DNA of 64,000 nucleotides from Lacipirellulaceae bacterium (GTDB lineage: Bacteria > Planctomycetota > Planctomycetia > Pirellulales > Lacipirellulaceae), in the NCBI GenBank assembly GCA_040218535.1, contig JAVJRG010000005.1, positions 372,001 through 436,000 of the forward strand. The letters are read 5' to 3'. Shown here piece by piece: positions 1 through 64,000 of the stretch (position 1 is the stretch's first letter; every line of letters starts with the position of its first letter). The position numbers and the translations under genes are program-made. The notes under the pieces were generated by a model. The model was not told the origin of the DNA. It saw nothing but the letters and a program-made list of their open reading frames with translations, and did not search any database.

Positions 1-69
1 AACCCCAGCGCGTTTGTAAAGCAACCACCAAGCCCTATTAACCTAATCCCCTAATAGCTAAGCCCTACT

Positions 70-2340
70 ATGAGCAACGGCAACACTCAAAAACGAACCC
101 GCCAGCAGCGCGTTGCAGCAGTTGAGCTTCAACCGGGGGTCTGGCGTACCCTTTGGTCGAATCTTCAGCGCGGCGGGGTTTTGCTGCGCATTGGTTTGGC
201 TGCTGGGGCCGCTTTGTTCTTGTGGGCTTTCACGCAAAGCTGGGATCCGCCCTTTGAGTATCAAAAGGGTGAAATCCCTCAACGTGATCTGGTCGCGCGG
301 ACTGATTTCGAACAGCTTGATGAGAAAGCGACCGAGGAAGCGAAAGAGAAGGCACGAAAGCTGGCAGTTGCCATCTTCAATCAAGACCCGGCGCCTCTGG
401 AACAGATGCGTGCCCAACTAGTCGGAGAGATCACGAAGCTACTTGCTGCCAAGTCATGGGAAGAAGTTGACTCGAACCTGTGGGCGGAGTTTCAGCCACC
501 TCTAGCCCCAGGGACTCCTGACCCGACCGACGAACAGCGTGTCGCTCAATTCGAGCGATTTCAAGAGGCGTTCAGCGAAGAAGGGGCCATCGATAAGTTT
601 GCCGAGGAACTGGCCGCTGTGATGGCACCTTTTGAGCAGTGGGGTCTGCTTGAGCCATTGCCTGCCGAGTGGGATGCCAACTTTGAGAAGATCGAGGTTC
701 GCACCAAGGACAGCGAGTCGTTCGGTGCTCAGAAGGAAGTTTCCGAAGTTCTCATTGAGAACGTCGCCGCGAAATTGCAGCAATCACTCAATGAGCGGCT
801 TAGTTCGTTGGAACTTGCTCAGAAAGTTTTCGCCTGGCTCCGTCCGCGGCTAAAGCCGACGCTTGTTGTTGACCATGATGCGACGCATCTGGCACAAGAC
901 GAGATGGCAGAGAACGAACCGCCGGTCACCAAGCCTTACCGAGCTGGTGAGGATGTTCTGGCCACCGCGGGAGAACCGCTCTCCGAAGACGCCATGAAGC
1001 TCCTGGAGTTGGAGTACCAGCAACAAAGCTCAGATCGCACTTTTGCTGAAAGGCTGCAACGATCCGTTTCGATCTTAGGAATGTTCGTTGCGCTCTACAC
1101 ACTATGCGCTGTGTATATCTATGCTCGAGAGCCAAAAATTATCAACGAGCTTTTGCGTTTGGTGACGCTCCTCTCACTAGTGGTGATTACCGTAGCTTTG
1201 GCAAAGATCATCAATCAGTACAGTTCAGCAGTTGATGTGCTGCCGTTGCTTCTGTGCGGGATGACCTTGGCCATTGCTTATGGACAGGAGCTTTCACTGC
1301 TGATCTCAGCGTGTATCGCGCTGATTATTGTGTTGACGAACGGTCACGATTTCCCACAAGCATTAGTGCTGACGGCGACGACCGCAGGCGCTATTCTGGT
1401 TCTGAAGCAGGTGCGCACCCGTAGCAAGCTACTGCTGGTTGGTTTTACCGCTGCTGTTGTTGGCTTTCTGACAACCTTAGGCGTTGGCACCCTCTATGGT
1501 CGTCCCCTGCCGTTGCTACTCGAAGAAGGGGGGCACTTGGCCCTTTGGTCGGTGATTGCGGGTTCGCTCATGACCGTCTTGCTGCCAGCGGTCGAAAGAG
1601 CCTTCAATGTGCTGACCGATATGCGTCTGTTCGAGCTTGGCGATCCGGCATTACCTCTTCTGCAAGAGCTCGTTCGCCGTGCCCCAGGCACGTACAACCA
1701 TTCGATTACCGTTGCTTCGCTGGCGGAATCGGCCGCGGAAGCGATCGGTGCGCGTGGGTTGCTCGTTCGCGTGGGTGCTTACTATCACGACATCGGCAAA
1801 ATGCTCAAGCCGGGATACTTTATTGAGAACCAAGGCCAGGGCGACAACCGGCACGATTCGCTGATGCCGGCGATGAGTACCTTGGTGATCATCGCCCACG
1901 TCAAAGACGGCGCTGACCTCGCGCGGCAGAACAACATCCCGGAGGCGTTGATTGACTTTATCCAGCAACATCACGGAACGACTTTGGTCGAGTACTTCTA
2001 CCGACAGGCGAACGAGCAGCGTGAGAAGGAAGATCCCGAAGGGAGCGAAGTTGATGAGAGTTCATTCCGCTATCCCGGGCCCCGTCCACAAACGCGGGAA
2101 GCGGGCGTTCTCATGCTTGCAGACGCTGTCGAAAGTGCTAGCCGAGTGTTGAAAGAGCCCACGCCGTCGCGAATTGAGAGCTTGGTCGAAGACCTGACGA
2201 TGAAGCGGCTGCTCGATGGTCAGTTTGACGAATCAGGTCTGACGCTGGAAGAAGTGCGCAAAGTTGGCGAAAGTTTGGTAAAATCACTGACAGCGAAATA
2301 CCATGGGCGAGTCAAGTACCCCGACCAAGTGACCGCTTAA
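70..2340 (+). CDS. pgpH: PgpH-like 7TM HD-domain phosphohydrolase
   Basis: A membrane HD phosphohydrolase of the 7TMR-HD family; characterised members (PgpH) hydrolyse cyclic di-AMP. The 756-residue protein has one N-terminal membrane helix (about 36-55), a long hydrophilic extracytoplasmic region (about 60-330), a multi-helix membrane block (about 337-510) and a cytoplasmic HD domain. The HD ligands are visible: H544 in YNHS and H573-D574 in the YYHDIGK motif, with a later HH pair in QQHHGTT. It is followed at 55 bp by ybeY and then a CorC-like gene, a common bacterial neighbourhood (phoH-pgpH-ybeY-corC); phoH, if present, lies outside the window. Start chosen at the ATG that gives a short basic N-terminus. 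The family is clear; the substrate is inferred. Confidence 0.9.
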   Translation: MSNGNTQKRTRQQRVAAVELQPGVWRTLWSNLQRGGVLLRIGLAAGAALFLWAFTQSWDPPFEYQKGEIPQRDLVARTDFEQLDEKATEEAKEKARKLAVAIFNQDPAPLEQMRAQLVGEITKLLAAKSWEEVDSNLWAEFQPPLAPGTPDPTDEQRVAQFERFQEAFSEEGAIDKFAEELAAVMAPFEQWGLLEPLPAEWDANFEKIEVRTKDSESFGAQKEVSEVLIENVAAKLQQSLNERLSSLELAQKVFAWLRPRLKPTLVVDHDATHLAQDEMAENEPPVTKPYRAGEDVLATAGEPLSEDAMKLLELEYQQQSSDRTFAERLQRSVSILGMFVALYTLCAVYIYAREPKIINELLRLVTLLSLVVITVALAKIINQYSSAVDVLPLLLCGMTLAIAYGQELSLLISACIALIIVLTNGHDFPQALVLTATTAGAILVLKQVRTRSKLLLVGFTAAVVGFLTTLGVGTLYGRPLPLLLEEGGHLALWSVIAGSLMTVLLPAVERAFNVLTDMRLFELGDPALPLLQELVRRAPGTYNHSITVASLAESAAEAIGARGLLVRVGAYYHDIGKMLKPGYFIENQGQGDNRHDSLMPAMSTLVIIAHVKDGADLARQNNIPEALIDFIQQHHGTTLVEYFYRQANEQREKEDPEGSEVDESSFRYPGPRPQTREAGVLMLADAVESASRVLKEPTPSRIESLVEDLTMKRLLDGQFDESGLTLEEVRKVGESLVKSLTAKYHGRVKYPDQVTA

Positions 2341-2395
2341 TCGCTAGCCGCTGGTTGGGGCAATCGATTTCGTCAGGCGAACTTTTTGGAAAATA

Positions 2396-2992
2396 ATGAC
2401 ACCGCGAACTTCGGAACTCATCGACAACACTCAAGTCGCTTCTGGCGATGATTCGGAGCCTCCGGGGGCAGGTTCTGCTTCCGGAGTAGATTCTGTCGAG
2501 ATCGCGATATCGAACGAGCAAGCCTTGCTCACCATCGACGAAGAGGCGGTAAGACGAGCAGTGCGTCAGGTCCTCTCTGCTGGCAACGAACCCTCCGCTA
2601 CGATCAGCGTAGCAATCGTAGATGACGCTACGATGCGCCCGCTGAATAAGCAGTTTCTCGAACACGATTACACGACCGACGTTCTGAGTTTTGCACTGAA
2701 CGAAGCCGAGGAGCCGCTCTCGGGTGAGTTGATCGTCAACGCTGAATACGCGGCAAGAGAAGCTGTGGAGATCGGCTGGTCAGCAGAGGAAGAGTTTTTG
2801 CTCTACGTAATTCATGGAATGTTGCATTTGATAGGCTATTGCGATAAGTCGGACGAGTCAGCTATCAAGATGCGCGCCGCTGAGAAACAGATCCTTATTA
2901 AACTTGGCATTCAGACGAGTACTTCAGACTCGCGCTGGGCGGACGGCGGGCAAGCGAAACTCTCTGGTCGGAAAGGAACGACGCACTCGTGA
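2396..2992 (+). CDS. ybeY: Endoribonuclease YbeY (rRNA maturation)
   Basis: YbeY is a single-strand-specific metallo-endoribonuclease for 16S rRNA 3' processing and ribosome quality control. The zinc motif is seen as HGMLHLIGYCD: H140 and H144 match the family HGxxHLxGxDH, but the third ligand position (150) is Asp rather than His. The family core, with a TDVLSF strand and a SGELIVN strand, is present. At 198 residues it is longer than the usual 150-160, owing to a poorly conserved 40-residue N-terminus and a hydrophilic C-terminal tail. Its TGA overlaps the GTG start of the next gene, implying translational coupling. Identity is sure; activity with the altered ligand is not. Confidence 0.9.
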   Translation: MTPRTSELIDNTQVASGDDSEPPGAGSASGVDSVEIAISNEQALLTIDEEAVRRAVRQVLSAGNEPSATISVAIVDDATMRPLNKQFLEHDYTTDVLSFALNEAEEPLSGELIVNAEYAAREAVEIGWSAEEEFLLYVIHGMLHLIGYCDKSDESAIKMRAAEKQILIKLGIQTSTSDSRWADGGQAKLSGRKGTTHS

Positions 2993-4287
2993 CCCTTGCG
3001 GTGTTGTTTTGGACGAGCCTGACGGCGTTTTTCGCAGCGATGCTAACCAACCTTGGTTATCGCACGCTCAAGGAATTTTCACGGCACGACCTTGAGGAAA
3101 TCTGCCAACGCAATGAGCGCCACGAACGTCTGGGCCAGATCTTGCGCCTGCATGAGAATGTAGCGATCGGTGTCGAGACACTGTCGGCCTTGTTTACTGC
3201 CCTGGCAATCGTAGCTGGTGCCGCTTGTGCGACGATGCGGTGGCAGCTCCAGCCAGATGCCTCTTGGCAGAATCTCTATGGGATTGCAGCTGGGCTTGGG
3301 CTGGTGCTTGTGGCAGCGCGTACTTGGGGGCCTTGGGCTCTGTCACGTGTTTTCGCCGCTCGGTTTCTGTTCAACACGTGGCCGCTCTGGCGTGCACTGG
3401 CTGTGGTTGCCACGCCGCTTTCCTTCATTGCCAAGCTGCTGGATACGATCCTGCATCGTCTCGTTGGCCAAACCCCACAAGTGATCGATGAGCAGGCGAT
3501 CGAAGAAGAAATCAGAACGATCGTCAGCGAAGGTCATCGTGAAGGGCTCTTGGAAGACGATGCACGTGAAATGATCGAAGGAGTCATTGAGCTGGGTGAG
3601 GATGACGTTTCGCAGATCATGACCCCTCGGACGGACATGCACATGGTGTCCATCAATCTGCCGTGGGACGAAGTGATTGAGGATGTCATCGAGGCGGCTC
3701 ACACACGGGTGCCCGTCTACGGCGAGAATCGTGACGACATCGTGGGGATTCTCTACAGCAAGGATCTGCTGCCGGAGCTGTCGAAGCCAGACCAAGCAGA
3801 TCGGCTGCCAATCGTCGAGATTCTCAGGAAGCCTGTGTTCGTTCCCGAGACGAAGCGTGTTGACGATCTCTTACAGATGTTCCAGCAATTGCGGACTCAT
3901 ATCGCAGTGGTTCTTGACGAGTATGGGGGCGTCTCCGGGTTGGTCACGATCGAAGACGTGCTCGAAGAGATCGTCGGCGAAATTGTCGACGAGTACGATC
4001 CAGAGCAAGTGGAGGAAATCCAACGGATCGATGTCGACATCTGCGAAGCCCTTGGACGTGCCCATGTCGACGAGATCAACGTGATGATGGGCTTGGAACT
4101 GCCGGAGGATGGCGATTTTGATACCATCGGTGGGTTCGTGTTCACGGAACTGGGCCGCGTTCCTCAGCAGGGCGAGTCGGTGATTTGGCAAAACCAGGTA
4201 AGAGTCAGCGTCTTGGAAGTTTCCAAACGTCGGATCGAACGCGTAAAGATCGAGCGGCTCACCTCAGGTCAGCTTGAGATCGCTTAG
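2989..4287 (+). CDS. CNNM/CorC-family CBS-domain membrane protein
   Basis: A hemolysin-C/CorC-type protein with an N-terminal membrane region and a cytoplasmic CBS pair, a family linked to magnesium and cobalt transport. Hydrophobic segments occupy roughly residues 1-20, 55-80, 95-110 and 125-160. The hallmark MTPRTDM begins at residue 211 and opens the first CBS domain. The second CBS region carries VLDEYGGVSGLVTIEDVLEE, followed by a C-terminal CorC_HlyC domain (about 350-430). Translation begins at GTG 2989 inside the ybeY stop (GTGA overlap). Clustering with pgpH and ybeY is typical. The transported ion cannot be told from sequence, and the membrane half is weaker than a standard DUF21 domain. 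Confidence 0.85.
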   Translation: MTLAVLFWTSLTAFFAAMLTNLGYRTLKEFSRHDLEEICQRNERHERLGQILRLHENVAIGVETLSALFTALAIVAGAACATMRWQLQPDASWQNLYGIAAGLGLVLVAARTWGPWALSRVFAARFLFNTWPLWRALAVVATPLSFIAKLLDTILHRLVGQTPQVIDEQAIEEEIRTIVSEGHREGLLEDDAREMIEGVIELGEDDVSQIMTPRTDMHMVSINLPWDEVIEDVIEAAHTRVPVYGENRDDIVGILYSKDLLPELSKPDQADRLPIVEILRKPVFVPETKRVDDLLQMFQQLRTHIAVVLDEYGGVSGLVTIEDVLEEIVGEIVDEYDPEQVEEIQRIDVDICEALGRAHVDEINVMMGLELPEDGDFDTIGGFVFTELGRVPQQGESVIWQNQVRVSVLEVSKRRIERVKIERLTSGQLEIA

Positions 4288-4311
4288 AATCCCACTTCTT
4301 CAACTCTCCCT

Positions 4312-4381
4312 TAGCCGCGGAGCTACGTCTCCGCCGGGAGTTTGCTAGCAGCGTTCCGGCGGAGGCGTAGCTCCGCGGCTA
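4312..4381. repeat. Inverted repeat, CCGCGGAGCTACG family
   Basis: Two arms of about 26 bp (4312-4337 and 4356-4381) are near-perfect reverse complements around an 18-bp loop. The arm core is CCGCGGAGCTACGTCTCCGC. It lies 25 bp after the CorC-like stop, so the transcript could fold into a strong hairpin. There is no T-tract, so it is not a classical intrinsic terminator. Confidence 0.8.
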
Positions 4382-4510
4382 GGGACCACGTGCTCGACTT
4401 CTCTCTTGACGTTAGCCAGCGCAGCTTCCTACAGTCTCGCGACTTAGGTTCCACTTTGTGCGCAGACTCTCCCCGAGCGTCATGCGTCGTTCCTCCGATT
4501 TTCTACCGCT

Positions 4511-5890
4511 ATGCCGCGAATTACAGCAATTCTTCTCGCAATCGTTGTCGCTCCAGGCTGCGCTTCGTTGGGTGTGCCAACGCCAAGCCTTCCCACGTTC
4601 GCGGGCGAGGGAGCGCCTCCGGGCACTGCCGAATGGTGGAAGAAGAACAAGAAAAAAGCGGAATTCGTTCCTGGCGAAGGATATCGCGTTGCAGGTACGG
4701 AAGGCTTCTACGATCAGGAAGGACGACCCATTCGGACGCGCGTCGCCAAGCAGGTGAAACCGAAAGAGGGTGGCCTGCTCGCAGATGTGAAACTCAGCGA
4801 CACATTTCAAGACTTGAAAACCCAAGTCGGCATGGGCCCGGACGAACGGATTGCCCGCACCTCTTATGCTCAAGGTGAGCAACTATTCCGTGAGGAAAAG
4901 TACAACGAGGCGGCCAAGCATTTCAAGGAAACGATTGCCCGGGCTCCCGGATCGCAGCTCCAGCAGGATGCGAAGTTCCAACTGGCAGAAAGCTATTTCT
5001 TTGCAGAGAGTTACCCGAAGGCGAACGATGCCTACGAGCAGCTCATCCAGGACCATCCCAACTCTCCTCACTTAGACAAAGTGATCCGCCGCCAGTTCGA
5101 CCTGGCCCGCTATTGGGAGGCACACCACAACTACGATCCTAACTGGGTGACGACGCCGAACTTGTTCGATAAGCGACGCCCACTGTTCGACACTCTCGGG
5201 CGAGCGATCAAGAACTACGAGAACATTCGCCTGAACGATCCGACTGGGCCGCTAGCGGACGATGCCGTCATGGCGACAGCCAATTCGTACTTCCTCAGGG
5301 GCCGCTATGTCGATGCGGATTACCATTACGATTTGATCCGAAAAGAGTTTCCGCGGAGCGAGCATCAATACGAAGCTCACCTGCTTGGCTTGGAATGTAA
5401 GCTGCGCCGCTACCAGGGTTCCGACTATGGCGGTCGGCCATTGCAGGAAGCGGAAAAGCTCGCCAAGCAACTCCGACGTCAGTTCGGCGGACAGCTTGAC
5501 GAAGAGCAGCGTGGCAGATTACGAGAGCGTGAGGCTCGCCTACGGCAATTGATGGCCGTACGCGATTACGATCTGGCTCAGTACCACGAGGGAAAGAAAG
5601 AGTACGGAGCGGCTAAGTTCTACTACCAGCAAATCGCCCGAGACCATCCTCGAACGGAGGCGGCAGAAAAATCGATCGAGCGCTTGGCTGAGTTGAAGGA
5701 TAAGCCCGACGTTCCAAAAGAGCCGCTCCACTCGATCATGGAGTTGCTTCCCCAAAATGCGGAGCGGACTTCGATTGCACAGATACCGTTGCTTGAAGAG
5801 CAGCCGAAGTTGCAAGACGACTCGCAGATTCAGATGGCCACTCGGACCACCAACGAGGAGCAGTCCGATGCTGGTACGATTCAGCGGTAA
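4511..5890 (+). CDS. TPR-type outer-membrane assembly lipoprotein (BamD-like)
   Basis: A 459-residue lipoprotein. The N-terminus has a short hydrophobic segment ending in a lipobox-like APGC with C17 as the lipidation site. From about residue 117 it carries tetratricopeptide-like helices: one repeat around YAQGEQLFREEKYNEAAKHF, a second around AESYPKANDAYEQLI, and a further one near residue 365 (KEYGAAKFYYQQIARDHPRT). This matches the BamD/YfiO style of periplasmic TPR lipoprotein, but it is about twice the length of BamD and has an extra N-terminal domain rich in Lys and Glu. The downstream gene, another lipoprotein resembling LptE, overlaps its end by 23 bp, supporting a joint envelope-assembly role. 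The exact partner is inferred. Confidence 0.7.
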   Translation: MPRITAILLAIVVAPGCASLGVPTPSLPTFAGEGAPPGTAEWWKKNKKKAEFVPGEGYRVAGTEGFYDQEGRPIRTRVAKQVKPKEGGLLADVKLSDTFQDLKTQVGMGPDERIARTSYAQGEQLFREEKYNEAAKHFKETIARAPGSQLQQDAKFQLAESYFFAESYPKANDAYEQLIQDHPNSPHLDKVIRRQFDLARYWEAHHNYDPNWVTTPNLFDKRRPLFDTLGRAIKNYENIRLNDPTGPLADDAVMATANSYFLRGRYVDADYHYDLIRKEFPRSEHQYEAHLLGLECKLRRYQGSDYGGRPLQEAEKLAKQLRRQFGGQLDEEQRGRLREREARLRQLMAVRDYDLAQYHEGKKEYGAAKFYYQQIARDHPRTEAAEKSIERLAELKDKPDVPKEPLHSIMELLPQNAERTSIAQIPLLEEQPKLQDDSQIQMATRTTNEEQSDAGTIQR

Positions 5891-6404
5891 ATTCGTGCTG
5901 TTGGTCCTGCTTGGTAGTAGCCTCTCCACGGGCTGTGCTTCGTACCGTGTGGGGGCTCAGTCGCTGTATGCTCCTGACATCGCAACGGTTTATGTGCCGA
6001 TCATCGAGTCGGACAGCTTTCGGCGAGACTTGGGTGAGCGACTGACCGAGGCGGTGATCAAAGAGATCGAGTCGAAAACTCCTTTCAAGGTAGTTGGTTC
6101 GCCCGATGCGGATAGCGTTCTCTCGGTGCGCCTGGTGGGCGACCGGAAGCGGGTAACCATCGAGAATCAGAATGATGATCCGCGTTCGATCGAGATCAAC
6201 ATGGCAGTGCAGGTCACCTGGTTGAACCGCCGGCGTATTCCCATCCAGCCCGTCGCAACCGTGCCGCTCCCCCCGGAAATGTTGCCAGTCAATCAGACGG
6301 GAACGCTCATTCCCGAAGTAGGCCAATCAGTGGCCTCCGCACAGCAGCTTTCAATCCAGCGACTGGCGGAGCGTATCGTTTCGACGATGGAAGAACCCTG
6401 GTAA
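5868..6404 (+). CDS. lptE: LptE-like LPS assembly lipoprotein
   Basis: LptE is the lipoprotein plug of the LptD barrel that inserts LPS in the outer membrane. The ATG at 5868 is preceded by GAGGAG at 8 bp and gives a clean lipoprotein signal with lipobox STGC (C23). The mature part (178 residues total) has the LptE/RlpB-like run VYVPIIESDSFRRDLGERLT and then alternating strands, ending in a helix (SIQRLAERIVSTMEEPW) seen in this family. A longer upstream in-frame reading has no signal peptide and was not used. The gene overlaps the TPR lipoprotein by 23 bp and folP follows 18 bp later. Family assignment is by pattern and is moderately sure. Confidence 0.7.
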   Translation: MLVRFSGKFVLLVLLGSSLSTGCASYRVGAQSLYAPDIATVYVPIIESDSFRRDLGERLTEAVIKEIESKTPFKVVGSPDADSVLSVRLVGDRKRVTIENQNDDPRSIEINMAVQVTWLNRRRIPIQPVATVPLPPEMLPVNQTGTLIPEVGQSVASAQQLSIQRLAERIVSTMEEPW

Positions 6405-6422
6405 CCGTGCTAGGCTCAGGGG

Positions 6423-7301
6423 ATGGACCTGACTGGCAAAGATGCTCATCGAGCAACTGTTTGGCAACTGCGTACGCGCAGCCTCACATTCGGCGAACTG
6501 CCCCTATTGATGGGGATCGTGAACGTAACTCCAGACAGCTTCTCTGACGGCGGCCGATTTCTGGGCGTCGAGTCAGCAGTGAACCAGGGGCTCAAGCTCG
6601 TAGCCGAGGGAGCTGACATTCTCGACATCGGGGGAGAAAGTACGCGACCCTACTCGACCCAAGTAGAGTTGCAGGAAGAGTTAAATCGAGTTCTGCCTGT
6701 AATTGAACAACTTGCGAAGGAAACCAAAGTTCCGATTTCGATTGATACTAGCAAAGCAACCGTCGCTCGGGAGGCGATAGCACGCGGGGCGGAGATCATT
6801 AACGACGTCACCGGCCTGGAAGGAGACCCAGAGATGGTCTCCGTTGCTGTTGAATCCAACGCCGGGGTTTGTGCCATGCACATGCAAGGCACGCCGCAGA
6901 CGATGCAGGACGATCCTCGTTACGATGACATTGTCGAAGAGATCGGAGCGTATCTCGCACAGCGGCGTGATGCGCTGCTTGCCGCGGGGCTCAAGCGAGA
7001 GCGAATCTGTCTCGACCCAGGAATTGGGTTCGGAAAGACGCACCAACACAACCTCACGCTGATGGCCAGGTGCGAGGCGTTTCACAGGCTGGGGTGTCCG
7101 TTGCTCGTGGGGCACTCGCGGAAAGGGTTCTTGGCCAAGGTCATAGGAGACTCAGAGACCGATCGGGCCTCTGCGACCGCCGGATCAGCCATCGCTTTGG
7201 CACGTCAGGGGGTACAGGTGATTCGAGTCCATGATGTTCGTGTTGTCCGCGAAACTCTGCTAGCTCACCATGCCTGTGAAAGCGGAAATCTGCCAGAATG
7301 A
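6423..7301 (+). CDS. folP: Dihydropteroate synthase
   Basis: FolP condenses p-aminobenzoate with dihydropterin pyrophosphate in folate synthesis. The diagnostic motifs are in order: MGIVNVTPDSFSDGG (about 30-44), DIGGESTRP, ISIDTSKATVAREA, NDVTGLEGD, and the C-terminal GHSRKGFL (Lys and Arg of the pterin and phosphate site). Length is 292 residues, usual for the family. It starts 18 bp after the LptE-like gene, apparently in the same transcript, although the functions are unrelated. No other folate gene is nearby. Confidence 0.97.
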   Translation: MDLTGKDAHRATVWQLRTRSLTFGELPLLMGIVNVTPDSFSDGGRFLGVESAVNQGLKLVAEGADILDIGGESTRPYSTQVELQEELNRVLPVIEQLAKETKVPISIDTSKATVAREAIARGAEIINDVTGLEGDPEMVSVAVESNAGVCAMHMQGTPQTMQDDPRYDDIVEEIGAYLAQRRDALLAAGLKRERICLDPGIGFGKTHQHNLTLMARCEAFHRLGCPLLVGHSRKGFLAKVIGDSETDRASATAGSAIALARQGVQVIRVHDVRVVRETLLAHHACESGNLPE

Positions 7302-7447
7302 GGCGTCGCTAGCAGCCCTCTCTGACAGCTAAGCGACGTTGACGCAAGCTGCTGTTCGAACGATACTTAGTGGGCTATTTTGCCTATTTCCGACGGCTCC
7401 GTGAGCCGCCCTATGTCATGCCCCTCTGATCGACCTCGCTGAAATCC

Positions 7448-8752
7448 ATGTCGCTAGCAACTGAGAGAACCATCGATACTCCGGAGATTGCAACCACCGA
7501 TCTGGCTACCTACTGCGAAGAAGTTGCGCAAAGAGCCAAAGCCGCCTCTCGAGCATTAGCTCAGCTTCCCGGCGAAGTGAAGAATACTTGGCTGAAGCGT
7601 TCCGCGGAGCTCCTGCGAACCAACTTGGAACCCCTGGCGGCCGCCAACGCGATTGATCTGAATGCAGCGCCAGAGTTCGGCCTTACCAAAGCACAAATTG
7701 ATCGGTTGCGACTCACCCCAGAGCGAATCGAGTCGATAGCCGTTGCTCTCGAGCAGATCGCACAGTTGCCTGAGCCAATCGGCGAGGTGATTAGTTCGAC
7801 TGTCCGCCCGAATGGCTTGCGTATCGACAAGACACGCGTACCGCTGGGTGTCGTGTTCTTCATTTACGAATCGCGACCGAACGTCACAGCGGATGCAGCG
7901 GCGATCTGCGCTAAAGCTGGTAACGCAGTGATCCTTCGTGGTGGCAAAGAAGCGATGCAATCTAGTCGAGCGATTGTGGTGCTCCTGCAAAAGGCAGCCC
8001 GCGAAGTCGGTTTTCCTGCTGATGCTGTGCAGTTGGTTTCCACAACGGATCGTGCCGCTGTTGGTCATTTTCTAGGTCTTTCAGAACTAATTGACGTCGC
8101 CATCCCTCGCGGTGGTGAAGGTCTCATCCGGCGGGTGGCGGCAGAGGCAACAATGCCAGTCATCAAGCACTACGACGGCAATTGCCACGTCTATGTGGAT
8201 GCTACCGCCGATTTGGAGATGGCCGAGCAGATTGTCGTGAACTCGAAGTGCCAGCGCATGGGAGTCTGTAACGCAGCCGAATCGCTACTTGTCCACGCCG
8301 ATGTCGCTAGTGAATTTCTGCCGAAGATCGACAAGTCGTTGGCGGATGAAGATGTTGAAATCCGTGGCGATGAGCGCAGTTGCGAACTCATCAGCCGTGC
8401 TGTTGCTGCCTCGGACGAAGACTACGGTGCTGAGTTTCTTGGCCCCATCATTTCGCTCAAGGTGGTGGCTTCTGCGAGAGAAGCGATCGAACATATCAAT
8501 CGTTACGGATCGCACCACACGGATGCGGTGGTGACGGAAGATTTGAAGGTTGCCACGAAGTTCGCCAACGAGGTTGATAGTGCGGCAGTCGTGGTGAACG
8601 CTAGTACTCGTTTCAACGACGGTGGCGAGTTCGGATTGGGGGCGGAAATAGGAATTAGCACCGATAAGTTTCATGCCCGCGGCCCCTGCGGAGTCGATGA
8701 ACTCACCAGCTACAAGTATGTTGTCAATGGATCAGGTCAGGTGAGGAGTTAG
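7448..8752 (+). CDS. proA: Glutamate-5-semialdehyde dehydrogenase
   Basis: ProA reduces gamma-glutamyl phosphate to glutamate-5-semialdehyde in proline synthesis, using NADPH. The protein (434 residues) shows the family's [19 protein letters not shown] segment, the [13 protein letters not shown] cofactor loop, and the catalytic Cys C274 in [10 protein letters not shown], plus the C-terminal [13 protein letters not shown] motif. The N-terminus is about 15 residues longer than in E. coli. proB is not adjacent. A 146-bp spacer separates it from folP and contains a small GGCTC hairpin (7394-7408). Confidence 0.97.
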
Positions 8753-8791
8753 CCCCAACCTGCCGCTGATGAAACGCAAAGGAGTGCGTGG

Positions 8792-9826
8792 ATGTCCGAC
8801 GATACCCTAAGCCAGGAAGAGATGGATAGCCTGCTCGGGGGAGGCGATGCGCCCGGCGAATCCGACGAATCGGGAACTCCGGCACCACGACGCCAGAAAG
8901 TGACCGTCTACGACTTCAAGCGTCCTGAACGCGTCGGCAAAGAGCAGATGCGTGCCCTCCAGACAATGCACGAGGGCTTCGGGCGTAATTTTGGAGCCTC
9001 ACTCTCGGCACTGTTACGGACGATTGTTGAGGTGAAACTCACGAGCGTCGACCAGCTCACCTATAGTGAATTCGTTTTCAGTCTTGAGAATCCAACCTGC
9101 TTTAATCTGGTCAATGCCGAGCCGCTTGAAGGGCAACTCATTCTCGACCTGAACCCTTCGATTCTCTTTCCGATTATCGATCGCATGCTGGGTGGCAGTG
9201 CGAATTCCCCACCGCCTGCCAGGCGACCGCTTACCGAAATCGAGTTGCGCCTTGTCTCGAAGATTACGAATCTCTTCCTGCGTGAAATGCAGAACGCTTG
9301 GGAGAATGTTCTTGAACTCAACTTGAGCGTGGATCGCGTTGAGAGCAATCCGCAGCTCGTGCAGATCATCCCCGCGAACGAAGTGATCGTACTCGTGAGC
9401 TTCGAACTAACCGTTGGCAGTACACGGGGGATGATCAATTTATGTATCCCTTTCAATTCGATTGAGCGGATCAGTAGCAAGCTCTCCTCGAATAGCTGGG
9501 TCAGCTACAGCCGACGCCCACCCACGGCTGAGTCGATGCAGCAGATTAGCGACCACTTGGCTGAAGCTCCCGTCGAGGTAGTCGTAGAGATGGCCAGAAC
9601 CAAGATTACGACGGCTGATCTGCTCGGGCTACAAGTTGGCGACATCGTTGCTAGCGAAAAAGATGTCAACGAGCCGCTACTTGTTTCTGTTGAAGGAGCG
9701 CCGAAGTTCCACGCATCTCCCGGCCAACTCAAGGGTCGCAAGGCGATTCAGGTCGTTTCGGAGTTTCAACCAGAACACGTTCAGGTGAAACCCACGCAAG
9801 CTCAGCCTGCGGCAGAAACTACCTAG
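8792..9826 (+). CDS. fliM: Flagellar motor switch protein FliM
   Basis: FliM forms the middle of the flagellar C-ring and binds CheY-P. The N-terminus has the CheY-binding peptide (LSQEEMDSLL), followed after a short linker by the FliM core with MHEGFGRNFGASLSALLRT, and a C-terminal SpoA-like domain (about 255-325) with DLLGLQVGDIV. Length is 344 residues, as expected. It lies 39 bp after proA with no other flagellar gene in the window, so flagellar genes are dispersed in this genome. An AAAGGAG lies 10-15 bp before the ATG. Confidence 0.95.
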   Translation: MSDDTLSQEEMDSLLGGGDAPGESDESGTPAPRRQKVTVYDFKRPERVGKEQMRALQTMHEGFGRNFGASLSALLRTIVEVKLTSVDQLTYSEFVFSLENPTCFNLVNAEPLEGQLILDLNPSILFPIIDRMLGGSANSPPPARRPLTEIELRLVSKITNLFLREMQNAWENVLELNLSVDRVESNPQLVQIIPANEVIVLVSFELTVGSTRGMINLCIPFNSIERISSKLSSNSWVSYSRRPPTAESMQQISDHLAEAPVEVVVEMARTKITTADLLGLQVGDIVASEKDVNEPLLVSVEGAPKFHASPGQLKGRKAIQVVSEFQPEHVQVKPTQAQPAAETT

Positions 9827-10186
9827 CCCGTGAAATTTATCAGCTTCGCACCTCGCAAGTTTGCCAGCAGTTGTCGACAAAATTTGACATCTGCTCGTGA
9901 CTGCTTAACAATAAAAGAAAGCAGCTCGCCTGAGATTACCTTGTTGGGGCGAGTCGCTCCTCGACGGTCGACTTTTCTTTTTCCGTCGAGATCGGATTGA
10001 GTAAGAGCGCAATCGCATCTGTTCTGGTGCTCGTTCGCTAGGGCAATGCTTACCGAGACACGATGGGTTCGCACCCGCTGAGGTGCCTGTGCGGAAGTCG
10101 GTCCAGAGGATAGTTCCTCGTATCTTCTAGCCGATGAGACGCCAGGGCTCCAGCGACTCAGTTCCGATTGTTGAGGAGCCGTATCG
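9827..10186 (+). other. 360-bp gene-free spacer with several potential hairpins
   Basis: No convincing coding frame. The sequence holds short inverted repeats: GCTCGCC near 9923 with GGCGAG near 9948, and CTCGACGG 9960-9967 with CCGTCGAG 9983-9990 around a T-rich loop. A GC-rich stretch (10060-10130) could fold further. It could be the 3' trailer of fliM plus a structured leader for the zinc-ribbon gene. I recognise no known riboswitch or ncRNA consensus. Confidence 0.4.
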
Positions 10187-10579
10187 ATGGGAATTGCGAT
10201 CAAGTGCCCCCACGGGCACAAGTTCAAGGTGAAGGATAAGTACGCTGGCAAAAAGGGGCTGTGCCCCTACTGCAAAGGCCAGGTTTTTGTCCGTGTCCCG
10301 ACGCTTGAGGAAGCGGAGAGCCTCGAAGAACGCATCAGCCGTGCCGCTTCTGCCGAGCGAGTTGCGAATTCTCACGAGGGATCGTTAGGTGATTCTTCGA
10401 TTTTCGACGACATGCCGAAGATGTCTGGCAGTGGCGGTTCGAGTGCCGGAAGTGGATTAAGCGGTAGCCTCGTCGGATCTTCGGCCGTGCGGCATAACAT
10501 TAATTGTTCTTGCGGGGAGTCGGTCCCCATGTGGTTCGCCAAGTGCCCGAAGTGTGGAGTGTTCCTCGACAGTTTGTAG
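10187..10579 (+). CDS. Small protein with two zinc-ribbon-like Cys clusters
   Basis: A 130-residue protein of unknown function. The N-terminus has a Cys/His knuckle (IKCPHGHKFKVKDKYAG followed by LCPYCKG), a pattern common at the start of planctomycete regulatory or structural proteins. The middle is a Ser/Gly-rich linker (about 75-100). The C-terminus has a second cluster, CSCGES then CPKCGVF. There is no signal peptide or membrane helix, so it is probably a cytoplasmic metal-binding or nucleic-acid-binding adaptor. It stands alone between fliM and convergent cstA, and the spacer after it is a long palindrome. Coding is likely because Cys pairs are well spaced and the start has a GAGGAG upstream. 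Confidence 0.7.
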   Translation: MGIAIKCPHGHKFKVKDKYAGKKGLCPYCKGQVFVRVPTLEEAESLEERISRAASAERVANSHEGSLGDSSIFDDMPKMSGSGGSSAGSGLSGSLVGSSAVRHNINCSCGESVPMWFAKCPKCGVFLDSL

Positions 10580-10585
10580 CCCACA

Positions 10586-10658
10586 AATACAAGCACGAAG
10601 CGCAAGCGAGTGAATATGTCGGAATACGATTCACTCGCTTGCGCTTCGTGCTTGTATT
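10586..10658. repeat. Perfect 30-bp-arm palindrome between convergent genes
   Basis: Arms 10586-10615 and 10629-10658 are exact reverse complements (core AAGCACGAAGCGCAAGCGAG) with a 13-bp loop. It fills the space between the zinc-ribbon gene and the convergent cstA, ending 5 bp from the cstA stop. It probably acts as a bidirectional transcription barrier. The sequence differs from the other palindromes in the window. Confidence 0.9.
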
Positions 10659-10662
10659 GGAT

Positions 10663-12549
10663 TCAGCAACTTCTGCCGCCGGCCATCTGCGTGCCTGACC
10701 TTGTGGGCAACGGAGGCAGAGCTTCTTCGAGAACATCTTTCGCTTTAGGCCACGCGACCCATGCTTCAGCGAGCATCCACGCTTGAAGTCCCAAGATGGC
10801 GGTCCCGAAACCCACCAGCAGATAATTGCCACGCTGCCACCAGCCAGTGTCTCCGTTGAACATGTTCCAGAGCATCGCCCAAGCAGGCATGGTGAACATG
10901 AGCACCATAGGAATTGCAATAAACGCCACCGGCTTGCCGCGCCGCCAGAGATAGAACGCAGTGACCAACATCGCAAGTCCTGCAAGAAGTTGGTTCGTCG
11001 CGCCAAACAGCGGCCAGAGAATCATTCCGCCTGAACCCGGTCCAATCGGGCCCTTGATCATGGCAACAGCCAACCCGCAAGCGACGGCTGTGAAGGTCGC
11101 GACGTACATGTTGGTTAGCGGTTTGATCTGAAGCGAACTGCCAAGCTCTTGAATCACGTAACGTTGTAGGCGCGTGGCTGTATCGAGCGTGGTGGCTGCG
11201 AAACATGCCACCAATACGGCAATCACTGCCAGTGAGAACTTCAGTGGGATCCCTAATGCAGCTAAGAAGTTCGCACCACCTTCGACAAAGGCTCCGACTT
11301 TCTGGGGAAGACGATGATTTGCCCAGCCTCCGATAGTTTTCTTCGTGCCGTCAGCTGTGACTACCTCGGTGATTTTCGCTTGGTACTTACTCTCCCAGGC
11401 GGCTCGCCCGGTGAGTTGTGCGTCGCCGCTAGTCACTCCCATACCAAGTCCCGCACAACAGGCGAGAATTACTAGTACGGCAAGGGCACCTTCGAGCAGC
11501 ATCCCGCCGACAGCGACGTACTGGGCGTCGGGTTCGCAGGCGACTTGCTTGCTTGTGGTGCCGGAACTAACTAGGCAATGAAAGCCGCTGACTGCTCCGC
11601 AAGCGATCGTCACAAACAAAAAGGGAAAAATCGGGGGGGCATCTGCAGGGATTTCTTCCGCGATTGCCGGCGTGCTCTCTCGAAGGTCCGCCTGCCCCGT
11701 GAGTGCCGCCACGGCGAGACCTCCCACAAGTAACGCGAGTGCAACGAAAAGTTGGTGACTGTTGATATAATCGCGCGGTTGCAGCAGCACCCAGACAGGA
11801 AGGACTGATGCGATAAAGCAGTAGACCATTAGTAGCGCTGTCCACAGTACCACCGGGTTGAACCTACTCACATCCAATCCGGTCAACCCTGCGAGCTGCG
11901 ACGGCCACTCCGAGGGGAGAGTCAGCGGCAAACGATACGCTCCCCAGTAGACGGCTGCGTACAGAATCACCAACGCAATCAGCGACGGCAACAGTAGCCC
12001 GCCACCGCGACGATGCCAGTAACCAATCGCGACGGCAAGTGGCATCGCGATCCAAACGCTCAAGACCGATTCCGGGTAGAGCTTGAAGATCGAAGCGATC
12101 ACCAGTCCAAAGATGGCTAGCACGATCGTCAACGCCAGAAATAGGACCGTGAGGAACAGGATTTTCGCCCTAGGAGAAATGATGCGACCGGCGATTTCGC
12201 CAACGGTTTGCCCACGATTGCGAAGGCTGACGACCAACGCCCCAAAGTCGTGCACTGCACCGATGAAAATCGAACCAATCAGCACCCACAGCAGGGCCGG
12301 CAGCCAGCCCCAGAAGACGGCAATCGCTGGTCCGACAATGGGGCCGGTTCCGGCGATGCTCGTAAAATGATGGCCGAAGACGACCTGCTTTTTTGTCGGG
12401 ACGAAATCGACATCATCGTTGAGCTGAACGCTAGGAGCTTCTGCGTCGGGATCGAGTGCGAAGAGTTTCCGAGCCAGCCAACGACCGTACGTGTGATAGG
12501 CCAGCAAGAAGCCAGCGAAGGAGCCAACTGCGACGAGGAGAGTGAACAT
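10663..12549 (-). CDS. cstA: CstA-family carbon starvation transporter
   Basis: CstA proteins are large inner-membrane transporters induced on carbon starvation, importing pyruvate or peptides. The protein (628 residues) starts with a membrane helix and a family motif HHFTSIAGTGPIVGPAIA (about 61-78), followed by about 15 further hydrophobic segments, and includes the C-terminal GGMILWPLFGATNQLLAGLA motif. No CstA regulator or partner is adjacent. Transcribed towards the zinc-ribbon gene and divergently from trxB, with a 133-bp shared upstream region. Substrate cannot be read from sequence. Confidence 0.93.
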   Translation of the reverse strand: MFTLLVAVGSFAGFLLAYHTYGRWLARKLFALDPDAEAPSVQLNDDVDFVPTKKQVVFGHHFTSIAGTGPIVGPAIAVFWGWLPALLWVLIGSIFIGAVHDFGALVVSLRNRGQTVGEIAGRIISPRAKILFLTVLFLALTIVLAIFGLVIASIFKLYPESVLSVWIAMPLAVAIGYWHRRGGGLLLPSLIALVILYAAVYWGAYRLPLTLPSEWPSQLAGLTGLDVSRFNPVVLWTALLMVYCFIASVLPVWVLLQPRDYINSHQLFVALALLVGGLAVAALTGQADLRESTPAIAEEIPADAPPIFPFLFVTIACGAVSGFHCLVSSGTTSKQVACEPDAQYVAVGGMLLEGALAVLVILACCAGLGMGVTSGDAQLTGRAAWESKYQAKITEVVTADGTKKTIGGWANHRLPQKVGAFVEGGANFLAALGIPLKFSLAVIAVLVACFAATTLDTATRLQRYVIQELGSSLQIKPLTNMYVATFTAVACGLAVAMIKGPIGPGSGGMILWPLFGATNQLLAGLAMLVTAFYLWRRGKPVAFIAIPMVLMFTMPAWAMLWNMFNGDTGWWQRGNYLLVGFGTAILGLQAWMLAEAWVAWPKAKDVLEEALPPLPTRSGTQMAGGRSC

Positions 12550-12592
12550 GGGCTTAATAATAATCGGTCAGACACCTCGCGGTAATACCTCG

Positions 12593-12621
12593 TTTACGCT
12601 TGCAGGCTGCCGCTCTATAAT
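12593..12621 (+). promoter_or_regulatory. Candidate sigma-70-type promoter for trxB
   Basis: A perfect TATAAT (12616-12621) has TTTACG (12593-12598) 17 bp upstream, matching four of six bases of the -35 consensus. It lies about 60 bp before the trxB start in the divergent spacer. Confidence 0.5.
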
Positions 12622-12682
12622 TCCCGCTTAGATTCGCCACCAAATATCAAGCTGAGAAGCCTAGCAGCGAGGAACTTCAGAA

Positions 12683-13732
12683 GTGCCCGAACATGTCGTC
12701 ATCATTGGTAGCGGTCCCGCCGGTTGGTGTGCGGCCATCTATGCCGCGCGAGCAAGCTTAAAACCGCTAGTGTTTGAAGGAGCCGTCACGGAGGAGAATC
12801 GCCAGGATGGCACGCTGCCTTTGGGGCAACTGGCGCTGACCACGGAAGTCGAGAATTATCCCGGCTTCCCTGCTGGTGATTTAAGCTCGTACTTGAAGAG
12901 CTCGCTCGATGAGCAGCATCACTATCTTGCCGACATGCACCAAAAAGAAGGAGCCAGCGGCCCCGAGCTAATGCACCTGATGCGTCAGCAAGCGGCGAAC
13001 TTTGGCACCCGCATCGAAACGGAAGACATCGTCGAAGTTGATTTCGAGAACCGGCCTTTCAAGTTGAAGTCTTCTGGCGGGAAAGAAGTCGAAGCCCACG
13101 CGGTAATCATCGCCACGGGTGCTCGTGCGAATTACCTAGGGCTCCCATCCGAAGATGCCTATAAAAATCGAGGCATCAGCGCTTGTGCCGTTTGTGATGG
13201 GGCGCTTCCCCGGTTCCGCAACAACCCACTGGTCGTCGTTGGTGGAGGTGACTCGGCTTGTGAGGAAGCGGACTATCTCGCAAAGTTCGCCAGCAAGGTT
13301 TATCAGGTGCATCGTCGCGATGAACTGCGGGCCTCCAAAGTCATGGCTGATCGCGTGTTGGAGAACGAAAAGATCGAGCTCGTTTGGAATAGCGAAGTGG
13401 ACGAGGTCCTCGGCACCGACGACGATGGCGTCACCGGAGTCCGGGTGAAGTCGACCGTCGATGATTCGACACGCGAACTGGAAGCTTCCGGTATGTTCCT
13501 TGCCATCGGTCACACGCCGAACACGCGGTTTCTCGAAGGCAAGTTGGAGATGAACGATAAACATTACCTCAAGTGGACCGTTCCCTTCCGCACGAATACA
13601 AGCGTCGAAGGCGTTTTTGCCGCCGGTGACGTGGCTGACGACTACTACCGCCAGGCAGTAACCGCAGCCGGGACAGGCTGCATGGCGGCGCTCGATGCCG
13701 AGCGTTGGTTGGGGGCCCAAGGGATTTCGTAA
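12683..13732 (+). CDS. trxB: Thioredoxin-disulfide reductase
   Basis: TrxB transfers electrons from NADPH through FAD to thioredoxin. The N-terminal FAD motif is [16 protein letters not shown], the redox pair is C168/C171 in CAVCDGA, the NADPH motif is [10 protein letters not shown] and the C-terminal FAD motif is [10 protein letters not shown]. Start is GTG at 12683, giving [11 protein letters not shown]. Compared with the usual 310-320 residues it is 349 long, with about 30 extra residues before the PELMHLM helix (about 75-105). No thioredoxin gene is adjacent. Confidence 0.95.
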
Positions 13733-13819
13733 GTCGTTCTGCTCGACAGATTCTCACTTTTCATTTCGCTGCGGTGCTCGCACCGCGTTCACTTCTCATC
13801 ACGATCAGGCGGTTTGCGA

Positions 13820-15562
13820 ATGTCACAAGATTCCCCCACGAGCCCAACCGTCGAACGCGATCGCCAAATGCTGATCGAGGTCCAGCAAAAAGGCTTCTTC
13901 GGTAAGCTGGGAACCTACACTCGACTTTCAGGCCCAGGTTGGTTGCAAAGCGCGATTACCCTCGGCGGTGGTTCTCTTTCCGGGGCGCTGTTCCTAGGCG
14001 TCTTGGGCGGAACCAGCATGTTGTGGCTGCAGCTCGTGGCCATTGTGATGGGCGTGATTATGCTCTCGGCGATTAGCTACGTCACGCTTTCGACGGAGCA
14101 GCGGCCGTTTCAGTTGATTAACCAACATGTGAACCCGGTCCTTGGTTGGGGTTGGCTGGTCGCCACGAGCTTGGCGAATATGCTCTGGTGCATGCCGCAG
14201 TTTAGTCTTTGCTATGAAGCATTGGAGCAAAACCTGGCACCCAGTATGGTTGGTTCGACGACGAGCGCAAAGTTGATCGTCTCAGCCATTCTCCTCCTCG
14301 TCACTTCGATTGTTTTGGGATTCAATCTCAAAGGGGGCACGACCGCCAAAGTCTTCGACATTTTCCTGAAAGCATTGATCGGGGCCATCGTCCTGTGTTT
14401 CTTTGGGGTTGTGATTTACTTGGGTCGCGAAGACCTGCTCGATTGGTCGACGATCTTCTCGGGCTTCGTGCCCGACTTCTCCCAGTGGCAAGATGCGACG
14501 GGGGACATGAAAACGCTTCTGGCCGACTTGCCTGAGAAATCCCAAGAGTTTTGGCGAACACGCTTGGCTCGCGAGCAACGGGCTGTGATGATCGGGGCGG
14601 CTGCTACCGCGGTGGGGATCAACATGACGTTCCTGTTGCCTTATTCCATGCTACAGCGGGGGTGGGGTAAGAATTTCCGCGGCCTGGCCCGTTTCGATCT
14701 CTCAACCGGCATGGCGATACCCTACGTCGTGGTTACCGGCTGTGTGGTGATTGCTTCCGCTCACGCCTTTCACGCGAAAGCCGATAAGGAGTTGCTCTCC
14801 GACGATCCGGCGGTTGTCCAAACCAGCGAAGTTCTCAAGCAGGCTCAAGGCAACTTGATCGCCCGAGTCGAACCCGAATTCGCCGGCAAGAAGCTTGAAG
14901 ACTTGGAAGAATCGGAGCAGCAAGAAGTGTTGGAGCGAATCGCCGCTTTGCCCGAGGCTGAGAAGCGGATTGCCGCTTCATTCGATAAACGCAACGCGTT
15001 CAAACTCAGCAAGGCACTCGCGCCTCTGCTGGGAGAAGACAATGCGAACCTTGTTTTTGGGCTAGGAATCTTTGGAATGGGATTCTCAACCATCATCATT
15101 CTGATGATGATCAACGGCTTCGTTTTCTGCGAAGCACTCAATCAGCCCCGAAGCGGTTCGGTGATGTTAATCGGCTGTTTGGTCGCAGGCCTTGCCGGGG
15201 CCGCATGGCCGCTCGTTTGGGAAGGCCCTTCCAAGCTTTGGCTGGCAATTCTCGTGTCGAGCTTCGGAATGATTTTGCTGCCGATTGCCTACGTAACGTT
15301 CTTTATGTTGATGAACAACAAAGAGGTTCTCGGTGACGATCGACCGCAAGGTGGGTGGCGATTGGTCTGGAATCTCTTGATGGGCGTTTCCGTGCTGGGC
15401 GCAATCGTCGCGGCAGCCACAGCCGTTTATGACAAGATTACTGATCATAGCTCACCGAAGACTGAGCTTGCAGGTAAGCTCGTCCTAGCGTTGCTGGTGG
15501 GTTATCTCATCGCTGTGGCAATTGGGTTTGTGACGAAAGCAAAGCAATCGAAGGCACCTTAA
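13820..15562 (+). CDS. Nramp-like multi-pass transporter
   Basis: A 580-residue inner-membrane protein with about eleven hydrophobic segments, resembling Nramp-family metal transporters or related APC-fold carriers. The first helix has LSGPGWLQSAITLGGGS where Nramp proteins carry the metal-binding DPGN, so that motif is not conserved. The central helix has NMTFLLPYSMLQRGWG where Nramp has MPH. A hydrophilic insertion rich in Glu and Lys (about 320-406) interrupts the membrane part. ATG 13820 was preferred over an upstream TTG two codons earlier. The spacer before it has a GCGGTGC hairpin (13771-13786). The substrate is unknown; it may not be a divalent metal. Confidence 0.65.
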   Translation: MSQDSPTSPTVERDRQMLIEVQQKGFFGKLGTYTRLSGPGWLQSAITLGGGSLSGALFLGVLGGTSMLWLQLVAIVMGVIMLSAISYVTLSTEQRPFQLINQHVNPVLGWGWLVATSLANMLWCMPQFSLCYEALEQNLAPSMVGSTTSAKLIVSAILLLVTSIVLGFNLKGGTTAKVFDIFLKALIGAIVLCFFGVVIYLGREDLLDWSTIFSGFVPDFSQWQDATGDMKTLLADLPEKSQEFWRTRLAREQRAVMIGAAATAVGINMTFLLPYSMLQRGWGKNFRGLARFDLSTGMAIPYVVVTGCVVIASAHAFHAKADKELLSDDPAVVQTSEVLKQAQGNLIARVEPEFAGKKLEDLEESEQQEVLERIAALPEAEKRIAASFDKRNAFKLSKALAPLLGEDNANLVFGLGIFGMGFSTIIILMMINGFVFCEALNQPRSGSVMLIGCLVAGLAGAAWPLVWEGPSKLWLAILVSSFGMILLPIAYVTFFMLMNNKEVLGDDRPQGGWRLVWNLLMGVSVLGAIVAAATAVYDKITDHSSPKTELAGKLVLALLVGYLIAVAIGFVTKAKQSKAP

Positions 15563-15623
15563 ACCCGACAGCTTACGCTTGACGGCTCTTGCAAAATGAG
15601 CCGTGAGGCGTAAGCCCACGGGT
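15563..15623. repeat. Imperfect palindrome after the Nramp-like gene
   Basis: GCTTACGCTTGACGGCTC (15571-15588) pairs with GAGCCGTGAGGCGTAAGC (15598-15615), with outer ACCCG/CGGGT pairing. It begins at the Nramp-like stop codon and ends 10 bp before asnS, so it would sit in the asnS leader or terminate the upstream transcript. Confidence 0.75.
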
Positions 15624-15633
15624 AGAAGCTCTC

Positions 15634-17040
15634 ATGAACAAACTCTCCGTCAAGCAAGCCCGACAAGCCGAGTCCATTGGCCAACAAGCGACCTTGCAAG
15701 GTTGGATTCGCACCCGTCGGGACTCCAAAGGTGGGTTCAGTTTTCTTGAGCTCAACGATGGAAGCTGTCTTGCGAACATCCAGGTTATTGCCGATGGAGA
15801 TTTGACGAATTACGAGTCAGAGATCAAGCAGCTCACTGCCGGTTGCAGCGTCACTGTCCACGGCGAAGTGAAAGAGTCTGGCGGTAAAGGGCAGGCCACG
15901 GAGTTGCTTGCCAAAGAACTGATCGTCCACGGCTGGGCCGATCCGCAAGAGTTTCCGCTCCAGAAGAAGCGTCACTCGTTTGAGAAGCTGCGAGAGTGGG
16001 CACATCTACGGCCGCGGACGAACACGTTCGGCGCGGTGATGCGGGTGAGGAATCGGATCTGTCATTCGATCCACGAGTTTTTTCAGGAGCGAGATTTTCT
16101 CTACACGCACACCCCCATCATTACTGCCAGTGATTGTGAAGGGGCGGGGGAGATGTTTCGCGTGTCGACGATCGATCCGGCTAAGCCACCGGTGGCTGAG
16201 GATGGGACCATCGACTACACGCAGGATTTCTTTGATCGGCCAAGCTACCTGACTGTTTCGGGGCAGCTTGAAGGGGAAATCTATGCGACGGCCTTGGGGA
16301 AGATCTACACGTTTGGACCCACGTTTCGCGCTGAGAATTCTAACACCTCCCGCCACCTGGCTGAGTTCTGGATGGTCGAGCCAGAAATGGCTTTCTATGA
16401 GCTAGCCGACAACATGGACCTCGCCGAGGCGTTCCTTAAGCGCATCGTTGAAGACGTCCGCAAGGATTGCGAAGAGGACCTGCAGTTCTTTCAGGATCGG
16501 ATCGACAAGACCGTTCACGAGTCGCTCGCCACAGTCGCAGAGAAGCCCTTTGAGCGAGTTAGCTACACCGAGGCAATCGATCTGCTCACGAGTTCCGGTG
16601 AGAATTTCGAGTATAAGATCGAGTGGGGTGTCGATCTTCAAGCGGAGCACGAGCGTTTTCTAACCGAGCAGCACTTCAAATCCCCCGTCATACTTTTTGA
16701 TTATCCGTCTAGCATCAAACCGTTCTACATGCGGGTGAACGACGACACGTCTGAAGAGCGACGGACCGTGCGGGCGATGGATGTGTTGGTGCCGCGCGTG
16801 GGCGAGATTATCGGTGGCAGCCAACGCGAAGAACGACTCGACGTGCTTGAGGCTCGCATGGCTGAGCAGTCACTCAACGCGGAGGACTACTGGTGGTACC
16901 TCGACCTGCGACGCTACGGCACGGTCCCGCATTCAGGTTTCGGGCTGGGGCTAGAGCGTATGGTGCAGTTCGTCACCGGCATGGCGAACATTCGCGACGT
17001 GATTCCATTCCCAAGAACGCCGGGGAATGCGGACTTCTGA
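15634..17040 (+). CDS. asnS: Asparaginyl-tRNA synthetase
   Basis: Charges tRNA-Asn; class II synthetase. The N-terminal OB-fold anticodon domain (about 15-115) begins [20 protein letters not shown]. Class II motif 2 is visible as [20 protein letters not shown], and motif 3 as [16 protein letters not shown] near the C-terminus, ending with the AsnS-typical [16 protein letters not shown]. Length 468 residues, almost the same as E. coli AsnS. It has its own palindrome upstream and a hairpin downstream, so it may be a single-gene unit. Confidence 0.98.
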
Positions 17041-17052
17041 GTCGAAAGCTCT

Positions 17053-17082
17053 GTAGGGAACGCCACAGAGGGCGTTCCTTAC
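17053..17082. terminator. Hairpin between convergent asnS and rhomboid genes
   Basis: GTAGGGAACGCC (17053-17064) pairs with GGCGTTCCTTAC (17071-17082) with a 6-base loop and one G-T pair. It starts 12 bp after the asnS stop and ends 13 bp from the stop of the convergent rhomboid gene. There is no T-run on either strand, so function as an attenuator is inferred. Confidence 0.6.
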
Positions 17083-17095
17083 AGCGTTCTCTGGC

Positions 17096-18013
17096 TCAAA
17101 CCAGCACCGCTCCCGCATACACAAATCGCCCACACTCTGGATTACCACAGCGGGCGACGCCTGGGGTAATGCGGTGATGCTCTTCGAGCGACGCAGTACA
17201 GTACGGGCAATCGTCGGGAAGAGAACTGCCGTCGCCAGCGACGTCGTGCTCAGCAAACTCGTAGCGGTCGCCTTCGATTAAGAACTTTTCCTTTTCGTCT
17301 TCTGCGGTGTTCTTGAACGTCAGCGTGCCGTCGCGGTCCTTAACCAACTGAATATCAAGTTGATTTCGGACGATGACCGCTGTAACAGCGCCGGCTGCAA
17401 AGCCGCCGATATGCGCGTACCAGGCCACTCCCCCGCCTTCACCATCATCGAGCGTCGAATTCCAAAGTTGGAGGTAGAACCAGGCGCCACCGTATAAGAA
17501 GGCGGGCACATTGACGGTCCAGAACTTGAAGAAGAAAAAGAAGACGGTTTTGATTTTTGCGTCCGCACCATAGAGCACCGTGTACGCGCCCATCAGGCCG
17601 GCAATGGCACCGCTTGCACCCACGAGCGGGATATCGCTCCCCCATTCCATTGCCGCGTGAAGCATTCCTGCAGCTAAGCCCCAGAGAACATAAAACAGCG
17701 TAAGAGTCGCAGTTCCCAGTCCGTTCTCAAGCGAACAGGAGAACGCCCAGAGGACGATCATGTTTCCGATGATGTGAGAGAACCCACCGTGGAGGAACAT
17801 GTGCGTGAACAGGCCGATGAAACGCCCGTCCGCTAAGTCTTCAGGAACCAATCCCCAAGCGTCGATGAAGTCGAGCGCGGGCTTGATGGTAGTCGGGTTC
17901 TCAAAGATGAGCCTCATCTGGAAGATAAACACCGCCAGATTAGCAAACAGCAACACGCCCGGGAGGATCGGGAGCGATTTCTTATCGATGTTGTCGCCGA
18001 TGGGGATCAGCAC
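17096..18013 (-). CDS. Rhomboid intramembrane serine protease with C-terminal zinc ribbon
   Basis: Rhomboids cleave within membrane helices using a Ser-His dyad. GASGAIAGLMGAY carries the catalytic Ser (S135) and AHIGGFAAGAV the His (H201); the HMFLHGGFSHIIGNM segment is typical of the L1/TM2 region. Six or more hydrophobic segments span about 15-225. The C-terminal tail ends in a Cys4 cluster (C269, C272, C289, C294) that looks like a small zinc ribbon. I chose GTG 18013 because MLIPIGDN matches the usual rhomboid start; a TTG at 18055 would add 14 residues. It faces asnS. Substrates are unknown. Confidence 0.85.
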   Translation of the reverse strand: MLIPIGDNIDKKSLPILPGVLLFANLAVFIFQMRLIFENPTTIKPALDFIDAWGLVPEDLADGRFIGLFTHMFLHGGFSHIIGNMIVLWAFSCSLENGLGTATLTLFYVLWGLAAGMLHAAMEWGSDIPLVGASGAIAGLMGAYTVLYGADAKIKTVFFFFFKFWTVNVPAFLYGGAWFYLQLWNSTLDDGEGGGVAWYAHIGGFAAGAVTAVIVRNQLDIQLVKDRDGTLTFKNTAEDEKEKFLIEGDRYEFAEHDVAGDGSSLPDDCPYCTASLEEHHRITPGVARCGNPECGRFVYAGAVLV

Positions 18014-18110
18014 GGGCGGAATCCAGCTAAAGTCGAAAACAGAAAGCTGTCTCAAATGAGAGACGAGCTTCTGCCTTTATTTAGCTTATAAACCGCCGCT
18101 TTGCGGCCAC

Positions 18111-18482
18111 TTATTGCCAGAATCGAGCGATGACCGCTACCACCGGCGCAATCGCTACGCAGGCCGCGAAGACAGCAAGGCCCATCGGCGGGGCATTGCG
18201 ACGAACCTTGTAGACAATCACCAGCAACACGAGGCAGATCAGGCCAACCAGTGCCCCTCCAGAGAGCATCAGTTCCTTGAAAATTGGCATCTTCTTCGAG
18301 TCGGGGTGGGCCGAAAGATACCACGACGCCAGCATCGTGCAGAGGACGCTCACCAGGGTCATCGTGAGCGAAACCATCCAAGCGACGGTCACCGCGACAC
18401 TACCGCGGGTTTCGTCGGGATCAAAAGGCTGCGGTTGCGGCCGTTTGCGTTGCTTTTTCGCCACCTCTTGCTCCGTACTCAC
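18111..18482 (-). CDS. Small membrane protein, unknown
   Basis: A 123-residue protein with a basic, Gln/Pro-rich N-terminus (about 1-27) and three hydrophobic segments (about 29-53, 72-90 and 98-118). Start is GTG at 18482. No motif points to a function. It lies just upstream of the rhomboid gene on the same strand (about 97 bp away), so the two may be cotranscribed. Coding is supported by clean alternation of hydrophilic and membrane segments. Confidence 0.6.
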   Translation of the reverse strand: MSTEQEVAKKQRKRPQPQPFDPDETRGSVAVTVAWMVSLTMTLVSVLCTMLASWYLSAHPDSKKMPIFKELMLSGGALVGLICLVLLVIVYKVRRNAPPMGLAVFAACVAIAPVVAVIARFWQ

Positions 18483-18774
18483 CGAAGATTCGATACAAAC
18501 GGACCCTCTCGGTAATGCTTACCGCAACTCAGAGGCTGAGGTATCCGATTTCTTCCTGAGTCAAATTCGTGAGCTACGTTTTTGTAGCATACCCGCCGGC
18601 TCTTTTTATGTGCTGAGGGCAATGCCGACTCATCGAAACGAACTTCTCCCGAAAGAATCATCGTAAGCCAGTTGCCCCGGCACTACCAGTGCGTGGACTC
18701 GCGGCAAAATCATGACCTCAAGGTGCTGGAAAATGCCCTTGGTTCTTTTACCTCTTCAAAAGTAGATTGATGCT
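18483..18774. other. Divergent 292-bp spacer
   Basis: Lies between the start of the small membrane protein (minus) and the start of the next plus-strand gene. A plus-strand frame reaches into it but continues antisense through the membrane gene and shows no protein-like features. I see no clear promoter hexamers, long repeat or RNA gene. Confidence 0.4.
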
Positions 18775-19137
18775 ATGCCTCCTCGTCGCTTCGAACACTC
18801 TTCGCACGCTACGAATGACTCTGAACAACCTTACGATGAACGAAATCGTCAGCCATCGGTCGTTCTAGGTGTCAAAGACCAATCGGTAAAGGCGATGCTT
18901 GAGTATCTCGACGACGTCGTCTTCGCAGCTATTCGCGGCGACGAGCCTTCGATCGAAGAGGCTCGCCAACTCTGGCCTCAGATCGTCAAGGCTTTGCCTT
19001 GGCAAGAGATCGAACCATCGCGCGAGCAGTATCTGCGCTACGCGGTTGAAACTTCGCGCAAGATTCAAGACACCGAAGGTTCACGTCCCGAGTCAACACT
19101 GGCGGCTATCGAAATCATTTCACTCCTCACCCGCTGA
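18775..19137 (+). CDS. Conserved-looking small hydrophilic protein, unknown
   Basis: A 120-residue soluble protein. The first 35 residues are polar and probably disordered; the rest is mostly helical, with SVKAMLEYLDDVVFAAIRGD, a middle EEARQLWPQIVKALPWQEIE and a C-terminal helix STLAAIEIISLLTR. No signal peptide or cofactor motif. The stop is followed after 1 bp by a short palindromic repeat shared with the end of the facing methyltransferase gene. I do not recognise the family. Confidence 0.6.
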   Translation: MPPRRFEHSSHATNDSEQPYDERNRQPSVVLGVKDQSVKAMLEYLDDVVFAAIRGDEPSIEEARQLWPQIVKALPWQEIEPSREQYLRYAVETSRKIQDTEGSRPESTLAAIEIISLLTR

Positions 19138-19138
19138 G

Positions 19139-19170
19139 CCCGCCCGCTTGCGGCTTAGCCGTTAGGCCAC
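19139..19170. repeat. Short GCTTGCGGCTTAGCCGTT repeat between convergent genes
   Basis: CCGCTTGCGGCTTAGCCGTT at 19145-19164 recurs with small changes at 35706-35726 and 37740-37760, each time in a gene-end spacer. Here it forms the whole spacer and supplies the TAA stop and last codons of the minus-strand methyltransferase. Confidence 0.65.
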
Positions 19171-19649
19171 TGCCGACAGTACTCATAGAGCGCCATCGCC
19201 GTGGCGGTCGCTGCGTTATAGCTGAACGGCAACCCCCAGACGGGGATCTCGACGACGTCGTCCAGCAGTTCCAAGGCGTCTTCGGTCAGCCCGGTCCGTT
19301 CGTTCCCGATAACCAAGGCGGTGCGACGCTCGAACGAGTAGTGATGGATGTCTGAAGAGTCAGTCGTCTGCTCAAGCCCCACAAGACGGTAACTCTCTTC
19401 TCGCAGCGAACGCAGGACCGGCGGTAAAGTACGGCGGCTTTCAATCTCGATTTCATCTGCGCCATCTCGAGCGATTTTCTTGTCGAGTTTTGTGTTCCCG
19501 GTAGTGATGATTCTTGTCAGCCCGCAGCAACTGGCGGCTCGGACGATGCGCGAAAGGTTCACATTGCTCCGTAATGGGGCACAGACCACGATTAACTCTC
19601 GCGGTTGTTCTAAAGTCCGGGGCGGCTTGTGGCGTTGGTGCTCAAACAT
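19155..19649 (-). CDS. SpoU/TrmH-family RNA 2'-O-methyltransferase
   Basis: A SPOUT-class methyltransferase that would methylate ribose 2'-OH in tRNA or rRNA using a trefoil-knot SAM site. The three family motifs are present: NLSRIVRAASCCGL (N and R of motif 1), LVIGNERTGLTEDALELLD (motif 2) and LPFSYNAATATAMALYEY (motif 3). At 164 residues from ATG 19649 it is the short TrmL/TrmH-core type without an RNA-binding extension. An ATG 8 codons upstream (19673) is also possible. The target nucleotide cannot be read from sequence. Confidence 0.85.
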   Translation of the reverse strand: MFEHQRHKPPRTLEQPRELIVVCAPLRSNVNLSRIVRAASCCGLTRIITTGNTKLDKKIARDGADEIEIESRRTLPPVLRSLREESYRLVGLEQTTDSSDIHHYSFERRTALVIGNERTGLTEDALELLDDVVEIPVWGLPFSYNAATATAMALYEYCRQWPNG

Positions 19650-19771
19650 TTCGGCTTCAACGGAGATCGGCAAGAAACGTGGTAGGTAGCGGTTGGAGGA
19701 AACCCTGGTAAAAGGTTAAGCTAGGTTCTTCTCACAAGGATGTATTTGATCGAGCGAGTCTCCCGAACGCC

Positions 19772-21688
19772 ATGCCCCGATCCCGGTTTCCGCTGATTCC
19801 GCTGTTGATTGCTGTGGCGGTCGTTTTCGGGCTGGGCTGGGCTTTCCGCGGCGAGGAGCTTCCGCCTGCCGACTTTACGTTCGTCAATAATTCCGAGGTG
19901 AAGGGTATCGATCCGGCCAAAGTGAACGGATCGCCTGAGGGGAACATTGTCCGTTCCCTCTTCGAAGGGCTGACTCGTTGGGACCCAGCGACACTCGCAC
20001 CCATTCCAGGGGTTGCCGAGCGTTGGGACGTTTCCGAGGACGGGCTCGTCTACACTTTCCATCTTCGCGACGATGCCCGGTGGTCGGACGGTTCGGTTGT
20101 CACTGCAGGGGACATGGTTTACTCGCTCCGACGCTTACTCGGTCCGAGGAGTATCGCTGAGTATGCCTACCTCGCCTGGTGCATCAAGAATGCACGTCGC
20201 TATAGCGTGGCAGGAAGCGGGCTTCGCATAGGCGACCCTGTCGAGGTCGAACTGAATCTGCCGGTCAACGCCGTGAATTCGTTAAGAGGAGAAGTCCTAC
20301 GAGGCAAGCTCGTTGAGATTGAAGATCTAGGAGACGACGAAAAAGCCCTTGTTGTCGAACACGACGGCCAGCAGACTCGCTATGTGCCGATTGACGACAT
20401 TGAAGCAAGTCGCACGGAACCTCCTGCGAATAGCCAATGGTGTCGACAAGTCTTGCTCGATTTCAATGAGGTGGGCGTCAAAGAAGTTGACTCTCGCACT
20501 CTGCGCATCACGTTAGAAGCTCCCACGGCTTATTTCTTGAAGCTCGTCGGCTACTATCCCTTTTCTCCGGTGAAGAAGGAGTGCGTTGAAAAGTATGGTA
20601 CCCCCGATTGGACCAAACCCGAGAATCTGGTTTGCAACGGGGCTTACACGATCGGATTCCGTCGTATTCGCGACCGACTGCGTCTCGTAAGGAACGAGCA
20701 TTATTGGGATCGTGAGAATGTCCAGCTTGGGATCGTCGATGCTCTGCCAGTCGAAGCACGAACCACTGCGGTGAATCTCTACCTGACAGGCGAGGTTGAT
20801 TGGATCATCACCGTACCGACCCCGTCGTTGAAGGTCATGTTGCAGGAAGACCCGCCTCGCAACGACCTGAATCCCTCCCCTTTCTTGGGTGTGTATTACT
20901 ACATGCTCAACACGAATCGGAAGCCGCTTGATGATTTGCGAGTTCGCCGAGCGTTATCGCTGGCACTCGATCGGGAACAAATCACTTCAAAGCTACTAGC
21001 GGCGGGGGAGGTCCCTGCATTAAGCCTCGTTCCCCCCGGCATCGACGGATACACGGCGCAGGAAACGCAGGCCAAGAATGTTGAGCTAGCAAAGAAGTTG
21101 CTCGCTGAAGCAGGTTTTCCGGAAGGCCGAGGATTCCCTCCGTTGGACATCCTCTACAACACGGACGAAGCCCATCAATCAATTGCAGAACTAATTCGCA
21201 AGCAGTGGCAACGCGAGCTGGGCATCAACCTTTCAACCCGTAATGAAGAGTGGGCAAGCTATCAGTCGAGCGTCCAAAACTCACGGTACAACGTGGCACG
21301 ACGGGCCTGGATCGGGGACTACACAGACCCCAACACGTTCCTTGATATGTTCGTCACTGGCGGAGAGCAAAACAACACGGGATGGGGTAATGAAGAGTAT
21401 GATCGTTTGATTGCCGAAGCGAGTCGAGAGACAGACCCCAGCAGTCGGATGAAGTTGTTCGAGCAGGCTGAGCAACTGTTAATGGAAGAATTGCCCATCC
21501 TGCCCATCTATTTCTACGTCTCGAAGAACATGGTGAAACCTTATGTGCGGGGGTTCTACAATAACTTGCAAGATGTCCATCCGCTGTCGGCTATCTGGAT
21601 TGACGAGGAGTTGAAACAGCGGTACGAGACTGGAAAATCAGTTAGCCCCAACGAGTTTATAGGCATAACCGTGGAGGAGCGGCCATGA
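19772..21688 (+). CDS. Peptide-type ABC transporter substrate-binding protein
   Basis: An OppA-family (SBP_bac_5) periplasmic solute-binding protein of 638 residues. The N-terminus has a basic start then a hydrophobic signal segment (about 5-22) without a clear lipobox. Family signatures include FEGLTRWDPAT, the DDARWSDGSVVTAGDMVYSL segment and RVRRALSLALDREQIT. An unusual insertion (about 155-225) contains a short beta-rich stretch between the cleft segments. It overlaps the permease gene by 4 bp and is preceded by 98 bp of spacer. The ligand is presumably an oligopeptide, by family only. Confidence 0.9.
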   Translation: MPRSRFPLIPLLIAVAVVFGLGWAFRGEELPPADFTFVNNSEVKGIDPAKVNGSPEGNIVRSLFEGLTRWDPATLAPIPGVAERWDVSEDGLVYTFHLRDDARWSDGSVVTAGDMVYSLRRLLGPRSIAEYAYLAWCIKNARRYSVAGSGLRIGDPVEVELNLPVNAVNSLRGEVLRGKLVEIEDLGDDEKALVVEHDGQQTRYVPIDDIEASRTEPPANSQWCRQVLLDFNEVGVKEVDSRTLRITLEAPTAYFLKLVGYYPFSPVKKECVEKYGTPDWTKPENLVCNGAYTIGFRRIRDRLRLVRNEHYWDRENVQLGIVDALPVEARTTAVNLYLTGEVDWIITVPTPSLKVMLQEDPPRNDLNPSPFLGVYYYMLNTNRKPLDDLRVRRALSLALDREQITSKLLAAGEVPALSLVPPGIDGYTAQETQAKNVELAKKLLAEAGFPEGRGFPPLDILYNTDEAHQSIAELIRKQWQRELGINLSTRNEEWASYQSSVQNSRYNVARRAWIGDYTDPNTFLDMFVTGGEQNNTGWGNEEYDRLIAEASRETDPSSRMKLFEQAEQLLMEELPILPIYFYVSKNMVKPYVRGFYNNLQDVHPLSAIWIDEELKQRYETGKSVSPNEFIGITVEERP

Positions 21689-22605
21689 TGGCAATGTCTT
21701 TCCGCCGGTTGCTCTGGCTCTTTCTCACATTGTGGGTTGTGTTCACGATCTCGTTCTTTCTCATGAGAGCCGTCCCTGGTGGGCCGCTTTCTAGTGAACG
21801 CAATCTCGATCCTGAGATCGAGCGGATCATCAAGAAGCGGTACAACCTCGATAAGCCGCTCTGGCAGCAGTACTTGATTGAGCTGGGCAACTATGCTCGC
21901 GGCGACCTGGGGCATAGTTACCGCATGGCCGACTTCTCAGTGGCTGAGGTGATACGGCAAGGTCTGCCTATTTCATTAAGCTTAGGGAGCTTAGCCCTGG
22001 GGTTCGCCTTGCTATTAGGTTTGACTGCAGGAATTGCGTCGGCCGTTTATCGAGGGACGAGCATCGACACGAGTATGATGCTCGTTGCCACGGCAGGGAT
22101 TGCGCTGCCAAACTTTGTGATCGCGGGAGTTTGCATCATTCTGTTTGTGTTCGCGTTTCCACTATTTCCGGCGGCAGGGTGGGGTAGCTGGCGCCACATG
22201 CTGTTGCCAGCCTTCTGTCTTGGCTTACCTTACGCGGCTTCCGTCTCGCGGATTGCCCGCACCAGTATGTTGGATGTGTTATCCCAAGACTACATTCGGA
22301 CCGCCCACGCTAAAGGCACGCCGCCCTTGCGTGTTATTCTGGTGCATGCCTTGCGAAGCGCATTACTTCCGGTGGTGTCGTACTTGGGCCCTGCGATCGC
22401 AGGTATTCTGACCGGGTCCTTAGTGATTGAACGGGTCTTTGCCATTCCTGGGTTGGGGACTCACTTTGTCGAGGCCGCTCTGCAGCGAGACTTCACGCTT
22501 GCCATGGGTATGGTGATGCTCTACACGGTGCTCCTTTACACGATGAACTGGCTGGTCGATTTATCTTACGCTTATTTGAACCCACGCATTCAAACAGCGA
22601 GCTGA
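21685..22605 (+). CDS. ABC transporter permease, OppB type
   Basis: A 306-residue inner-membrane permease with six hydrophobic segments. The start ATG lies in the oppA-like stop and is preceded by a strong GGAGGAG 5 bp upstream. The N-terminal segment (FFLMRAVPGGPLSSER) is typical of OppB/DppB, and the cytoplasmic EAA loop is visible as RTSMLDVLSQDYIRTAHAKG, which would dock the ATPase. The coupled gene order binding protein-OppB-OppC is normal. Confidence 0.93.
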   Translation: MMAMSFRRLLWLFLTLWVVFTISFFLMRAVPGGPLSSERNLDPEIERIIKKRYNLDKPLWQQYLIELGNYARGDLGHSYRMADFSVAEVIRQGLPISLSLGSLALGFALLLGLTAGIASAVYRGTSIDTSMMLVATAGIALPNFVIAGVCIILFVFAFPLFPAAGWGSWRHMLLPAFCLGLPYAASVSRIARTSMLDVLSQDYIRTAHAKGTPPLRVILVHALRSALLPVVSYLGPAIAGILTGSLVIERVFAIPGLGTHFVEAALQRDFTLAMGMVMLYTVLLYTMNWLVDLSYAYLNPRIQTAS

Positions 22606-22626
22606 TTTCGGAGAAGCGAAGCATCT

Positions 22627-23868
22627 ATGGAATCGCAATCAGCCGGAAACTCGCTGGGAAAGGATGCGTGGCGTAAGCTCCGTCGCAGTCGGGCGGCAAT
22701 GCTTTCGTTGGGGTGGCTGGTGCTGATTTGCGTACTCGCGGCAATTACTCCACTATTGCCATTGCAGCCTCCCGATGCGGTCAACATGGCCCTTCAATAC
22801 GAAGAGCCGATAGCGACTCCAGTTTGGCTTGATGACTTTAAGCTCGACACTGAAGCGATTAACGAAACCCCCACGGAGGTAGAGCGACTCGAAAACGAAC
22901 TCGTCAAACTAGAAACTGCTGTTCAGCAAGCCGAGGTAGATTTCGAGCGTGTCTCCGTCGATTCGGCTGAGTACGAGGCTGCGGAGCAGAAGTACGAAGA
23001 GGCCTACCAGAAAGCACGTCAGAAACATGCCGAGATTGAGGATGTCATCCAGGAGCCCTATCGTAAACAAGGCTTTGCGCCGCTGAATCCACTCAGTCGT
23101 TGGTTGGTCCGGGTCCGTTATCAACTTTTTGGTGAGAGAAGTTTGAACTCCAATTGCGGCCGCGACGAGTTGGGGCGAGATGTTCTCTCACGGGTTTTCT
23201 GGGGGGCGCGTGTTTCATTGGTCGTTGGATTAGTTGCTACTTTTGTCTCGTTAGTCATTGGCGTGACCTATGGCGCAGTCGCTGGGTATTTTGGCGGCTG
23301 GGTGGATGATGCGATGATGCGTTTTGTCGATGTTCTCTACTCGGTGCCGTTCATCTTCGTGGTAATTTTTATTCTCACGATCTTGGGAGAGGAGAGCATC
23401 GCACGTGAGCTTGCCTACTGGGGAATCGGCAGAATTACGGTCTTCTTTGTGGTGGTGGGAGCGATCTACTGGTTGACCATGTCTCGCGTGGTGCGGGGGC
23501 AAGTGATCAGCTTGAAGAACGAAGCGTTTGTCGAAGCCGCACGCTCATTGGGGGCGGGGCATACCCGAATCATCTTCCGGCACCTACTGCCCAATGTCTT
23601 TAGCGTCGTGCTGGTCTATCTGACGCTGACAATCCCGAAGGTCATGCTCTTCGAGGCGTTTCTTTCCTTCCTGGGTTTAGGAGTGCAACCGCCCAATGTT
23701 TCCTGGGGACTGCTGGCTAACGAAGGAATCAAAGTCATTTCGCCAGTGAAGATCTACTGGTGGCTGATTCTGTTCCCGAGTCTTGCACTGGGAAGCACGC
23801 TGTTGGCGCTTAATGTCCTTGGGGATAGCCTCCGGGACGCGCTCGATCCAAAGTTGCGGAAGGAGTAA
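22627..23868 (+). CDS. ABC transporter permease, OppC type, with coiled-coil insertion
   Basis: The second permease (413 residues, about 100 longer than usual). After the first helix (about 24-44) it carries a hydrophilic insertion with heptad-like Glu/Lys/Leu/Ala from about 84 to 143, then the normal OppC core: NCGRDELGRDVLSRVFWGAR, several helices, and the EAA loop LKNEAFVEAARSLGAGHTRI. The C-terminus ends DSLRDALDPKLRKE, as in OppC. The coiled region would lie outside the cytoplasmic membrane. No ATPase genes (OppD/OppF) follow; the next gene is on the other strand. Confidence 0.93.
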   Translation: MESQSAGNSLGKDAWRKLRRSRAAMLSLGWLVLICVLAAITPLLPLQPPDAVNMALQYEEPIATPVWLDDFKLDTEAINETPTEVERLENELVKLETAVQQAEVDFERVSVDSAEYEAAEQKYEEAYQKARQKHAEIEDVIQEPYRKQGFAPLNPLSRWLVRVRYQLFGERSLNSNCGRDELGRDVLSRVFWGARVSLVVGLVATFVSLVIGVTYGAVAGYFGGWVDDAMMRFVDVLYSVPFIFVVIFILTILGEESIARELAYWGIGRITVFFVVVGAIYWLTMSRVVRGQVISLKNEAFVEAARSLGAGHTRIIFRHLLPNVFSVVLVYLTLTIPKVMLFEAFLSFLGLGVQPPNVSWGLLANEGIKVISPVKIYWWLILFPSLALGSTLLALNVLGDSLRDALDPKLRKE

Positions 23869-23871
23869 TCG

Positions 23872-23946
23872 AGCGTTAGCCGTCGGGCTTGCTCGACGCG
23901 TGGCTTAACGGTCGTCCCAGCGCCGACCAAGGTCGGCGGCTAACTT
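23872..23946. repeat. 75-bp dispersed repeat, copy A
   Basis: The segment shares its first part (GCGTTAGCCGTCGGGCTTGC) and its last 27 bp (GCGCCGACCAAGGTCGGCGG plus CTAACTT) with copy B at 57806-57875. It lies between the oppC-like gene and the convergent amidohydrolase and supplies the TAG stop of the latter. The palindrome GCCGACCAAGGTCGGC is at its centre. Confidence 0.75.
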
Positions 23947-25346
23947 CCTGGTTGAATATCCTCTTCGCGACCTAGCAACTCCAAGCTCCCAGCGACCAAA
24001 GCTTTGACCCCCGTGCGGATCGTCGGTTCGGGATCGGGATAGTACTTGGCCGAATGAAGCGAAGGTGGCGGCGTTCCATCCTCTTTGAACTTGTCGAGCC
24101 GTTCCTGCGTGACTGAGCCAATGCTCATCATCAAGATTGGCACACCAGCGCGTCCGTAGCGACCGAAGTCCTCGCCGCCCATAGAGGGCTCAGCCTCGCG
24201 AACATTGTCGGCGCCGATTGCTTTGGCAATCGCTGGCAGCACGCGTTCGCCGAGATCAGGGTCGTTCCACAGTGAGGGCGTGCCTTCGCTCACCTCAATC
24301 TCCGGATCGGGTGCGTCCGCGCTCTGAGCTGCGGCGAGGGTCTTACGCTTGATCGCCTCGATTAACTGTTTTCGGGTCGCAGGAGCGTAACTGCGAACGG
24401 TTAGTTCCAACTTACATTGATCGCTGATGACGTTGTGTTTTGTGCCTCCTTTGATAGAACCCACCGTGATGACCGCCGGTTCGATCGGCTTCACCTCGCG
24501 ACTGACGATGGTTTGGAGATCAAGGACCAAACGAGCAGCAATCACGACCGGATCGATGGTCGTATGCGGATAGGCTCCGTGACCGCCGCGTCCTTTGACC
24601 GTGATATCAACGCTATCGACGTTCGCCAGCGCGTAGCCTGTCTTGCAATACAGTGTACCGGTCGGTTTGTCGGCTGCAACGTGCAGAGCCAAGGCGTAAT
24701 CAGGTCGGGGGAAGCGAACGAACAGACCATCATCCAGCATCGACATCGCTCCCGCACCGCGTTCCTCAGCGGGCTGGAAGATCGCCATGAGCGTTCCCGT
24801 CCACTCTTGCCTGTGACTGGACAAGTAGCGAAGCGTCCCGACAAGATTGGTCATATGCATGTCGTGCCCACAGGCGTGCATCACACCAACGGTAGCCCCG
24901 CGTTGGTCTTTCGTGCGAACCTTCGAGGCGTAGGAGACTCCGGTCTCTTCGACCACCGGCAATGCGTCCATATCAGCACGGAGCATTAGCGTTGGGCCTT
25001 TGCCGTTTTTCAAAACACCCACGACACCGTGCCCGCCGACTTTGGCTGTTGTTTTAAAGCCCAGCGTGTTCAACTCTTCAACCATTCGCTTGGCAGTTTG
25101 CTCTTCCATCAAAGAAAGTTCTGGCAACTGGTGGAGCGATTTGTAAAGCTGGGTAAGTTCGGCGGCTTCTTCTGCGAGCCATTCTTCCGGCGACGCCCCG
25201 GTTGCCTGTAGGGTTGGAGCAGTTGCAATGACCAATGCCACAAGCAGTTGCGCCATTCGATAGAAATTCAACGAATGAGATTTCGCCAAAATGTTGACAA
25301 AAGGCTTTGCAACGCCGCAGTTCGGCAGTAGACTTCGTGCATTCAT
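23940..25346 (-). CDS. Secreted M20-family amidohydrolase
   Basis: An M20D metallo-hydrolase related to hippurate hydrolase, IAA-amino-acid hydrolase and N-acyl-amino-acid amidohydrolases. Metal-site motifs are visible: ADMDALP, HACGHDMHMTNLVG and AEERGAGA, with MGGEDFGRYGRAGVP near the end. The protein is 468 residues from ATG 25346; a hydrophobic signal-like segment (MAQLLVALVIATAPTLQA) begins 30 residues later, where ATG 25256 is an alternative start. A longer frame from 25388 begins inside a hairpin loop and was rejected. It faces the oppC-like gene and follows rdgB on the same strand. Confidence 0.88.
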   Translation of the reverse strand: MNARSLLPNCGVAKPFVNILAKSHSLNFYRMAQLLVALVIATAPTLQATGASPEEWLAEEAAELTQLYKSLHQLPELSLMEEQTAKRMVEELNTLGFKTTAKVGGHGVVGVLKNGKGPTLMLRADMDALPVVEETGVSYASKVRTKDQRGATVGVMHACGHDMHMTNLVGTLRYLSSHRQEWTGTLMAIFQPAEERGAGAMSMLDDGLFVRFPRPDYALALHVAADKPTGTLYCKTGYALANVDSVDITVKGRGGHGAYPHTTIDPVVIAARLVLDLQTIVSREVKPIEPAVITVGSIKGGTKHNVISDQCKLELTVRSYAPATRKQLIEAIKRKTLAAAQSADAPDPEIEVSEGTPSLWNDPDLGERVLPAIAKAIGADNVREAEPSMGGEDFGRYGRAGVPILMMSIGSVTQERLDKFKEDGTPPPSLHSAKYYPDPEPTIRTGVKALVAGSLELLGREEDIQPGS

Positions 25347-25368
25347 AGAAGCTCGCTCTAGTTCATTT

Positions 25369-25411
25369 GGCCGCCCTCGCAACATCATCCCGCTTGCGAG
25401 GCGGCCTTTTT
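25369..25411 (+). terminator. GC-rich hairpin followed by T-run
   Basis: GGCCGCCCTCGCAA (25369-25382) pairs with TTGCGAGGCGGCC (25394-25406) with one bulge, then TTTTT on the plus strand. This is a good intrinsic terminator shape, but no sense gene lies upstream on the plus strand. It may stop antisense transcription or work as a bidirectional hairpin after rdgB. Confidence 0.55.
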
Positions 25412-25427
25412 CGTTGGGCGGTCAACA

Positions 25428-26063
25428 TCAACCGCGTTGAATAGCTAGATTCGATTCCTGATTCTTGATCCGCAGCAACTCGGGAACGATTGCCCGCATG
25501 GCACGTGCTCGGTGGCTGATCATTCGTTTGAAGTTTGGTCCCAACTCTCCAAAGGTCCGGTGCATCTCCAAGACTTCGAAGAGCGGATCGTAGCCGAAGC
25601 CGTTTGTTCCTGAGGGCTTCGTGCGGATTCGTCCGCGACATTGGCCCCACGTCTCCGCAACGATCTGGCCTGCGGGGTTGGCTATGGCTACATGGCAGTA
25701 GTAGCGGCCGGTTCGTTTCACGAGCGGCAACTGGCCGAGTTCTTCAATCAAATGAGCGTTGTTCTCTTCGTCGGTTGCTTCGGGACCGGCGTAACGGGCG
25801 GAATAGATTCCTGGACGTCCTTCTAAAGCGTCGACTTCCAAGCCGCTGTCGTCTGCCAGTACCCAACAGTTCAGATGTTGGGCTTGCTCGATTGCTTTTT
25901 TCTGCGCGTTTGCAGCAAAGCTATCGCCGTCTTCCACGACTTCGTGAACTGTCTCGTAGTCGGCCAAAGTGCGGATTTCAAAACCGTGTGGGCCGAGCAG
26001 TTCGACGAGCTCGCGGCCCTTTTTGACGTTGGTCGTGCCAATCGTTAGTGGGAACGAAGACAT
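25428..26063 (-). CDS. rdgB: XTP/dITP diphosphatase (RdgB/HAM1)
   Basis: Hydrolyses non-canonical purine NTPs (XTP, ITP, dITP) to monophosphates, protecting DNA and RNA. The family motifs are present: IGTTNVKKGRELVELL at the N-terminus, LADDSGLEVDALEGRPGIYS, then GFGYDPLF and a C-terminal SHRARAM. The second Thr of the first motif replaces the more common Gly. Length 211 residues, usual size. Transcribed towards the M20 gene. Confidence 0.95.
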   Translation of the reverse strand: MSSFPLTIGTTNVKKGRELVELLGPHGFEIRTLADYETVHEVVEDGDSFAANAQKKAIEQAQHLNCWVLADDSGLEVDALEGRPGIYSARYAGPEATDEENNAHLIEELGQLPLVKRTGRYYCHVAIANPAGQIVAETWGQCRGRIRTKPSGTNGFGYDPLFEVLEMHRTFGELGPNFKRMISHRARAMRAIVPELLRIKNQESNLAIQRG

Positions 26064-26150
26064 TGCTGACTTATTGCGAAGTGGAAATGATGCTGAAAGA
26101 TTCTAGCATCATACCACGAAGCCCGGCTCAGCGAAGCCTCGGCAAGCAAA

Positions 26151-26267
26151 GTAGCCCTGTCGCTCCGCGACAGGAATCGCGGCAACACCAAGAAGGCTGT
26201 GGTATTGACTTCGTATGGGTGCGGCTGCTGAGCTTCTGCAATTCCTATCGCGGAGCGATAGGGCTAC
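26151..26267. repeat. Inverted pair of CCTRTCGCTCCGCGAYAGG hairpins
   Basis: Arm 26151-26177 and arm 26241-26267 are reverse complements with two mismatches, and each arm is itself a hairpin around GCTCCGC or GCGGAGC. The 63-bp interior has no gene. The element lies upstream of rdgB and 6 bp downstream of the stop of the secreted unknown (26274). The double-hairpin design resembles REP/BIME pairs, but no adjacent transposase is seen. Confidence 0.75.
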
Positions 26268-26273
26268 CGTCGA

Positions 26274-27500
26274 CTAGCGACGAGCATACGCCGCACTAAT
26301 GGCGGCACGCTGAGGGACAACGATTGGAGTCGGCTGGATGTCGAACGGTAATCCCACGAATCGTTTGGGGTGGAAACCGTTTGCGACCTGACCCTCAGTA
26401 AACTGACGAGCGAATTGTGCCTTCACGCGTTGTTCGTTTAGCAGGTCTTCCTTCGCCGGACGGTTGAAGAAGTTGTGTGGCTTGGCGGCTCCGAAAGTGT
26501 CGACGACTTTCTGCGCGTCGGGCGTCGCGGGTGCAATTCTTCCGTCTGGAAACTGGTGCATTTTGTCAAAGGAACCTACTGTCACATAGCTCTCGTACTT
26601 GTCATGAAACTCGTAGGCTTCCCAACCACGGCTCCGGAGGGCGTGTGTCAGTCGTTGTGCTTTCTCCGCACCGGTGACCAGTGGATCGTCCTTTTTGGCG
26701 CGACGTGTCTTCGTAGATTTCACATCCACGGGCTTTTCGAGCGACGACCGGCCACGGAAGGTGGCCACCTTAATACTGAACTTCCCAGGGCAGTCGAGCA
26801 GCGAGTGTTTCACGCCTTGGTTCCACTTCGCAATGCTTTCATCAATCCCCTGCGGGACGAAGTACTCCTTGGGAAGAAGGAGATTGCGAGTCAGGAAAGC
26901 ATGGCCCATCGGGCCCTTACTAACGGGCTTTTCATTTTGCTGGCTTAAGTAGTTGGAGACCTTCTCACGGAATCCAGCCAAGCTCTGATGCGACTGGATG
27001 CTTTCGCCGGTTAGGGTTTCAGGACGCATGGTCTTGATGCGCGAGAGCAGTTCTTGGGCTTCTGGGTCGTCGATGCCTGAGAACTCACCAACAAGCACTG
27101 CATGTTCAATGACGGAATCGCCTCGGTTGTAGCGACGGCGAATTGGTGCACCGTAATGATCCAGCCCACGACCCGGATCGTCTTTCTGCTCGAATGTCAT
27201 CCCGTAATAGTAGGCGGGCAGGTTGAAGTCTCTGCGGAGCTCGAAGACCAGATCGCGAGCCTGTCTTTCGCCTTCTACTCCTGAGAAAGAGCATGCTAGG
27301 ATCAGCCAGGGGCCGTTCTGTTGCTCGAGCGAATAGTCGACGCCTTGCTCAGCGGGCACTTTTTTCTGAGGCATCAACTTCTTCCAAAGCGGCGCTGCCT
27401 GGCAAACCGTGTTGGCACCGAGAAACCCTGCGAAGAGACCTAGAGTCAATACGAGGGAAAGGTTTTTTCGAAGTGCGACCTTACGAGCGAGAGCAGTCAT
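26274..27500 (-). CDS. Secreted protein of unknown function
   Basis: A 408-residue protein. A basic N-terminus and hydrophobic core with cleavage probably near CQA-AP (residue 36) give a Sec signal peptide. The mature part has repeated alpha/beta segments, such as GPWLILACSFSGVEGERQAR (about 62-81), followed by an acidic/basic mix with many Lys and Arg, and a second similar segment later, KYESYVTVGSFDKMHQ. The repeated strand-helix pattern is SPOR-like, though I cannot support a SPOR assignment. Its spacer with sppA is 340 bp. Function unknown. Confidence 0.7.
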   Translation of the reverse strand: MTALARKVALRKNLSLVLTLGLFAGFLGANTVCQAAPLWKKLMPQKKVPAEQGVDYSLEQQNGPWLILACSFSGVEGERQARDLVFELRRDFNLPAYYYGMTFEQKDDPGRGLDHYGAPIRRRYNRGDSVIEHAVLVGEFSGIDDPEAQELLSRIKTMRPETLTGESIQSHQSLAGFREKVSNYLSQQNEKPVSKGPMGHAFLTRNLLLPKEYFVPQGIDESIAKWNQGVKHSLLDCPGKFSIKVATFRGRSSLEKPVDVKSTKTRRAKKDDPLVTGAEKAQRLTHALRSRGWEAYEFHDKYESYVTVGSFDKMHQFPDGRIAPATPDAQKVVDTFGAAKPHNFFNRPAKEDLLNEQRVKAQFARQFTEGQVANGFHPKRFVGLPFDIQPTPIVVPQRAAISAAYARR

Positions 27501-27840
27501 GGCGAATTCGTACCGTGATTGTTGCTAGCCGCCAGCCATCAAGACAGGCGTGGGATACCCAGTAGTTTGGCGAGAAAACTAGCAAACTGCGGTCGGCCTT
27601 ACCAGACTGATCTAAGGACATGATAAGGGCGAATTGCTGTGTGAAATCGCCGAATTTTTCCACAAGATCGAGTGCCTAGCCGCGAACAAACGATCTATTA
27701 GCACGGTATAATCTGATACCGAGCGCGGTTTCCCCAGACCGTGGCCTACAAAATGCCGGGAATGGTTCTCAAATTTCAAACTCGAGGTCTTATAAACAAA
27801 GTGGCGGCCTCATCTCACGATTCCTCAAAGGGTGCAAGAA
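27501..27840. other. Divergent 340-bp spacer upstream of sppA
   Basis: No credible gene on either strand. A TATAAT occurs at 27707-27712 but without a recognisable -35 element at 16-18 bp (GAACAA at 27684), so it is only a possible sppA promoter. The remainder is mixed sequence with no repeat. Confidence 0.4.
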
Positions 27841-29691
27841 ATGATGAAATCTCTGACAAGAAGCAAGTTGCTAGCACTGATGACTGCGTTAGTCCTGACG
27901 GGGGGAATTCCCTCAGACGTGGCTTTGGCGAAGGAATCGAACCAAAAGGACTCGACCAAGAAGCAGGAAGAAAAAAAGACTGAGAAGCCGCCCAAGAAAG
28001 TTCGGATGGCTCATATCGCCATCAAAGGTGAATTACCAGAGTCTCCCGGGCAGATGTCGCTGTTTGGTGACCTGGGAGTCGATCTTCGTAAGACGATCGC
28101 ACGCATCGAGAAGGCCGCCGAAGACGATTCGATCGATGGCATCATTCTAGAAATCCACAACGGCGTCGGACGTGGCAAACTGAACGAGTTACGTGCGGCG
28201 ATCAAGAGAGCTCAGGCTGGTGGTAAGAAAGTTTATGCCCACCTTGAGGCGGCCCAGGGAACCCAGTACCTGCTAGCAGCCGCTTGCGACGAGATCGTCA
28301 TGCCGTCGTCAGGTGTTGTTTTGGTGACAGGCATTCGTGGCGAGTTCGCGTTCTATAAAGACATGCTGGCCAAGCTAGGTGTCGAAGCGGACATGATCCA
28401 CGTTGGCGAATATAAGGGTGCCGCGGAATCGCTCATGCGAGACAGCCTGAGCGAACCAGTCCGTGAGAACCTCACCGCGATGATCGACGACTTGTACGAC
28501 CAAATGGTCGCTGGCATTGCTGCTGATCGTCACATCACTGTGGAAGCGGCTCGCAAAACCATCGATCAGGGACTTCTTACTGCTGAAGCGGCCAAGGAGG
28601 CAGGGCTAATTGATCGTTTGGAATACGCCGATGAGTTCCGCGCTCGTCTGAAAGACGAGTACAAAGCGGACAAGCTGGTCTATGTGATCAACTATGCGAA
28701 AAAGAAGATCGATACCGACTTTTCAGGCCCGATGGGCATGATGAAGTTGTTCCAAGCCATGATGGGCGGAAACTCCAAGAAGAGCGCCTCGGGGCCAAAG
28801 ATCGCCATTGTTTACGCTGTCGGACCGATCATGTCCGGCAAAAGCGAAAATGATCCCTTTGGCGGACAGACCATGGGTTCGACGACAATCGTCAAAGCCA
28901 TTAACGATGCGGCTGCCGATGACAACGTGAAGGCAATCGTCCTGCGAGTGAACAGCCCTGGCGGTTCCGCTTTGGCGAGCGACCTCATTTGGCGTGCGAC
29001 TCAAGCGACCGACAAGCCAGTTGTCGCAAGCATGGGCGATGTCGCTGCCAGCGGTGGCTATTACATTTCGATGGGTGCCGACAAGATTTTTGCTGAACCG
29101 GGCACCGTGACTGGTTCCATTGGCGTTGTCGGTGGCAAGATCGCCATGGGGGGACTCTACGACAAGATCGGAATGGATACCGAATCGATCAGCCGCGGCG
29201 AAAACAGCGGCATTTTCTCGTCGACCGAGAAGTTCACCGAAAGCGAACGCGACGCCGTTGAATCGATGATGAAGCGAACTTACGAGCAGTTCACAACCAA
29301 AGCCGCGGAAGGACGTGGCATGGAAGTCGATGCCCTCGAGAAGCTCGCCAAGGGCCAAGTCTACACAGGTCGTGTTGCCAAGAAGATTGGCTTAGTTGAT
29401 GAACTCGGCACGCTCAAAGATGCCGTCCAAGAAGCGAAGAAGCTGGCTGGCATTAGCGCGGATGACGACGTTCAAATGAAAGTCCTTCCGAAGCCAGAAA
29501 ATCCGTTCGATGCAATCTTTGGCGTCGACACGGATGCACCACGCGAAGCGAGTCTTGAGTTGCAGCTCATTGATCGGCTACTTGGCAAAACCGGCGGACT
29601 CACCAGCCGCTTACGTCAAGCCTTCCAGCTTCAGCGGGTTTTCCGTGAGCCCGTTGCGGCAATGATGCCGTATACGATTGAGATTGAATAG
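27841..29691 (+). CDS. sppA: Signal peptide peptidase SppA, long type
   Basis: SppA degrades cleaved signal peptides at the membrane using a Ser/Lys dyad. This is the double-domain (67K) type of 616 residues. The N-terminal half has the Lys motif in GEYKGAAESLMRDSLSEP, and the C-terminal half has NSPGGSALASDLI and the Ser motif GDVAASGGYYISMGADKI, with the PGTVTGSIGV motif after it. The N-terminus is a signal sequence or anchor (about 8-30). ATG 27841 was chosen because AAGGG lies about 9 bp upstream; a GTG 9 bp earlier is in frame. A strong terminator follows. Confidence 0.94.
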   Translation: MMKSLTRSKLLALMTALVLTGGIPSDVALAKESNQKDSTKKQEEKKTEKPPKKVRMAHIAIKGELPESPGQMSLFGDLGVDLRKTIARIEKAAEDDSIDGIILEIHNGVGRGKLNELRAAIKRAQAGGKKVYAHLEAAQGTQYLLAAACDEIVMPSSGVVLVTGIRGEFAFYKDMLAKLGVEADMIHVGEYKGAAESLMRDSLSEPVRENLTAMIDDLYDQMVAGIAADRHITVEAARKTIDQGLLTAEAAKEAGLIDRLEYADEFRARLKDEYKADKLVYVINYAKKKIDTDFSGPMGMMKLFQAMMGGNSKKSASGPKIAIVYAVGPIMSGKSENDPFGGQTMGSTTIVKAINDAAADDNVKAIVLRVNSPGGSALASDLIWRATQATDKPVVASMGDVAASGGYYISMGADKIFAEPGTVTGSIGVVGGKIAMGGLYDKIGMDTESISRGENSGIFSSTEKFTESERDAVESMMKRTYEQFTTKAAEGRGMEVDALEKLAKGQVYTGRVAKKIGLVDELGTLKDAVQEAKKLAGISADDDVQMKVLPKPENPFDAIFGVDTDAPREASLELQLIDRLLGKTGGLTSRLRQAFQLQRVFREPVAAMMPYTIEIE

Positions 29692-29724
29692 AATTGTTGC
29701 TAACTAGCAGAAAGAGTAATCATG

Positions 29725-29756
29725 TAGCCAGGGACCTCGCGTCCCTGGCTATTTTT
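29725..29756 (+). terminator. Intrinsic terminator of sppA
   Basis: TAGCCAGGGAC (29725-29735) pairs with GTCCCTGGCTA (29741-29751) with a 5-base loop, followed by TTTTTC. It starts 34 bp after the sppA stop and just before the stop of the convergent serS. Confidence 0.9.
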
Positions 29757-29764
29757 CTTGGTAG

Positions 29765-31048
29765 TTAGTTACCGCCACCAATCCGCTCTTTGCCCACCCA
29801 TTTCTGCAGCACCTCTGGCACGATGATCGAGCCATCGGCCTGCTGGCAATTCTCTAGGATGGCGATGATTGCCCGACTGATCGCCACGGCGGTGCCGTTG
29901 AGGGTGTGGACAAACTTGGTGCCCTTTTCGCCTTTGGTCTTGTAGCGAATATTCAGACGACGGGCCTGGTAGTCGAGGCAGTTGCTCGTGCTGGTCACTT
30001 CACCGTATTCGCCCGATTCGCCACGCCCTGGCATCCAAGCTTCCAGATCAAACTTGCGGTAGGCGGGCCCGCCCAAATCCTTGCTGGCGATGTCGAGTAC
30101 CTTGTAGGGAATACCCAGTCCATCGAAGATCTGGCATTCGAGATCGCACAGGTAGTTATGCATATCTTCGCTTTGCTCAGGCTTTGAGAAGGCGAACATC
30201 TCGACCTTCGTGAATTGATGCACACGGTAAAGGCCACGTGACGCACGCCCGGCAGCTCCCGCTTCGGTACGGAAGCAGTGGCTAATGCCGCACAGCTTGA
30301 TGGGGAGGTCTTCCTCGTCGATCACCTGATCGGCATAAAGGCCGCCGAGCGTGATTTCTGCGGTCGCGACAAGATTCAAGTCATTGTTCTCGATCGAGTA
30401 GATCTGAGTTTCCGGTCCGCGAGGGATGAACCCGACGCCGGCGACGATCTCCCCGCGTGCAAGGTCAGGCGTAATCGTCGGGATGAACCCTTCGCCCACG
30501 AGTAACTCCATCGCGTACTGCTGGAGAGCCATTTCCAGGAGGGCTCCCTCATTGCGAAGGAAGTAAAACCCATGTCCAGCGACACGTGCGCCACCCTCGA
30601 GGTCGAGCAGATCGTGCTGCTCGCCAAGCTCGACGTGATCGAGGACAGGAAAACCGAGTGACCGTACCTGCGTGGCACCATGGCGAAGTTCGCGGCTGGC
30701 GTCTTCATCACCAATGGGCGTTTCCTCATGGGTGAGGTTGGGCATGCTGCGATAAATGGCTCCCGCTTCGGCGGCAATGCGGTCAAGCTCGGTCTGCTTG
30801 CTGTCCTTCGCCTCGCGTAGCTGACGGCCTTCGTTCTTCCGTTGCTCTCGCTCCGCGTCGTCCTTGGCTCTGCCGATCGACTTGCTGACGACGTTCGCTT
30901 GCCGTGCGAGCTCTTCGATTTCTTGCTGTAGTCCACGACACTCGTTTTCGAGTGACACGAAGCGAGCCACATCCGCCTTGACGCCGCGGTTGTCGCAGTT
31001 TTTCTGGACAAGTTCAGCGTTCTCAAGAATGAATCGTTTGTCGAGCAT
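29765..31048 (-). CDS. serS: Seryl-tRNA synthetase
   Basis: Class II synthetase charging tRNA-Ser. The N-terminal coiled-coil arm (about 25-100) is seen as charged helical sequence such as ENECRGLQQEIEELARQANV, and the catalytic core has motif 2 CFRTEAGAAGRASRGLYRVHQF and motif 3 LNGTAVAISRAIIAILENCQ. The protein is 427 residues. ATG 31048, giving MLDKRFILENAELV, matches the family start; a longer in-frame extension of 26 residues was not used. It is 47 bp after the M20 dipeptidase and probably cotranscribed. The SppA terminator separates it from the facing gene. Confidence 0.97.
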   Translation of the reverse strand: MLDKRFILENAELVQKNCDNRGVKADVARFVSLENECRGLQQEIEELARQANVVSKSIGRAKDDAEREQRKNEGRQLREAKDSKQTELDRIAAEAGAIYRSMPNLTHEETPIGDEDASRELRHGATQVRSLGFPVLDHVELGEQHDLLDLEGGARVAGHGFYFLRNEGALLEMALQQYAMELLVGEGFIPTITPDLARGEIVAGVGFIPRGPETQIYSIENNDLNLVATAEITLGGLYADQVIDEEDLPIKLCGISHCFRTEAGAAGRASRGLYRVHQFTKVEMFAFSKPEQSEDMHNYLCDLECQIFDGLGIPYKVLDIASKDLGGPAYRKFDLEAWMPGRGESGEYGEVTSTSNCLDYQARRLNIRYKTKGEKGTKFVHTLNGTAVAISRAIIAILENCQQADGSIIVPEVLQKWVGKERIGGGN

Positions 31049-31095
31049 TTGGTAGTGTTTGTTAGAGGTTAATTCGTTACCGAAATGAACTGACG

Positions 31096-32472
31096 TTAGG
31101 TCGATACCTGCGCCAGCCGATCCCACAACGCGACACTTGCCCTTGTGCCTCGGTGGTAATCTTCTAGGGAGAATTTTTCATTAGGACTGTGGAGATTATC
31201 GTCGTTCTGCCCCCAGCCTAACAACAGCACATCTGCTTCAAGAGATTCCGCGAAGGCGTTCACAATCGGGATGGAGCCACCCTCGCGAATGAACACGGGT
31301 CGGTTGCCGAAGCCCGTTTCTATTGCCTCAGCAGCGGCTTGTAGGTAGGGGCTCTCCAGCGGCATCACAACACCCGGCGCGCCGTGATGCACGTCGAGTT
31401 CCATCTTGATTCCCTCAGGAAGTAGCTCCTCAAGTCGCTGACGTAAGCCGGCGGTTATTTTCTGCGGGTCTTGGTTGGGTACGAGCCGGAAGCTGATCTT
31501 TGCCGAAGCCTTCGCTGGAAGGACGGTCTTTGCTCCTTCCCCTTGATAGCCACTGGTGATGCCGTGGACATCAAACGAAGGGCGTGCCCAGCGGCGTTCA
31601 AGCGTGGTGAAGCCTGCTTCCCCGGCTAGTTTTTCGACTTGCAATTGTGACTTGAATTCCGCTTCATCGAATGGCAGGTTGGCGAACTCTTGACGCTCAG
31701 CCTCGGTAAGCTCGGCAACGTCATCATACATCCCGGGGACGTTGATCCGTCCCTCGTCATCGATTAAACCCGCCAGCATTTTCGAGAGCGCAATTGCCGG
31801 ATTCGCGACGGCACCCCCAAATACGCCCGAGTGTAAATCTTGGCTGGGGCCCGTCAGGTGGATCTCATAATAAGCAATGCCACGCAGCCCGTAGGTAATG
31901 GCGGGTACGCCGGGAGCGAACTGGCTTGTATCGCTAATCACGACGCAATCGCAAGCGAGCTTTTCCTTATTCTCAGCAAGAAATTTTTCGAGGTGTTCGC
32001 TGCCGACTTCTTCTTCGCCTTCGATCAACAGTTTGACTTGCAGTGGCAGTTTCTCCCCCGCCTCTAACCAAGCAGCGATGCTGTTCACGTGCGTGAGCAT
32101 CTGCCCTTTGTCGTCAGTGGCACCGCGGGCGAAGACCTTGCCATCGCGGATGTCGGGCTCGAAGGGCGGGGTGATCCACAAGTCGAGCGGATCGGGCGGC
32201 TGGACGTCGTAATGTCCGTAAACTAGCGCTACCGGCTTGCCCGGCACAGGTGGCGACTCCGCGTAAACCAGGGGATGGCCGGGGGTTTCGATCGTTTCGG
32301 TGGCTAGCCCAAGCTTCTCAAAGCGCTCGACCAACCATTGTGAGGCCTTCCGCACTTCATCTTTATAGGCAGGATCCGCACTGATACTAGCGATACGCAG
32401 CAGTTCACACAGATCGTCTTGGTAACGCTGTTGGTCTTGGTCAGCTTGCTCGAGGGCGGCTTCGACGGGCAT
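31096..32472 (-). CDS. M20-family dipeptidase
   Basis: A cytoplasmic M20 metallopeptidase of the carnosinase/CPG2 type (458 residues), without a signal peptide. Metal-binding segments are YGHYDVQPPDP (His, Asp), GATDDKGQMLTH, and EGEEEVGSEHLEKFL (Glu-Glu). The dimerisation lid occupies about 200-310 and includes DLHSGVFGGAVANP. Near the C-terminus REGGSIPIVNAF and HSPNEKF match the substrate-binding end of the family. It precedes serS and is divergent from clpS by 200 bp. Confidence 0.92.
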   Translation of the reverse strand: MPVEAALEQADQDQQRYQDDLCELLRIASISADPAYKDEVRKASQWLVERFEKLGLATETIETPGHPLVYAESPPVPGKPVALVYGHYDVQPPDPLDLWITPPFEPDIRDGKVFARGATDDKGQMLTHVNSIAAWLEAGEKLPLQVKLLIEGEEEVGSEHLEKFLAENKEKLACDCVVISDTSQFAPGVPAITYGLRGIAYYEIHLTGPSQDLHSGVFGGAVANPAIALSKMLAGLIDDEGRINVPGMYDDVAELTEAERQEFANLPFDEAEFKSQLQVEKLAGEAGFTTLERRWARPSFDVHGITSGYQGEGAKTVLPAKASAKISFRLVPNQDPQKITAGLRQRLEELLPEGIKMELDVHHGAPGVVMPLESPYLQAAAEAIETGFGNRPVFIREGGSIPIVNAFAESLEADVLLLGWGQNDDNLHSPNEKFSLEDYHRGTRASVALWDRLAQVST

Positions 32473-32551
32473 TGCCGGATAACTCTGTCGATTTTTGCGG
32501 CTTGTTGGCTAATCGTTAAGCAAACGACTGAAGAGGTTGGCCTCGACAGCT

Positions 32552-32580
32552 TTGCTCATAACAGGATGAGCCAATATAAT
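32552..32580 (+). promoter_or_regulatory. Candidate promoter for clpS-mtaB
   Basis: TATAAT at 32575-32580 with TTGCTC at 32552-32557, 17 bp between them; the -35 matches three of six consensus bases (TTG). It lies about 93 bp before clpS in the divergent spacer. Confidence 0.45.
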
Positions 32581-32672
32581 ACCGTGCGGTCAGTTCCACT
32601 ACGGGTGCCCCCCATTGCAGAGAAACCCTACTTCAGAAACCCTTCCCCACAGCTAGCTCAGACAAGAAGTTT

Positions 32673-33044
32673 ATGGCAAGTTTCGACCCCTTCAGCCCCG
32701 ATGAATCCGAACCCGACGATGCCGGGACAGCGGTCGTCGTCCCTGAGAAGCAGAGAGCTGAGAAAAAGCAGCGCCAGCGGCAGCCGAAGTACAACGTCCT
32801 CCTGTGGGATTCGGACGATCATACCTTTGAGTACGTTGAGAAGATGCTCCGAGAGCTGTTTGGGCACGAGCATGAAAAGTGTGTTGAGATCGCCAAGCAT
32901 GTGGACGAAGAGGGCAGGGCGGTTGTGTTGACCACAACTCTAGAACATGCCGAGTTAAAACGCGATCAGATTCATGCTTATGGCAAGGATGAAGAGCAGG
33001 GAACCACTGGATCGATGTGGTCGACGATCGAACCAGTTGAATGA
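32673..33044 (+). CDS. clpS: ClpS adaptor for N-end-rule proteolysis
   Basis: ClpS binds proteins with bulky N-terminal residues and delivers them to ClpAP/ClpCP. The core runs from about residue 43: YNVLLWDSDDHTFEYVEKML, then a charged segment and GRAVVLTTTLEHAEL, as in ClpS. Instead of the usual NDD in the loop, this has WDSDD. The N-terminal 40 residues are Asp/Pro-rich then Lys/Gln-rich and likely flexible. The gene is followed, with overlap or near-overlap, by mtaB. Clp ATPase genes are not in the window. Confidence 0.85.
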   Translation: MASFDPFSPDESEPDDAGTAVVVPEKQRAEKKQRQRQPKYNVLLWDSDDHTFEYVEKMLRELFGHEHEKCVEIAKHVDEEGRAVVLTTTLEHAELKRDQIHAYGKDEEQGTTGSMWSTIEPVE

Positions 33045-33055
33045 GAAACCGTGGA

Positions 33056-34324
33056 ATGAAATTACGTACACATACGCTAGGTTGCAAAGTCAACCAATAC
33101 GAGACCGAGTACATACGTGAGGGCCTTCAATCGATCGGCTACAACGATGCCGAGGGTGACGAGCCGGCCGACCTCTGCATCGTCAACACATGTACGGTCA
33201 CAAACGAGGGGGATTCAAAGAGCCGCCAGATTATCCGGCGCATGGCCCGTGACAATCCGGCCTCGAAAATTGTCGTCATGGGTTGCTATGCGACGCGTGC
33301 CCCCGAGGAAGTGGCGGCTCTACCAAATGTCACCGAAGTGCTGACCGATAAGCGAGAGCTTCCGGACTTGCTTGGGCGTTTTGGCGTGACCGATGTTCCC
33401 ACGGGAATCTCAGGATTTGCTCGCCGTCATCGCGCCTACGTGAAAGTGCAAGATGGCTGCATGTTGCGTTGCAGTTTTTGTATTATCCCTCACGTCCGCC
33501 CGGAGCTTGCGAGCCGACCGCAGCAAGAGATTCTCGACGAGGTGCGGCGGTTAGTTGATGGGGGACATCGCGAAGTCGTGCTGACGGGAATTCACCTTGG
33601 TCATTACGGGGTGGATTGGAACAGAAGCCTCCCGAAAGAAGAGTGGACGCGGCTTTCCCATCTCGTCCGAGCGATTGCCGAGCTGCCCGGCGATTTTCGC
33701 GTGCGACTTTCAAGTATCGAAGCAACGGAAGTGACGCGCGAGTTGATCTCCGTGATGCAAGACTTCCCCGAGAAGGTCTGCCCGCACCTGCACGTTTCCA
33801 TGCAAAGTGGCAGCGATAGCGTCCTGCGACGGATGCGCCGCCGTTGGGGTAGCAAGCGGTTTATCGACCGTTGTCAGATGCTCAAAGAAGCTCTCGACCG
33901 TCCGGCGATCACAACCGACATCATCGTCGGCTTCCCTGGCGAAACCGACGATGAGTTCGCCGAAACTTGTGAAACGGCCCGCCAAGTGGGCTTTTCAAAG
34001 ATCCACATTTTCCCCTTCAGCGCCCGCCGCGGCACGCCCGCCGCCGACTTGCCAGGGCAGTTGCCAAAGAAGCTCAAGCAAGAACGCGGGCGCGAACTGG
34101 CTGCGGTCGAAGCGGAGCTAAGGGACGAGTACTATCGCTCGCTCGAAGGGATGGTGCTGCGAGTTCTCGTGGAGAACGAGGAGCAAGATCGCAGTGTGGT
34201 ATCGGGGACGTCGTGTCGTTATGCGACGGTGGAATTTCCTAGTCAGCGAACAAAGGTCGGCGATTTCGTCCACGTGGTCGCAGGCGGGAGTTGTGACGGC
34301 ATAATCGATGGCGGACAATCCTAG
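33056..34324 (+). CDS. mtaB: tRNA t6A37 methylthiotransferase MtaB
   Basis: A radical-SAM methylthiotransferase that converts t6A37 to ms2t6A in ANN-decoding tRNAs. The N-terminal UPF0004 domain has LGCKVNQYETE and VNTCTVTNEGD plus MGCYA (three Cys ligands of the auxiliary cluster). The radical SAM cluster motif is CMLRCSFC near residue 135, and a TRAM-like domain ends the protein. LGCKVNQ distinguishes MtaB from MiaB. The in-frame ATG 33041 overlaps clpS by 4 bp; ATG 33056 fits the family N-terminus better. The stop is shared in a CTAG with glmM on the other strand. Confidence 0.93.
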   Translation: MKLRTHTLGCKVNQYETEYIREGLQSIGYNDAEGDEPADLCIVNTCTVTNEGDSKSRQIIRRMARDNPASKIVVMGCYATRAPEEVAALPNVTEVLTDKRELPDLLGRFGVTDVPTGISGFARRHRAYVKVQDGCMLRCSFCIIPHVRPELASRPQQEILDEVRRLVDGGHREVVLTGIHLGHYGVDWNRSLPKEEWTRLSHLVRAIAELPGDFRVRLSSIEATEVTRELISVMQDFPEKVCPHLHVSMQSGSDSVLRRMRRRWGSKRFIDRCQMLKEALDRPAITTDIIVGFPGETDDEFAETCETARQVGFSKIHIFPFSARRGTPAADLPGQLPKKLKQERGRELAAVEAELRDEYYRSLEGMVLRVLVENEEQDRSVVSGTSCRYATVEFPSQRTKVGDFVHVVAGGSCDGIIDGGQS

Positions 34325-35682
34325 CCGATCACCTCAGCGGCCGCCTCGCACAACTCTTTCGCTTCTCCTTGCGAGGGCGCCTCCGCAATCGCTCGGACGA
34401 TTGGCTCCGTGTTACTCGCCCGTACGAGTAGCCATTTGTTCGGCCAATCGAGCCGTAGTCCGTCCATGCGGTCGGAATTCGCTTCGCTGAAGTGCTGTTC
34501 AAGCTTGTCGAGTGCTGCCGGGACTTCGTCGGATGGCAGGCTGATCTTCGTCTTGTGAATGGCGTATTGAGGCAATTCATCGGCGAGCGCACTGATCGGT
34601 AGGTTGCGATTCGCCATCGCATCCAGAAGAAGTGCCATCCCCACAAAGCTATCGCGAACAAGCACCACACGCGGGTCGATCACACCGCCGTTCCCTTCGC
34701 CACCGAGCACAGCGTTTGAGGAGTTCATTTCGTCAACAACATTCGCTTCGCCAACCTTCGAGCGGGAGAAGGACACTCCATACTTGCCCGCCAGGTCTTC
34801 GCTCATGCGGCTAGTCGAGCAATTCGTGACGATGGGGCCTGGGTTGCGTCGTAGCTCGTGATCGACGCAGATGGCTAGCGTTTTCTCCTCGCCAAGGTAT
34901 CGTCCTGTTTCGTCCAGCACCGCCAATCGGTCGGCGTCGGGGTCCTGGCAGAAGCCGATGACGGCGCTATGCTGCATCATCGCCTGTGGCAAGGTTGCCA
35001 GGTTGTCTGCCGTTGGCTCTGGCGGGTGAGCGAAGTGTCCATTTGGCTGGCCGCCCATAACAGCTACTTCGCAGCCTAGGTGTTCCAGCAGGACACGCCC
35101 CAAGACGCTCCCTGAGCCATGATTAGCGTCTAGGAGAACATTGAACTGCTTTGAGCGTATTCGCTCAACATCGCAAATTTTGCAGATCAACTCCAAGTGC
35201 GCTGACGTGGTGTCTTCGATTGTGGAAATGGCTCCGATTTCCTTGTAGGTTTTCCATGCCTGGGGTGCTGAAGCACCCCGGCCAGAAGCCTTGTATTGAT
35301 CCAAAACCTTTTGTCCCTCGTCAGCGGGGATCACCCGACCCTCGGCATTGAACAACTTCAGCCCGTTGTATTCCGGCGGGTTGTGGCTTGCAGAAATCTG
35401 CACTCCGCCCACGGCACCGAGGGATTTTACGAGAACCCCAGTCGTAGGAGTCGCGGCCACATCGCCATCGAGCACGTCACAGCCAGCGGCCGAGAGCGTT
35501 CCGCGGACTAATTCAGCCACCATCGACCCAGTGGTTCGCCCGTCCCGTGTCAAGACGACCGATCCCTTGGGAAGGGTCGCGGCAAAGGCACTGACATACC
35601 GGGTGACGACGTCAGGAGTGAGCGACTCGCCCACGATTCCACGTAGCCCAGAGACGCTAATAATCGGTTCGGAAACACTCAT
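34321..35682 (-). CDS. glmM: Phosphoglucosamine mutase (GlmM-like)
   Basis: Interconverts glucosamine-6-P and glucosamine-1-P for UDP-GlcNAc synthesis; belongs to the alpha-D-phosphohexomutase family. The catalytic Ser S99 lies in SASHNPPEYNGLKLF, the metal loop is DPDADRLAV, the sugar loop GGEGNGG and the phosphate loop VRASNTEPIVRAIAEA. At 453 residues the size is normal. The N-terminus SVSGLRGIVGESLTPD is of the archaeal-type GlmM/ManB rather than the E. coli GTDGVRG form, so phosphomannomutase activity cannot be excluded. glmS in the same window supports the amino-sugar role. Confidence 0.85.
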   Translation of the reverse strand: MSVSEPIISVSGLRGIVGESLTPDVVTRYVSAFAATLPKGSVVLTRDGRTTGSMVAELVRGTLSAAGCDVLDGDVAATPTTGVLVKSLGAVGGVQISASHNPPEYNGLKLFNAEGRVIPADEGQKVLDQYKASGRGASAPQAWKTYKEIGAISTIEDTTSAHLELICKICDVERIRSKQFNVLLDANHGSGSVLGRVLLEHLGCEVAVMGGQPNGHFAHPPEPTADNLATLPQAMMQHSAVIGFCQDPDADRLAVLDETGRYLGEEKTLAICVDHELRRNPGPIVTNCSTSRMSEDLAGKYGVSFSRSKVGEANVVDEMNSSNAVLGGEGNGGVIDPRVVLVRDSFVGMALLLDAMANRNLPISALADELPQYAIHKTKISLPSDEVPAALDKLEQHFSEANSDRMDGLRLDWPNKWLLVRASNTEPIVRAIAEAPSQGEAKELCEAAAEVIG

Positions 35683-35737
35683 GCGATTCTTCCTTTGCTA
35701 ACCATGCCGCTTGCGGTTTAGCCGTTATACTGAACCC

Positions 35738-36901
35738 ATGCCGAAAGAGAAACCGACATCAGAAAACTCCCAAAGCGAGTCGAGCGTCGCTTCTCGCCGA
35801 GAGTTCCTCAAAGGCAGGGCCGCCCTCTCCGCTCTGGCGGATAAAGCACGCGAAATGGCCGATGCGGCGACCGCTTCTTTTGAGGCAGCGTCAGGCAACC
35901 GCTCGGTATCGTCTCAGCAATCGCAAAAAGTTGCTCTGCTGGAGATCACCCGCCGTGCGATGGCGTGTGATTTTCAAGTGCAGTACCACGCCGCTGATGG
36001 TCCTCGCTTCACTTCGACAATGCTTGAGGTCATGGAGTCGTTGGAGCCGCTCGAGGCACAGTTGACGATCTACCGTGAAACGAGCGAAGTCCTCGACATC
36101 AATGCCTACGCCGCAAGTGCTCCCATCGAAGTTGAGCCGCGGTTGTTCCAGCTATTTCAACTCGCTGCTTGGCTGCACTCGGAAACGCAGGGGGCATTTG
36201 ACATGACTAGCGGACCGCTTTCTCGTGCTTGGGGATTCTTAAAGCGGGAGGGAGGGTTGCCGGAGGAGCATGAGATTGCCGACGCATTGGGCAATGTTGA
36301 TGCAACAGCGATCGAACTGAACGATCTGGAGAAGACGGTCCACTTCACGAAGCCGCACCTTGAGATCAATTTCAACTCGATCGGCAAAGGTTATGCACTC
36401 GATCGACTAGCGGAACAACTGGCGAGAAAAAAAATCGATAATTACCTATGGCACGGGGGGCGTAGTAGTGTACTGGCTCGTGGTCGGAACTTCTCCGATC
36501 AGCACGACGCTTGGAGCGTGGGAATTCGCGATCCCTTGAAGCCTGAAGAACGGCTGGGGGAGATTCATCTCCGCAATCAAGCACTCGGGACGGCTGGCTC
36601 GGGGACGCAATTCTTCGAGCATGAAGGCCATCGCTACGGTCATCTGATCGATCCCCGCACAGGTTGGCCCGCGGAAGGCGTCTACACGGCGACCGCCGTT
36701 GCTGAGACCGCGGCAGAGGCTGATGCGCTAGCGACAGCCTTCTATGTGCTGGGGCCAGGAGGAACGGCAGAATACTGCGCCGCCCATCCGGAAGTAGCGG
36801 CCCTGCTAGTGTGCCCCCCTTTCAGCGAGGAAGGTGAGCAGGAAGTCGAAATCCACGCTTTCAACCTGGATGAAGGCGTTTGGACGCGTCTCTCCAGCTA
36901 G
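35738..36901 (+). CDS. apbE: FAD:protein FMN transferase (ApbE) with Tat-like signal
   Basis: ApbE attaches FMN covalently to Ser/Thr of periplasmic or membrane flavoproteins such as NqrB/C and RnfG. Motifs: GAFDMTSGPLSRAWGF (about 155-170), INFNSIGKGYALDRLAE, and the C-terminal GTAGSGTQFFE and HLIDPRTGWPA. The 387-residue protein starts at ATG 35738 and has a Tat-like SRREFLKG near residue 19-26, but the following segment is only mildly hydrophobic. No Nqr/Rnf gene is in the window. Confidence 0.9.
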   Translation: MPKEKPTSENSQSESSVASRREFLKGRAALSALADKAREMADAATASFEAASGNRSVSSQQSQKVALLEITRRAMACDFQVQYHAADGPRFTSTMLEVMESLEPLEAQLTIYRETSEVLDINAYAASAPIEVEPRLFQLFQLAAWLHSETQGAFDMTSGPLSRAWGFLKREGGLPEEHEIADALGNVDATAIELNDLEKTVHFTKPHLEINFNSIGKGYALDRLAEQLARKKIDNYLWHGGRSSVLARGRNFSDQHDAWSVGIRDPLKPEERLGEIHLRNQALGTAGSGTQFFEHEGHRYGHLIDPRTGWPAEGVYTATAVAETAAEADALATAFYVLGPGGTAEYCAAHPEVAALLVCPPFSEEGEQEVEIHAFNLDEGVWTRLSS

Positions 36902-37052
36902 CTGTGCCTTGCGAATTTCCCCTACCCTGTCATAGTACAGGTCACGCCGGTGGTGGCGGCTCCTCCGCGCGGTGAGAGAAAACTTTCTGCCAACATTCTC
37001 GTGGGCCGAAACGTAGAATGTCGAGTTCCCCGTTCCTCGTTGATCTGCAGCC

Positions 37053-37733
37053 GTGCTTGCATCGCTTTTTCATCCTGGCAGTTACTTAGGCATCATCGTC
37101 TTCCTGGTGCTTACCGGATGTGGCATGCCTATCCCTGAAGAAGTGGCGATTGTCATCGCCGGGGTGCTCAGTGCCCAAGGGAAATTGGAGCCCGAGCTGG
37201 CCTTTGCAGCGTGCCTGTTTGGTGCTTTGCTCGGGGACGCAGTCATGTACTCGATCGGTTACCACTTCGGCCACACGTTGATGCAGAAGCATCCGAAGCT
37301 CTCCAAATGGCTGGGGGCAAGCCGCGAGGCGGAATTCGAGGAGGCTGTCACACAGCACGGCTTTAAAGTGCTGCTGCTCTCGCGTTTCATGGTGGGAGTC
37401 CGCGGCCCCGTCTATCTAGCTGCAGGAACGGTTCGCATGCCGTTTCGCCGCTTTCTGATGTGGGACCTGGTTTGTGCGACCCTGGTGGTCGGCGTTTTCT
37501 TTGGAATCGCCTACGTCTGGGGCGAGCCAATTGCCCAGATGTTAAAAGAGGCTGAGTGGTATTTCACCCTTACCGTACTCCTGGTGGTTGGCATTGCCAT
37601 TCTGGTATTCATGCGACGGCATCGCAAACGCATCGTCGAAGAAATGGACGAAATGCTCGACGAATGCGAAGGAAACGTGAGCCAGGAAAACTCCGACCGC
37701 GAGCCGCAAGACGAGCAACGCGAAGCGTCCTGA
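37053..37733 (+). CDS. DedA-family membrane protein
   Basis: DedA/VTT proteins are inner-membrane proteins involved in lipid flipping (undecaprenyl-P or PE) and envelope homeostasis. The 226-residue protein has a family-type segment PIPEEVAIVIAGVLSAQG (about 26-45), FGALLGDAVMYSIGYHFG, the conserved RFMVGVRGPVYLAAGT arginine segment (about 111-126), then two membrane helices, and a C-terminal Lys/Glu-rich cytoplasmic tail (about 185-226). GTG start at 37053. Sequence upstream (36902-37052) has no gene. Confidence 0.9.
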   Translation: MLASLFHPGSYLGIIVFLVLTGCGMPIPEEVAIVIAGVLSAQGKLEPELAFAACLFGALLGDAVMYSIGYHFGHTLMQKHPKLSKWLGASREAEFEEAVTQHGFKVLLLSRFMVGVRGPVYLAAGTVRMPFRRFLMWDLVCATLVVGVFFGIAYVWGEPIAQMLKEAEWYFTLTVLLVVGIAILVFMRRHRKRIVEEMDEMLDECEGNVSQENSDREPQDEQREAS

Positions 37734-37766
37734 GTACCCGCCGCTCGTCGGCTTAGCCGTTCCCAA

Positions 37767-39365
37767 CTAATCCCACCACCAATTGATTCCAGCGTCATCG
37801 GGACGTTCAGCAAGCTCCGCCAGCGAGCCGCTCGACTCAGCCTGCACGTTCACACGCTTGCCAGCGTCGATCCAGACGCCACCGCTAACACCGGCGATGA
37901 TATGCTTCCGTCGGATAACACGGTGATTGATGACGGTCTCCACCGCTTGGGGAGTTTTAACCGCTGGCAGGCCCATCCGCCGTCCGTCGACGAACACCGT
38001 GGGTGTCCAGCCGATTTGCTCCACGAGTCCCTGGGAGCGGATCACCTCGAGCGTCATCGACAGCTCAAAAAGTCGTTCTAGCTCTGCATAAAGAGGATAC
38101 TTATCGGCCAGTGTCGAGTAATGCTTGGTAAACGACTCGGCAAACCGCCGATTCAACTCGTCCGACTGCCCCGTGTGAACCCGTTGCCCACGGGCAGCGA
38201 GCAGTTCGTTCTCGCTAAGCACCTGGACACAGGTGTCAGGCAGCATGAAGACGTTGTTCTCTTGGTCAGCGAGAATATCGCTCTCCTTTAGAGAAAACCA
38301 CCAGCGGAGAATGCTCATCGGCGGAGCCGTTCCGTCTGCCGCGAGCTTGACAGTATCCAGATAGCTTTCGACTCCCGGCACGCCTTCGGCAAGACCCATG
38401 CCGACGAGTTTCATATGATAGTCAGCCAGCAAGAGCAACCGAGCAACGCGCGAGTTTGGCTCAACGTGATAAAACTCGACATCTTGTTCGCCCAAACTAT
38501 CACGCAGCCCCTTGAGCCAATCACCACGCCCCCCAGCCGCTAGCGGCTTAGCCCCAGTTTGCGCCAAATAGGCTTGCGTCTTCGCCAGCGCTTCCTGTCG
38601 CGGAACAATCGAACACCCCAGTGGTTTCCCACGATAAGCGACCTCTCGACGCCAGAGCGAAAGCAGATCGTCCAACCGCACGACGGGCCGCCCTGACTCT
38701 GCATTGACCAATCGCCCACCCTCATCAATCTGCCAGTCGCCCGCGGGACCAGCGACGACCACGTCGCCAACTTTGTTTTCTTCCGTTGGTGGGTACGTGA
38801 TCACGTACTGAACTCGCTCAAGCCCAGCAAGTGTAAGCATCGACTCCTCCAACGGAAGCTTCTCACGCTGGCGGCGTGCAATCTCTGCCTCCAGTCTTGG
38901 GAGCGAGACGAAGCGAAGCTCGCTTTTCTGCCGTGGGTCTGCTTCGGAAGCAGACGGTTCTCTTGGCGATGGTGGCCTCCTCACCGATACGCTCGCAAGC
39001 AGGGCTTTCGTCTTCGCCGGCGAAAACTTCAAGCTACCCCGCGCATCGACCCAAACGCCATTGATGTTGAACGGCGCGATGCTTCCTTCACCAGTACCGT
39101 TGTCCTCCCAGGAGTCGGGCTCAACGGTCGATTGGATGAGATCAATTAGGGTGTCGAAGTCTGCGTTAGCCGCACCGCCCGCGTTATTACCGCCGAGAAG
39201 ATTTCCTCCGAAGTTGTTGTTCTGTACGCCACCTGGGCCGGCATTGGCTGGGGGGATTCCTTGTTGGAGTCCCCCAGGCTGAGCATACGACGTGCTGGTG
39301 AGAAGTAGAGCGAGTACGATGGCGCTGCAGCCGCGCACCATTCCACAGAAGGATAAAGGCTTCAT
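37767..39365 (-). CDS. Secreted planctomycete-type protein of unknown function
   Basis: A 532-residue exported protein. Signal peptide residues 1-28 (cleavage near SYA-QP), then a Gly/Asn-rich low-complexity stretch (about 30-66) with GGN repeats, then a folded region. It resembles DUF1598-type planctomycete proteins, from memory of the family. The start of the folded part is DFDTLIDLIQSTVEPDSWED. A 14-bp perfect palindrome (38535-38548) typical of the gene-end repeats lies inside the coding sequence and encodes KPLAA. The gene has its own upstream spacer of 430 bp. No catalytic motif seen; function unknown. Confidence 0.75.
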   Translation of the reverse strand: MKPLSFCGMVRGCSAIVLALLLTSTSYAQPGGLQQGIPPANAGPGGVQNNNFGGNLLGGNNAGGAANADFDTLIDLIQSTVEPDSWEDNGTGEGSIAPFNINGVWVDARGSLKFSPAKTKALLASVSVRRPPSPREPSASEADPRQKSELRFVSLPRLEAEIARRQREKLPLEESMLTLAGLERVQYVITYPPTEENKVGDVVVAGPAGDWQIDEGGRLVNAESGRPVVRLDDLLSLWRREVAYRGKPLGCSIVPRQEALAKTQAYLAQTGAKPLAAGGRGDWLKGLRDSLGEQDVEFYHVEPNSRVARLLLLADYHMKLVGMGLAEGVPGVESYLDTVKLAADGTAPPMSILRWWFSLKESDILADQENNVFMLPDTCVQVLSENELLAARGQRVHTGQSDELNRRFAESFTKHYSTLADKYPLYAELERLFELSMTLEVIRSQGLVEQIGWTPTVFVDGRRMGLPAVKTPQAVETVINHRVIRRKHIIAGVSGGVWIDAGKRVNVQAESSGSLAELAERPDDAGINWWWD

Positions 39366-39501
39366 GACGAGGGTTCTCCACTGTTCCGAAGTAAGCGAGG
39401 TTCCAGACCCGCCTACGATACCCTCAATATTGCGGAGTTGCCGTCAGGTGTCCAGCAGAAGCCAATTTCAAGGGTGGTTAGCGTCTTGGCAGCTCTTTCT
39501 A

Positions 39502-39613
39502 AGCCACGAATTAAACGAATAACACGATTACTTTGTGTTTGAATAGATGCTGCTTTGCGTGCTTGAAAACGTAGTAGGAATTCCTATTCGTGCTATTCGT
39601 TCAATTCGTGGTT
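39502..39613. repeat. Inverted repeat, CACGAATTRAACGAATARCACGA family
   Basis: Arms 39502-39528 (GCCACGAATTAAACGAATAA core) and 39585-39613 (TTCGTGCTATTCGTTCAATT core) are reverse complements with a few mismatches, around a 56-bp interior. AT-rich, unlike the other palindromes. Known-looking extragenic repeat; no adjacent transposase. Confidence 0.75.
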
Positions 39614-39648
39614 CAATTCTTACGCATGCGGTTCCGGCTGTAAGGCGC

Positions 39649-39692
39649 AAAAAAAAGACGACCCACACGCTGATGACGCGTGTCGGTCGTCT
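39649..39692 (-). terminator. Intrinsic terminator of the Cys-rich gene
   Basis: AAGACGACC (39655-39663) pairs with GGTCGTCTT (39684-39692), with inner CACACGC/GCGTGT pairing. On the minus strand the hairpin is followed by eight T residues (complement of the A-run at 39649-39656). It lies about 110 bp after the stop of the Cys-rich gene. Confidence 0.85.
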
Positions 39693-39797
39693 TAGTCGTT
39701 TAACGTCTTGAGAACCCTGCCCGTTCTCTTTGGGCTACTAGCACTGGGGCATTTTGCTAGTCAATTAGTTCAACTGGGGCAACTTGTTGAACTAATC

Positions 39798-40409
39798 TCA
39801 GTTGCAGCCACAGCTAGGGGCAGCACATCCGCAGCTTGGCTCGCAAGCAGCAGCGCAACCGCAGCTTGCTTCGCAGCAAGGAGCACAGCAGCACTTTGCA
39901 GCCTTGCGGGCAGCACGGCGAGCGCGAATACGATCGCACAGGCTTGGCTTGCAGCAGCATGTCTCGCAGCAAGGAGCAGCGCAACCGCAGGAAGGCTCGC
40001 AACCGCAGTCAGAAGCACATCCGCAGCTTGGCTCACAAGCAGCAGCACAACCGCAGGAAGGCTCACATGCCGAAGCGCAACCACAGCTTGGCTCGCAGCA
40101 GCTTGAGGCACAGCAGCAGTTACGGGCAGCACGGCGGGCAGCCATACGAGCACGCAACCGAGCGCAGAGACCTTGACGCTTGCAGCAGCAAGGATCACAG
40201 CAGCTTACTTCACAGCCACAATCAGTGGCACATCCACAGCTTGGTTCACAAGCAGCAGCGCAACCGCAGCTTGGCTCACAGGCCGAAGCACAGCCGCAGC
40301 TAGGCTCACAGCCGCAACCGCCACCGAACAGGCCAAACGCACTTGCGTTGGTAGCGCTGCTCATCGCGATCACGAGGCCGAGGCCCAGCGTCGAAACTAG
40401 ATTCTTCAT
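39798..40409 (-). CDS. Secreted Cys-rich repeat protein (CEPSCGCA repeats)
   Basis: A 203-residue exported protein of unknown function and extreme composition: by hand count about 53 Cys (26%). ATG 40409 has AAGGAG 8 bp upstream and gives a signal peptide (residues 1-24, cleavage near NASA-FG). The mature part alternates Cys-rich blocks, made of CEPSCGCA-type 8-residue repeats, with two short Arg/Ala helices (RLRARMAARRAARN and RIRARRAARKAAK). The blocks form two units of about 70 residues, each ending in CCC clusters. There is no lipobox. The tightly repeated DNA produces false Gln/Ser/Ala-rich frames on the plus strand. It could be a disulfide-linked envelope protein or a metal-binding one. 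Confidence 0.75.
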   Translation of the reverse strand: MKNLVSTLGLGLVIAMSSATNASAFGLFGGGCGCEPSCGCASACEPSCGCAAACEPSCGCATDCGCEVSCCDPCCCKRQGLCARLRARMAARRAARNCCCASSCCEPSCGCASACEPSCGCAAACEPSCGCASDCGCEPSCGCAAPCCETCCCKPSLCDRIRARRAARKAAKCCCAPCCEASCGCAAACEPSCGCAAPSCGCN

Positions 40410-40802
40410 CGGGTAACTCCTTAAGGAAGGGGGAAACTGTGTTGCCATCGTTGGCATGCCTTGCGTCTCGCCTGCGCCTAGTTGGGGGAGTGCGCCAGAA
40501 CGATCATCGCAACGCAAGAGCAGCCAGCCACGACGGCTAACGCTCCATTGGATATGGGGAGGAATCGTCACCCTAAAGAGAAAACCTTCACCACATTTGC
40601 CTTTTTGCCCTACCGGTAAGGTTGCCCAAGTCACCCTGTAACGATTGTGCGAATCGCAGCGAGTTGGCCTCTAGGTTTCGCCGCGGGGCTTGCCCCGCGC
40701 TTGCTGAGAGTTCACGCCAAGCGCGGAGCAAGCTCCGCGGCGAAACGTGCAGGAGTGACCTATATTTCTCTTATCCTTCAATTGAAATGCAGCGATGCCG
40801 CC
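40410..40802. other. 393-bp spacer between Cys-rich and Hpt genes
   Basis: Divergent gene starts at both ends. Apart from the 40675-40746 palindrome I see no gene, no RNA and no clear promoter hexamers. In-frame upstream extensions of both flanking genes run into it but lack protein character. Confidence 0.5.
40675..40746. repeat. Inverted repeat, GTTTCGCCGCGG family
   Basis: Arms 40675-40702 and 40719-40746 are reverse complements (core TTCGCCGCGGRGCTTGCYCC) with two mismatches that still allow pairing. The 16-bp loop contains nothing notable. It lies just upstream of the Hpt gene, so it would be in the leader of that transcript or the shared divergent region. Confidence 0.8.
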
Positions 40803-41123
40803 ATGAACGCCATCTACTCCCAATTTGCCAACGATCCCGACCTCGGCAGCATCGTCGTCGACTACGTCGAGCGACTCCTCCCCGAGCGTCTCGCCGCCGT
40901 TGAGCGAAGCGCCGCTGACTGCGATCTGGAAACCCTCCAGAGAGAAGTTCACCGCCTGAAGGGTTCGAGCGCCTGTTACGGTTTTGCCGAAGTCAGCGAA
41001 TGCGCCGGCCAGATCGAGCGGGCGTGCTTGGAGGAGGAGCAGTTTGAGGAGCTGCTGCGGCAGACGGAGGCGTTGTTGCAGTTGTGTCAACGGGTAGTAG
41101 CTCGGCCCTCCAGGGCTGAGTAG
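40803..41123 (+). CDS. Hpt-domain phosphotransfer protein
   Basis: A 106-residue four-helix protein with the Hpt motif LQREVHRLKGSSACYGF; H50 is the phospho-accepting His and K53/G54 follow as usual. The rest of the helical bundle fits (AGQIERACLEEEQFEELLRQ). It begins at ATG 40803 and has no membrane or receiver domain, so it is a free phosphorelay intermediate. No histidine kinase or receiver gene lies next to it. A longer in-frame start exists upstream inside the palindromic spacer and was not used. Confidence 0.8.
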   Translation: MNAIYSQFANDPDLGSIVVDYVERLLPERLAAVERSAADCDLETLQREVHRLKGSSACYGFAEVSECAGQIERACLEEEQFEELLRQTEALLQLCQRVVARPSRAE

Positions 41124-41210
41124 AGACCCGTTTGAAGTGCCGACTCAGCCAGTTTGGCTCAGCGAGCGAGCAGTGCCAAGCCGCCCACGGATCAGGCCGG
41201 AGGCACCGAT

Positions 41211-41408
41211 CTACGATGTACCCGTCGGTTCGGTTTTGCCTACCGCTGCATGTGTCACGCGTTTTGGTTCACGCGAAACCGTTGCCCTGCCGGACTCTTT
41301 CTGCCGCCGTCTAATGTCTTCAGCCATTGCTTTCAAGTCGTAGTTGAACTTCGCGGCGTACTCATCGCGATGCTTGCGGATTTCGTCAATGACGGGATCG
41401 GAATACAT
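41211..41408 (-). CDS. Small VapB-like antitoxin, orphan copy
   Basis: A 65-residue protein beginning MYSDPVIDEIRKHRDEYAAKF. It aligns by eye with the antitoxin-like protein at 42252-42428: both have IRxxRxxxAAKFxxDLxxxxEDxRxxQxxSG. Proteins of this kind often pair with PIN-domain toxins. It sits 13 bp after the small membrane protein on the same strand, implying cotranscription with it rather than with the toxin, which is divergent. C-terminal 20 residues are Thr/Ser/Arg-rich. Function is inferred by homology to the paired copy. Confidence 0.65.
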   Translation of the reverse strand: MYSDPVIDEIRKHRDEYAAKFNYDLKAMAEDIRRRQKESGRATVSREPKRVTHAAVGKTEPTGTS

Positions 41409-41421
41409 GGCTGAAGCTTGG

Positions 41422-41739
41422 CTATTTGTTCAACGGCTCGCCCGTGATTCGGGATCGGATCGAGTTTATAATGCAAACTGCTGGAAACGCACATTCAAGT
41501 ACCAGGAAGACTATAAAAGCGGCCAACATGCTATTCGAAATGGCTGAACCATACTTTGGTACAATGAAACCGCCCATGATTGAAGAGCTTGCACCAATTA
41601 GTGGAATCGGCGAGGGTCCTCGATCAGTGAAGTAGATTAAATTACGACAAGCCAAAGCAAAATTGATTGTGCAACACAGAGAAGCGGGAATCACGAGGAA
41701 CGAAGCTGCAACCCAGCGGATTAGTTCGACACTTTCCAT
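41422..41739 (-). CDS. Small membrane protein in toxin-antitoxin island
   Basis: A 105-residue protein starting MESVELIRWVAAS with two or three hydrophobic segments (about 5-27, 40-65 and 68-92). It is AT-richer than the genome average and has no recognisable family. Start ATG 41739 was used in preference to a 14-residue longer version. Its 5' end is only 40 bp from the divergent PIN-toxin start, so both promoters would share that gap. Downstream, the orphan antitoxin-like gene follows at 13 bp. The gene may be an accessory of the island or an unrelated insertion. Confidence 0.5.
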   Translation of the reverse strand: MESVELIRWVAASFLVIPASLCCTINFALACRNLIYFTDRGPSPIPLIGASSSIMGGFIVPKYGSAISNSMLAAFIVFLVLECAFPAVCIINSIRSRITGEPLNK

Positions 41740-41779
41740 TTGAGGTGTTCTTTCAGCATCAAGGCGTGAACCTGTTCTC

Positions 41780-42262
41780 ATGGAAACAGTTTACCTAGAA
41801 ACAACTGTCGTCGGTAGCATTGCAGGGCGCATCCATCCGCATCCTGACATGGCAGCGCGTCAACGGAAGACCCGGCTTTGGTGGAAATCTGCCTCATCAC
41901 AGTACCATGTGGTGATCTCGCAGCTTGTGATTGATGAATGTTCAGCTGGCGACCCGTCAGCGGCTCAAGAACGGTTGGACGAAGTGTCTCACCTTCCCAA
42001 GCTTGAGATTGCCGATGACTCGCATGATCTCGCGAACGCACTAATGCTAGGTGGGGCAATTCCAGAAAGCGAACCACGCGATGCCTTGCACATCGCCATC
42101 GCGGCAACCAACGGTGTAGAATATCTTGTGACGTGGAATTTCAAGCATATTGCCAACGCGACATTGAGACAACGGATTTGCGACGTGTGTCTCGCCAACG
42201 GTTTTGAACCGCCTGTGATTTGCACCCCCGAAGAACTCGGAGGAATGACCGATGACGCTTAA
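41780..42262 (+). CDS. PIN-domain toxin (VapC family)
   Basis: A PIN-domain ribonuclease-like toxin, 160 residues. It begins METVYLETTVVGS, with the first acidic residue E7 (Glu variant of the PIN motif), then E53 in LVIDECSAGDP and D101 in RDALHIAIAA; the WNFKHIAN segment (about 119-126) completes the typical C-terminal motif of this subgroup. It ends in VICTPEELGG, also typical. The downstream gene overlaps by 11 bp and encodes the small antitoxin-like protein, so the order is toxin first. Substrate RNA is unknown. Confidence 0.85.
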   Translation: METVYLETTVVGSIAGRIHPHPDMAARQRKTRLWWKSASSQYHVVISQLVIDECSAGDPSAAQERLDEVSHLPKLEIADDSHDLANALMLGGAIPESEPRDALHIAIAATNGVEYLVTWNFKHIANATLRQRICDVCLANGFEPPVICTPEELGGMTDDA

Positions 42263-42428
42263 AACACCAACCGAAGACATTCGCGACGCCCGCAAACGGC
42301 TTGCTGCTAAATTTGACAACGATCTGGCTCGTATCGTTGAGGATCTGCGAGAGCAGCAGCGCAATTCGGGCTACGAGTACATTACGCTGCCGCCTCGACG
42401 TCCTAAGAATACCAAAGCTACGCAGTAG
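42252..42428 (+). CDS. Small antitoxin-like protein partner of PIN toxin
   Basis: A 58-residue protein (MTLKTPTEDIRDARKRLAAK at the start) that overlaps the PIN toxin by 11 bp, so the two are translationally coupled. Its core aligns with the orphan protein at 41211-41408 as described there. Family partners of PIN toxins are of this size and style. The last 11 bp overlap the convergent phosphoglycerate kinase gene. Its C-terminus (ITLPPRRPKN) may be the toxin-blocking tail, by analogy only. Confidence 0.75.
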   Translation: MTLKTPTEDIRDARKRLAAKFDNDLARIVEDLREQQRNSGYEYITLPPRRPKNTKATQ

Positions 42429-43818
42429 CGGCATTCTTCACCGCAGCCGCCCGCAGCGCTGCCAGATACGGCACCGGCTCGTTCCCCAACGCATTGAGGA
42501 CCGTCCCGCCCGCGGTGAACACGTGCGTCACCCAACTTTCGTCGCCGTAGCGGTCGAGGGCTTTGCCGCCTTCGCCGCCGCCGACGTAGACTTTCACGCC
42601 GCCGTCGGTCATGGTTTTTAGTTCTTTGATGAACTTCTTCGTACCCTCCTCGAAGCGTGGGTCTTCGAACATGCCGAACACGCCGTTGTGGAAGGCGACG
42701 GCTCCGCCGGGGTTTTGCTCGACGAACTCGGCGACCTTTTCGCTGAAAAGCTCGCTACTCTTGGGGCCGATATCGAACTGTTGATCTTCGGGCTCGAGCT
42801 TTACCTTGACGGAGCCATCTTCGATCACCGAATCGCACGGCACCACGAACGTGATGCCCTTCTCGCGGCCTTCGCTGACCATTTGTTTTGCTTGTTCGAC
42901 GCGGTCGTCGGGAATGAAGTACGGCTTGTCACTGTGGGCCGGGTCTTCGGCAGCGCCTATGCAGACCGGGTTGCCGTCGAGTTGGCCGATCGCCTTTCGC
43001 AGGGCCATCGCGAGGGAACCTGCCGCGAAGACGCGTTTGATTGAGCCGCGGCTGATCATCGCTTCCAGGTCGTCGAGCTTGTCAATCTTCAAGCCGCTGA
43101 ACACGACGAGCTGCGTCTTCAGGCAATCGTTCATCGGCCCTTCGAACTCGCTGGCGAGGTACTTGCCAAGGGCAACGCGATCCATCGCTGCGGGGACGAT
43201 GGTACTAGAGGAGTCCATCGAGCCTGCCGACAACGCTTCGTTCACGTACACGCGGGCGACCTTCTCAGCCATTTCGTTGGCGAACTGCGCGAGCGGTTCA
43301 GCCAGCTTCGCAGCATCCGCAGGCTCTGCTTTCCAAAGCAGACGTTCGATGTCGTAAGCACGCGTATTTTCCAGCAACAGCACTGAGCCGTTATCTGCCG
43401 CGGCGATTTGCTCTTTCACGGCAGGCGAAACTTCCCGCGAGCTGTCGTCAAACCAATCCTTCACCAGCGGTACGTCGGTTTCCAGAAGTTCGCCTAGTCG
43501 CTTCGCGACTTTCTCTAGCGAACCTTCCGGCTTGCGCCCGATGTGCCCGAAGAGGACTAGCTTCCAGCCCTTGGTGCGTCCGTAGTTGAGCGTCTCGACC
43601 ATCGAGCGCAGGCGAATGTCGCCTTCGCCGATTTTCTCACCCGGCTTGGCATCAACATCGGCACGCACCAGAACCGGCGTTCCTGCCGGAAGGTCCTCGA
43701 GCGATTCGAGTCGTGGGATCTCGGCGAGGTAATCGTTCAGGTCGAGATCAGGATTCGCCTGGCGACCGGCGAGAAGCGTTTCAATCCAGGATTGCATTTC
43801 TTGTTGCGTGACGGCCAT
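42418..43818 (-). CDS. pgk: Phosphoglycerate kinase, divergent
   Basis: Glycolytic/gluconeogenic kinase transferring phosphate between 1,3-bisphosphoglycerate and ADP. The 466-residue protein starts at ATG 43818 with GAGGAA upstream and has about 45 extra N-terminal residues. PGK features are VLVRADVDAKPG (usual RVDFNVP), FGHIGRKPEGS, LLLENTRAYD, the FSGLKIDKLDDLEAM segment (usual GGAKVSDK) and a nucleotide loop VGGGEGGKALDRYG. The usual STGGGA end is THVFTAGGTVL. Motif substitutions are greater than in most PGKs, so this may be a paralogue. Its 3' end overlaps the antitoxin-like gene by 11 bp. Confidence 0.85.
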   Translation of the reverse strand: MAVTQQEMQSWIETLLAGRQANPDLDLNDYLAEIPRLESLEDLPAGTPVLVRADVDAKPGEKIGEGDIRLRSMVETLNYGRTKGWKLVLFGHIGRKPEGSLEKVAKRLGELLETDVPLVKDWFDDSSREVSPAVKEQIAAADNGSVLLLENTRAYDIERLLWKAEPADAAKLAEPLAQFANEMAEKVARVYVNEALSAGSMDSSSTIVPAAMDRVALGKYLASEFEGPMNDCLKTQLVVFSGLKIDKLDDLEAMISRGSIKRVFAAGSLAMALRKAIGQLDGNPVCIGAAEDPAHSDKPYFIPDDRVEQAKQMVSEGREKGITFVVPCDSVIEDGSVKVKLEPEDQQFDIGPKSSELFSEKVAEFVEQNPGGAVAFHNGVFGMFEDPRFEEGTKKFIKELKTMTDGGVKVYVGGGEGGKALDRYGDESWVTHVFTAGGTVLNALGNEPVPYLAALRAAAVKNAATA

Positions 43819-43893
43819 CGTTTCTTCCTCGCTCTTTATGTTTCGTGTGTATTTCGCCACCGAGCTTGCTCAGTGCTATTGACGACAAAGATT

Positions 43894-43963
43894 AGAACCA
43901 CGATGACACAACGAGCACGACGTAACCTACTGATCGTCGTGCTCGTTGTGTCATCGTGGTTCT
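43894..43963. repeat. Perfect 29-bp-arm palindrome, GAACCACGATGACACAACG family
   Basis: Arms 43894-43922 and 43935-43963 are exact reverse complements, with a 12-bp loop. A related palindrome is at 53969-54045. It lies upstream of pgk and downstream of the redoxin lipoprotein gene, both minus strand; an incidental TATAAT follows at 43962-43967 on the plus strand. Confidence 0.9.
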
Positions 43964-43996
43964 ATAATATCGGAACCGGTGTAATTTGTCTGCGGG

Positions 43997-45457
43997 CTAC
44001 TCGTCGGCAGTTCCTTCTGATTCTTCAGAGTCGGGGCTGCCAATCGTCACCGCGTCGAGACGTTTTTCGTGGTCTTTGAGCACTTGCTCATACTCTTCCT
44101 TTTCCTTCTTTGCCAAATCTTCACCATCGAGCGTCGCCTTAATGACGGAGATCAACTCGTCGGGCGTGCGATGGGCACCGATGCGGATGTACTGCAGGCG
44201 GCCCTCTTTGTCGAGCAGCAGCGTCGTTGGACTGACACGCACCTTCAAGTTGATGTACGCACTCGAAGTGGTGTCACGCAGGATGGGCATCTCGGTGCCC
44301 CATTGCTTGAGCGTCTTTTCGATCGTCTCGTTGGCCACACTCGCCCGATCAGTGTTCACCGCATAGAAGGCGACGTCCTCGTCCTTTAGTTCCTGATAGA
44401 CCTCTTCAAGCACAGGCGTTTGCGTCTTGCAGTTGGGGCAGGCAAGGAACCAAACGTCGAGCAGCGTTGGCTTGCCTTTCAGCGTGTCGCGCGTGACCTT
44501 CTTGCCGTCGAACGTCTGGAACTCGAAGTCTTTCACTTGCTCACCCAAGAAGTCCGGCGGGCCAACCGGTGGAGGCGGCACAAATTGGGAAACACGACGT
44601 GCCTCTTCCGGCACATTCATCTCGAAAGCACTCTCATTAATGGCTACGTCCAAGGCTTGGTCGGTATAGCTCACCCAAAACTTCGAAGCGGTCAGCGGAT
44701 AGCGAGCCGCAACCGGGTCGTAGAGGTTGCCCATCGGGAGTTCCATCCGATGTAGAAAATAGGTTTCCGCGTCGATCCACAAGACGCGCTGTCCCGCGGG
44801 TGATTCGTAGGCAACGCGGTAGCAATCACGACCGTCGAGTTTCTCTCTCCCTAAACGCGAGGGTTTTCCATCACCGACAAAGAATGGGGCTGTCTCCTCA
44901 GGACTTTCTCCGTTTGGTTCGTTCCCCAAGAGCATTGTGAATTGCGGGTGATTCTCGCCCTCGGGGAGAACGCTCTCCAAGGCTTCCCGTAGCTGCGGCT
45001 CTGGGGCTAAGTTGCTAGGCGTCAGTTCCTCGGGAGCCTCGGCTTCAAAGACTTGGTTGGGGAAGTAGCCGGTTGCTGCTCGATAGATCTCTCCATCGCA
45101 GACCAAGTTCAGCTGGGTGCCGTCTGGTACGGCATCAGACATGGCTTCGTACGAATACCGCAGTCGATTCGGCCTTCTGAACGCCATCGAGAGAATCTCG
45201 TGCGAGACTTCATGCTCGACCCCCTCACCCTTCACAACGTAGTACTGGACAGTTTCCGCATTGCACGAGAAAGACTTGGCGGCCCCGTAAACCTCTCGCA
45301 TTTTCTTAACGACTTCTGCAGCAGGCGGCCCGGTGAGCCTTTTTTTCCCTTTCGAGCTTGCTGGTCCCGAGCTTGGGCCTTGCGTGCAGCCACTCGCTGA
45401 AATGGCTATTAAAGTGAGCCAATAACCGAATGCCTGACGAAATCGTTGGGAAGTCAT
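43997..45457 (-). CDS. Lipoprotein with LolA-like and thioredoxin-like domains
   Basis: A 486-residue exported lipoprotein: hydrophobic signal with lipobox SASGC (C24), then an alpha/beta region (about 45-305) rich in beta strands that resembles LolA/DUF2092-type folds (e.g. FRRPNRLRYSYEAMSDAV), then a TlpA-type thioredoxin domain (about 305-450) with active-site C340/C343 in CPNC. It ends in an acidic Glu/Ser tail (about 455-486). The combination suggests a membrane-tethered thiol-disulfide enzyme that binds a hydrophobic ligand, but the function is inferred. Confidence 0.8.
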   Translation of the reverse strand: MTSQRFRQAFGYWLTLIAISASGCTQGPSSGPASSKGKKRLTGPPAAEVVKKMREVYGAAKSFSCNAETVQYYVVKGEGVEHEVSHEILSMAFRRPNRLRYSYEAMSDAVPDGTQLNLVCDGEIYRAATGYFPNQVFEAEAPEELTPSNLAPEPQLREALESVLPEGENHPQFTMLLGNEPNGESPEETAPFFVGDGKPSRLGREKLDGRDCYRVAYESPAGQRVLWIDAETYFLHRMELPMGNLYDPVAARYPLTASKFWVSYTDQALDVAINESAFEMNVPEEARRVSQFVPPPPVGPPDFLGEQVKDFEFQTFDGKKVTRDTLKGKPTLLDVWFLACPNCKTQTPVLEEVYQELKDEDVAFYAVNTDRASVANETIEKTLKQWGTEMPILRDTTSSAYINLKVRVSPTTLLLDKEGRLQYIRIGAHRTPDELISVIKATLDGEDLAKKEKEEYEQVLKDHEKRLDAVTIGSPDSEESEGTADE

Positions 45458-45682
45458 AAATGGCTGTCCTTAACCGGAGGATCTCATGGAGGTGGCTCGA
45501 TGTTGCACCGCTCGTCACGTGCGCCAGGCCTTGACCCACGATGGCCATACTGCGTCCAATAGTGCCTGGGTTCGATGAAGATAGCGCAACCCAGAAGCTA
45601 CCAAAACGTGCCGTACCGGCAAAGTGTCGACGCTTATCGTCTCTTTGCCCAGACTACCAGAATCTAGGATTGCTTAGAAAGC

Positions 45683-46933
45683 ATGAGTGTGAAGTTTCAA
45701 TTTGGAGAGCAACAAGCGGTCGAACTGGCCAACGATCCGCGTGCGATTCTTGGGCCAAGCTCGGATGAGGTGGTTGCTGACCTGGCTGCTGAGGTTCGCC
45801 TTCGCCTTGCAGCGCCACTCGATTTTCCGCCCTTAGCAGCCACGACCGTCCCTGGGGACACGGCCGCCATCGCACTTGGCCGTGGTGTGCCTCAGCCGGA
45901 ACAAGTCGTATTGGGCGCGATCGCCGCGCTACTTGATGCGGGGGTCGAGCCAACCGACATTGCGGTTGTTTCGTGCGAGAAGTTTGCCGCTGAACGCGAC
46001 CTTGCCCAAGGAATTGATTCTCTCGGGGCAAGCGGCGTGAAGTTCGTTCTGCACGAACCAGAGCAAGAAGAGTCGACGGCGATGGTTGGCGTCATGCGCG
46101 ATGATGAGCCGCTACGATTCAACTGCGCGTTGGCCGAGGCCGATTTCGTCTTGCCGATTGGCACGACAGAACCAACGCGGCAAGTTTTTGAGGATGCAGA
46201 GCCGACGCCAACCAGTAAATTCGCCAGCCTCTATCCCCACTTTTCTGATGAGGCGACACAGACCCGGTTTCAGAAGACCAACAAGAAGCTGGCCCCCAAG
46301 TCACGTCGTAAGCTTTTCGATCAACAAGAGGAAGCGGGTTGGCTGTTGGGAGTACTCAGTACGATCCAGATTATCCCCGGTCGCGACAATCAAGTCTCTG
46401 CCGTGGTCGTAGGGGAAGCTGGGAAAGCGGCCGAGGCAGCTGCGTCCGCGATGCAGACGATCTGGTCACCGGTGTGTGAGGAGACGGCTGACCTGGTTGT
46501 CGCCGCGATGCCAGGGAGTCCCACCCAACAAACCTGGGAGAATCTCGACCACGCACTCGCTGCGGCAGAGCGGGTCGTTTCCCCGAGTGGTTCGATCGCT
46601 TTGCTATGTGAGATTAACGAAAAGGCCCGCGGCTCGCTTCGTCGACTCCGCGACGCGGATGACTTGGCGGAAGTCGAGCGGAAGTTAATGCGAGACGAAG
46701 ACCCCACGGCGGGGATCGCCTTGCGGTTGGTCCAGGCGATTGCCCGTGGGCCAGTCTATTTGATGAGCAAACTCCCCAAGGGAGAAGTTGAATCCCTAGG
46801 GATGACACCCATTGCGAGCGAGGCAGAACTGAAGCGGCTGATCGGCAATCACGAAAGTACGATCGTCATCGAAGAGGCCCACCGCCTCGTGCCGCAGGTT
46901 TCCATAGCCTCAGTATCAGCCGCCGGGCGTTAG
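45683..46933 (+). CDS. LarA-like (DUF2088) protein
   Basis: A 416-residue protein related to lactate racemase LarA, which uses a nickel-pincer nucleotide. The overall layout (N-terminal alpha/beta domain, middle ADFVLPIGTTEP segment, C-terminal AMPGSPTQQTWENLDHALAA) fits the family. However, the expected N-terminal Arg/Pro motif is replaced by VPGDTAAIALGRGVPQ, and the Lys/His segment that binds the cofactor is not evident (the nearest is PHFSDEATQTRF). So it may have a different activity or none. It precedes ygfZ by 45 bp on the same strand. Confidence 0.65.
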   Translation: MSVKFQFGEQQAVELANDPRAILGPSSDEVVADLAAEVRLRLAAPLDFPPLAATTVPGDTAAIALGRGVPQPEQVVLGAIAALLDAGVEPTDIAVVSCEKFAAERDLAQGIDSLGASGVKFVLHEPEQEESTAMVGVMRDDEPLRFNCALAEADFVLPIGTTEPTRQVFEDAEPTPTSKFASLYPHFSDEATQTRFQKTNKKLAPKSRRKLFDQQEEAGWLLGVLSTIQIIPGRDNQVSAVVVGEAGKAAEAAASAMQTIWSPVCEETADLVVAAMPGSPTQQTWENLDHALAAAERVVSPSGSIALLCEINEKARGSLRRLRDADDLAEVERKLMRDEDPTAGIALRLVQAIARGPVYLMSKLPKGEVESLGMTPIASEAELKRLIGNHESTIVIEEAHRLVPQVSIASVSAAGR

Positions 46934-46977
46934 CCCCTGGTTCTGTTGCATCATGTACGCAATCAGAGAACGACTCA

Positions 46978-47832
46978 ATGCTTTCCGACGAAGCTATTCA
47001 AGACTATCACGCTCTCACCGAAGGCATAGGGCGTGTAGAACTAACGAATTGGACCACGATCAGTCTTACCGGTGACGATCGTTCGAGCTTTCTGCACAAC
47101 CTTTGCACGAACGACATCAAGAGCTTGCAGCCCGGCGATCAATGCGAAGCGTTCCTGACTGACGTGAAAGGCAAGATCGTCGCACATGTGTTGGTATTCG
47201 CTTTCGAGGATCGATTGCAATTGCTGAGCGTGCCCGATCAGGGGGAGTTAATCGTCCAACATCTGGATCGCTATCTCATTCGTGAGAAGGTTGAACTTGC
47301 CGACGAGAGTAACGGTATGAATTGGTCCGTGGTTACTGATTCACTCTCAGAGAGTTTCCAGTCTCCATTCTTGGGTGTGCCTGCTTGCATCGTTAGTAAG
47401 GTCCCAGATTCTCATGCGAATCTACGCGTCTGCAGCGATGAAGCCTTCGATGCGTTGCGCCTTGAAGCCGGTTGGCCACTCTTCGGCATCGATTTCGACA
47501 ACACGAACCTTCCTCAAGAGGTGTGCCGAGACGAGCGGGCCATCCACTTCAACAAGGGTTGCTATCTCGGCCAAGAGACGATCGCGCGGATCGACGCTCT
47601 CGGGCATGTGAATCAAGAGTTGACCCAAGTCAAACTTTCCGGCGATGTGCCGGCATCGCTACCCGCGGATGTGTTTATCGGCGAGAAGAAGGTCGGCCAA
47701 GTCACCTCGGCGAGCTACTCGCCGAAGTATGAGTCGGTAATCGGGCTGGCGATGCTTCGGCGCGAGGCGAAAATGTCGAACGCAGACGAGATGGTGTGCG
47801 AAGGTGCTGCCATGGCAATACTCGCCCCATAA
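46978..47832 (+). CDS. ygfZ: YgfZ/GcvT-like folate-binding protein
   Basis: A folate-binding protein of the aminomethyltransferase fold, needed for certain iron-sulfur enzymes such as MiaB. The N-terminal FLHNLCTNDIKSLQPGDQCE and the signature KGCYLGQE (C195) are both present. The protein is 284 residues (E. coli 326). It lies 45 bp after the LarA-like gene, likely cotranscribed. It may support methylthiotransferases including MtaB elsewhere in the window; that link is inferred from the family. Confidence 0.9.
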   Translation: MLSDEAIQDYHALTEGIGRVELTNWTTISLTGDDRSSFLHNLCTNDIKSLQPGDQCEAFLTDVKGKIVAHVLVFAFEDRLQLLSVPDQGELIVQHLDRYLIREKVELADESNGMNWSVVTDSLSESFQSPFLGVPACIVSKVPDSHANLRVCSDEAFDALRLEAGWPLFGIDFDNTNLPQEVCRDERAIHFNKGCYLGQETIARIDALGHVNQELTQVKLSGDVPASLPADVFIGEKKVGQVTSASYSPKYESVIGLAMLRREAKMSNADEMVCEGAAMAILAP

Positions 47833-47930
47833 TTCTTCGATTCTGAGCCGCTAGGCGTCAGGCGAGCGGGTTGACCTGTGTGATAGTTTTCACTTCCGCA
47901 ACCCGACGGCTAACGCCTGTCGGCTCCGGG

Positions 47931-48413
47931 TTATCTAACGCGGGCCGAATTCGCAAACACAACTTCGTTGAAGCTCTCCAGCCAGAATCGCAGTTTGTTG
48001 AGGGCTTCACCATCCTCGGGAACCTGGCCTTCGACCTTGAAGGTAGCCGCAGTGATTGAGCTGTTAAGATTGCTCAATCGACTCTGCAGTTCATTCGAGA
48101 AGTCGGACTGGAATTCCGCCGAGACCTCTAGTCGCTGTAGCTTCACGGCCCCGCTAGAAGTATCGCGAATAAGCTTCCGCAGCTGACCGTTGGCACACTC
48201 ATAGAGCGCATCTTGAAAAAAAGCCCGCCGCAGCTCTTTCTCGCCATTGAAGTGATAGGCAGGGTCTTCGTCGAAGTAGAGACTTAACGCTTCTCCACGA
48301 AAGCCCGCGAAGATTGGCACATCGGGAGCGTCTTCGCAAAGCAGCTTGATGCGAGGCGAGAGCGCGACGGCATCTCGCAATAAGTCTTCACGCTTGTGTG
48401 TCTGGCGGGCCAT
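47931..48413 (-). CDS. Conserved-looking soluble protein, unknown
   Basis: A 160-residue soluble protein. N-terminal helix rich in Arg/Asp, then a strand-rich segment with PIFAGFRGEALSLYFDEDPA, and a C-terminal helix (NKLRFWLESFNEVVF). No signal peptide, membrane segment or cofactor motif. It starts at ATG 48413, directly followed upstream by a perfect 24-bp-arm palindrome. Family not recognised. Cotranscription with the HD-GYP gene is unlikely given the palindrome in between. Confidence 0.6.
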   Translation of the reverse strand: MARQTHKREDLLRDAVALSPRIKLLCEDAPDVPIFAGFRGEALSLYFDEDPAYHFNGEKELRRAFFQDALYECANGQLRKLIRDTSSGAVKLQRLEVSAEFQSDFSNELQSRLSNLNSSITAATFKVEGQVPEDGEALNKLRFWLESFNEVVFANSARVR

Positions 48414-48421
48414 GATGAAAA

Positions 48422-48490
48422 AGAGACAGGATTTACAGGATGAACAAGATAATTGGAGGTAATCCAGTTCATCCTGTAAATCCTGTCTCT
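48422..48490. repeat. Perfect 24-bp-arm palindrome, ACAGGATTTACAGGATGAAC family
   Basis: Arms 48422-48445 and 48467-48490 are exact reverse complements with a 21-bp loop. It lies 2 bp after the HD-GYP stop and 8 bp before the start of the next gene. The arm sequence is of a type I recall in many bacterial genomes, but this is from memory. Confidence 0.9.
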
Positions 48491-48492
48491 AG

Positions 48493-50250
48493 CTAGCCTG
48501 CGTGAACTTCTTCGGGCAGCTTGCCCTCGTCGGAGATCTCTCGGATTTGCTCGCGGACTGTGAAAAACGCGTCGACCACTTGCTTATCCCATTGCTGACC
48601 AGCACCTTTGCGAAGGATCGCGTCGAGTTTTTCCTCGGGCATGCCCTTCCGGTAAGGTCGATCGCTGCCCATAGCGTCGTACGCGTCGGCCACGGCTACG
48701 ATCCGTGCCATCAGCGGAATTTCCTCGCCTGCGAGCTGGTGCGGATAGCCGGTGCCGTCCCACGATTCGTGGTGATGAAGCACCAGCGGCAGAATCGCAT
48801 CCATTCGACTAACACCTTTGAGAATGTCGTAGCCGAATTGCGGATGCAGCTTAATGTGTTCGAATTCCTCGTCGGTCAGTCGTCCCGGCTTGTTGAGGAC
48901 GTTGTCGTCGATGCCAATCTTACCGATGTCGTGCAGAAGTCCGCCAAGGTAGATCGTCTCAATGTCTTTCTTCGGAAGCCCCATCTGTTCAGCCAAGCAA
49001 ACCGACACGCGGGCCACGCGATCACTGTGACCTGAGGTGTAACGGTCTTTCGCATCAATCGCTGAGGTCAAAGCGTGTACGGCGCTGGCGAATAGTTGTT
49101 CCTGCTCGCGGAACCTCCGCAAGTCGCTGCTGTAGACGCTGAGGATCGTGCCAATGCTGGCAAGCAATTGGGATTCGACCGAGCCAAACTCATCAAGTTC
49201 CGCTCGCTCCGATCCGCAGTGATTCAATGCAAGAAGCCAGCCCTGCTGTCGATCTGATTGACTTAGCGGAACGCAGATCAATTCTCTAACCGTCGGGTAG
49301 AACCAAGTAGGCAGCGAAGTTTCAGACCGTGAGAGCACGAGTGAACGATTAGCGATCTTTGGTTCGAGACGATGAACGAACTCGCTGAGTTCTGAAGTAG
49401 CGATCGGGCACTCGCCTGCCGTCAGCACGCCTACCGAATCACCAAGCTGGAGCTCATAACTTTGCGCATCGGAAGACTGACGAGCTACAACGGCTAGACA
49501 CTGTGCCGGAACTGCATCGATGAGCCACTCTAAAGCGTTCTGCCAGAGGGTTGCTTCGTCTCGCGCCGTGTGGAGTTGGCCGGTTAGTCGGTGGAGCAGT
49601 TCTAGCTCGACGTACGTTTCGTTGGCATGCGTGATCGCCTCATCCCGTTCGCTCTCGAGGTTTTGCAGACGATGCTGTCCGAGCAAATTTTCGAGAACGA
49701 TTCCACCCACCTGCAGCAATTGGCGGGGCGTCCAGACTTCCATGCTTCTGGATGCAGCATACGCCCGCGATCCGTCGAGTCCGAAGACATGCGCTGCCGA
49801 GGCAATGCTGGCTTCCTCTTCAACGGAGTCGGTCAGGAACAACCCCGTCGCCACGAACTGTTCGCCGCATCCGAGACGAACCAATGGTATCGCAAGTAAC
49901 GCCAGCGGAGAGTGCTCTTCGATGATTTCCGGCGTGCCACGTCGAGCGACTTCGCCGAGCATCGTGAGGTGGTTGTAGACCTCGCAGTTGAGCTCTGTCG
50001 ACGCAGAGTGAACGAGTTCGCTGGACTCGATATTCACCAGAGAGAACGAGCGTCCGAAGATCTCTCTTAGTCGTTGAAGACCTTCTTCCAAGCGTTCGGG
50101 GAGCGCGTAGCCCTCACCTCCAACCGCTGGAGTAGCGGTTGTTGTTTCGGGCGCAGTGGCGTCAAGTCGAGCCGTGGACACTTCGTAGTGGAGGGGTGAA
50201 CGCTTCGGTGGGAATCTATTTGTGGCGGGACCGTTCCCGGCTCGAAGCAT
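48493..50250 (-). CDS. GAF-like/HD-GYP phosphodiesterase
   Basis: A cytoplasmic 585-residue protein with an N-terminal sensor half and a C-terminal HD-GYP domain, which typically hydrolyses cyclic di-GMP. The domain shows GHSDRVARVSVCLAEQMG, H440-D441 in LLHDIGKIG, HHHESWDGTGYP and DAYDAMGSDRPYRKG. The long N-terminal half (about 45-370) has GAF-like segments, with no membrane helix. A GTG at 50181 is a possible shorter start. The 198-bp spacer upstream has no feature. With the PgpH-like protein it is one of two HD-type signalling enzymes here. Confidence 0.9.
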   Translation of the reverse strand: MLRAGNGPATNRFPPKRSPLHYEVSTARLDATAPETTTATPAVGGEGYALPERLEEGLQRLREIFGRSFSLVNIESSELVHSASTELNCEVYNHLTMLGEVARRGTPEIIEEHSPLALLAIPLVRLGCGEQFVATGLFLTDSVEEEASIASAAHVFGLDGSRAYAASRSMEVWTPRQLLQVGGIVLENLLGQHRLQNLESERDEAITHANETYVELELLHRLTGQLHTARDEATLWQNALEWLIDAVPAQCLAVVARQSSDAQSYELQLGDSVGVLTAGECPIATSELSEFVHRLEPKIANRSLVLSRSETSLPTWFYPTVRELICVPLSQSDRQQGWLLALNHCGSERAELDEFGSVESQLLASIGTILSVYSSDLRRFREQEQLFASAVHALTSAIDAKDRYTSGHSDRVARVSVCLAEQMGLPKKDIETIYLGGLLHDIGKIGIDDNVLNKPGRLTDEEFEHIKLHPQFGYDILKGVSRMDAILPLVLHHHESWDGTGYPHQLAGEEIPLMARIVAVADAYDAMGSDRPYRKGMPEEKLDAILRKGAGQQWDKQVVDAFFTVREQIREISDEGKLPEEVHAG

Positions 50251-50448
50251 CGAGTGGGTAACGGCGGGGGCGGTGGGTGCGCAGCAGTCGGGCCTTGGTA
50301 GGACGCCGGATTGCTACCACTACAAAAATGAAGCCCGCTTCGCGATAAACGAACGCTGGCTCAGCGAAATGTGGAGAGCCGTTCCGGTTGCAACCGGATC
50401 ACAACGGCTGTAGCGATTAAGCCATCTAAGCGGTAGCCACTTCACCGA

Positions 50449-51495
50449 TTAAGACAGTGCGTCGTCCGAGGGACGACGCTCGCGATAGCGACGGCTGGCA
50501 CGCTTGAGAACCGCTTGGTCTTCGTCGGACAGGCGCTCGAAGCCGACTTCATTGAGTCTCGCCAAGATGTCGTCCACACGGGCGTCTTCCTTGTTCTCAC
50601 GCTCGCGCTTTTTGCGGTCGAGCGCTTCTTGCTGTTTCTCTTGCAGATGTTCGACAAGTACGACTGCGCGATCGTCTTCCAACCAATCGGCGTTGATCCA
50701 TTGCTCGTCATCGGAGTCGAGTTCATCAATTGCAATGCCCTGATCGTAACGATGCTGCCGGGCCATGCGGTTTGCACCGTAAAGCAGAATGGTAGCCAGC
50801 ACGGAGAGCGGGAACCACGCAGGAACAAGTCCGACGACCAGTTTGTCACGCAGGAAAACGGCCAGCACAAAGCAGGCTCCTGAAGCACCCAGCGCAATGT
50901 GCGACATCGCCGCCGTTGCCGAGGTTCGCCCGATGAGCGGCCACAGCAAGCCGTGCAGCAGATCGGCCCCATCGCACGGATAGACGGGAAGCATGTTCAC
51001 GAGAATCAGGCAGCAATTGACCCACACCATCAATTGAGCGGCCAAGTGCAAGCTGCTGGTGCTAGGCATCAGTTGCGGATCAACGGGCGAAAGCAATGGC
51101 AACACATCGGTCTGTCCGTGAGCTACCAAGGCACAGGCACTGGCAACCAACAGCCCGAGATAAGTCAGCGGTCCAATCAGCGCAGACACCAGATGAGCTG
51201 GCGGATCGGTAGGAAGGTGCGGCCGCGACCAGCCGCCAGTGGGCCCTAGAACCACGAGGCTGGTGTGACCGCCGACTCGCTGCACGACGATAAAGCGTAG
51301 TAGCTCATGCAGGCAAACACTCAGCACCAAGGCGGTGCTAGCGAGTAGGGCCGTGCGGACCGGGATGGCCGCGGAGAGTTCCGCGCTGAGCATGGCCGTC
51401 AGGACAATCAGCGGAAGGTACAGATGGACCCTCAACTCAACGCCTTGCCAGCGCCCCAGGCTTAAACTCCAACTGCCTGCCGCGTTCCCATTCAT
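50449..51495 (-). CDS. Site-2-protease-like membrane protein, active site altered
   Basis: A 348-residue membrane protein related to M50 (site-2) metalloproteases. The expected zinc motif HExxH is HELLR here: H63, E64 are present but the second His is R67. The distal motif NMLPVYPCDG keeps the Asp (D175). Five or six hydrophobic segments span about 25-250, followed by a hydrophilic tail that is rich in Glu/Lys/Arg and includes VDDILARLNEVGFERLSDED, a motif also seen as a tail on some rhomboids and M50 proteins. It is probably non-proteolytic or alters its metal site. No substrate is evident nearby. Confidence 0.8.
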   Translation of the reverse strand: MNGNAAGSWSLSLGRWQGVELRVHLYLPLIVLTAMLSAELSAAIPVRTALLASTALVLSVCLHELLRFIVVQRVGGHTSLVVLGPTGGWSRPHLPTDPPAHLVSALIGPLTYLGLLVASACALVAHGQTDVLPLLSPVDPQLMPSTSSLHLAAQLMVWVNCCLILVNMLPVYPCDGADLLHGLLWPLIGRTSATAAMSHIALGASGACFVLAVFLRDKLVVGLVPAWFPLSVLATILLYGANRMARQHRYDQGIAIDELDSDDEQWINADWLEDDRAVVLVEHLQEKQQEALDRKKRERENKEDARVDDILARLNEVGFERLSDEDQAVLKRASRRYRERRPSDDALS

Positions 51496-51653
51496 GAATT
51501 GAATGACCCGAAAAGAGACGCTTTACCTGTTCCAATAAGACCCCGCCAAGATAGTCTCTATCCTACCCGTCCCGTCAGAAATGGCAAACCGAAGTCGCCG
51601 TAAATGGTGGGAAACTGGGCAAGGCGTCTTAACAATTCCACGAGAGCTATGCC

Positions 51654-52202
51654 GTGTCAGAACCGCACCCCGAACGCCTGCTGCTGGAAACCGCCCGCTT
51701 CCGCGTCGTCGAGCGTTACCAGCCGACCCGCGAGGGCGAGCCCGACGCGGTCCGTCAGGTCGTGCTGCACCCGGGGGCCGCGGTGATTCTGCCCCTGCTC
51801 GATGATGGCCGCATCTGCCTGATTCGCAATCTGCGAGTAGCGGTCGGAAAAGAACTGATCGAACTCCCCGCCGGCACCCTCGATCCCGGCGAGCCACCCC
51901 TGGAAACCGCCCAGCGAGAACTCCAAGAGGAAACCGGCTACACGGCCGAGCACTGGCGGGAACTGCCTGGCTTCTTCATGTCTCCAGGGATCCTAAACGA
52001 ACGCATGCACGTCTTCGTTGCCGAGGGTCTCACCGCGGGCCATCACGCTCGCGAAGCGGGGGAGCAGATCGAGAATTCGTTGGTCGATGCCGACGAAGCG
52101 ATCGCGATGGTCCGCCGGGGAGAGATTGAGGATGCGAAGAGCGTGGCGACGTTGTTGATGTGGAATCTTCAAGCATCCCTAAAAAGTTCGTCGCTGGATT
52201 AG
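51654..52202 (+). CDS. NUDIX hydrolase, ADP-ribose pyrophosphatase type
   Basis: Hydrolyses a nucleoside diphosphate linked to another group; the ADP-ribose pyrophosphatase subgroup is likely from layout. The Nudix box is complete: GTLDPGEPPLETAQRELQEE then TGY (about 76-98), with the preceding ELIELPAG seen in ADPRases. A GTG start at 51654 gives 182 residues. It is divergent from the M50-like gene (158-bp spacer) and faces the AT-rich unknown. Substrate is inferred. Confidence 0.88.
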   Translation: MSEPHPERLLLETARFRVVERYQPTREGEPDAVRQVVLHPGAAVILPLLDDGRICLIRNLRVAVGKELIELPAGTLDPGEPPLETAQRELQEETGYTAEHWRELPGFFMSPGILNERMHVFVAEGLTAGHHAREAGEQIENSLVDADEAIAMVRRGEIEDAKSVATLLMWNLQASLKSSSLD

Positions 52203-52256
52203 TCGAGGGCTCGCTTCGCTCAGCACGCAACGCGCAGCTCACTGCAGTCTTTCGGA

Positions 52257-52913
52257 TTATGTGTCAAGTTTTAGTGCGGATCTAATTGACCCTAAGTCAG
52301 CAACGAAGTCATCGAAGTTGGAAGGCCAACAGGCTCTGGGCAAACTGACGCATACGAAATAGTTATTCTCATTGTATATCTCGCAAACCATTCGGCACAA
52401 ATTCAAAGTGCCAACTAGTTCGCGAGGCAACGAATTGACCGTGTCCTCGATGCTGTATATTGAGAACCAGTCTCTTGGGCTATCTTCAAATAACTCACTA
52501 AGTGCTGTTGCAGTACGTTTCGCGCGTCTCCAATCGAACCAATTTAGCGAGCGCTTCAAGTGAAAGTCGTAAATGGGGGTGCCTGAAATCTTTGAAACGT
52601 AGCAGAACGCAGACTCCAGGTGCGGGTTCAGGGCGTTGCTAGAATCGAATAAAAACACCCACTCAGATTCATCCTTTTCGAACAACGGACATAGAGGAGT
52701 TCCACTGTGCGATTCACTGAACAAGGCTGGATAGAAGGGTAGTTGAGATATTGTTTCGCCCCCTTCTTCTTTAGTCCAGGTTGGTGACGGGAAGTGCATG
52801 CTGAAACGCTCCTCAAGCTCCTGCAATCCAGCTTTTGCAGCTCGTTTCACGAAAACCCATAAGGAGATTAGGAAGATCGTCACAAAGAGAAACGCTTTCA
52901 AGTCATCAGACAT
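52257..52913 (-). CDS. Unknown protein with N-terminal membrane anchor, AT-rich
   Basis: A 218-residue protein. One hydrophobic segment (about 7-22) near the N-terminus suggests an anchor, followed by a soluble part with many aromatic residues (LFDSSNALNPHL, YVSKISGTPIYDFHLKRSLN) and a C-terminal alpha/beta part. No motif I recognise. The DNA is clearly more AT-rich than its neighbours, which suggests recent acquisition. It lies immediately downstream of the SDR gene on the same strand. Confidence 0.6.
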   Translation of the reverse strand: MSDDLKAFLFVTIFLISLWVFVKRAAKAGLQELEERFSMHFPSPTWTKEEGGETISQLPFYPALFSESHSGTPLCPLFEKDESEWVFLFDSSNALNPHLESAFCYVSKISGTPIYDFHLKRSLNWFDWRRAKRTATALSELFEDSPRDWFSIYSIEDTVNSLPRELVGTLNLCRMVCEIYNENNYFVCVSLPRACWPSNFDDFVADLGSIRSALKLDT

Positions 52914-52932
52914 CGCGAAACTCGAACATGGG

Positions 52933-53958
52933 TTATTGATTGACCTTCTTTATACTGCGAGGATTTCGATACAACCTCTCCGCCAGCAACTCCGGCGACC
53001 CTTCAAACCCCTCCCGCTCATAATGCCACTCCCGATGAGTCGGAACAAACTCCGCATCCAGCGGCCAAGGATCGAACGGATTTCTTCCCAAAGCTTCGGC
53101 GAGCTTCGACGAATCCATCGTCACGTTGCCAGCACGCGGTGGCATCGGGCCGGCTTCGAGTCTTGGGCAGCCTTGAAGTAACTCAGGATCGTAGCCGCCG
53201 ACGCGGTTGACGATTTGGGCGATTTCGTAGAGCGAAAGGTTCCGCGGTCCGCCGGCGTGGTAGAGGCCGAATAGGTCGCTGGCCAAAACTTCTTCGTAGA
53301 CGCGGTTCAAGCAGTCGGTGTACGCGGGCGTGCGGACTTCGTCGTAGTAGAGTGTTGCCGGGCGGTTTTTGGCGAAGCGGGATTGAATCCAATCAATGGC
53401 CCCCGCGTGGCCGTTGAAGCTGATGCCCATCGGGAGCGAAATCCGTAACGTCGCCGCCGCGGGGAGCCAATCGGCGACTAGCTGCTCCGCCGAAACCATC
53501 GTCTTGCCGTAGACGGTCACCGGGTCGGGCGTGTCGGTTTCCTCGTAGCGATGCTGCGAACGATCGACGTCCATGTCCACGCCGGCGTACACGAGATCGA
53601 CCGAAGTGTGAACCATGCGGACGCCCCGATCGGCGACGATGGCTGCAAGGTTGATCAGCCCTTCGACATTCGTGCGCCAGGCGAGCCGCGAATCGAGTTC
53701 GCAAGCCTTAAGCGCGCAGTTGCCAGCGCAGTTCAACACGGCTTGGAATTCGTACTTGTCGAATAGCCGGAGCAACTGGTCGCGATCTTCCGCATCGCAA
53801 GCGACGATGTTCGGGCCGCTCAGCGGCCAGTTGTCTGCCTGCCGGATGCCCACAACCTGACCAGGATAGCGAGCGGCGAAGTAATCGAGCACATTGTACC
53901 CCGCTACGCCGGCGACGCCGGTGATGAGCAAGGGTAGGGGAGGAGACACGCGATTCAT
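52933..53958 (-). CDS. RmlD-like SDR (NDP-sugar reductase/epimerase), altered active site
   Basis: An extended short-chain dehydrogenase resembling dTDP-4-dehydrorhamnose reductase or a GDP-sugar epimerase, 341 residues. The Rossmann motif is TGVAGVAGY (G14, G17, G20). The active-site Tyr is in VYGKTMVSAEQL (Y150), but the Lys four residues later is Met (M154); a Lys occurs at 152. The C-terminal part includes LFGLYHAGGPRNLSLYEIA as in RmlD relatives. ATG 53958 was selected. It is divergent from the glycan gene run, and a nucleotide-sugar role is inferred. Confidence 0.7.
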   Translation of the reverse strand: MNRVSPPLPLLITGVAGVAGYNVLDYFAARYPGQVVGIRQADNWPLSGPNIVACDAEDRDQLLRLFDKYEFQAVLNCAGNCALKACELDSRLAWRTNVEGLINLAAIVADRGVRMVHTSVDLVYAGVDMDVDRSQHRYEETDTPDPVTVYGKTMVSAEQLVADWLPAAATLRISLPMGISFNGHAGAIDWIQSRFAKNRPATLYYDEVRTPAYTDCLNRVYEEVLASDLFGLYHAGGPRNLSLYEIAQIVNRVGGYDPELLQGCPRLEAGPMPPRAGNVTMDSSKLAEALGRNPFDPWPLDAEFVPTHREWHYEREGFEGSPELLAERLYRNPRSIKKVNQ

Positions 53959-53968
53959 ACCACTATTT

Positions 53969-54045
53969 GAACCACAACGACACGACGGGCACAACGGACC
54001 ATATTAAAGCAGACTTGCGTCGTGCTCGTCGTGTCGTTGTGGTTT
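53969..54045. repeat. Palindrome related to 43894-43963
   Basis: Arms 53969-53996 and 54018-54045 are reverse complements with a few mismatches; the arm begins GAACCACAACGACACGACGG. It is a divergent copy of the GAACCACGATGACACAACG palindrome at 43894-43963, with a different, 21-bp loop. It lies upstream of the SDR gene and before the GT2 gene. Confidence 0.85.
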
Positions 54046-54182
54046 CTTCCAGCACTTGAACCGATTTTGGGGATTATGCAGCTCGTGAGTCGCTCCCGGC
54101 GCGGACTCTTTTTATGAGGTAGAGTTTAACCCCGAAATAGAGTCCCCCTCCCCAACTCCCCCCGCTTAAAGACAAGCTCCCC

Positions 54183-55502
54183 ATGTCGGAACTCCCCCTC
54201 ACGGTCGCTGCGCCGGCCAAATCTGCGCCGCTTGTGCGTGACGATCAGCGGGCGATGCTTGATCGCCTCAACGCTGCCGATCGAGCGATTCGAGAATGTC
54301 TCGACAGCTTTACGCCCGAAAACAATTCGGAGCAATCGGTCGAGCAGCTCGAACTCACGGTCGTCATGCCTTGCTTGAACGAGGCGGACACGCTGGCCAC
54401 CTGCATCGAAAAAGCACAACGGGCCATGCGCGAGCACGACATCACCGGCGAAGTGTTGATCGCCGACAATGGCAGTTCCGACGGCTCGCTGGAGATTGCC
54501 GCTGAACTAGGTGCAAGAGTCGTTAACGTCGCCGAAAAAGGTTACGGCAATGCACTTCGTGGCGGGATCAGCGCTGCCCGCGGCAAGTATGTCATCATGG
54601 GCGATGCGGACGACAGTTACGACTTTCTGGAGATCCCCAAGTTCGTCGACAAACTCCGTGAGGGCCACAATCTGGTGCAAGGTTGTCGGCTTCCTTCGGG
54701 CGGAGGAACGGTCCTGCCAGGCGCGATGCCGGTGACGCATCGTTGGATTGGCAATCCGATGTTCTCGCGACTTGTGCGGACGATGTTCAAAGCGCCGATT
54801 CACGACGTCTACTGCGGACTGCGAGGATTTACGAAAGAGCATTACGATCGTCTCGACCTCCGAGCCAGCGGGATGGAGTTCGCCACGGAGATGATCATCA
54901 AGAGCAGCCTCTTTGAAACCGACATTGCTGAAGTGCCGACCACATTGCATCCTGATGGGAGAAAAGCCCACGCCCCGCATTTGCGAACCATCCGCGATGG
55001 CTGGCGTACCCTAAGGTTCTTCCTGATGTACAGCCCCCGCTGGTTGTTCCTGATGCCAGGTTTAGGACTGATGCTCATGGGAGTGTTGGGCTACGCACTA
55101 GCGATACCCGGCGTCCAGGTTCTCGGTGCGACACTCGATGCCCACACGTTGTTGGTGGCGAGTCTTTTCGTGCTTAGCGGTTTCCAACTCGTACAATTTG
55201 CAGCCTTCGCAAAGACTTTTGCCGTATCGGAAGGTCTCGTACCCTTCGACAAACGGCTGGAACGTTACAGCAAGATATTCAGCCTTGAACGCTGCTTGGC
55301 AGCGGGAAGTGTTGCCTTGGTCGCAGGGACCGGCTTACTCATCGGCGCGACAAGTCGCTGGCAAGCGGTTGGCTTTGGCGCCTTGGACTACGCCAGCACG
55401 ATGCGCTGGGTTATTCCCGGGGTGACGCTCGCCGCGCTTGGCTTCCAAACGATTTTCGCGAGCTTCTTTATCAGTATTTTGAGAATGGCCCGACGCGATT
55501 GA
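54183..55502 (+). CDS. GT2 glycosyltransferase with C-terminal membrane domain
   Basis: A 439-residue family-2 glycosyltransferase that would move a sugar from a nucleotide donor to a polyprenol or lipid. The catalytic domain (about 55-285) has VVMPCLNEADTLATCIEKA, ADNGSSDGSLEIAAELGA, and the DXD-type motif as MGDADDSYDF. The C-terminal part (about 285-439) has four hydrophobic segments (e.g. LFLMPGLGLMLMGVLGYALA), as in polyprenyl-phosphate glycosyltransferases of the GtrB/DPMS type. It leads a run with a methyltransferase and a GT-C-like gene, overlapping at ends. The donor is unknown. Confidence 0.85.
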   Translation: MSELPLTVAAPAKSAPLVRDDQRAMLDRLNAADRAIRECLDSFTPENNSEQSVEQLELTVVMPCLNEADTLATCIEKAQRAMREHDITGEVLIADNGSSDGSLEIAAELGARVVNVAEKGYGNALRGGISAARGKYVIMGDADDSYDFLEIPKFVDKLREGHNLVQGCRLPSGGGTVLPGAMPVTHRWIGNPMFSRLVRTMFKAPIHDVYCGLRGFTKEHYDRLDLRASGMEFATEMIIKSSLFETDIAEVPTTLHPDGRKAHAPHLRTIRDGWRTLRFFLMYSPRWLFLMPGLGLMLMGVLGYALAIPGVQVLGATLDAHTLLVASLFVLSGFQLVQFAAFAKTFAVSEGLVPFDKRLERYSKIFSLERCLAAGSVALVAGTGLLIGATSRWQAVGFGALDYASTMRWVIPGVTLAALGFQTIFASFFISILRMARRD

Positions 55503-55504
55503 CG

Positions 55505-56221
55505 ATGTCCCTTGCAGTAGTTCAACAAGCCGAGTTCGATGCTTACTCGCAAGAGTATGAAGCCGCGCTATCGCAGGGGCTGAAGTATTCTGGCGAAGGG
55601 CCGGGCTATTTCGCGCGCAAGCGGATCGAGTGGACCGCGCGGTTGCTAGAACGTTGCGAGGGTCAGTCAGCCCAAGTCCTGGACTTTGGCTGCGGAGTTG
55701 GGCTCGCCACTGAGGAACTTAACCGTGCGTTTGGTGAATTAGATTTATGGGGCTACGACCCTTCAATTCAGGCCATTGCCAGAGCGACGCAGCAGTTTGG
55801 TGGTGCGAACGCTCGCTTCACCGCGGATGAAACGGAGTTGCCCGCGGGAACGATCGATCTCGCCTACACGAATGGTGTCTTCCATCACATTCCTCCCGCC
55901 GCACGTGCCAATGCACTGCGGATTGTCCACAATTCGCTCAAACCGGGCGGTTGGTTCGCCTTTTGGGAGAACAACCCATGGAACCCGGGCACGCGTTTCG
56001 TGATGAGCCGCGTCCCGTTCGATCGTGACGCGGTGACCATTACCCCGCCGGAAGCACGAGGGCTCTTGCGAGAGGCGGGCTTCGAGATCGAGCGGACCGA
56101 CGCCTGGTTCATCTTTCCCAAGAGTCTCGCTTGGTTGCGACCGTTGGAATCGCTCGTGCATCGCTTGCCGTTGGGCGGACAGTATCTCGTGTTGGCGCGG
56201 AAGGCTGAGGAGGCGTCATGA
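55505..56221 (+). CDS. SAM-dependent methyltransferase
   Basis: A class I methyltransferase (238 residues from ATG 55505). The SAM motif is VLDFGCGVGLATEELN, followed by DLWGYDPSIQAIARA (acidic loop) and the YTNGVFHHIPP motif (post II). A TTG at 55499 overlaps the GT2 stop and is an alternative start. The substrate is presumably a glycan or lipid product of the neighbouring genes, by context only. Confidence 0.85.
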   Translation: MSLAVVQQAEFDAYSQEYEAALSQGLKYSGEGPGYFARKRIEWTARLLERCEGQSAQVLDFGCGVGLATEELNRAFGELDLWGYDPSIQAIARATQQFGGANARFTADETELPAGTIDLAYTNGVFHHIPPAARANALRIVHNSLKPGGWFAFWENNPWNPGTRFVMSRVPFDRDAVTITPPEARGLLREAGFEIERTDAWFIFPKSLAWLRPLESLVHRLPLGGQYLVLARKAEEAS

Positions 56222-57837
56222 ACAAGTCGCTCCAAAGCAGGAACTCTGAGCGTCACGAGAGTTATCTCCAGCGATTGATCCAGAATCACGCGCTGGCCGC
56301 GGCATCACTTGCAGGAATGACATTGCTGCTTGGAATGGCTGTCTCCCTGGCCCGTTGGCCAACTCCAACAGTCCACGATGAGTTCGCTTACCTGTTGGCG
56401 GCGGATACGTTTTCTGAAGGGAGGCTTGCGAACCCGCCTCATCCGATGTGGCGGCACTTCGAAACCTTTCATGTGATTCAACACCCAACCTACGCCGCCA
56501 AGTATCCGCCAGGGCAAGGTCTGCTACTCGCCGCTGGCCAACTTCTAACGGGTTGGCCATTGGCTGGGGTTTGGTTTTCGTCGGCGCTGGCGGTTGTCTG
56601 TTGCTACTGGATGCTGCTTGGTTGGACCTCGCGCGTGTGGGCGTTTGTCGGCGGGCTAATCTGTACGACGCACACGGGGTTGCAACTCATCTGGGGCCAG
56701 TCGTATTGGGGTGGTGCGTTGGCAATGGCAGGCGGGGCGTTGGTCATTGGCGGAGCGATGCGCATGACGCACCGCCGTAAGGCTTTAGACGCTGTCGCAA
56801 TGGCCACGGGTGCCGCTCTGCTGGCAGTCACTCGACCCTTTGAAGGATTTGTTTTGTGTCTCGTCGTCGGTGCTTGGGTTCTTGATAATTGGCTGAAGCA
56901 GAAAGGAATTAGTTGGAAGCAGACGCTTCGACGGTCGGTCTTGCCAGTTACTGTTGGACTAGCCGGACTTGTAGTGGGACTTGCCTCCTACAACTTTGCT
57001 GTCACCGGTAGCGTGACGACGATGCCGTATTCATTGCATGAAAGTGTTTACGGACGGGCTCCGCTTTTCCTTTGGCAAACTCCAGCCGATGAGCGGCAGT
57101 ACCAGCATCAGGAACTTGCCGTGTTTCATGACTTCTGGTCGATGGATTGGTTCGCTAAGCAACAGTCAATCGCCGGGCTGTTTAAGAAAAAAATGATAAT
57201 GCTAGGACACGTCGTGAAACTCTATTTTCCAGTCGTTTTGGCCGTGCCGTTGCTGCTGCTCAAGCCTTGGAGACTTGGACGCGTACGCGGTTTGGTCGCT
57301 GTCTTGCTTATCGCTTGGCTCGCAACGCAAGTTACCGTGTGGAACTTCCCCCACTACGTAGCTCCACTCGCTCCGTTATTCGTCCTGCTCATGGTTTGGG
57401 GCCTCAGGCGGCTCGACATCTTCGCCCCGCGTTGGTTGCCGCGGCATGCCTTATCAGCAAGTCTAATAGCACTTCACGTTTTTACGTTTGCTAACGTGAC
57501 CAATAACTACGCAAGCATGGGGCAAGAGGGTTGGCAGTGGGAGCGAAATCGCATTGCCAAGCAATTGTCGGCGGACGATCAGCGGCACTTAGTGATTGTA
57601 AAGTACGAACCAGGGCACCACGTTTATCACGAGTGGGTCTATAACAGAGCGGACATCGATTCGTCAAAGATCGTTTGGGCGCGCTCGATGAGCCCAAAGC
57701 AAAATGCTGAGCTTGTCGACTACTTCCGAGGTCGCAAGGCTTGGTATCTGAAGGCTGATCGAAAAGAGCCCGAGCTCCAGCCTTATTCTCAAGAAATCAT
57801 CACGTTAGCCGTCGAGCTTGCTCGGCGTGCGGAATAA
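56218..57837 (+). CDS. Multi-pass glycosyltransferase-like (GT-C) membrane protein
   Basis: A 539-residue integral membrane protein with about eleven hydrophobic segments and a first extracytoplasmic loop that contains an Asp-Glu (HDEFAYLLAADTF, about 58-70) and HPTYAAKYPPGQGLLLAA, as in ArnT/PMT-like GT-C enzymes, which use polyprenyl-phosphate sugars. The start overlaps the methyltransferase stop (ATGA). The C-terminal 10 residues (LAVELARRAE) are encoded by a copy of a dispersed repeat (see 57806-57875), so the end of the protein is of recent repeat origin. The function is inferred from family and context. Confidence 0.75.
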   Translation: MNKSLQSRNSERHESYLQRLIQNHALAAASLAGMTLLLGMAVSLARWPTPTVHDEFAYLLAADTFSEGRLANPPHPMWRHFETFHVIQHPTYAAKYPPGQGLLLAAGQLLTGWPLAGVWFSSALAVVCCYWMLLGWTSRVWAFVGGLICTTHTGLQLIWGQSYWGGALAMAGGALVIGGAMRMTHRRKALDAVAMATGAALLAVTRPFEGFVLCLVVGAWVLDNWLKQKGISWKQTLRRSVLPVTVGLAGLVVGLASYNFAVTGSVTTMPYSLHESVYGRAPLFLWQTPADERQYQHQELAVFHDFWSMDWFAKQQSIAGLFKKKMIMLGHVVKLYFPVVLAVPLLLLKPWRLGRVRGLVAVLLIAWLATQVTVWNFPHYVAPLAPLFVLLMVWGLRRLDIFAPRWLPRHALSASLIALHVFTFANVTNNYASMGQEGWQWERNRIAKQLSADDQRHLVIVKYEPGHHVYHEWVYNRADIDSSKIVWARSMSPKQNAELVDYFRGRKAWYLKADRKEPELQPYSQEIITLAVELARRAE

Positions 57838-57875
57838 GTCGAGGCCGAGCGCCGACCAAGGTCGGCGGCTAACTT
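57806..57875. repeat. 75-bp dispersed repeat, copy B
   Basis: Shares ACGTTAGCCGTCGAGCTTGC and GCGCCGACCAAGGTCGGCGG plus CTAACTT with copy A at 23872-23946. The first part is coding: it is the last 10 codons of the GT-C-like gene and includes its stop at 57835-57837. The second part is the palindromic spacer before kdsB. Confidence 0.75.
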
Positions 57876-57887
57876 TCCTGATGAGTG

Positions 57888-58649
57888 TTACGCAGCACGG
57901 CAACGCTCCACGAACGCTGCATAGTCAGCCGGCGTATCGATTCCTTGGGCAGCCGAGTCAACGGTGGCGACGAGAATCTCATCCCCCTGCTGCAGGATGC
58001 GTAGCTGCTCGAGCTTTTCGATTTGCTCCAGGCGACATGGTGGAGTCTCTGCAAGCCGTAGCAGTGGCCAGCGTCGATAACCGTAGATGCCAACGTGCTG
58101 ATGGAACTGCGGCGGCTCGGCAGCGAGTAGTCTCTCGTCCCATTCCCTTGGATGGGGAATCGGAGAACGGCTGAAGTAGAGGGCCTGACCCCGCGAATCA
58201 AAAACAACTTTGACGCACGCCGGGTCTTCTAACGCCTCTCGACTCCTAATGGGGGTCGCCAGCGTTGCCACGCCTGCCTTCGTGTTCGCTTCTAAAACGT
58301 CGAATAACTTATCGATGTCCGCGGGGTTGATCTCGGGTTCGTCGGCTTGCAAGTTTACGATAATCTCGGCTGACGGCAATCGATTCACGACTTCGGCCAC
58401 GCGGTCGGTACCACTGGTGTGGTCCGGGCTCGTCATCACCACACTGGCACCAAATCGCCGTGCTTCTTCGGCCAGTTTCTCATCATCGACGGCAATGATC
58501 ACTAGGTCCGGCTGACGCGCTCGGCAGGCGGCTTCGTAAGTGTACTGAAGGATTGTTTTGCCGGTTTCCCGGAGCAGCAGTTTTTCCGGCAGACGCGTTG
58601 AGTGTCTACGAGCAGGGATGACGAGTACTTTGCGGGCGGTAGCATTCAT
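57888..58649 (-). CDS. kdsB: 3-deoxy-manno-octulosonate cytidylyltransferase
   Basis: KdsB makes CMP-Kdo, the activated sugar for the LPS inner core. Motifs are VIPARRHSTRLPEKLL (nucleotide-binding), the DDEKLAEEARRFGASVVMTS segment, SGTDRVAEV, NLQADEPEI (DEP), and the C-terminal GIDTPADYAAF. From ATG 58649 the protein is 253 residues, close to normal. An ATG six codons upstream is possible. The gene is convergent with the GT-C gene. It is strong evidence for Kdo-containing LPS in this organism. Confidence 0.95.
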   Translation of the reverse strand: MNATARKVLVIPARRHSTRLPEKLLLRETGKTILQYTYEAACRARQPDLVIIAVDDEKLAEEARRFGASVVMTSPDHTSGTDRVAEVVNRLPSAEIIVNLQADEPEINPADIDKLFDVLEANTKAGVATLATPIRSREALEDPACVKVVFDSRGQALYFSRSPIPHPREWDERLLAAEPPQFHQHVGIYGYRRWPLLRLAETPPCRLEQIEKLEQLRILQQGDEILVATVDSAAQGIDTPADYAAFVERCRAA

Positions 58650-58775
58650 GACGTAGCTCGGTGGCAAGACGAATCTTTTATGCGAAAGTTCCCTATGTTG
58701 GGACGAGACGAACCGTACAAGATTCGCCCAGTAGCGAGAAGATCAATCAGACACTCTCAAAGCTACTAATCCCTT

Positions 58776-58799
58776 AGCCCCTAGCGCAAGCTAGGGGTT
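58776..58799. repeat. Short hairpin upstream of glmS
   Basis: AGCCCCTAGC (58777-58786) pairs imperfectly with GCTAGGGGTT (58790-58799). It lies about 120 bp before glmS and 130 bp from the kdsB start. No T-run. It is one of the short gene-flank palindromes; a role in glmS regulation is not supported, and I see no glmS ribozyme consensus. Confidence 0.5.
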
Positions 58800-58921
58800 C
58801 AAAGCGTCTTTCCGCAGGCGCAACCAGCTGCCACATCGCGATAGCCCTAACCAAAGCCAAGTGATAGACTTACAGCAGAAGCTCCTTTGTGTCCTGCAGT
58901 CCCTAGAAGGTATCAAGCTCG

Positions 58922-60787
58922 ATGTGCGGCATCGTTGGTTATATCGGCCCCAAACCGGCCGCCAGTTTTCTGCTGTCAGGTCTGCGGCGACTTGAATATC
59001 GTGGCTACGATAGCTCGGGAATCGTCACGATCGAGGACGGCGAACTGTCCGTGGAAAAGTCTGCCGGACGTGTGGAGCAACTCGCTTCATTGCTAAAGAA
59101 GAGCGATCCACAAGGGAGCGTCGGCGTCGGTCATACTCGTTGGGCAACGCACGGCCCGGCGACCGACGAGAATGCCCATCCGCATCTCGGCGGCGGGCAA
59201 GTGTTGGCCCTCGTGCACAACGGTGTCATCGAGAATTTCCGCACACTCAAACAGGTACTGATCGAAAAGGGATACGAGTTCCATACCGGTACCGACACTG
59301 AAGTGGTGGCTCAACTCGTCGCCTACGAGTTGGAGAATCTTTCGCCAGAGATCGACGGCAAGCTCGATCCCTACGCGCCCTTGGTAGCTGCGGTGCAAGC
59401 TGCCTTAGCTCAACTGACGGGGACTTATGGCCTAGCGATCGTTTTCCGCGATTGGCCCGATGCGATTATCGTTGCCCGCTTGGGTAGTCCGTTGGTAATC
59501 GGGGTCGGTGACGGCGAGCATTACATCGCCAGCGACGGCTCGCCGCTGGTTGGGCGCACTGATCGAATCGTCTATCTGGCCGATAACGAACTTGCGGTCG
59601 TAACGGCGAACACCATTCGCGTTATTCATCGCGACCAAGGCGACATCCGCCACGACGTGAAACTGCTCGATGTCGAGTCGAACGAGGTCGAGCTTGGCGA
59701 GTATCCGCATTACATGCTCAAAGAGATTTATGAGCAGCCCGAGACGGTACGCAACGCGATGCGGGGGCGACTCGATCGCGACGCGGCCACGGCGGTGTTT
59801 GGCGGCTTGAATCTCTCGCCGCAGAAACTCCGCCGCATGGACCGATTCGTGCTAACCGCTTGCGGCACAAGTTGGCATTCCTCTTTAGTTGGCGAGTACA
59901 TGATCGAGGCGCTCGCTCGCATTCCTGTTGAAGTGCAGTACGCCAGCGAGCTTCGCTATCGAAATCCGCCGCTGACTCCACAGACTTTGCTGTTCGCGCT
60001 CACCCAAAGCGGCGAGACGATCGACACTTTAGCGGCTTTACGCGAAATGAAACGCAAAGGCCACCCCACGATGGCTATCTGTAATGTTGTCGGTAGCACG
60101 ATCGCTCGTGAAGCTGACGGAGGCATTTATCTTCACGCGGGCCCGGAAATCGGCGTCGCTTCGACCAAAGCTTATACTTCGCAATGTGTGGTGATGGCAC
60201 TGCTCGCCCTGTACTTTGGTCGCTTGCATCACCTCAGTTACGAGGCCGGGCTGCGAATCATCGATGACCTGGAGGCATTGCCCGATCAGATCGATACGGC
60301 TCTTGGGACAAACAACGATGCTCGTCGGATCGCGGGTAAGTACGCAGAGTGCGACAACTTCTTGTATCTCGGTCGGCAATACAATTTCCCCACAGCGCTC
60401 GAGGGTGCGTTAAAACTCAAGGAAATCAGCTACATTCACGCCGAAGGTTACCCAGCCGCAGAGATGAAGCACGGCCCGATCGCCTTGGTCGACGAAAACA
60501 CGCCGAGCGTATTCATCGTCCCTCGCGGAGGTGTCTACGATAAAGTCCTAGCCAATGTCGAAGAAATCAAAGCGCGTGGAGGCCCGGTGATCGCTGTTGT
60601 TGATGACGGAGATGATCGCGTCGCTGAGCTTGCTGACGACGTGATCGTCATGCCAACCGTCGCCGATTTTCTACAGCCCATTGTGGCGGCAGTTCCTCTA
60701 CAACTTCTTGCTTATCACATTGCGGTCCTGCGTGGCTGTGACGTGGACAAGCCGCGTAATTTGGCAAAGAGCGTGACGGTCGAGTGA
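58922..60787 (+). CDS. glmS: Glucosamine-6-phosphate synthase (GlmS)
   Basis: Makes glucosamine-6-phosphate from fructose-6-phosphate and glutamine, the first step to UDP-GlcNAc. The N-terminal glutaminase starts MCGIVGYIG, with C2 as nucleophile after Met removal, and has LRRLEYRGYDSSGI, GHTRWATHG and LVHNGVIENF. The C-terminal isomerase half has two SIS domains (FVLTACGTSWHSSLVGEYMI, LTQSGETIDTL). Length 621 residues, near the normal 609. GlmM is at 34.3-35.7 kb. The 254-bp spacer upstream is otherwise empty. Confidence 0.97.
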   Translation: MCGIVGYIGPKPAASFLLSGLRRLEYRGYDSSGIVTIEDGELSVEKSAGRVEQLASLLKKSDPQGSVGVGHTRWATHGPATDENAHPHLGGGQVLALVHNGVIENFRTLKQVLIEKGYEFHTGTDTEVVAQLVAYELENLSPEIDGKLDPYAPLVAAVQAALAQLTGTYGLAIVFRDWPDAIIVARLGSPLVIGVGDGEHYIASDGSPLVGRTDRIVYLADNELAVVTANTIRVIHRDQGDIRHDVKLLDVESNEVELGEYPHYMLKEIYEQPETVRNAMRGRLDRDAATAVFGGLNLSPQKLRRMDRFVLTACGTSWHSSLVGEYMIEALARIPVEVQYASELRYRNPPLTPQTLLFALTQSGETIDTLAALREMKRKGHPTMAICNVVGSTIAREADGGIYLHAGPEIGVASTKAYTSQCVVMALLALYFGRLHHLSYEAGLRIIDDLEALPDQIDTALGTNNDARRIAGKYAECDNFLYLGRQYNFPTALEGALKLKEISYIHAEGYPAAEMKHGPIALVDENTPSVFIVPRGGVYDKVLANVEEIKARGGPVIAVVDDGDDRVAELADDVIVMPTVADFLQPIVAAVPLQLLAYHIAVLRGCDVDKPRNLAKSVTVE

Positions 60788-60878
60788 TCTTGAATACCAT
60801 GCAATCCCTAACCGCGGGCTAACAGCTTGCCGGTACGCTCCGGCGACTTGTTAAGTCGCGGCTATCGAATTCTCTGCG

Positions 60879-61610
60879 ATGGAAATTCTCTCCTCGACAC
60901 TCGTTGCCATCTGCACCTTCAACGAGCGAGAGAACCTGCCATCGCTCGTCGAGGCTATTCGCAAAGAGTTACCAGATGCCGATATCCTGATCGTTGATGA
61001 CAACTCTCCTGACGGAACTGGTACTTGGTGCGACGAGCAAGCCGCCCAGTACGATTGGTTCTCTGTGCTGCATCGCGAAGGCAAGTTGGGTCTCGGCACG
61101 GCCTCGTGGCTTGCTTTACAGACGGGAGTCGAGAGAAACTACGACTGCATCATCACGATGGACGCCGATTGGAGCCATCCGCCCGAGGCTATGTCTCGCA
61201 TGATTGAGGTTGGGAGTAAGGCGGACGTGGTGATTGGTTCCCGTTACTGCCCTGGAGGAAAAATCGATGGCTGGCCCTACTCTCGTTATCTGGTGAGTCG
61301 AATGGTAAATGCGGCAACACGCCTGTCGCTTGGCTTGCCCGCCCGTGACTGTAGCACGGCCTATCGGCTTTATCGTGTTGATTCGCTACGTCAGCTCGAC
61401 TTCACGAAACTAAAGGCGACCGGCTATTCGTATCTCGAAGAAATCCTCTGGCAACTCATCCGTAATGGTGCAACAGTAAAGGAAGTGCCCATCACGTTTT
61501 CTGAGCGTCGGGCAGGGGCCTCGAAAGTGACTTTTGGAGAAGCGGTCGGAAAGGCCAGGACTCTGTTTTCACTTGCTTGGCGACGACTGACCGGCCACTC
61601 GAAAGCGTGA
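60879..61610 (+). CDS. GT2 polyprenol-phosphate mannose synthase type
   Basis: A 243-residue family-2 glycosyltransferase without a membrane domain, resembling DPM1-type polyprenol-phosphate mannosyl or glucosyl synthases. The donor-binding motif is ILIVDDNSPDGTGTW, the DXD motif is TMDADWSHPPE, and the ACD loop has VIGSRYCPGGKIDGWPYSRY (GSRY, as in DPM1). The C-terminus IPITFSERRAGASKVTFGEA also fits the family. The following esterase gene starts 18 bp later. Acceptor and donor unproven. Confidence 0.88.
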   Translation: MEILSSTLVAICTFNERENLPSLVEAIRKELPDADILIVDDNSPDGTGTWCDEQAAQYDWFSVLHREGKLGLGTASWLALQTGVERNYDCIITMDADWSHPPEAMSRMIEVGSKADVVIGSRYCPGGKIDGWPYSRYLVSRMVNAATRLSLGLPARDCSTAYRLYRVDSLRQLDFTKLKATGYSYLEEILWQLIRNGATVKEVPITFSERRAGASKVTFGEAVGKARTLFSLAWRRLTGHSKA

Positions 61611-61627
61611 CTGCGGAGCCGAAGTAG

Positions 61628-62914
61628 ATGAAGTCGAACCAAATAAGCCTCCAAACTTCAACGCGTGCGATCTATTCGGCAATCTCTATTGGCCTATTCT
61701 TAGTTGCCGGATTGGCAAGACATGAAGCAGTTCACGCGGAGGAGATCCAACTAGAATTCCAGATGACTTCCCCTGAACTTGCGAAAGACACTGACGTTTA
61801 CATCACCGGCAGCGTTCCTGGACTAGGGAACTGGAATCCCGGTAGCAAGAAAATGAAGTATGTTGGCGAGCACGTTTGGCAGTTTCGTCTGAAGTTGAGT
61901 AAGACGCAGGATCTCGAATACAAGTACACCTTGGGCAAATGGTCGAGAGAGGGTGCGGACGAGAAGGGGAATCCGCTGCCGAACTTCACATACTACGCAG
62001 ATCGTTCGGCCACGATCAAAGACCGAGTCGATAACTGGACATCAAAATCGAAGAGAGAGGTTAGTGGCCAGATCACGGGCACGGTGAAGTACCATCGTCA
62101 ACTCTCGGGAAAAGACATTCGTCCCCGCGATGTGGTCGTCTGGCTACCTCCCGAGTACGACACTTCGAAAGACTGTTATCCTGTCCTTTACATGCACGAT
62201 GGTCAGAATCTCTTCGATCCGAAGACCAGCTCATTCGGGGTGGACTGGCAAGTTGACGAAACGTGCACCCGCTTGATTGAAACGAAGATCATCGGGCCAA
62301 TCATCGTTGTTGGTATTTACAACACCCCTGAACGCAGTCGAGAGTATCTTCCTGGCGAGAAAGGGAATGCCTACACGCGGTTCGTTGCCAGCGAAGTTAA
62401 GACGCTTATCGACAAAGAGTATCGCACCATGCCGAGCCGCAAATTTACTTGGGTCGGTGGTTCATCTGCAGGCGGGATAGGTGCCTTTCGCATGGTTTGG
62501 GAGAGTCCAGAAGTCTTCTCCAAAGCGATTTGCATGTCACCGGCTTTTAAGTTTGAAAAATCTCCCGGCGAAGTGGTGGTCGACTATGTCGCTACCGTCT
62601 TGAAAACGGAGCAACCGCCTGAGGGTGTGGCCTTCTATATCGACAATGGTGGCGTTGGATTGGAAACCCGATTGCAACCCGGTGTCGACGCCATGATCGA
62701 AGCTCTGGAACAGAAGGGGTTCCAACGAGAGAAAAACCTCAGGTATCTCTTCTCGAAAGAAGCTCCTCACTCAGAATCAGCCTGGGCGAAGCGATTCCCA
62801 CAAGCGATTGAGTTCCTCTTCCATGCTCCGCCAAGATCGAAGTCGCATGGCAAACGTGCCCAAGAACTCACCCCGAGAGCTGAAAGATCAGATCAAGACC
62901 AATCGTCAAGATGA
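61628..62914 (+). CDS. Secreted esterase with CBM20-like domain
   Basis: A 428-residue exported protein. Signal peptide residues 1-37, then an N-terminal starch-binding-like (CBM20) beta domain (about 40-135) with DVYITGSVPGLGNWNPG, then an esterase D/enterochelin-esterase type domain with the nucleophile in WVGGSSAGGIGAF, an acid in YIDNGGVG and the His in APHSESAW. It could cleave glycan-attached acyl or feruloyl groups. The last 47 bp are antisense to the end of the downstream lipoprotein gene. The substrate is inferred. Confidence 0.85.
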   Translation: MKSNQISLQTSTRAIYSAISIGLFLVAGLARHEAVHAEEIQLEFQMTSPELAKDTDVYITGSVPGLGNWNPGSKKMKYVGEHVWQFRLKLSKTQDLEYKYTLGKWSREGADEKGNPLPNFTYYADRSATIKDRVDNWTSKSKREVSGQITGTVKYHRQLSGKDIRPRDVVVWLPPEYDTSKDCYPVLYMHDGQNLFDPKTSSFGVDWQVDETCTRLIETKIIGPIIVVGIYNTPERSREYLPGEKGNAYTRFVASEVKTLIDKEYRTMPSRKFTWVGGSSAGGIGAFRMVWESPEVFSKAICMSPAFKFEKSPGEVVVDYVATVLKTEQPPEGVAFYIDNGGVGLETRLQPGVDAMIEALEQKGFQREKNLRYLFSKEAPHSESAWAKRFPQAIEFLFHAPPRSKSHGKRAQELTPRAERSDQDQSSR

Positions 62915-63455
62915 GCAGCTCCTCTTGTTCGGGACTTAGTTGTTTATCTTTCGGTATGTTGAGCAGTGGACGGATCCAATTCGGCACTTCCATTCCAAAA
63001 TCGTCGGCGATCGCCTTAAAAGCTGTTGGTAGGTGTTCTTGTCCAGTTGCGTCTCGTGATTTATCTCGCCACTGACTGACGGATTCTTGTAATTTGCTTG
63101 GTAGGGGAATGTTTCCATTCTCATCGGGCTCAGCTCCTAGCTTGGCAGCCATTTTTTTGAGCTTGTTCATATACTTTGAGACGACTTGGTCTGGGGCAGT
63201 CGTCGGATCCTGCAAAACGATTAGCTTGCGCATCTCTGCCCGCATAGCAGGGGTGAAGCCCAATATCGTAGGCTCGCTGTCGGCGACCGTTACTTCCTTC
63301 GCTGGGGTCTTTCCTTCAGACTTCTCGGCAGAGGTTTCCTCCGGGGATTCCACCTCTTGAGAGCTCTCTGCTTCCGAACTTCCTGGGAACTCAGGCGAAC
63401 TGCACCCCGACGCAATCAATAAAGCTGCAGCGAACAAGAATGCGTGGCCTTGCAT
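62868..63455 (-). CDS. Small lipoprotein, unknown function
   Basis: A 195-residue protein with a lipobox IASGC (C18) directly after a hydrophobic signal, then a Glu/Ser/Lys-rich low-complexity linker (about 20-60) and a helical C-terminal domain (about 63-195) with LGFTPAMRAEMRKLIVLQDP and IPKDKQLSPEQEELLILTIG. No family recognised. A longer in-frame start is not used because ATG 63455 gives a proper signal. The 3' end overlaps the convergent esterase gene by 47 bp. The spacer to pfkA is 198 bp. Confidence 0.7.
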   Translation of the reverse strand: MQGHAFLFAAALLIASGCSSPEFPGSSEAESSQEVESPEETSAEKSEGKTPAKEVTVADSEPTILGFTPAMRAEMRKLIVLQDPTTAPDQVVSKYMNKLKKMAAKLGAEPDENGNIPLPSKLQESVSQWRDKSRDATGQEHLPTAFKAIADDFGMEVPNWIRPLLNIPKDKQLSPEQEELLILTIGLDLIFQLSG

Positions 63456-63653
63456 TGGTCTTCCCTTTGAACACGATGAAGAGGACGAGCTTATTGAAGA
63501 GACGGCGCCGAGATCGTACATCGCGAACGATTGTGCCAGTGATCGCGATTCTAACGGCAAAACCAACTCCAGGAAAGCAATCGGGCGGCCGATCTGCAAC
63601 CTATTCTTACGAATCAGGTTGATTGCCAACAATTTCAAGAGAGGTCGGTAGAG

Positions 63654-64000
63654 ATGAGCAAAGGACGAATTGGGATTCTCACAAGCGGGGGCGATTGCCC
63701 AGGGCTTAACGCAGTCATTCGTGGCGTCGTCAAGGCTTCTGAGCAACTCGACTATGAGTGTGTTGGCTTTCTGAAAGGTTACGAAGGTCTTTACGACCCC
63801 GTCCGCTACATCAACCTCACGTGCAAGAACACGACCGGCATTCTCAACGAGGGCGGTACGATACTCGGTTCGACGAACAAGGGCCGTTTCGCGGCTACCG
63901 TCGGTGTTGATGATCGTGTCGATCTCGACCCTGAGTTGCTCGAAGGCGTGAAGACAACGATCAATCAGCTTGACATCAAAGGTTTGGTATGTGTTGGTGG
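63654..64000 (+). CDS. pfkA: 6-phosphofructokinase, N-terminal part
   Basis: Phosphorylates fructose-6-phosphate at C1, the key early glycolytic step. Only the first 115 codons are in the window; the gene is cut by its right edge. The start [20 protein letters not shown] is the PFK nucleotide-site motif, followed by [12 protein letters not shown] and the [13 protein letters not shown] segment. The reading stops at VCVGG, exactly before the residue (GGDGS or GGDDS) that separates ATP- from pyrophosphate-dependent enzymes, so the donor cannot be decided. Confidence 0.93.

Follow-up and report, generated by a model that had tools for sequence, protein, structure and literature searches.

A widespread cysteine-repeat protein family of Pirellulales with a possible role in a disulfide-linked envelope or matrix

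The gene on the minus strand at 39798–40409 of the 64,000-nucleotide stretch analysed here (the window) encodes a member of a cysteine-repeat protein family that is apparently unnamed, widespread, and commonest in the order Pirellulales. Members of this family combine an export-type N terminus with acidic Cys-rich blocks that alternate with basic Cys-poor segments. The original prediction had left an envelope network, a metal sink, and an adhesive open, and of these we favor a cross-linked envelope or matrix. We propose, with about even confidence, that the window protein is an envelope or matrix protein that associates with itself, is cross-linked by disulfides, and functions in the manner of the high-sulfur keratin-associated proteins, which act by disulfide cross-linking.

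Repeat anatomy and coding character of the gene

The coding sequence and the parts of its product are as follows.

39798–40409, minus strand: coding sequence of 203 aa with 53 Cys, a type A member, supported by homologues
40338–40409, minus strand: probable signal peptide, residues 1–24, with cleavage after ASA, by inspection
40182–40337, minus strand: Cys-rich block 1, residues 25–76 (52 aa), net charge −6
40116–40181, minus strand: basic segment 1, predicted helix, residues 77–98 (22 aa), net charge +8
39951–40115, minus strand: Cys-rich block 2, residues 99–153 (55 aa), net charge −6
39891–39950, minus strand: basic segment 2, predicted helix, residues 154–173 (20 aa), net charge +7
39801–39890, minus strand: Cys-rich block 3, residues 174–203 (30 aa), net charge −2

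Cysteine makes up 26% of the window protein (53/203 aa), which matches the fraction of about one quarter given by the original prediction, and Tyr, Trp, and His are absent. Among the 39 stop-to-stop frames of at least 250 aa in the window, the frame of this gene was the outlier in Cys content (19.3% with the upstream readthrough included; next frame, 2.8%). The Cys blocks are strings of 10-residue CEPSCGCAxx units, and the sequence contains 12 adjacent Cys pairs. CGC occurred 13 times versus 1.6 in shuffles, EPSC 8 times versus 0.02, and Cys pairs at a distance of 10 residues 28 times versus 14.6 (0/5000 shuffles as high in each case), and no enrichment was observed for an 11-residue Cys period (12 versus 14.6 in shuffles). 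The protein is laid out as two modules of 74–75 residues, each consisting of a Cys block and a basic segment, and a third Cys block of 30 residues. The CEPSCGCA-type units in two modules of roughly 70 residues that had been described from the first reading were thus recovered, with the third block in addition, and the 30-bp DNA repeats within the gene bear out the repetitive DNA. The Arg/Ala helices of that reading correspond to two segments set between the three Cys-rich blocks, "helix" being an AlphaFold prediction only. The mature chain is near-neutral (16 K+R versus 15 D+E), and all of its Lys and Arg residues are confined to the basic segments. The N terminus is of the export type and carries no twin-Arg motif; the signal peptide, which had been expected at this position, is predicted by eye plus a simple rule.

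In the AlphaFold model of the window protein, helices were placed at residues 77–97 and 157–172 with block-mean pLDDT values of 51–77 (overall mean, 45.9), and little or no fold was found outside these two helices. The model of a type B relative, folded as a single chain, showed nothing reliable (mean pLDDT <46). Amphipathic membrane-docking helices were rejected for the window protein, with moments of 0.08–0.09 that lie below those of shuffles, and membrane docking is unsupported for this protein because its helices are not amphipathic. Among the 16 segments tested, only those of L045, L053, and L061 were under 5% of shuffles.

Differences between the window gene and its Adhaeretor mobilis orthologue at codon positions 1, 2, and 3 numbered 24, 16, and 59, and dN was 0.106 and dS 0.579 (dN/dS ~0.18); as judged from this sequence comparison, selection on the gene is purifying. 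A non-coding artefact, in which repetitive DNA carries a chance frame, draws on the further frames that are open across the same repeats, but it is contradicted by this substitution pattern and by a frame, start, and Shine-Dalgarno sequence kept over many genera, and its probability is negligible. The regex count of units was 11 in the window protein and 14 in the A. mobilis orthologue, and in 16/38 genes the modules within the gene were closer to each other in DNA than to their best counterpart in other genes. Both observations are in line with the repeat copy-number variation that the original prediction had guessed.

Distribution and architecture of the family

Profile matches, with type A and type B counted alike, were found in 42/43 genomes of the family Lacipirellulaceae (source genome included), in 28/28 of its good genomes, and in 14/14 genera. 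The original prediction had been staked on homologues with a conserved frame and signal peptide, and such homologues were present in these 42 genomes, with the frame and N terminus kept and a low dN/dS. In the order-level sample, 215/396 genomes and 151/252 good genomes matched, and 181/396 and 101/252, respectively, gave no match with no more than eight candidates scored per genome. With a wider profile, the class-level sample yielded matches in 129/397 genomes (102 within the order, 27 from other orders), and a phylum-wide draw yielded 15/392 (13 within the order, one from the rest of the class, and one weak match outside the class). Because at most eight first-look candidates were scored per genome in the order, class, and phylum searches, the absences in them are soft. 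The scan of 84,980 species genomes returned 21 loci, and every record was a planctomycete by name. Four matches outside the order were inspected: L088 and L091 had the same architecture, L090 was a looser relative, and L089 contained no Cys-rich frame by the filter. In another family of the order, one locus (L094, G108:C14:50000-65000) carries two short Cys-repeat genes ~10 kb apart on the minus strand (2443–2919 and 12733–13365), and their APEPTCC units are reminiscent of keratin-associated repeats.

The member set comprised 72 picked proteins, of which 57 were distinct after overlap between the collections was removed. Members were split into types A and B by a tail regex, by which L073 was placed in type A and may be a tailed form. 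Type A contained 42 distinct members, 38 of them 160–226 aa long, and two basic segments were found in 29/42 by a counter. Type B contained 15 distinct members of 268–383 aa with three or four basic segments in 13/15, and its C-terminal end is a conserved tail around PPAPxxDPxA...RxVVxxSFxR, which could serve as a sorting or docking signal. By the first profile, the source genome has one type A gene and one type B gene.

G000:C12:1,363,780–1,364,340: type B paralogue in the source genome, 383 aa with 109 Cys, from the first profile

The locus of this paralogue (L092, G000:C12:1357000-1371000) has nadA and a PQQ-like beta-propeller gene nearby.

The export-type N-terminus rule was passed by 56/56 other distinct members, whose starts were partly picked by such a rule, as member start codons were set by a scoring rule that counted a hydrophobic stretch. 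The charge alternation held in both types: net charges of +2 or more were found in 81/89 Cys-poor segments of type A and 44/49 of type B, and charges of −1 or less in 123/125 and 57/59 Cys blocks, respectively. The sequence of the basic segments drifts across members, from LRARRAARKAAK through LKGLFKRHH to LLDKLFGKK, with the positive charge retained. The Cys fraction of type A averaged 24% (range, 14–29%) and was kept across genera, and the spacing and unit number varied; cysteine that is kept while spacing and unit number vary suggests a low-complexity material more than a precisely folded protein. The number of Cys in the mature chain was even in 24 and odd in 18 type A members, and even in 12 and odd in 3 type B members.

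Expression signals and genomic neighbourhood

Four candidate expression signals were located around the gene.

40417–40422, minus strand: Shine-Dalgarno sequence AAGGAG, 7 bases before the ATG
39649–39693, minus strand: intrinsic terminator, folding better than 200/200 shuffles (z −4.14)
40468–40503, minus strand: leader hairpin showing compensatory changes in an alignment of 21 leaders
40563–40591, minus strand: two-box promoter-like element GTGAAG-N16-GACGATT

The good ribosome site and the separate terminator of the first reading were both confirmed by the AAGGAG at 40422–40417 and the z-score of the terminator, and from its sequence the gene is likely expressed. High expression was not supported by codon bias. 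The codon adaptation of the gene was 0.677, rank 31 among 48 window ORFs (random recodings: mean 0.620, maximum 0.721), relative to a reference of all non-overlapping minus-strand ORFs around the ribosomal cluster, some non-ribosomal frames included.

The leader statistics refer to 21 of the 42 type A members, picked because their upstream DNA aligned by eye. Across these 21 chosen leaders, the 10-pair hairpin was formed in 98.1% of alignment cells, and sliding of the partner lowered pairing to 24–55%. Cells changed on both sides numbered 19 versus 6.3 in shuffles (0/500 as high), and pairs with double changes numbered four, which is not above shuffles (145/500 as high); the hairpin was predicted on the same alignment that was used for counting, and kinship of the sequences inflates such tests. 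The folding of the complete 179-nt leader is only mildly better than that of shuffles (z −2.0; 4/200 as good), and the RNA claim therefore rests on the single covarying hairpin. A covariance model of the leader found the gene's own leader, which is part of the model, at E 1e-19 in the source genome, and the next match at 0.13. On 34 loci outside the model, it gave eight matches at E ≤ 1, which included 4/4 held-out members of the 21; weaker matches to three further type A leaders lay directly before the starts at L052 (7e-7), L048 (0.007), and L065 (0.47), and the match at L054 (0.037) lay elsewhere, not directly before the start. No Rfam match was found anywhere in the window.

The two boxes are spaced by exactly 16 nt in the aligned leaders (loose form, 20/21; strict form GTSAAG-N16-GWCGATW, 14/21), and the second box begins 149–175 nt 5′ of the ATG. 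The remaining 21 type A leaders contained one loose and no strict match, type B leaders contained the element in 0/15 cases, and the loose pattern occurred in 0.05% of 10,500 shuffles. The element does not fit the sigma-70 consensus and is a putative promoter. A shared regulon was rejected, as the strict pattern had three matches in the source genome versus two in the reversed control.

The neighbours of the window gene encode a DUF1598 protein with an export-type N terminus, a VTT-domain protein, ApbE, an Hpt protein, phosphoglycerate kinase, and a redoxin lipoprotein. Homologous neighbours recur at 7 to 11 of 18 loci (several of which have short flanks), and because of this recurrence the locus looks vertically inherited, as far as gene order can indicate. 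The DUF1598 gene (37767–39365), whose product is a possible partner, lies downstream in the same orientation, and frames homologous to it occur near the Cys-repeat gene in 9/18 loci. Two repeat families flank the gene on either side. Between the gene and the divergent Hpt neighbour, a palindromic repeat at 40670–40750 (GTTTCGCCGCGG...CCGCGGCGAAAC) resembles a REP or MITE-like element and has 41 matches in its own genome at E ≤ 0.01, with the query included and many palindromes counted on both strands. Downstream of the gene, a second inverted repeat at 39495–39630 has 30 matches in its own genome, with the query included and the rest short.

Proposed function and alternative explanations

In the mechanism that we propose, the unfolded chain would leave the cytoplasm by the Sec route and its signal peptide would be removed. 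The thiols of the CEPSCGCA units would then be oxidized within and between chains in the oxidizing space outside the inner membrane, and a VKOR-domain protein encoded in the source genome could form these disulfides. Because the Cys blocks (−6, −6, and −2) and the basic segments (+8 and +7) are oppositely charged, the chains would attract each other, and anionic surface polymers or lipid A may offer the basic segments a further docking site. Finally, disulfides would fix the assembly as an envelope or matrix network, which the conserved C-terminal tail of the longer type B paralogue could tie to another part of the envelope. The features counted for this mechanism were the export-type N terminus, the charge alternation, the retained Cys with varying spacing and unit number, the lack of a predicted fold outside the helices, the VKOR domain, the distribution, and the published descriptions of a disulfide-bonded protein sacculus (PMC2754498) and of Cys-rich YTV proteins in wall preparations (PMC8567305); presence in 28/28 good genomes of the family, together with the recurring neighbours, is consistent with vertical inheritance and a housekeeping function. 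Counted against it were the lack of a Pfam DsbA match in the source genome, a CxC/CC-rich and nearly aromatic-free sequence that also suits metal binding, the non-amphipathic window helices, the unremarkable codon adaptation, and the 181/396 order genomes without a match.

Searches against Pfam, NCBIfam, and PDB returned no match for the window protein, and the 15 type B members had no match in Pfam and NCBIfam. The Pfam scan of 22 type A members found only five weak families, each in one or two members. Short Cys-Pro-rich repeats are shared with the keratin-associated proteins of the Pfam Keratin_B2 group, and Keratin_B2_2 matched 2/22 type A members weakly (best E, 0.0056), which may be compositional; in contrast to those proteins, the present family is bacterial and has an export-type N terminus and alternating basic segments, and no Pfam keratin high-sulfur model matched the window protein at E ≤ 1. 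The chlamydial OmcA/OmcB proteins, from a relative within the PVC superphylum, are Cys-rich, exported, and part of a disulfide network, and Pfam models for them exist. The present family resembles them in being Cys-rich and probably exported but differs in that no Pfam match to them was obtained for the window protein, the 22 type A members, or the 15 type B members. The strings EPSCGC, CCEPSC, and CEPSCG had a sole match in the open literature (5.39 million papers, subscription papers mostly outside), which is unrelated by its title, and topical searches of literature with the same coverage gave nothing on the cysteine-repeat family among the matches listed.

The main rival is an exported metallothionein-like sink, in which Cu, Zn, or Cd would be bound by CxC and CC thiolates at the cell surface or within the periplasm and the basic segments would be an anchor only. 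Metallothioneins are comparable to the window protein in Cys fraction and CxC/CC motifs, and the 26% Cys, 13 CGC, 12 adjacent Cys pairs, few aromatics, and lack of a confident fold all suit metal binding. The redoxin lipoprotein gene (43997–45457) has a match to SCO1/SenC, among whose members are copper chaperones (E 1.8e-6, weaker than its AhpC-TSA match), and CopD matched 1/22 type A members weakly (E 0.025). However, the window protein is longer than metallothioneins, has an export-type N terminus, alternates in charge, and contains no His; metallothionein models matched neither the window protein (Pfam and NCBIfam), nor the 22 type A members (Pfam), nor the 15 type B members (both), and the window protein and type B are without any family match in these two collections. 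Sec-type export would also bring the thiols into the space that holds the VKOR-domain protein, and, the SCO1-like cross-match aside, the six neighbour proteins tested had no match to a metal transporter or sensor family. We consider a metal sink unlikely.

Adhaeretor mobilis cells are embedded in a thick extracellular matrix and joined by thick appendages (excerpt of PMC8303584), and since a thick connective matrix is produced by this relative, the protein may reside in such a matrix. The same matrix and appendages, together with the charge-block architecture, could also speak for an adhesive or matrix protein beyond the outer membrane, whose basic segments would bind anionic polysaccharide and whose disulfides would cure the glue. 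Passage beyond the outer membrane would nevertheless be hypothetical, and 0/6 neighbour proteins tested belonged to a secretion or polysaccharide family, so that we regard an adhesive as distinctly unlikely. A secreted cationic antimicrobial or host-active peptide, comparable to Cys-rich defensins, would account for basic helices that are amphipathic in the relatives L045, L053, and L061, but it is very improbable given the long and near-neutral mature chain, the presence in 42/43 family genomes, and the absence of any resemblance to an immunity gene among the six neighbours tested.

Returning to the cross-linked envelope or matrix protein, a more specific form is that the family is a main component of the disulfide-bonded protein sacculus described for Pirella-type planctomycetes in early chemical studies, a block polyampholyte dosed by a dedicated promoter and an RNA hairpin, in which the acidic Cys blocks would attract the basic segments and disulfides would lock the network. 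The planctomycete wall has been described as a protein sacculus with disulfide bonds, after work of 1986 (excerpt of PMC2754498). We hold this sacculus role to be a tentative and rather doubtful possibility. YTV-domain Cys-rich proteins have been reported in planctomycete wall preparations (excerpt of PMC8567305), and the YTV proteins of Hieu 2008 and Mahajan 2020, as cited in excerpts of PMC8567305 and PMC10632474, were detected in preparations of the wall or suggested to determine how rigid it is. The YTV-domain wall proteins of Planctomycetia are similar to the present family in being planctomycete and Cys-rich but differ in their YTV string, which was found in none of 57 members (42 type A and 15 type B), and the window member contains no Tyr. 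We know of no detection of the present family in wall preparations.

The composition of the planctomycete envelope has long been disputed, and descriptions of a disulfide-bonded protein wall are older than the finding of peptidoglycan. In the excerpts of the texts consulted (PMC8567305 and PMC10632474), YTV proteins are the sole Cys-rich wall component put forward. The family described here would stand beside the YTV proteins as a second, apparently unnamed Cys-rich family whose repeats are simple in anatomy, whose leader is conserved, and whose assembly rule can be tested. A cysteine-repeat protein of this kind is perhaps a template for a self-assembling, redox-curable protein material. If the sacculus role is true, the family would be a bacterial counterpart of the keratin-associated proteins and would be independent of the YTV proteins.
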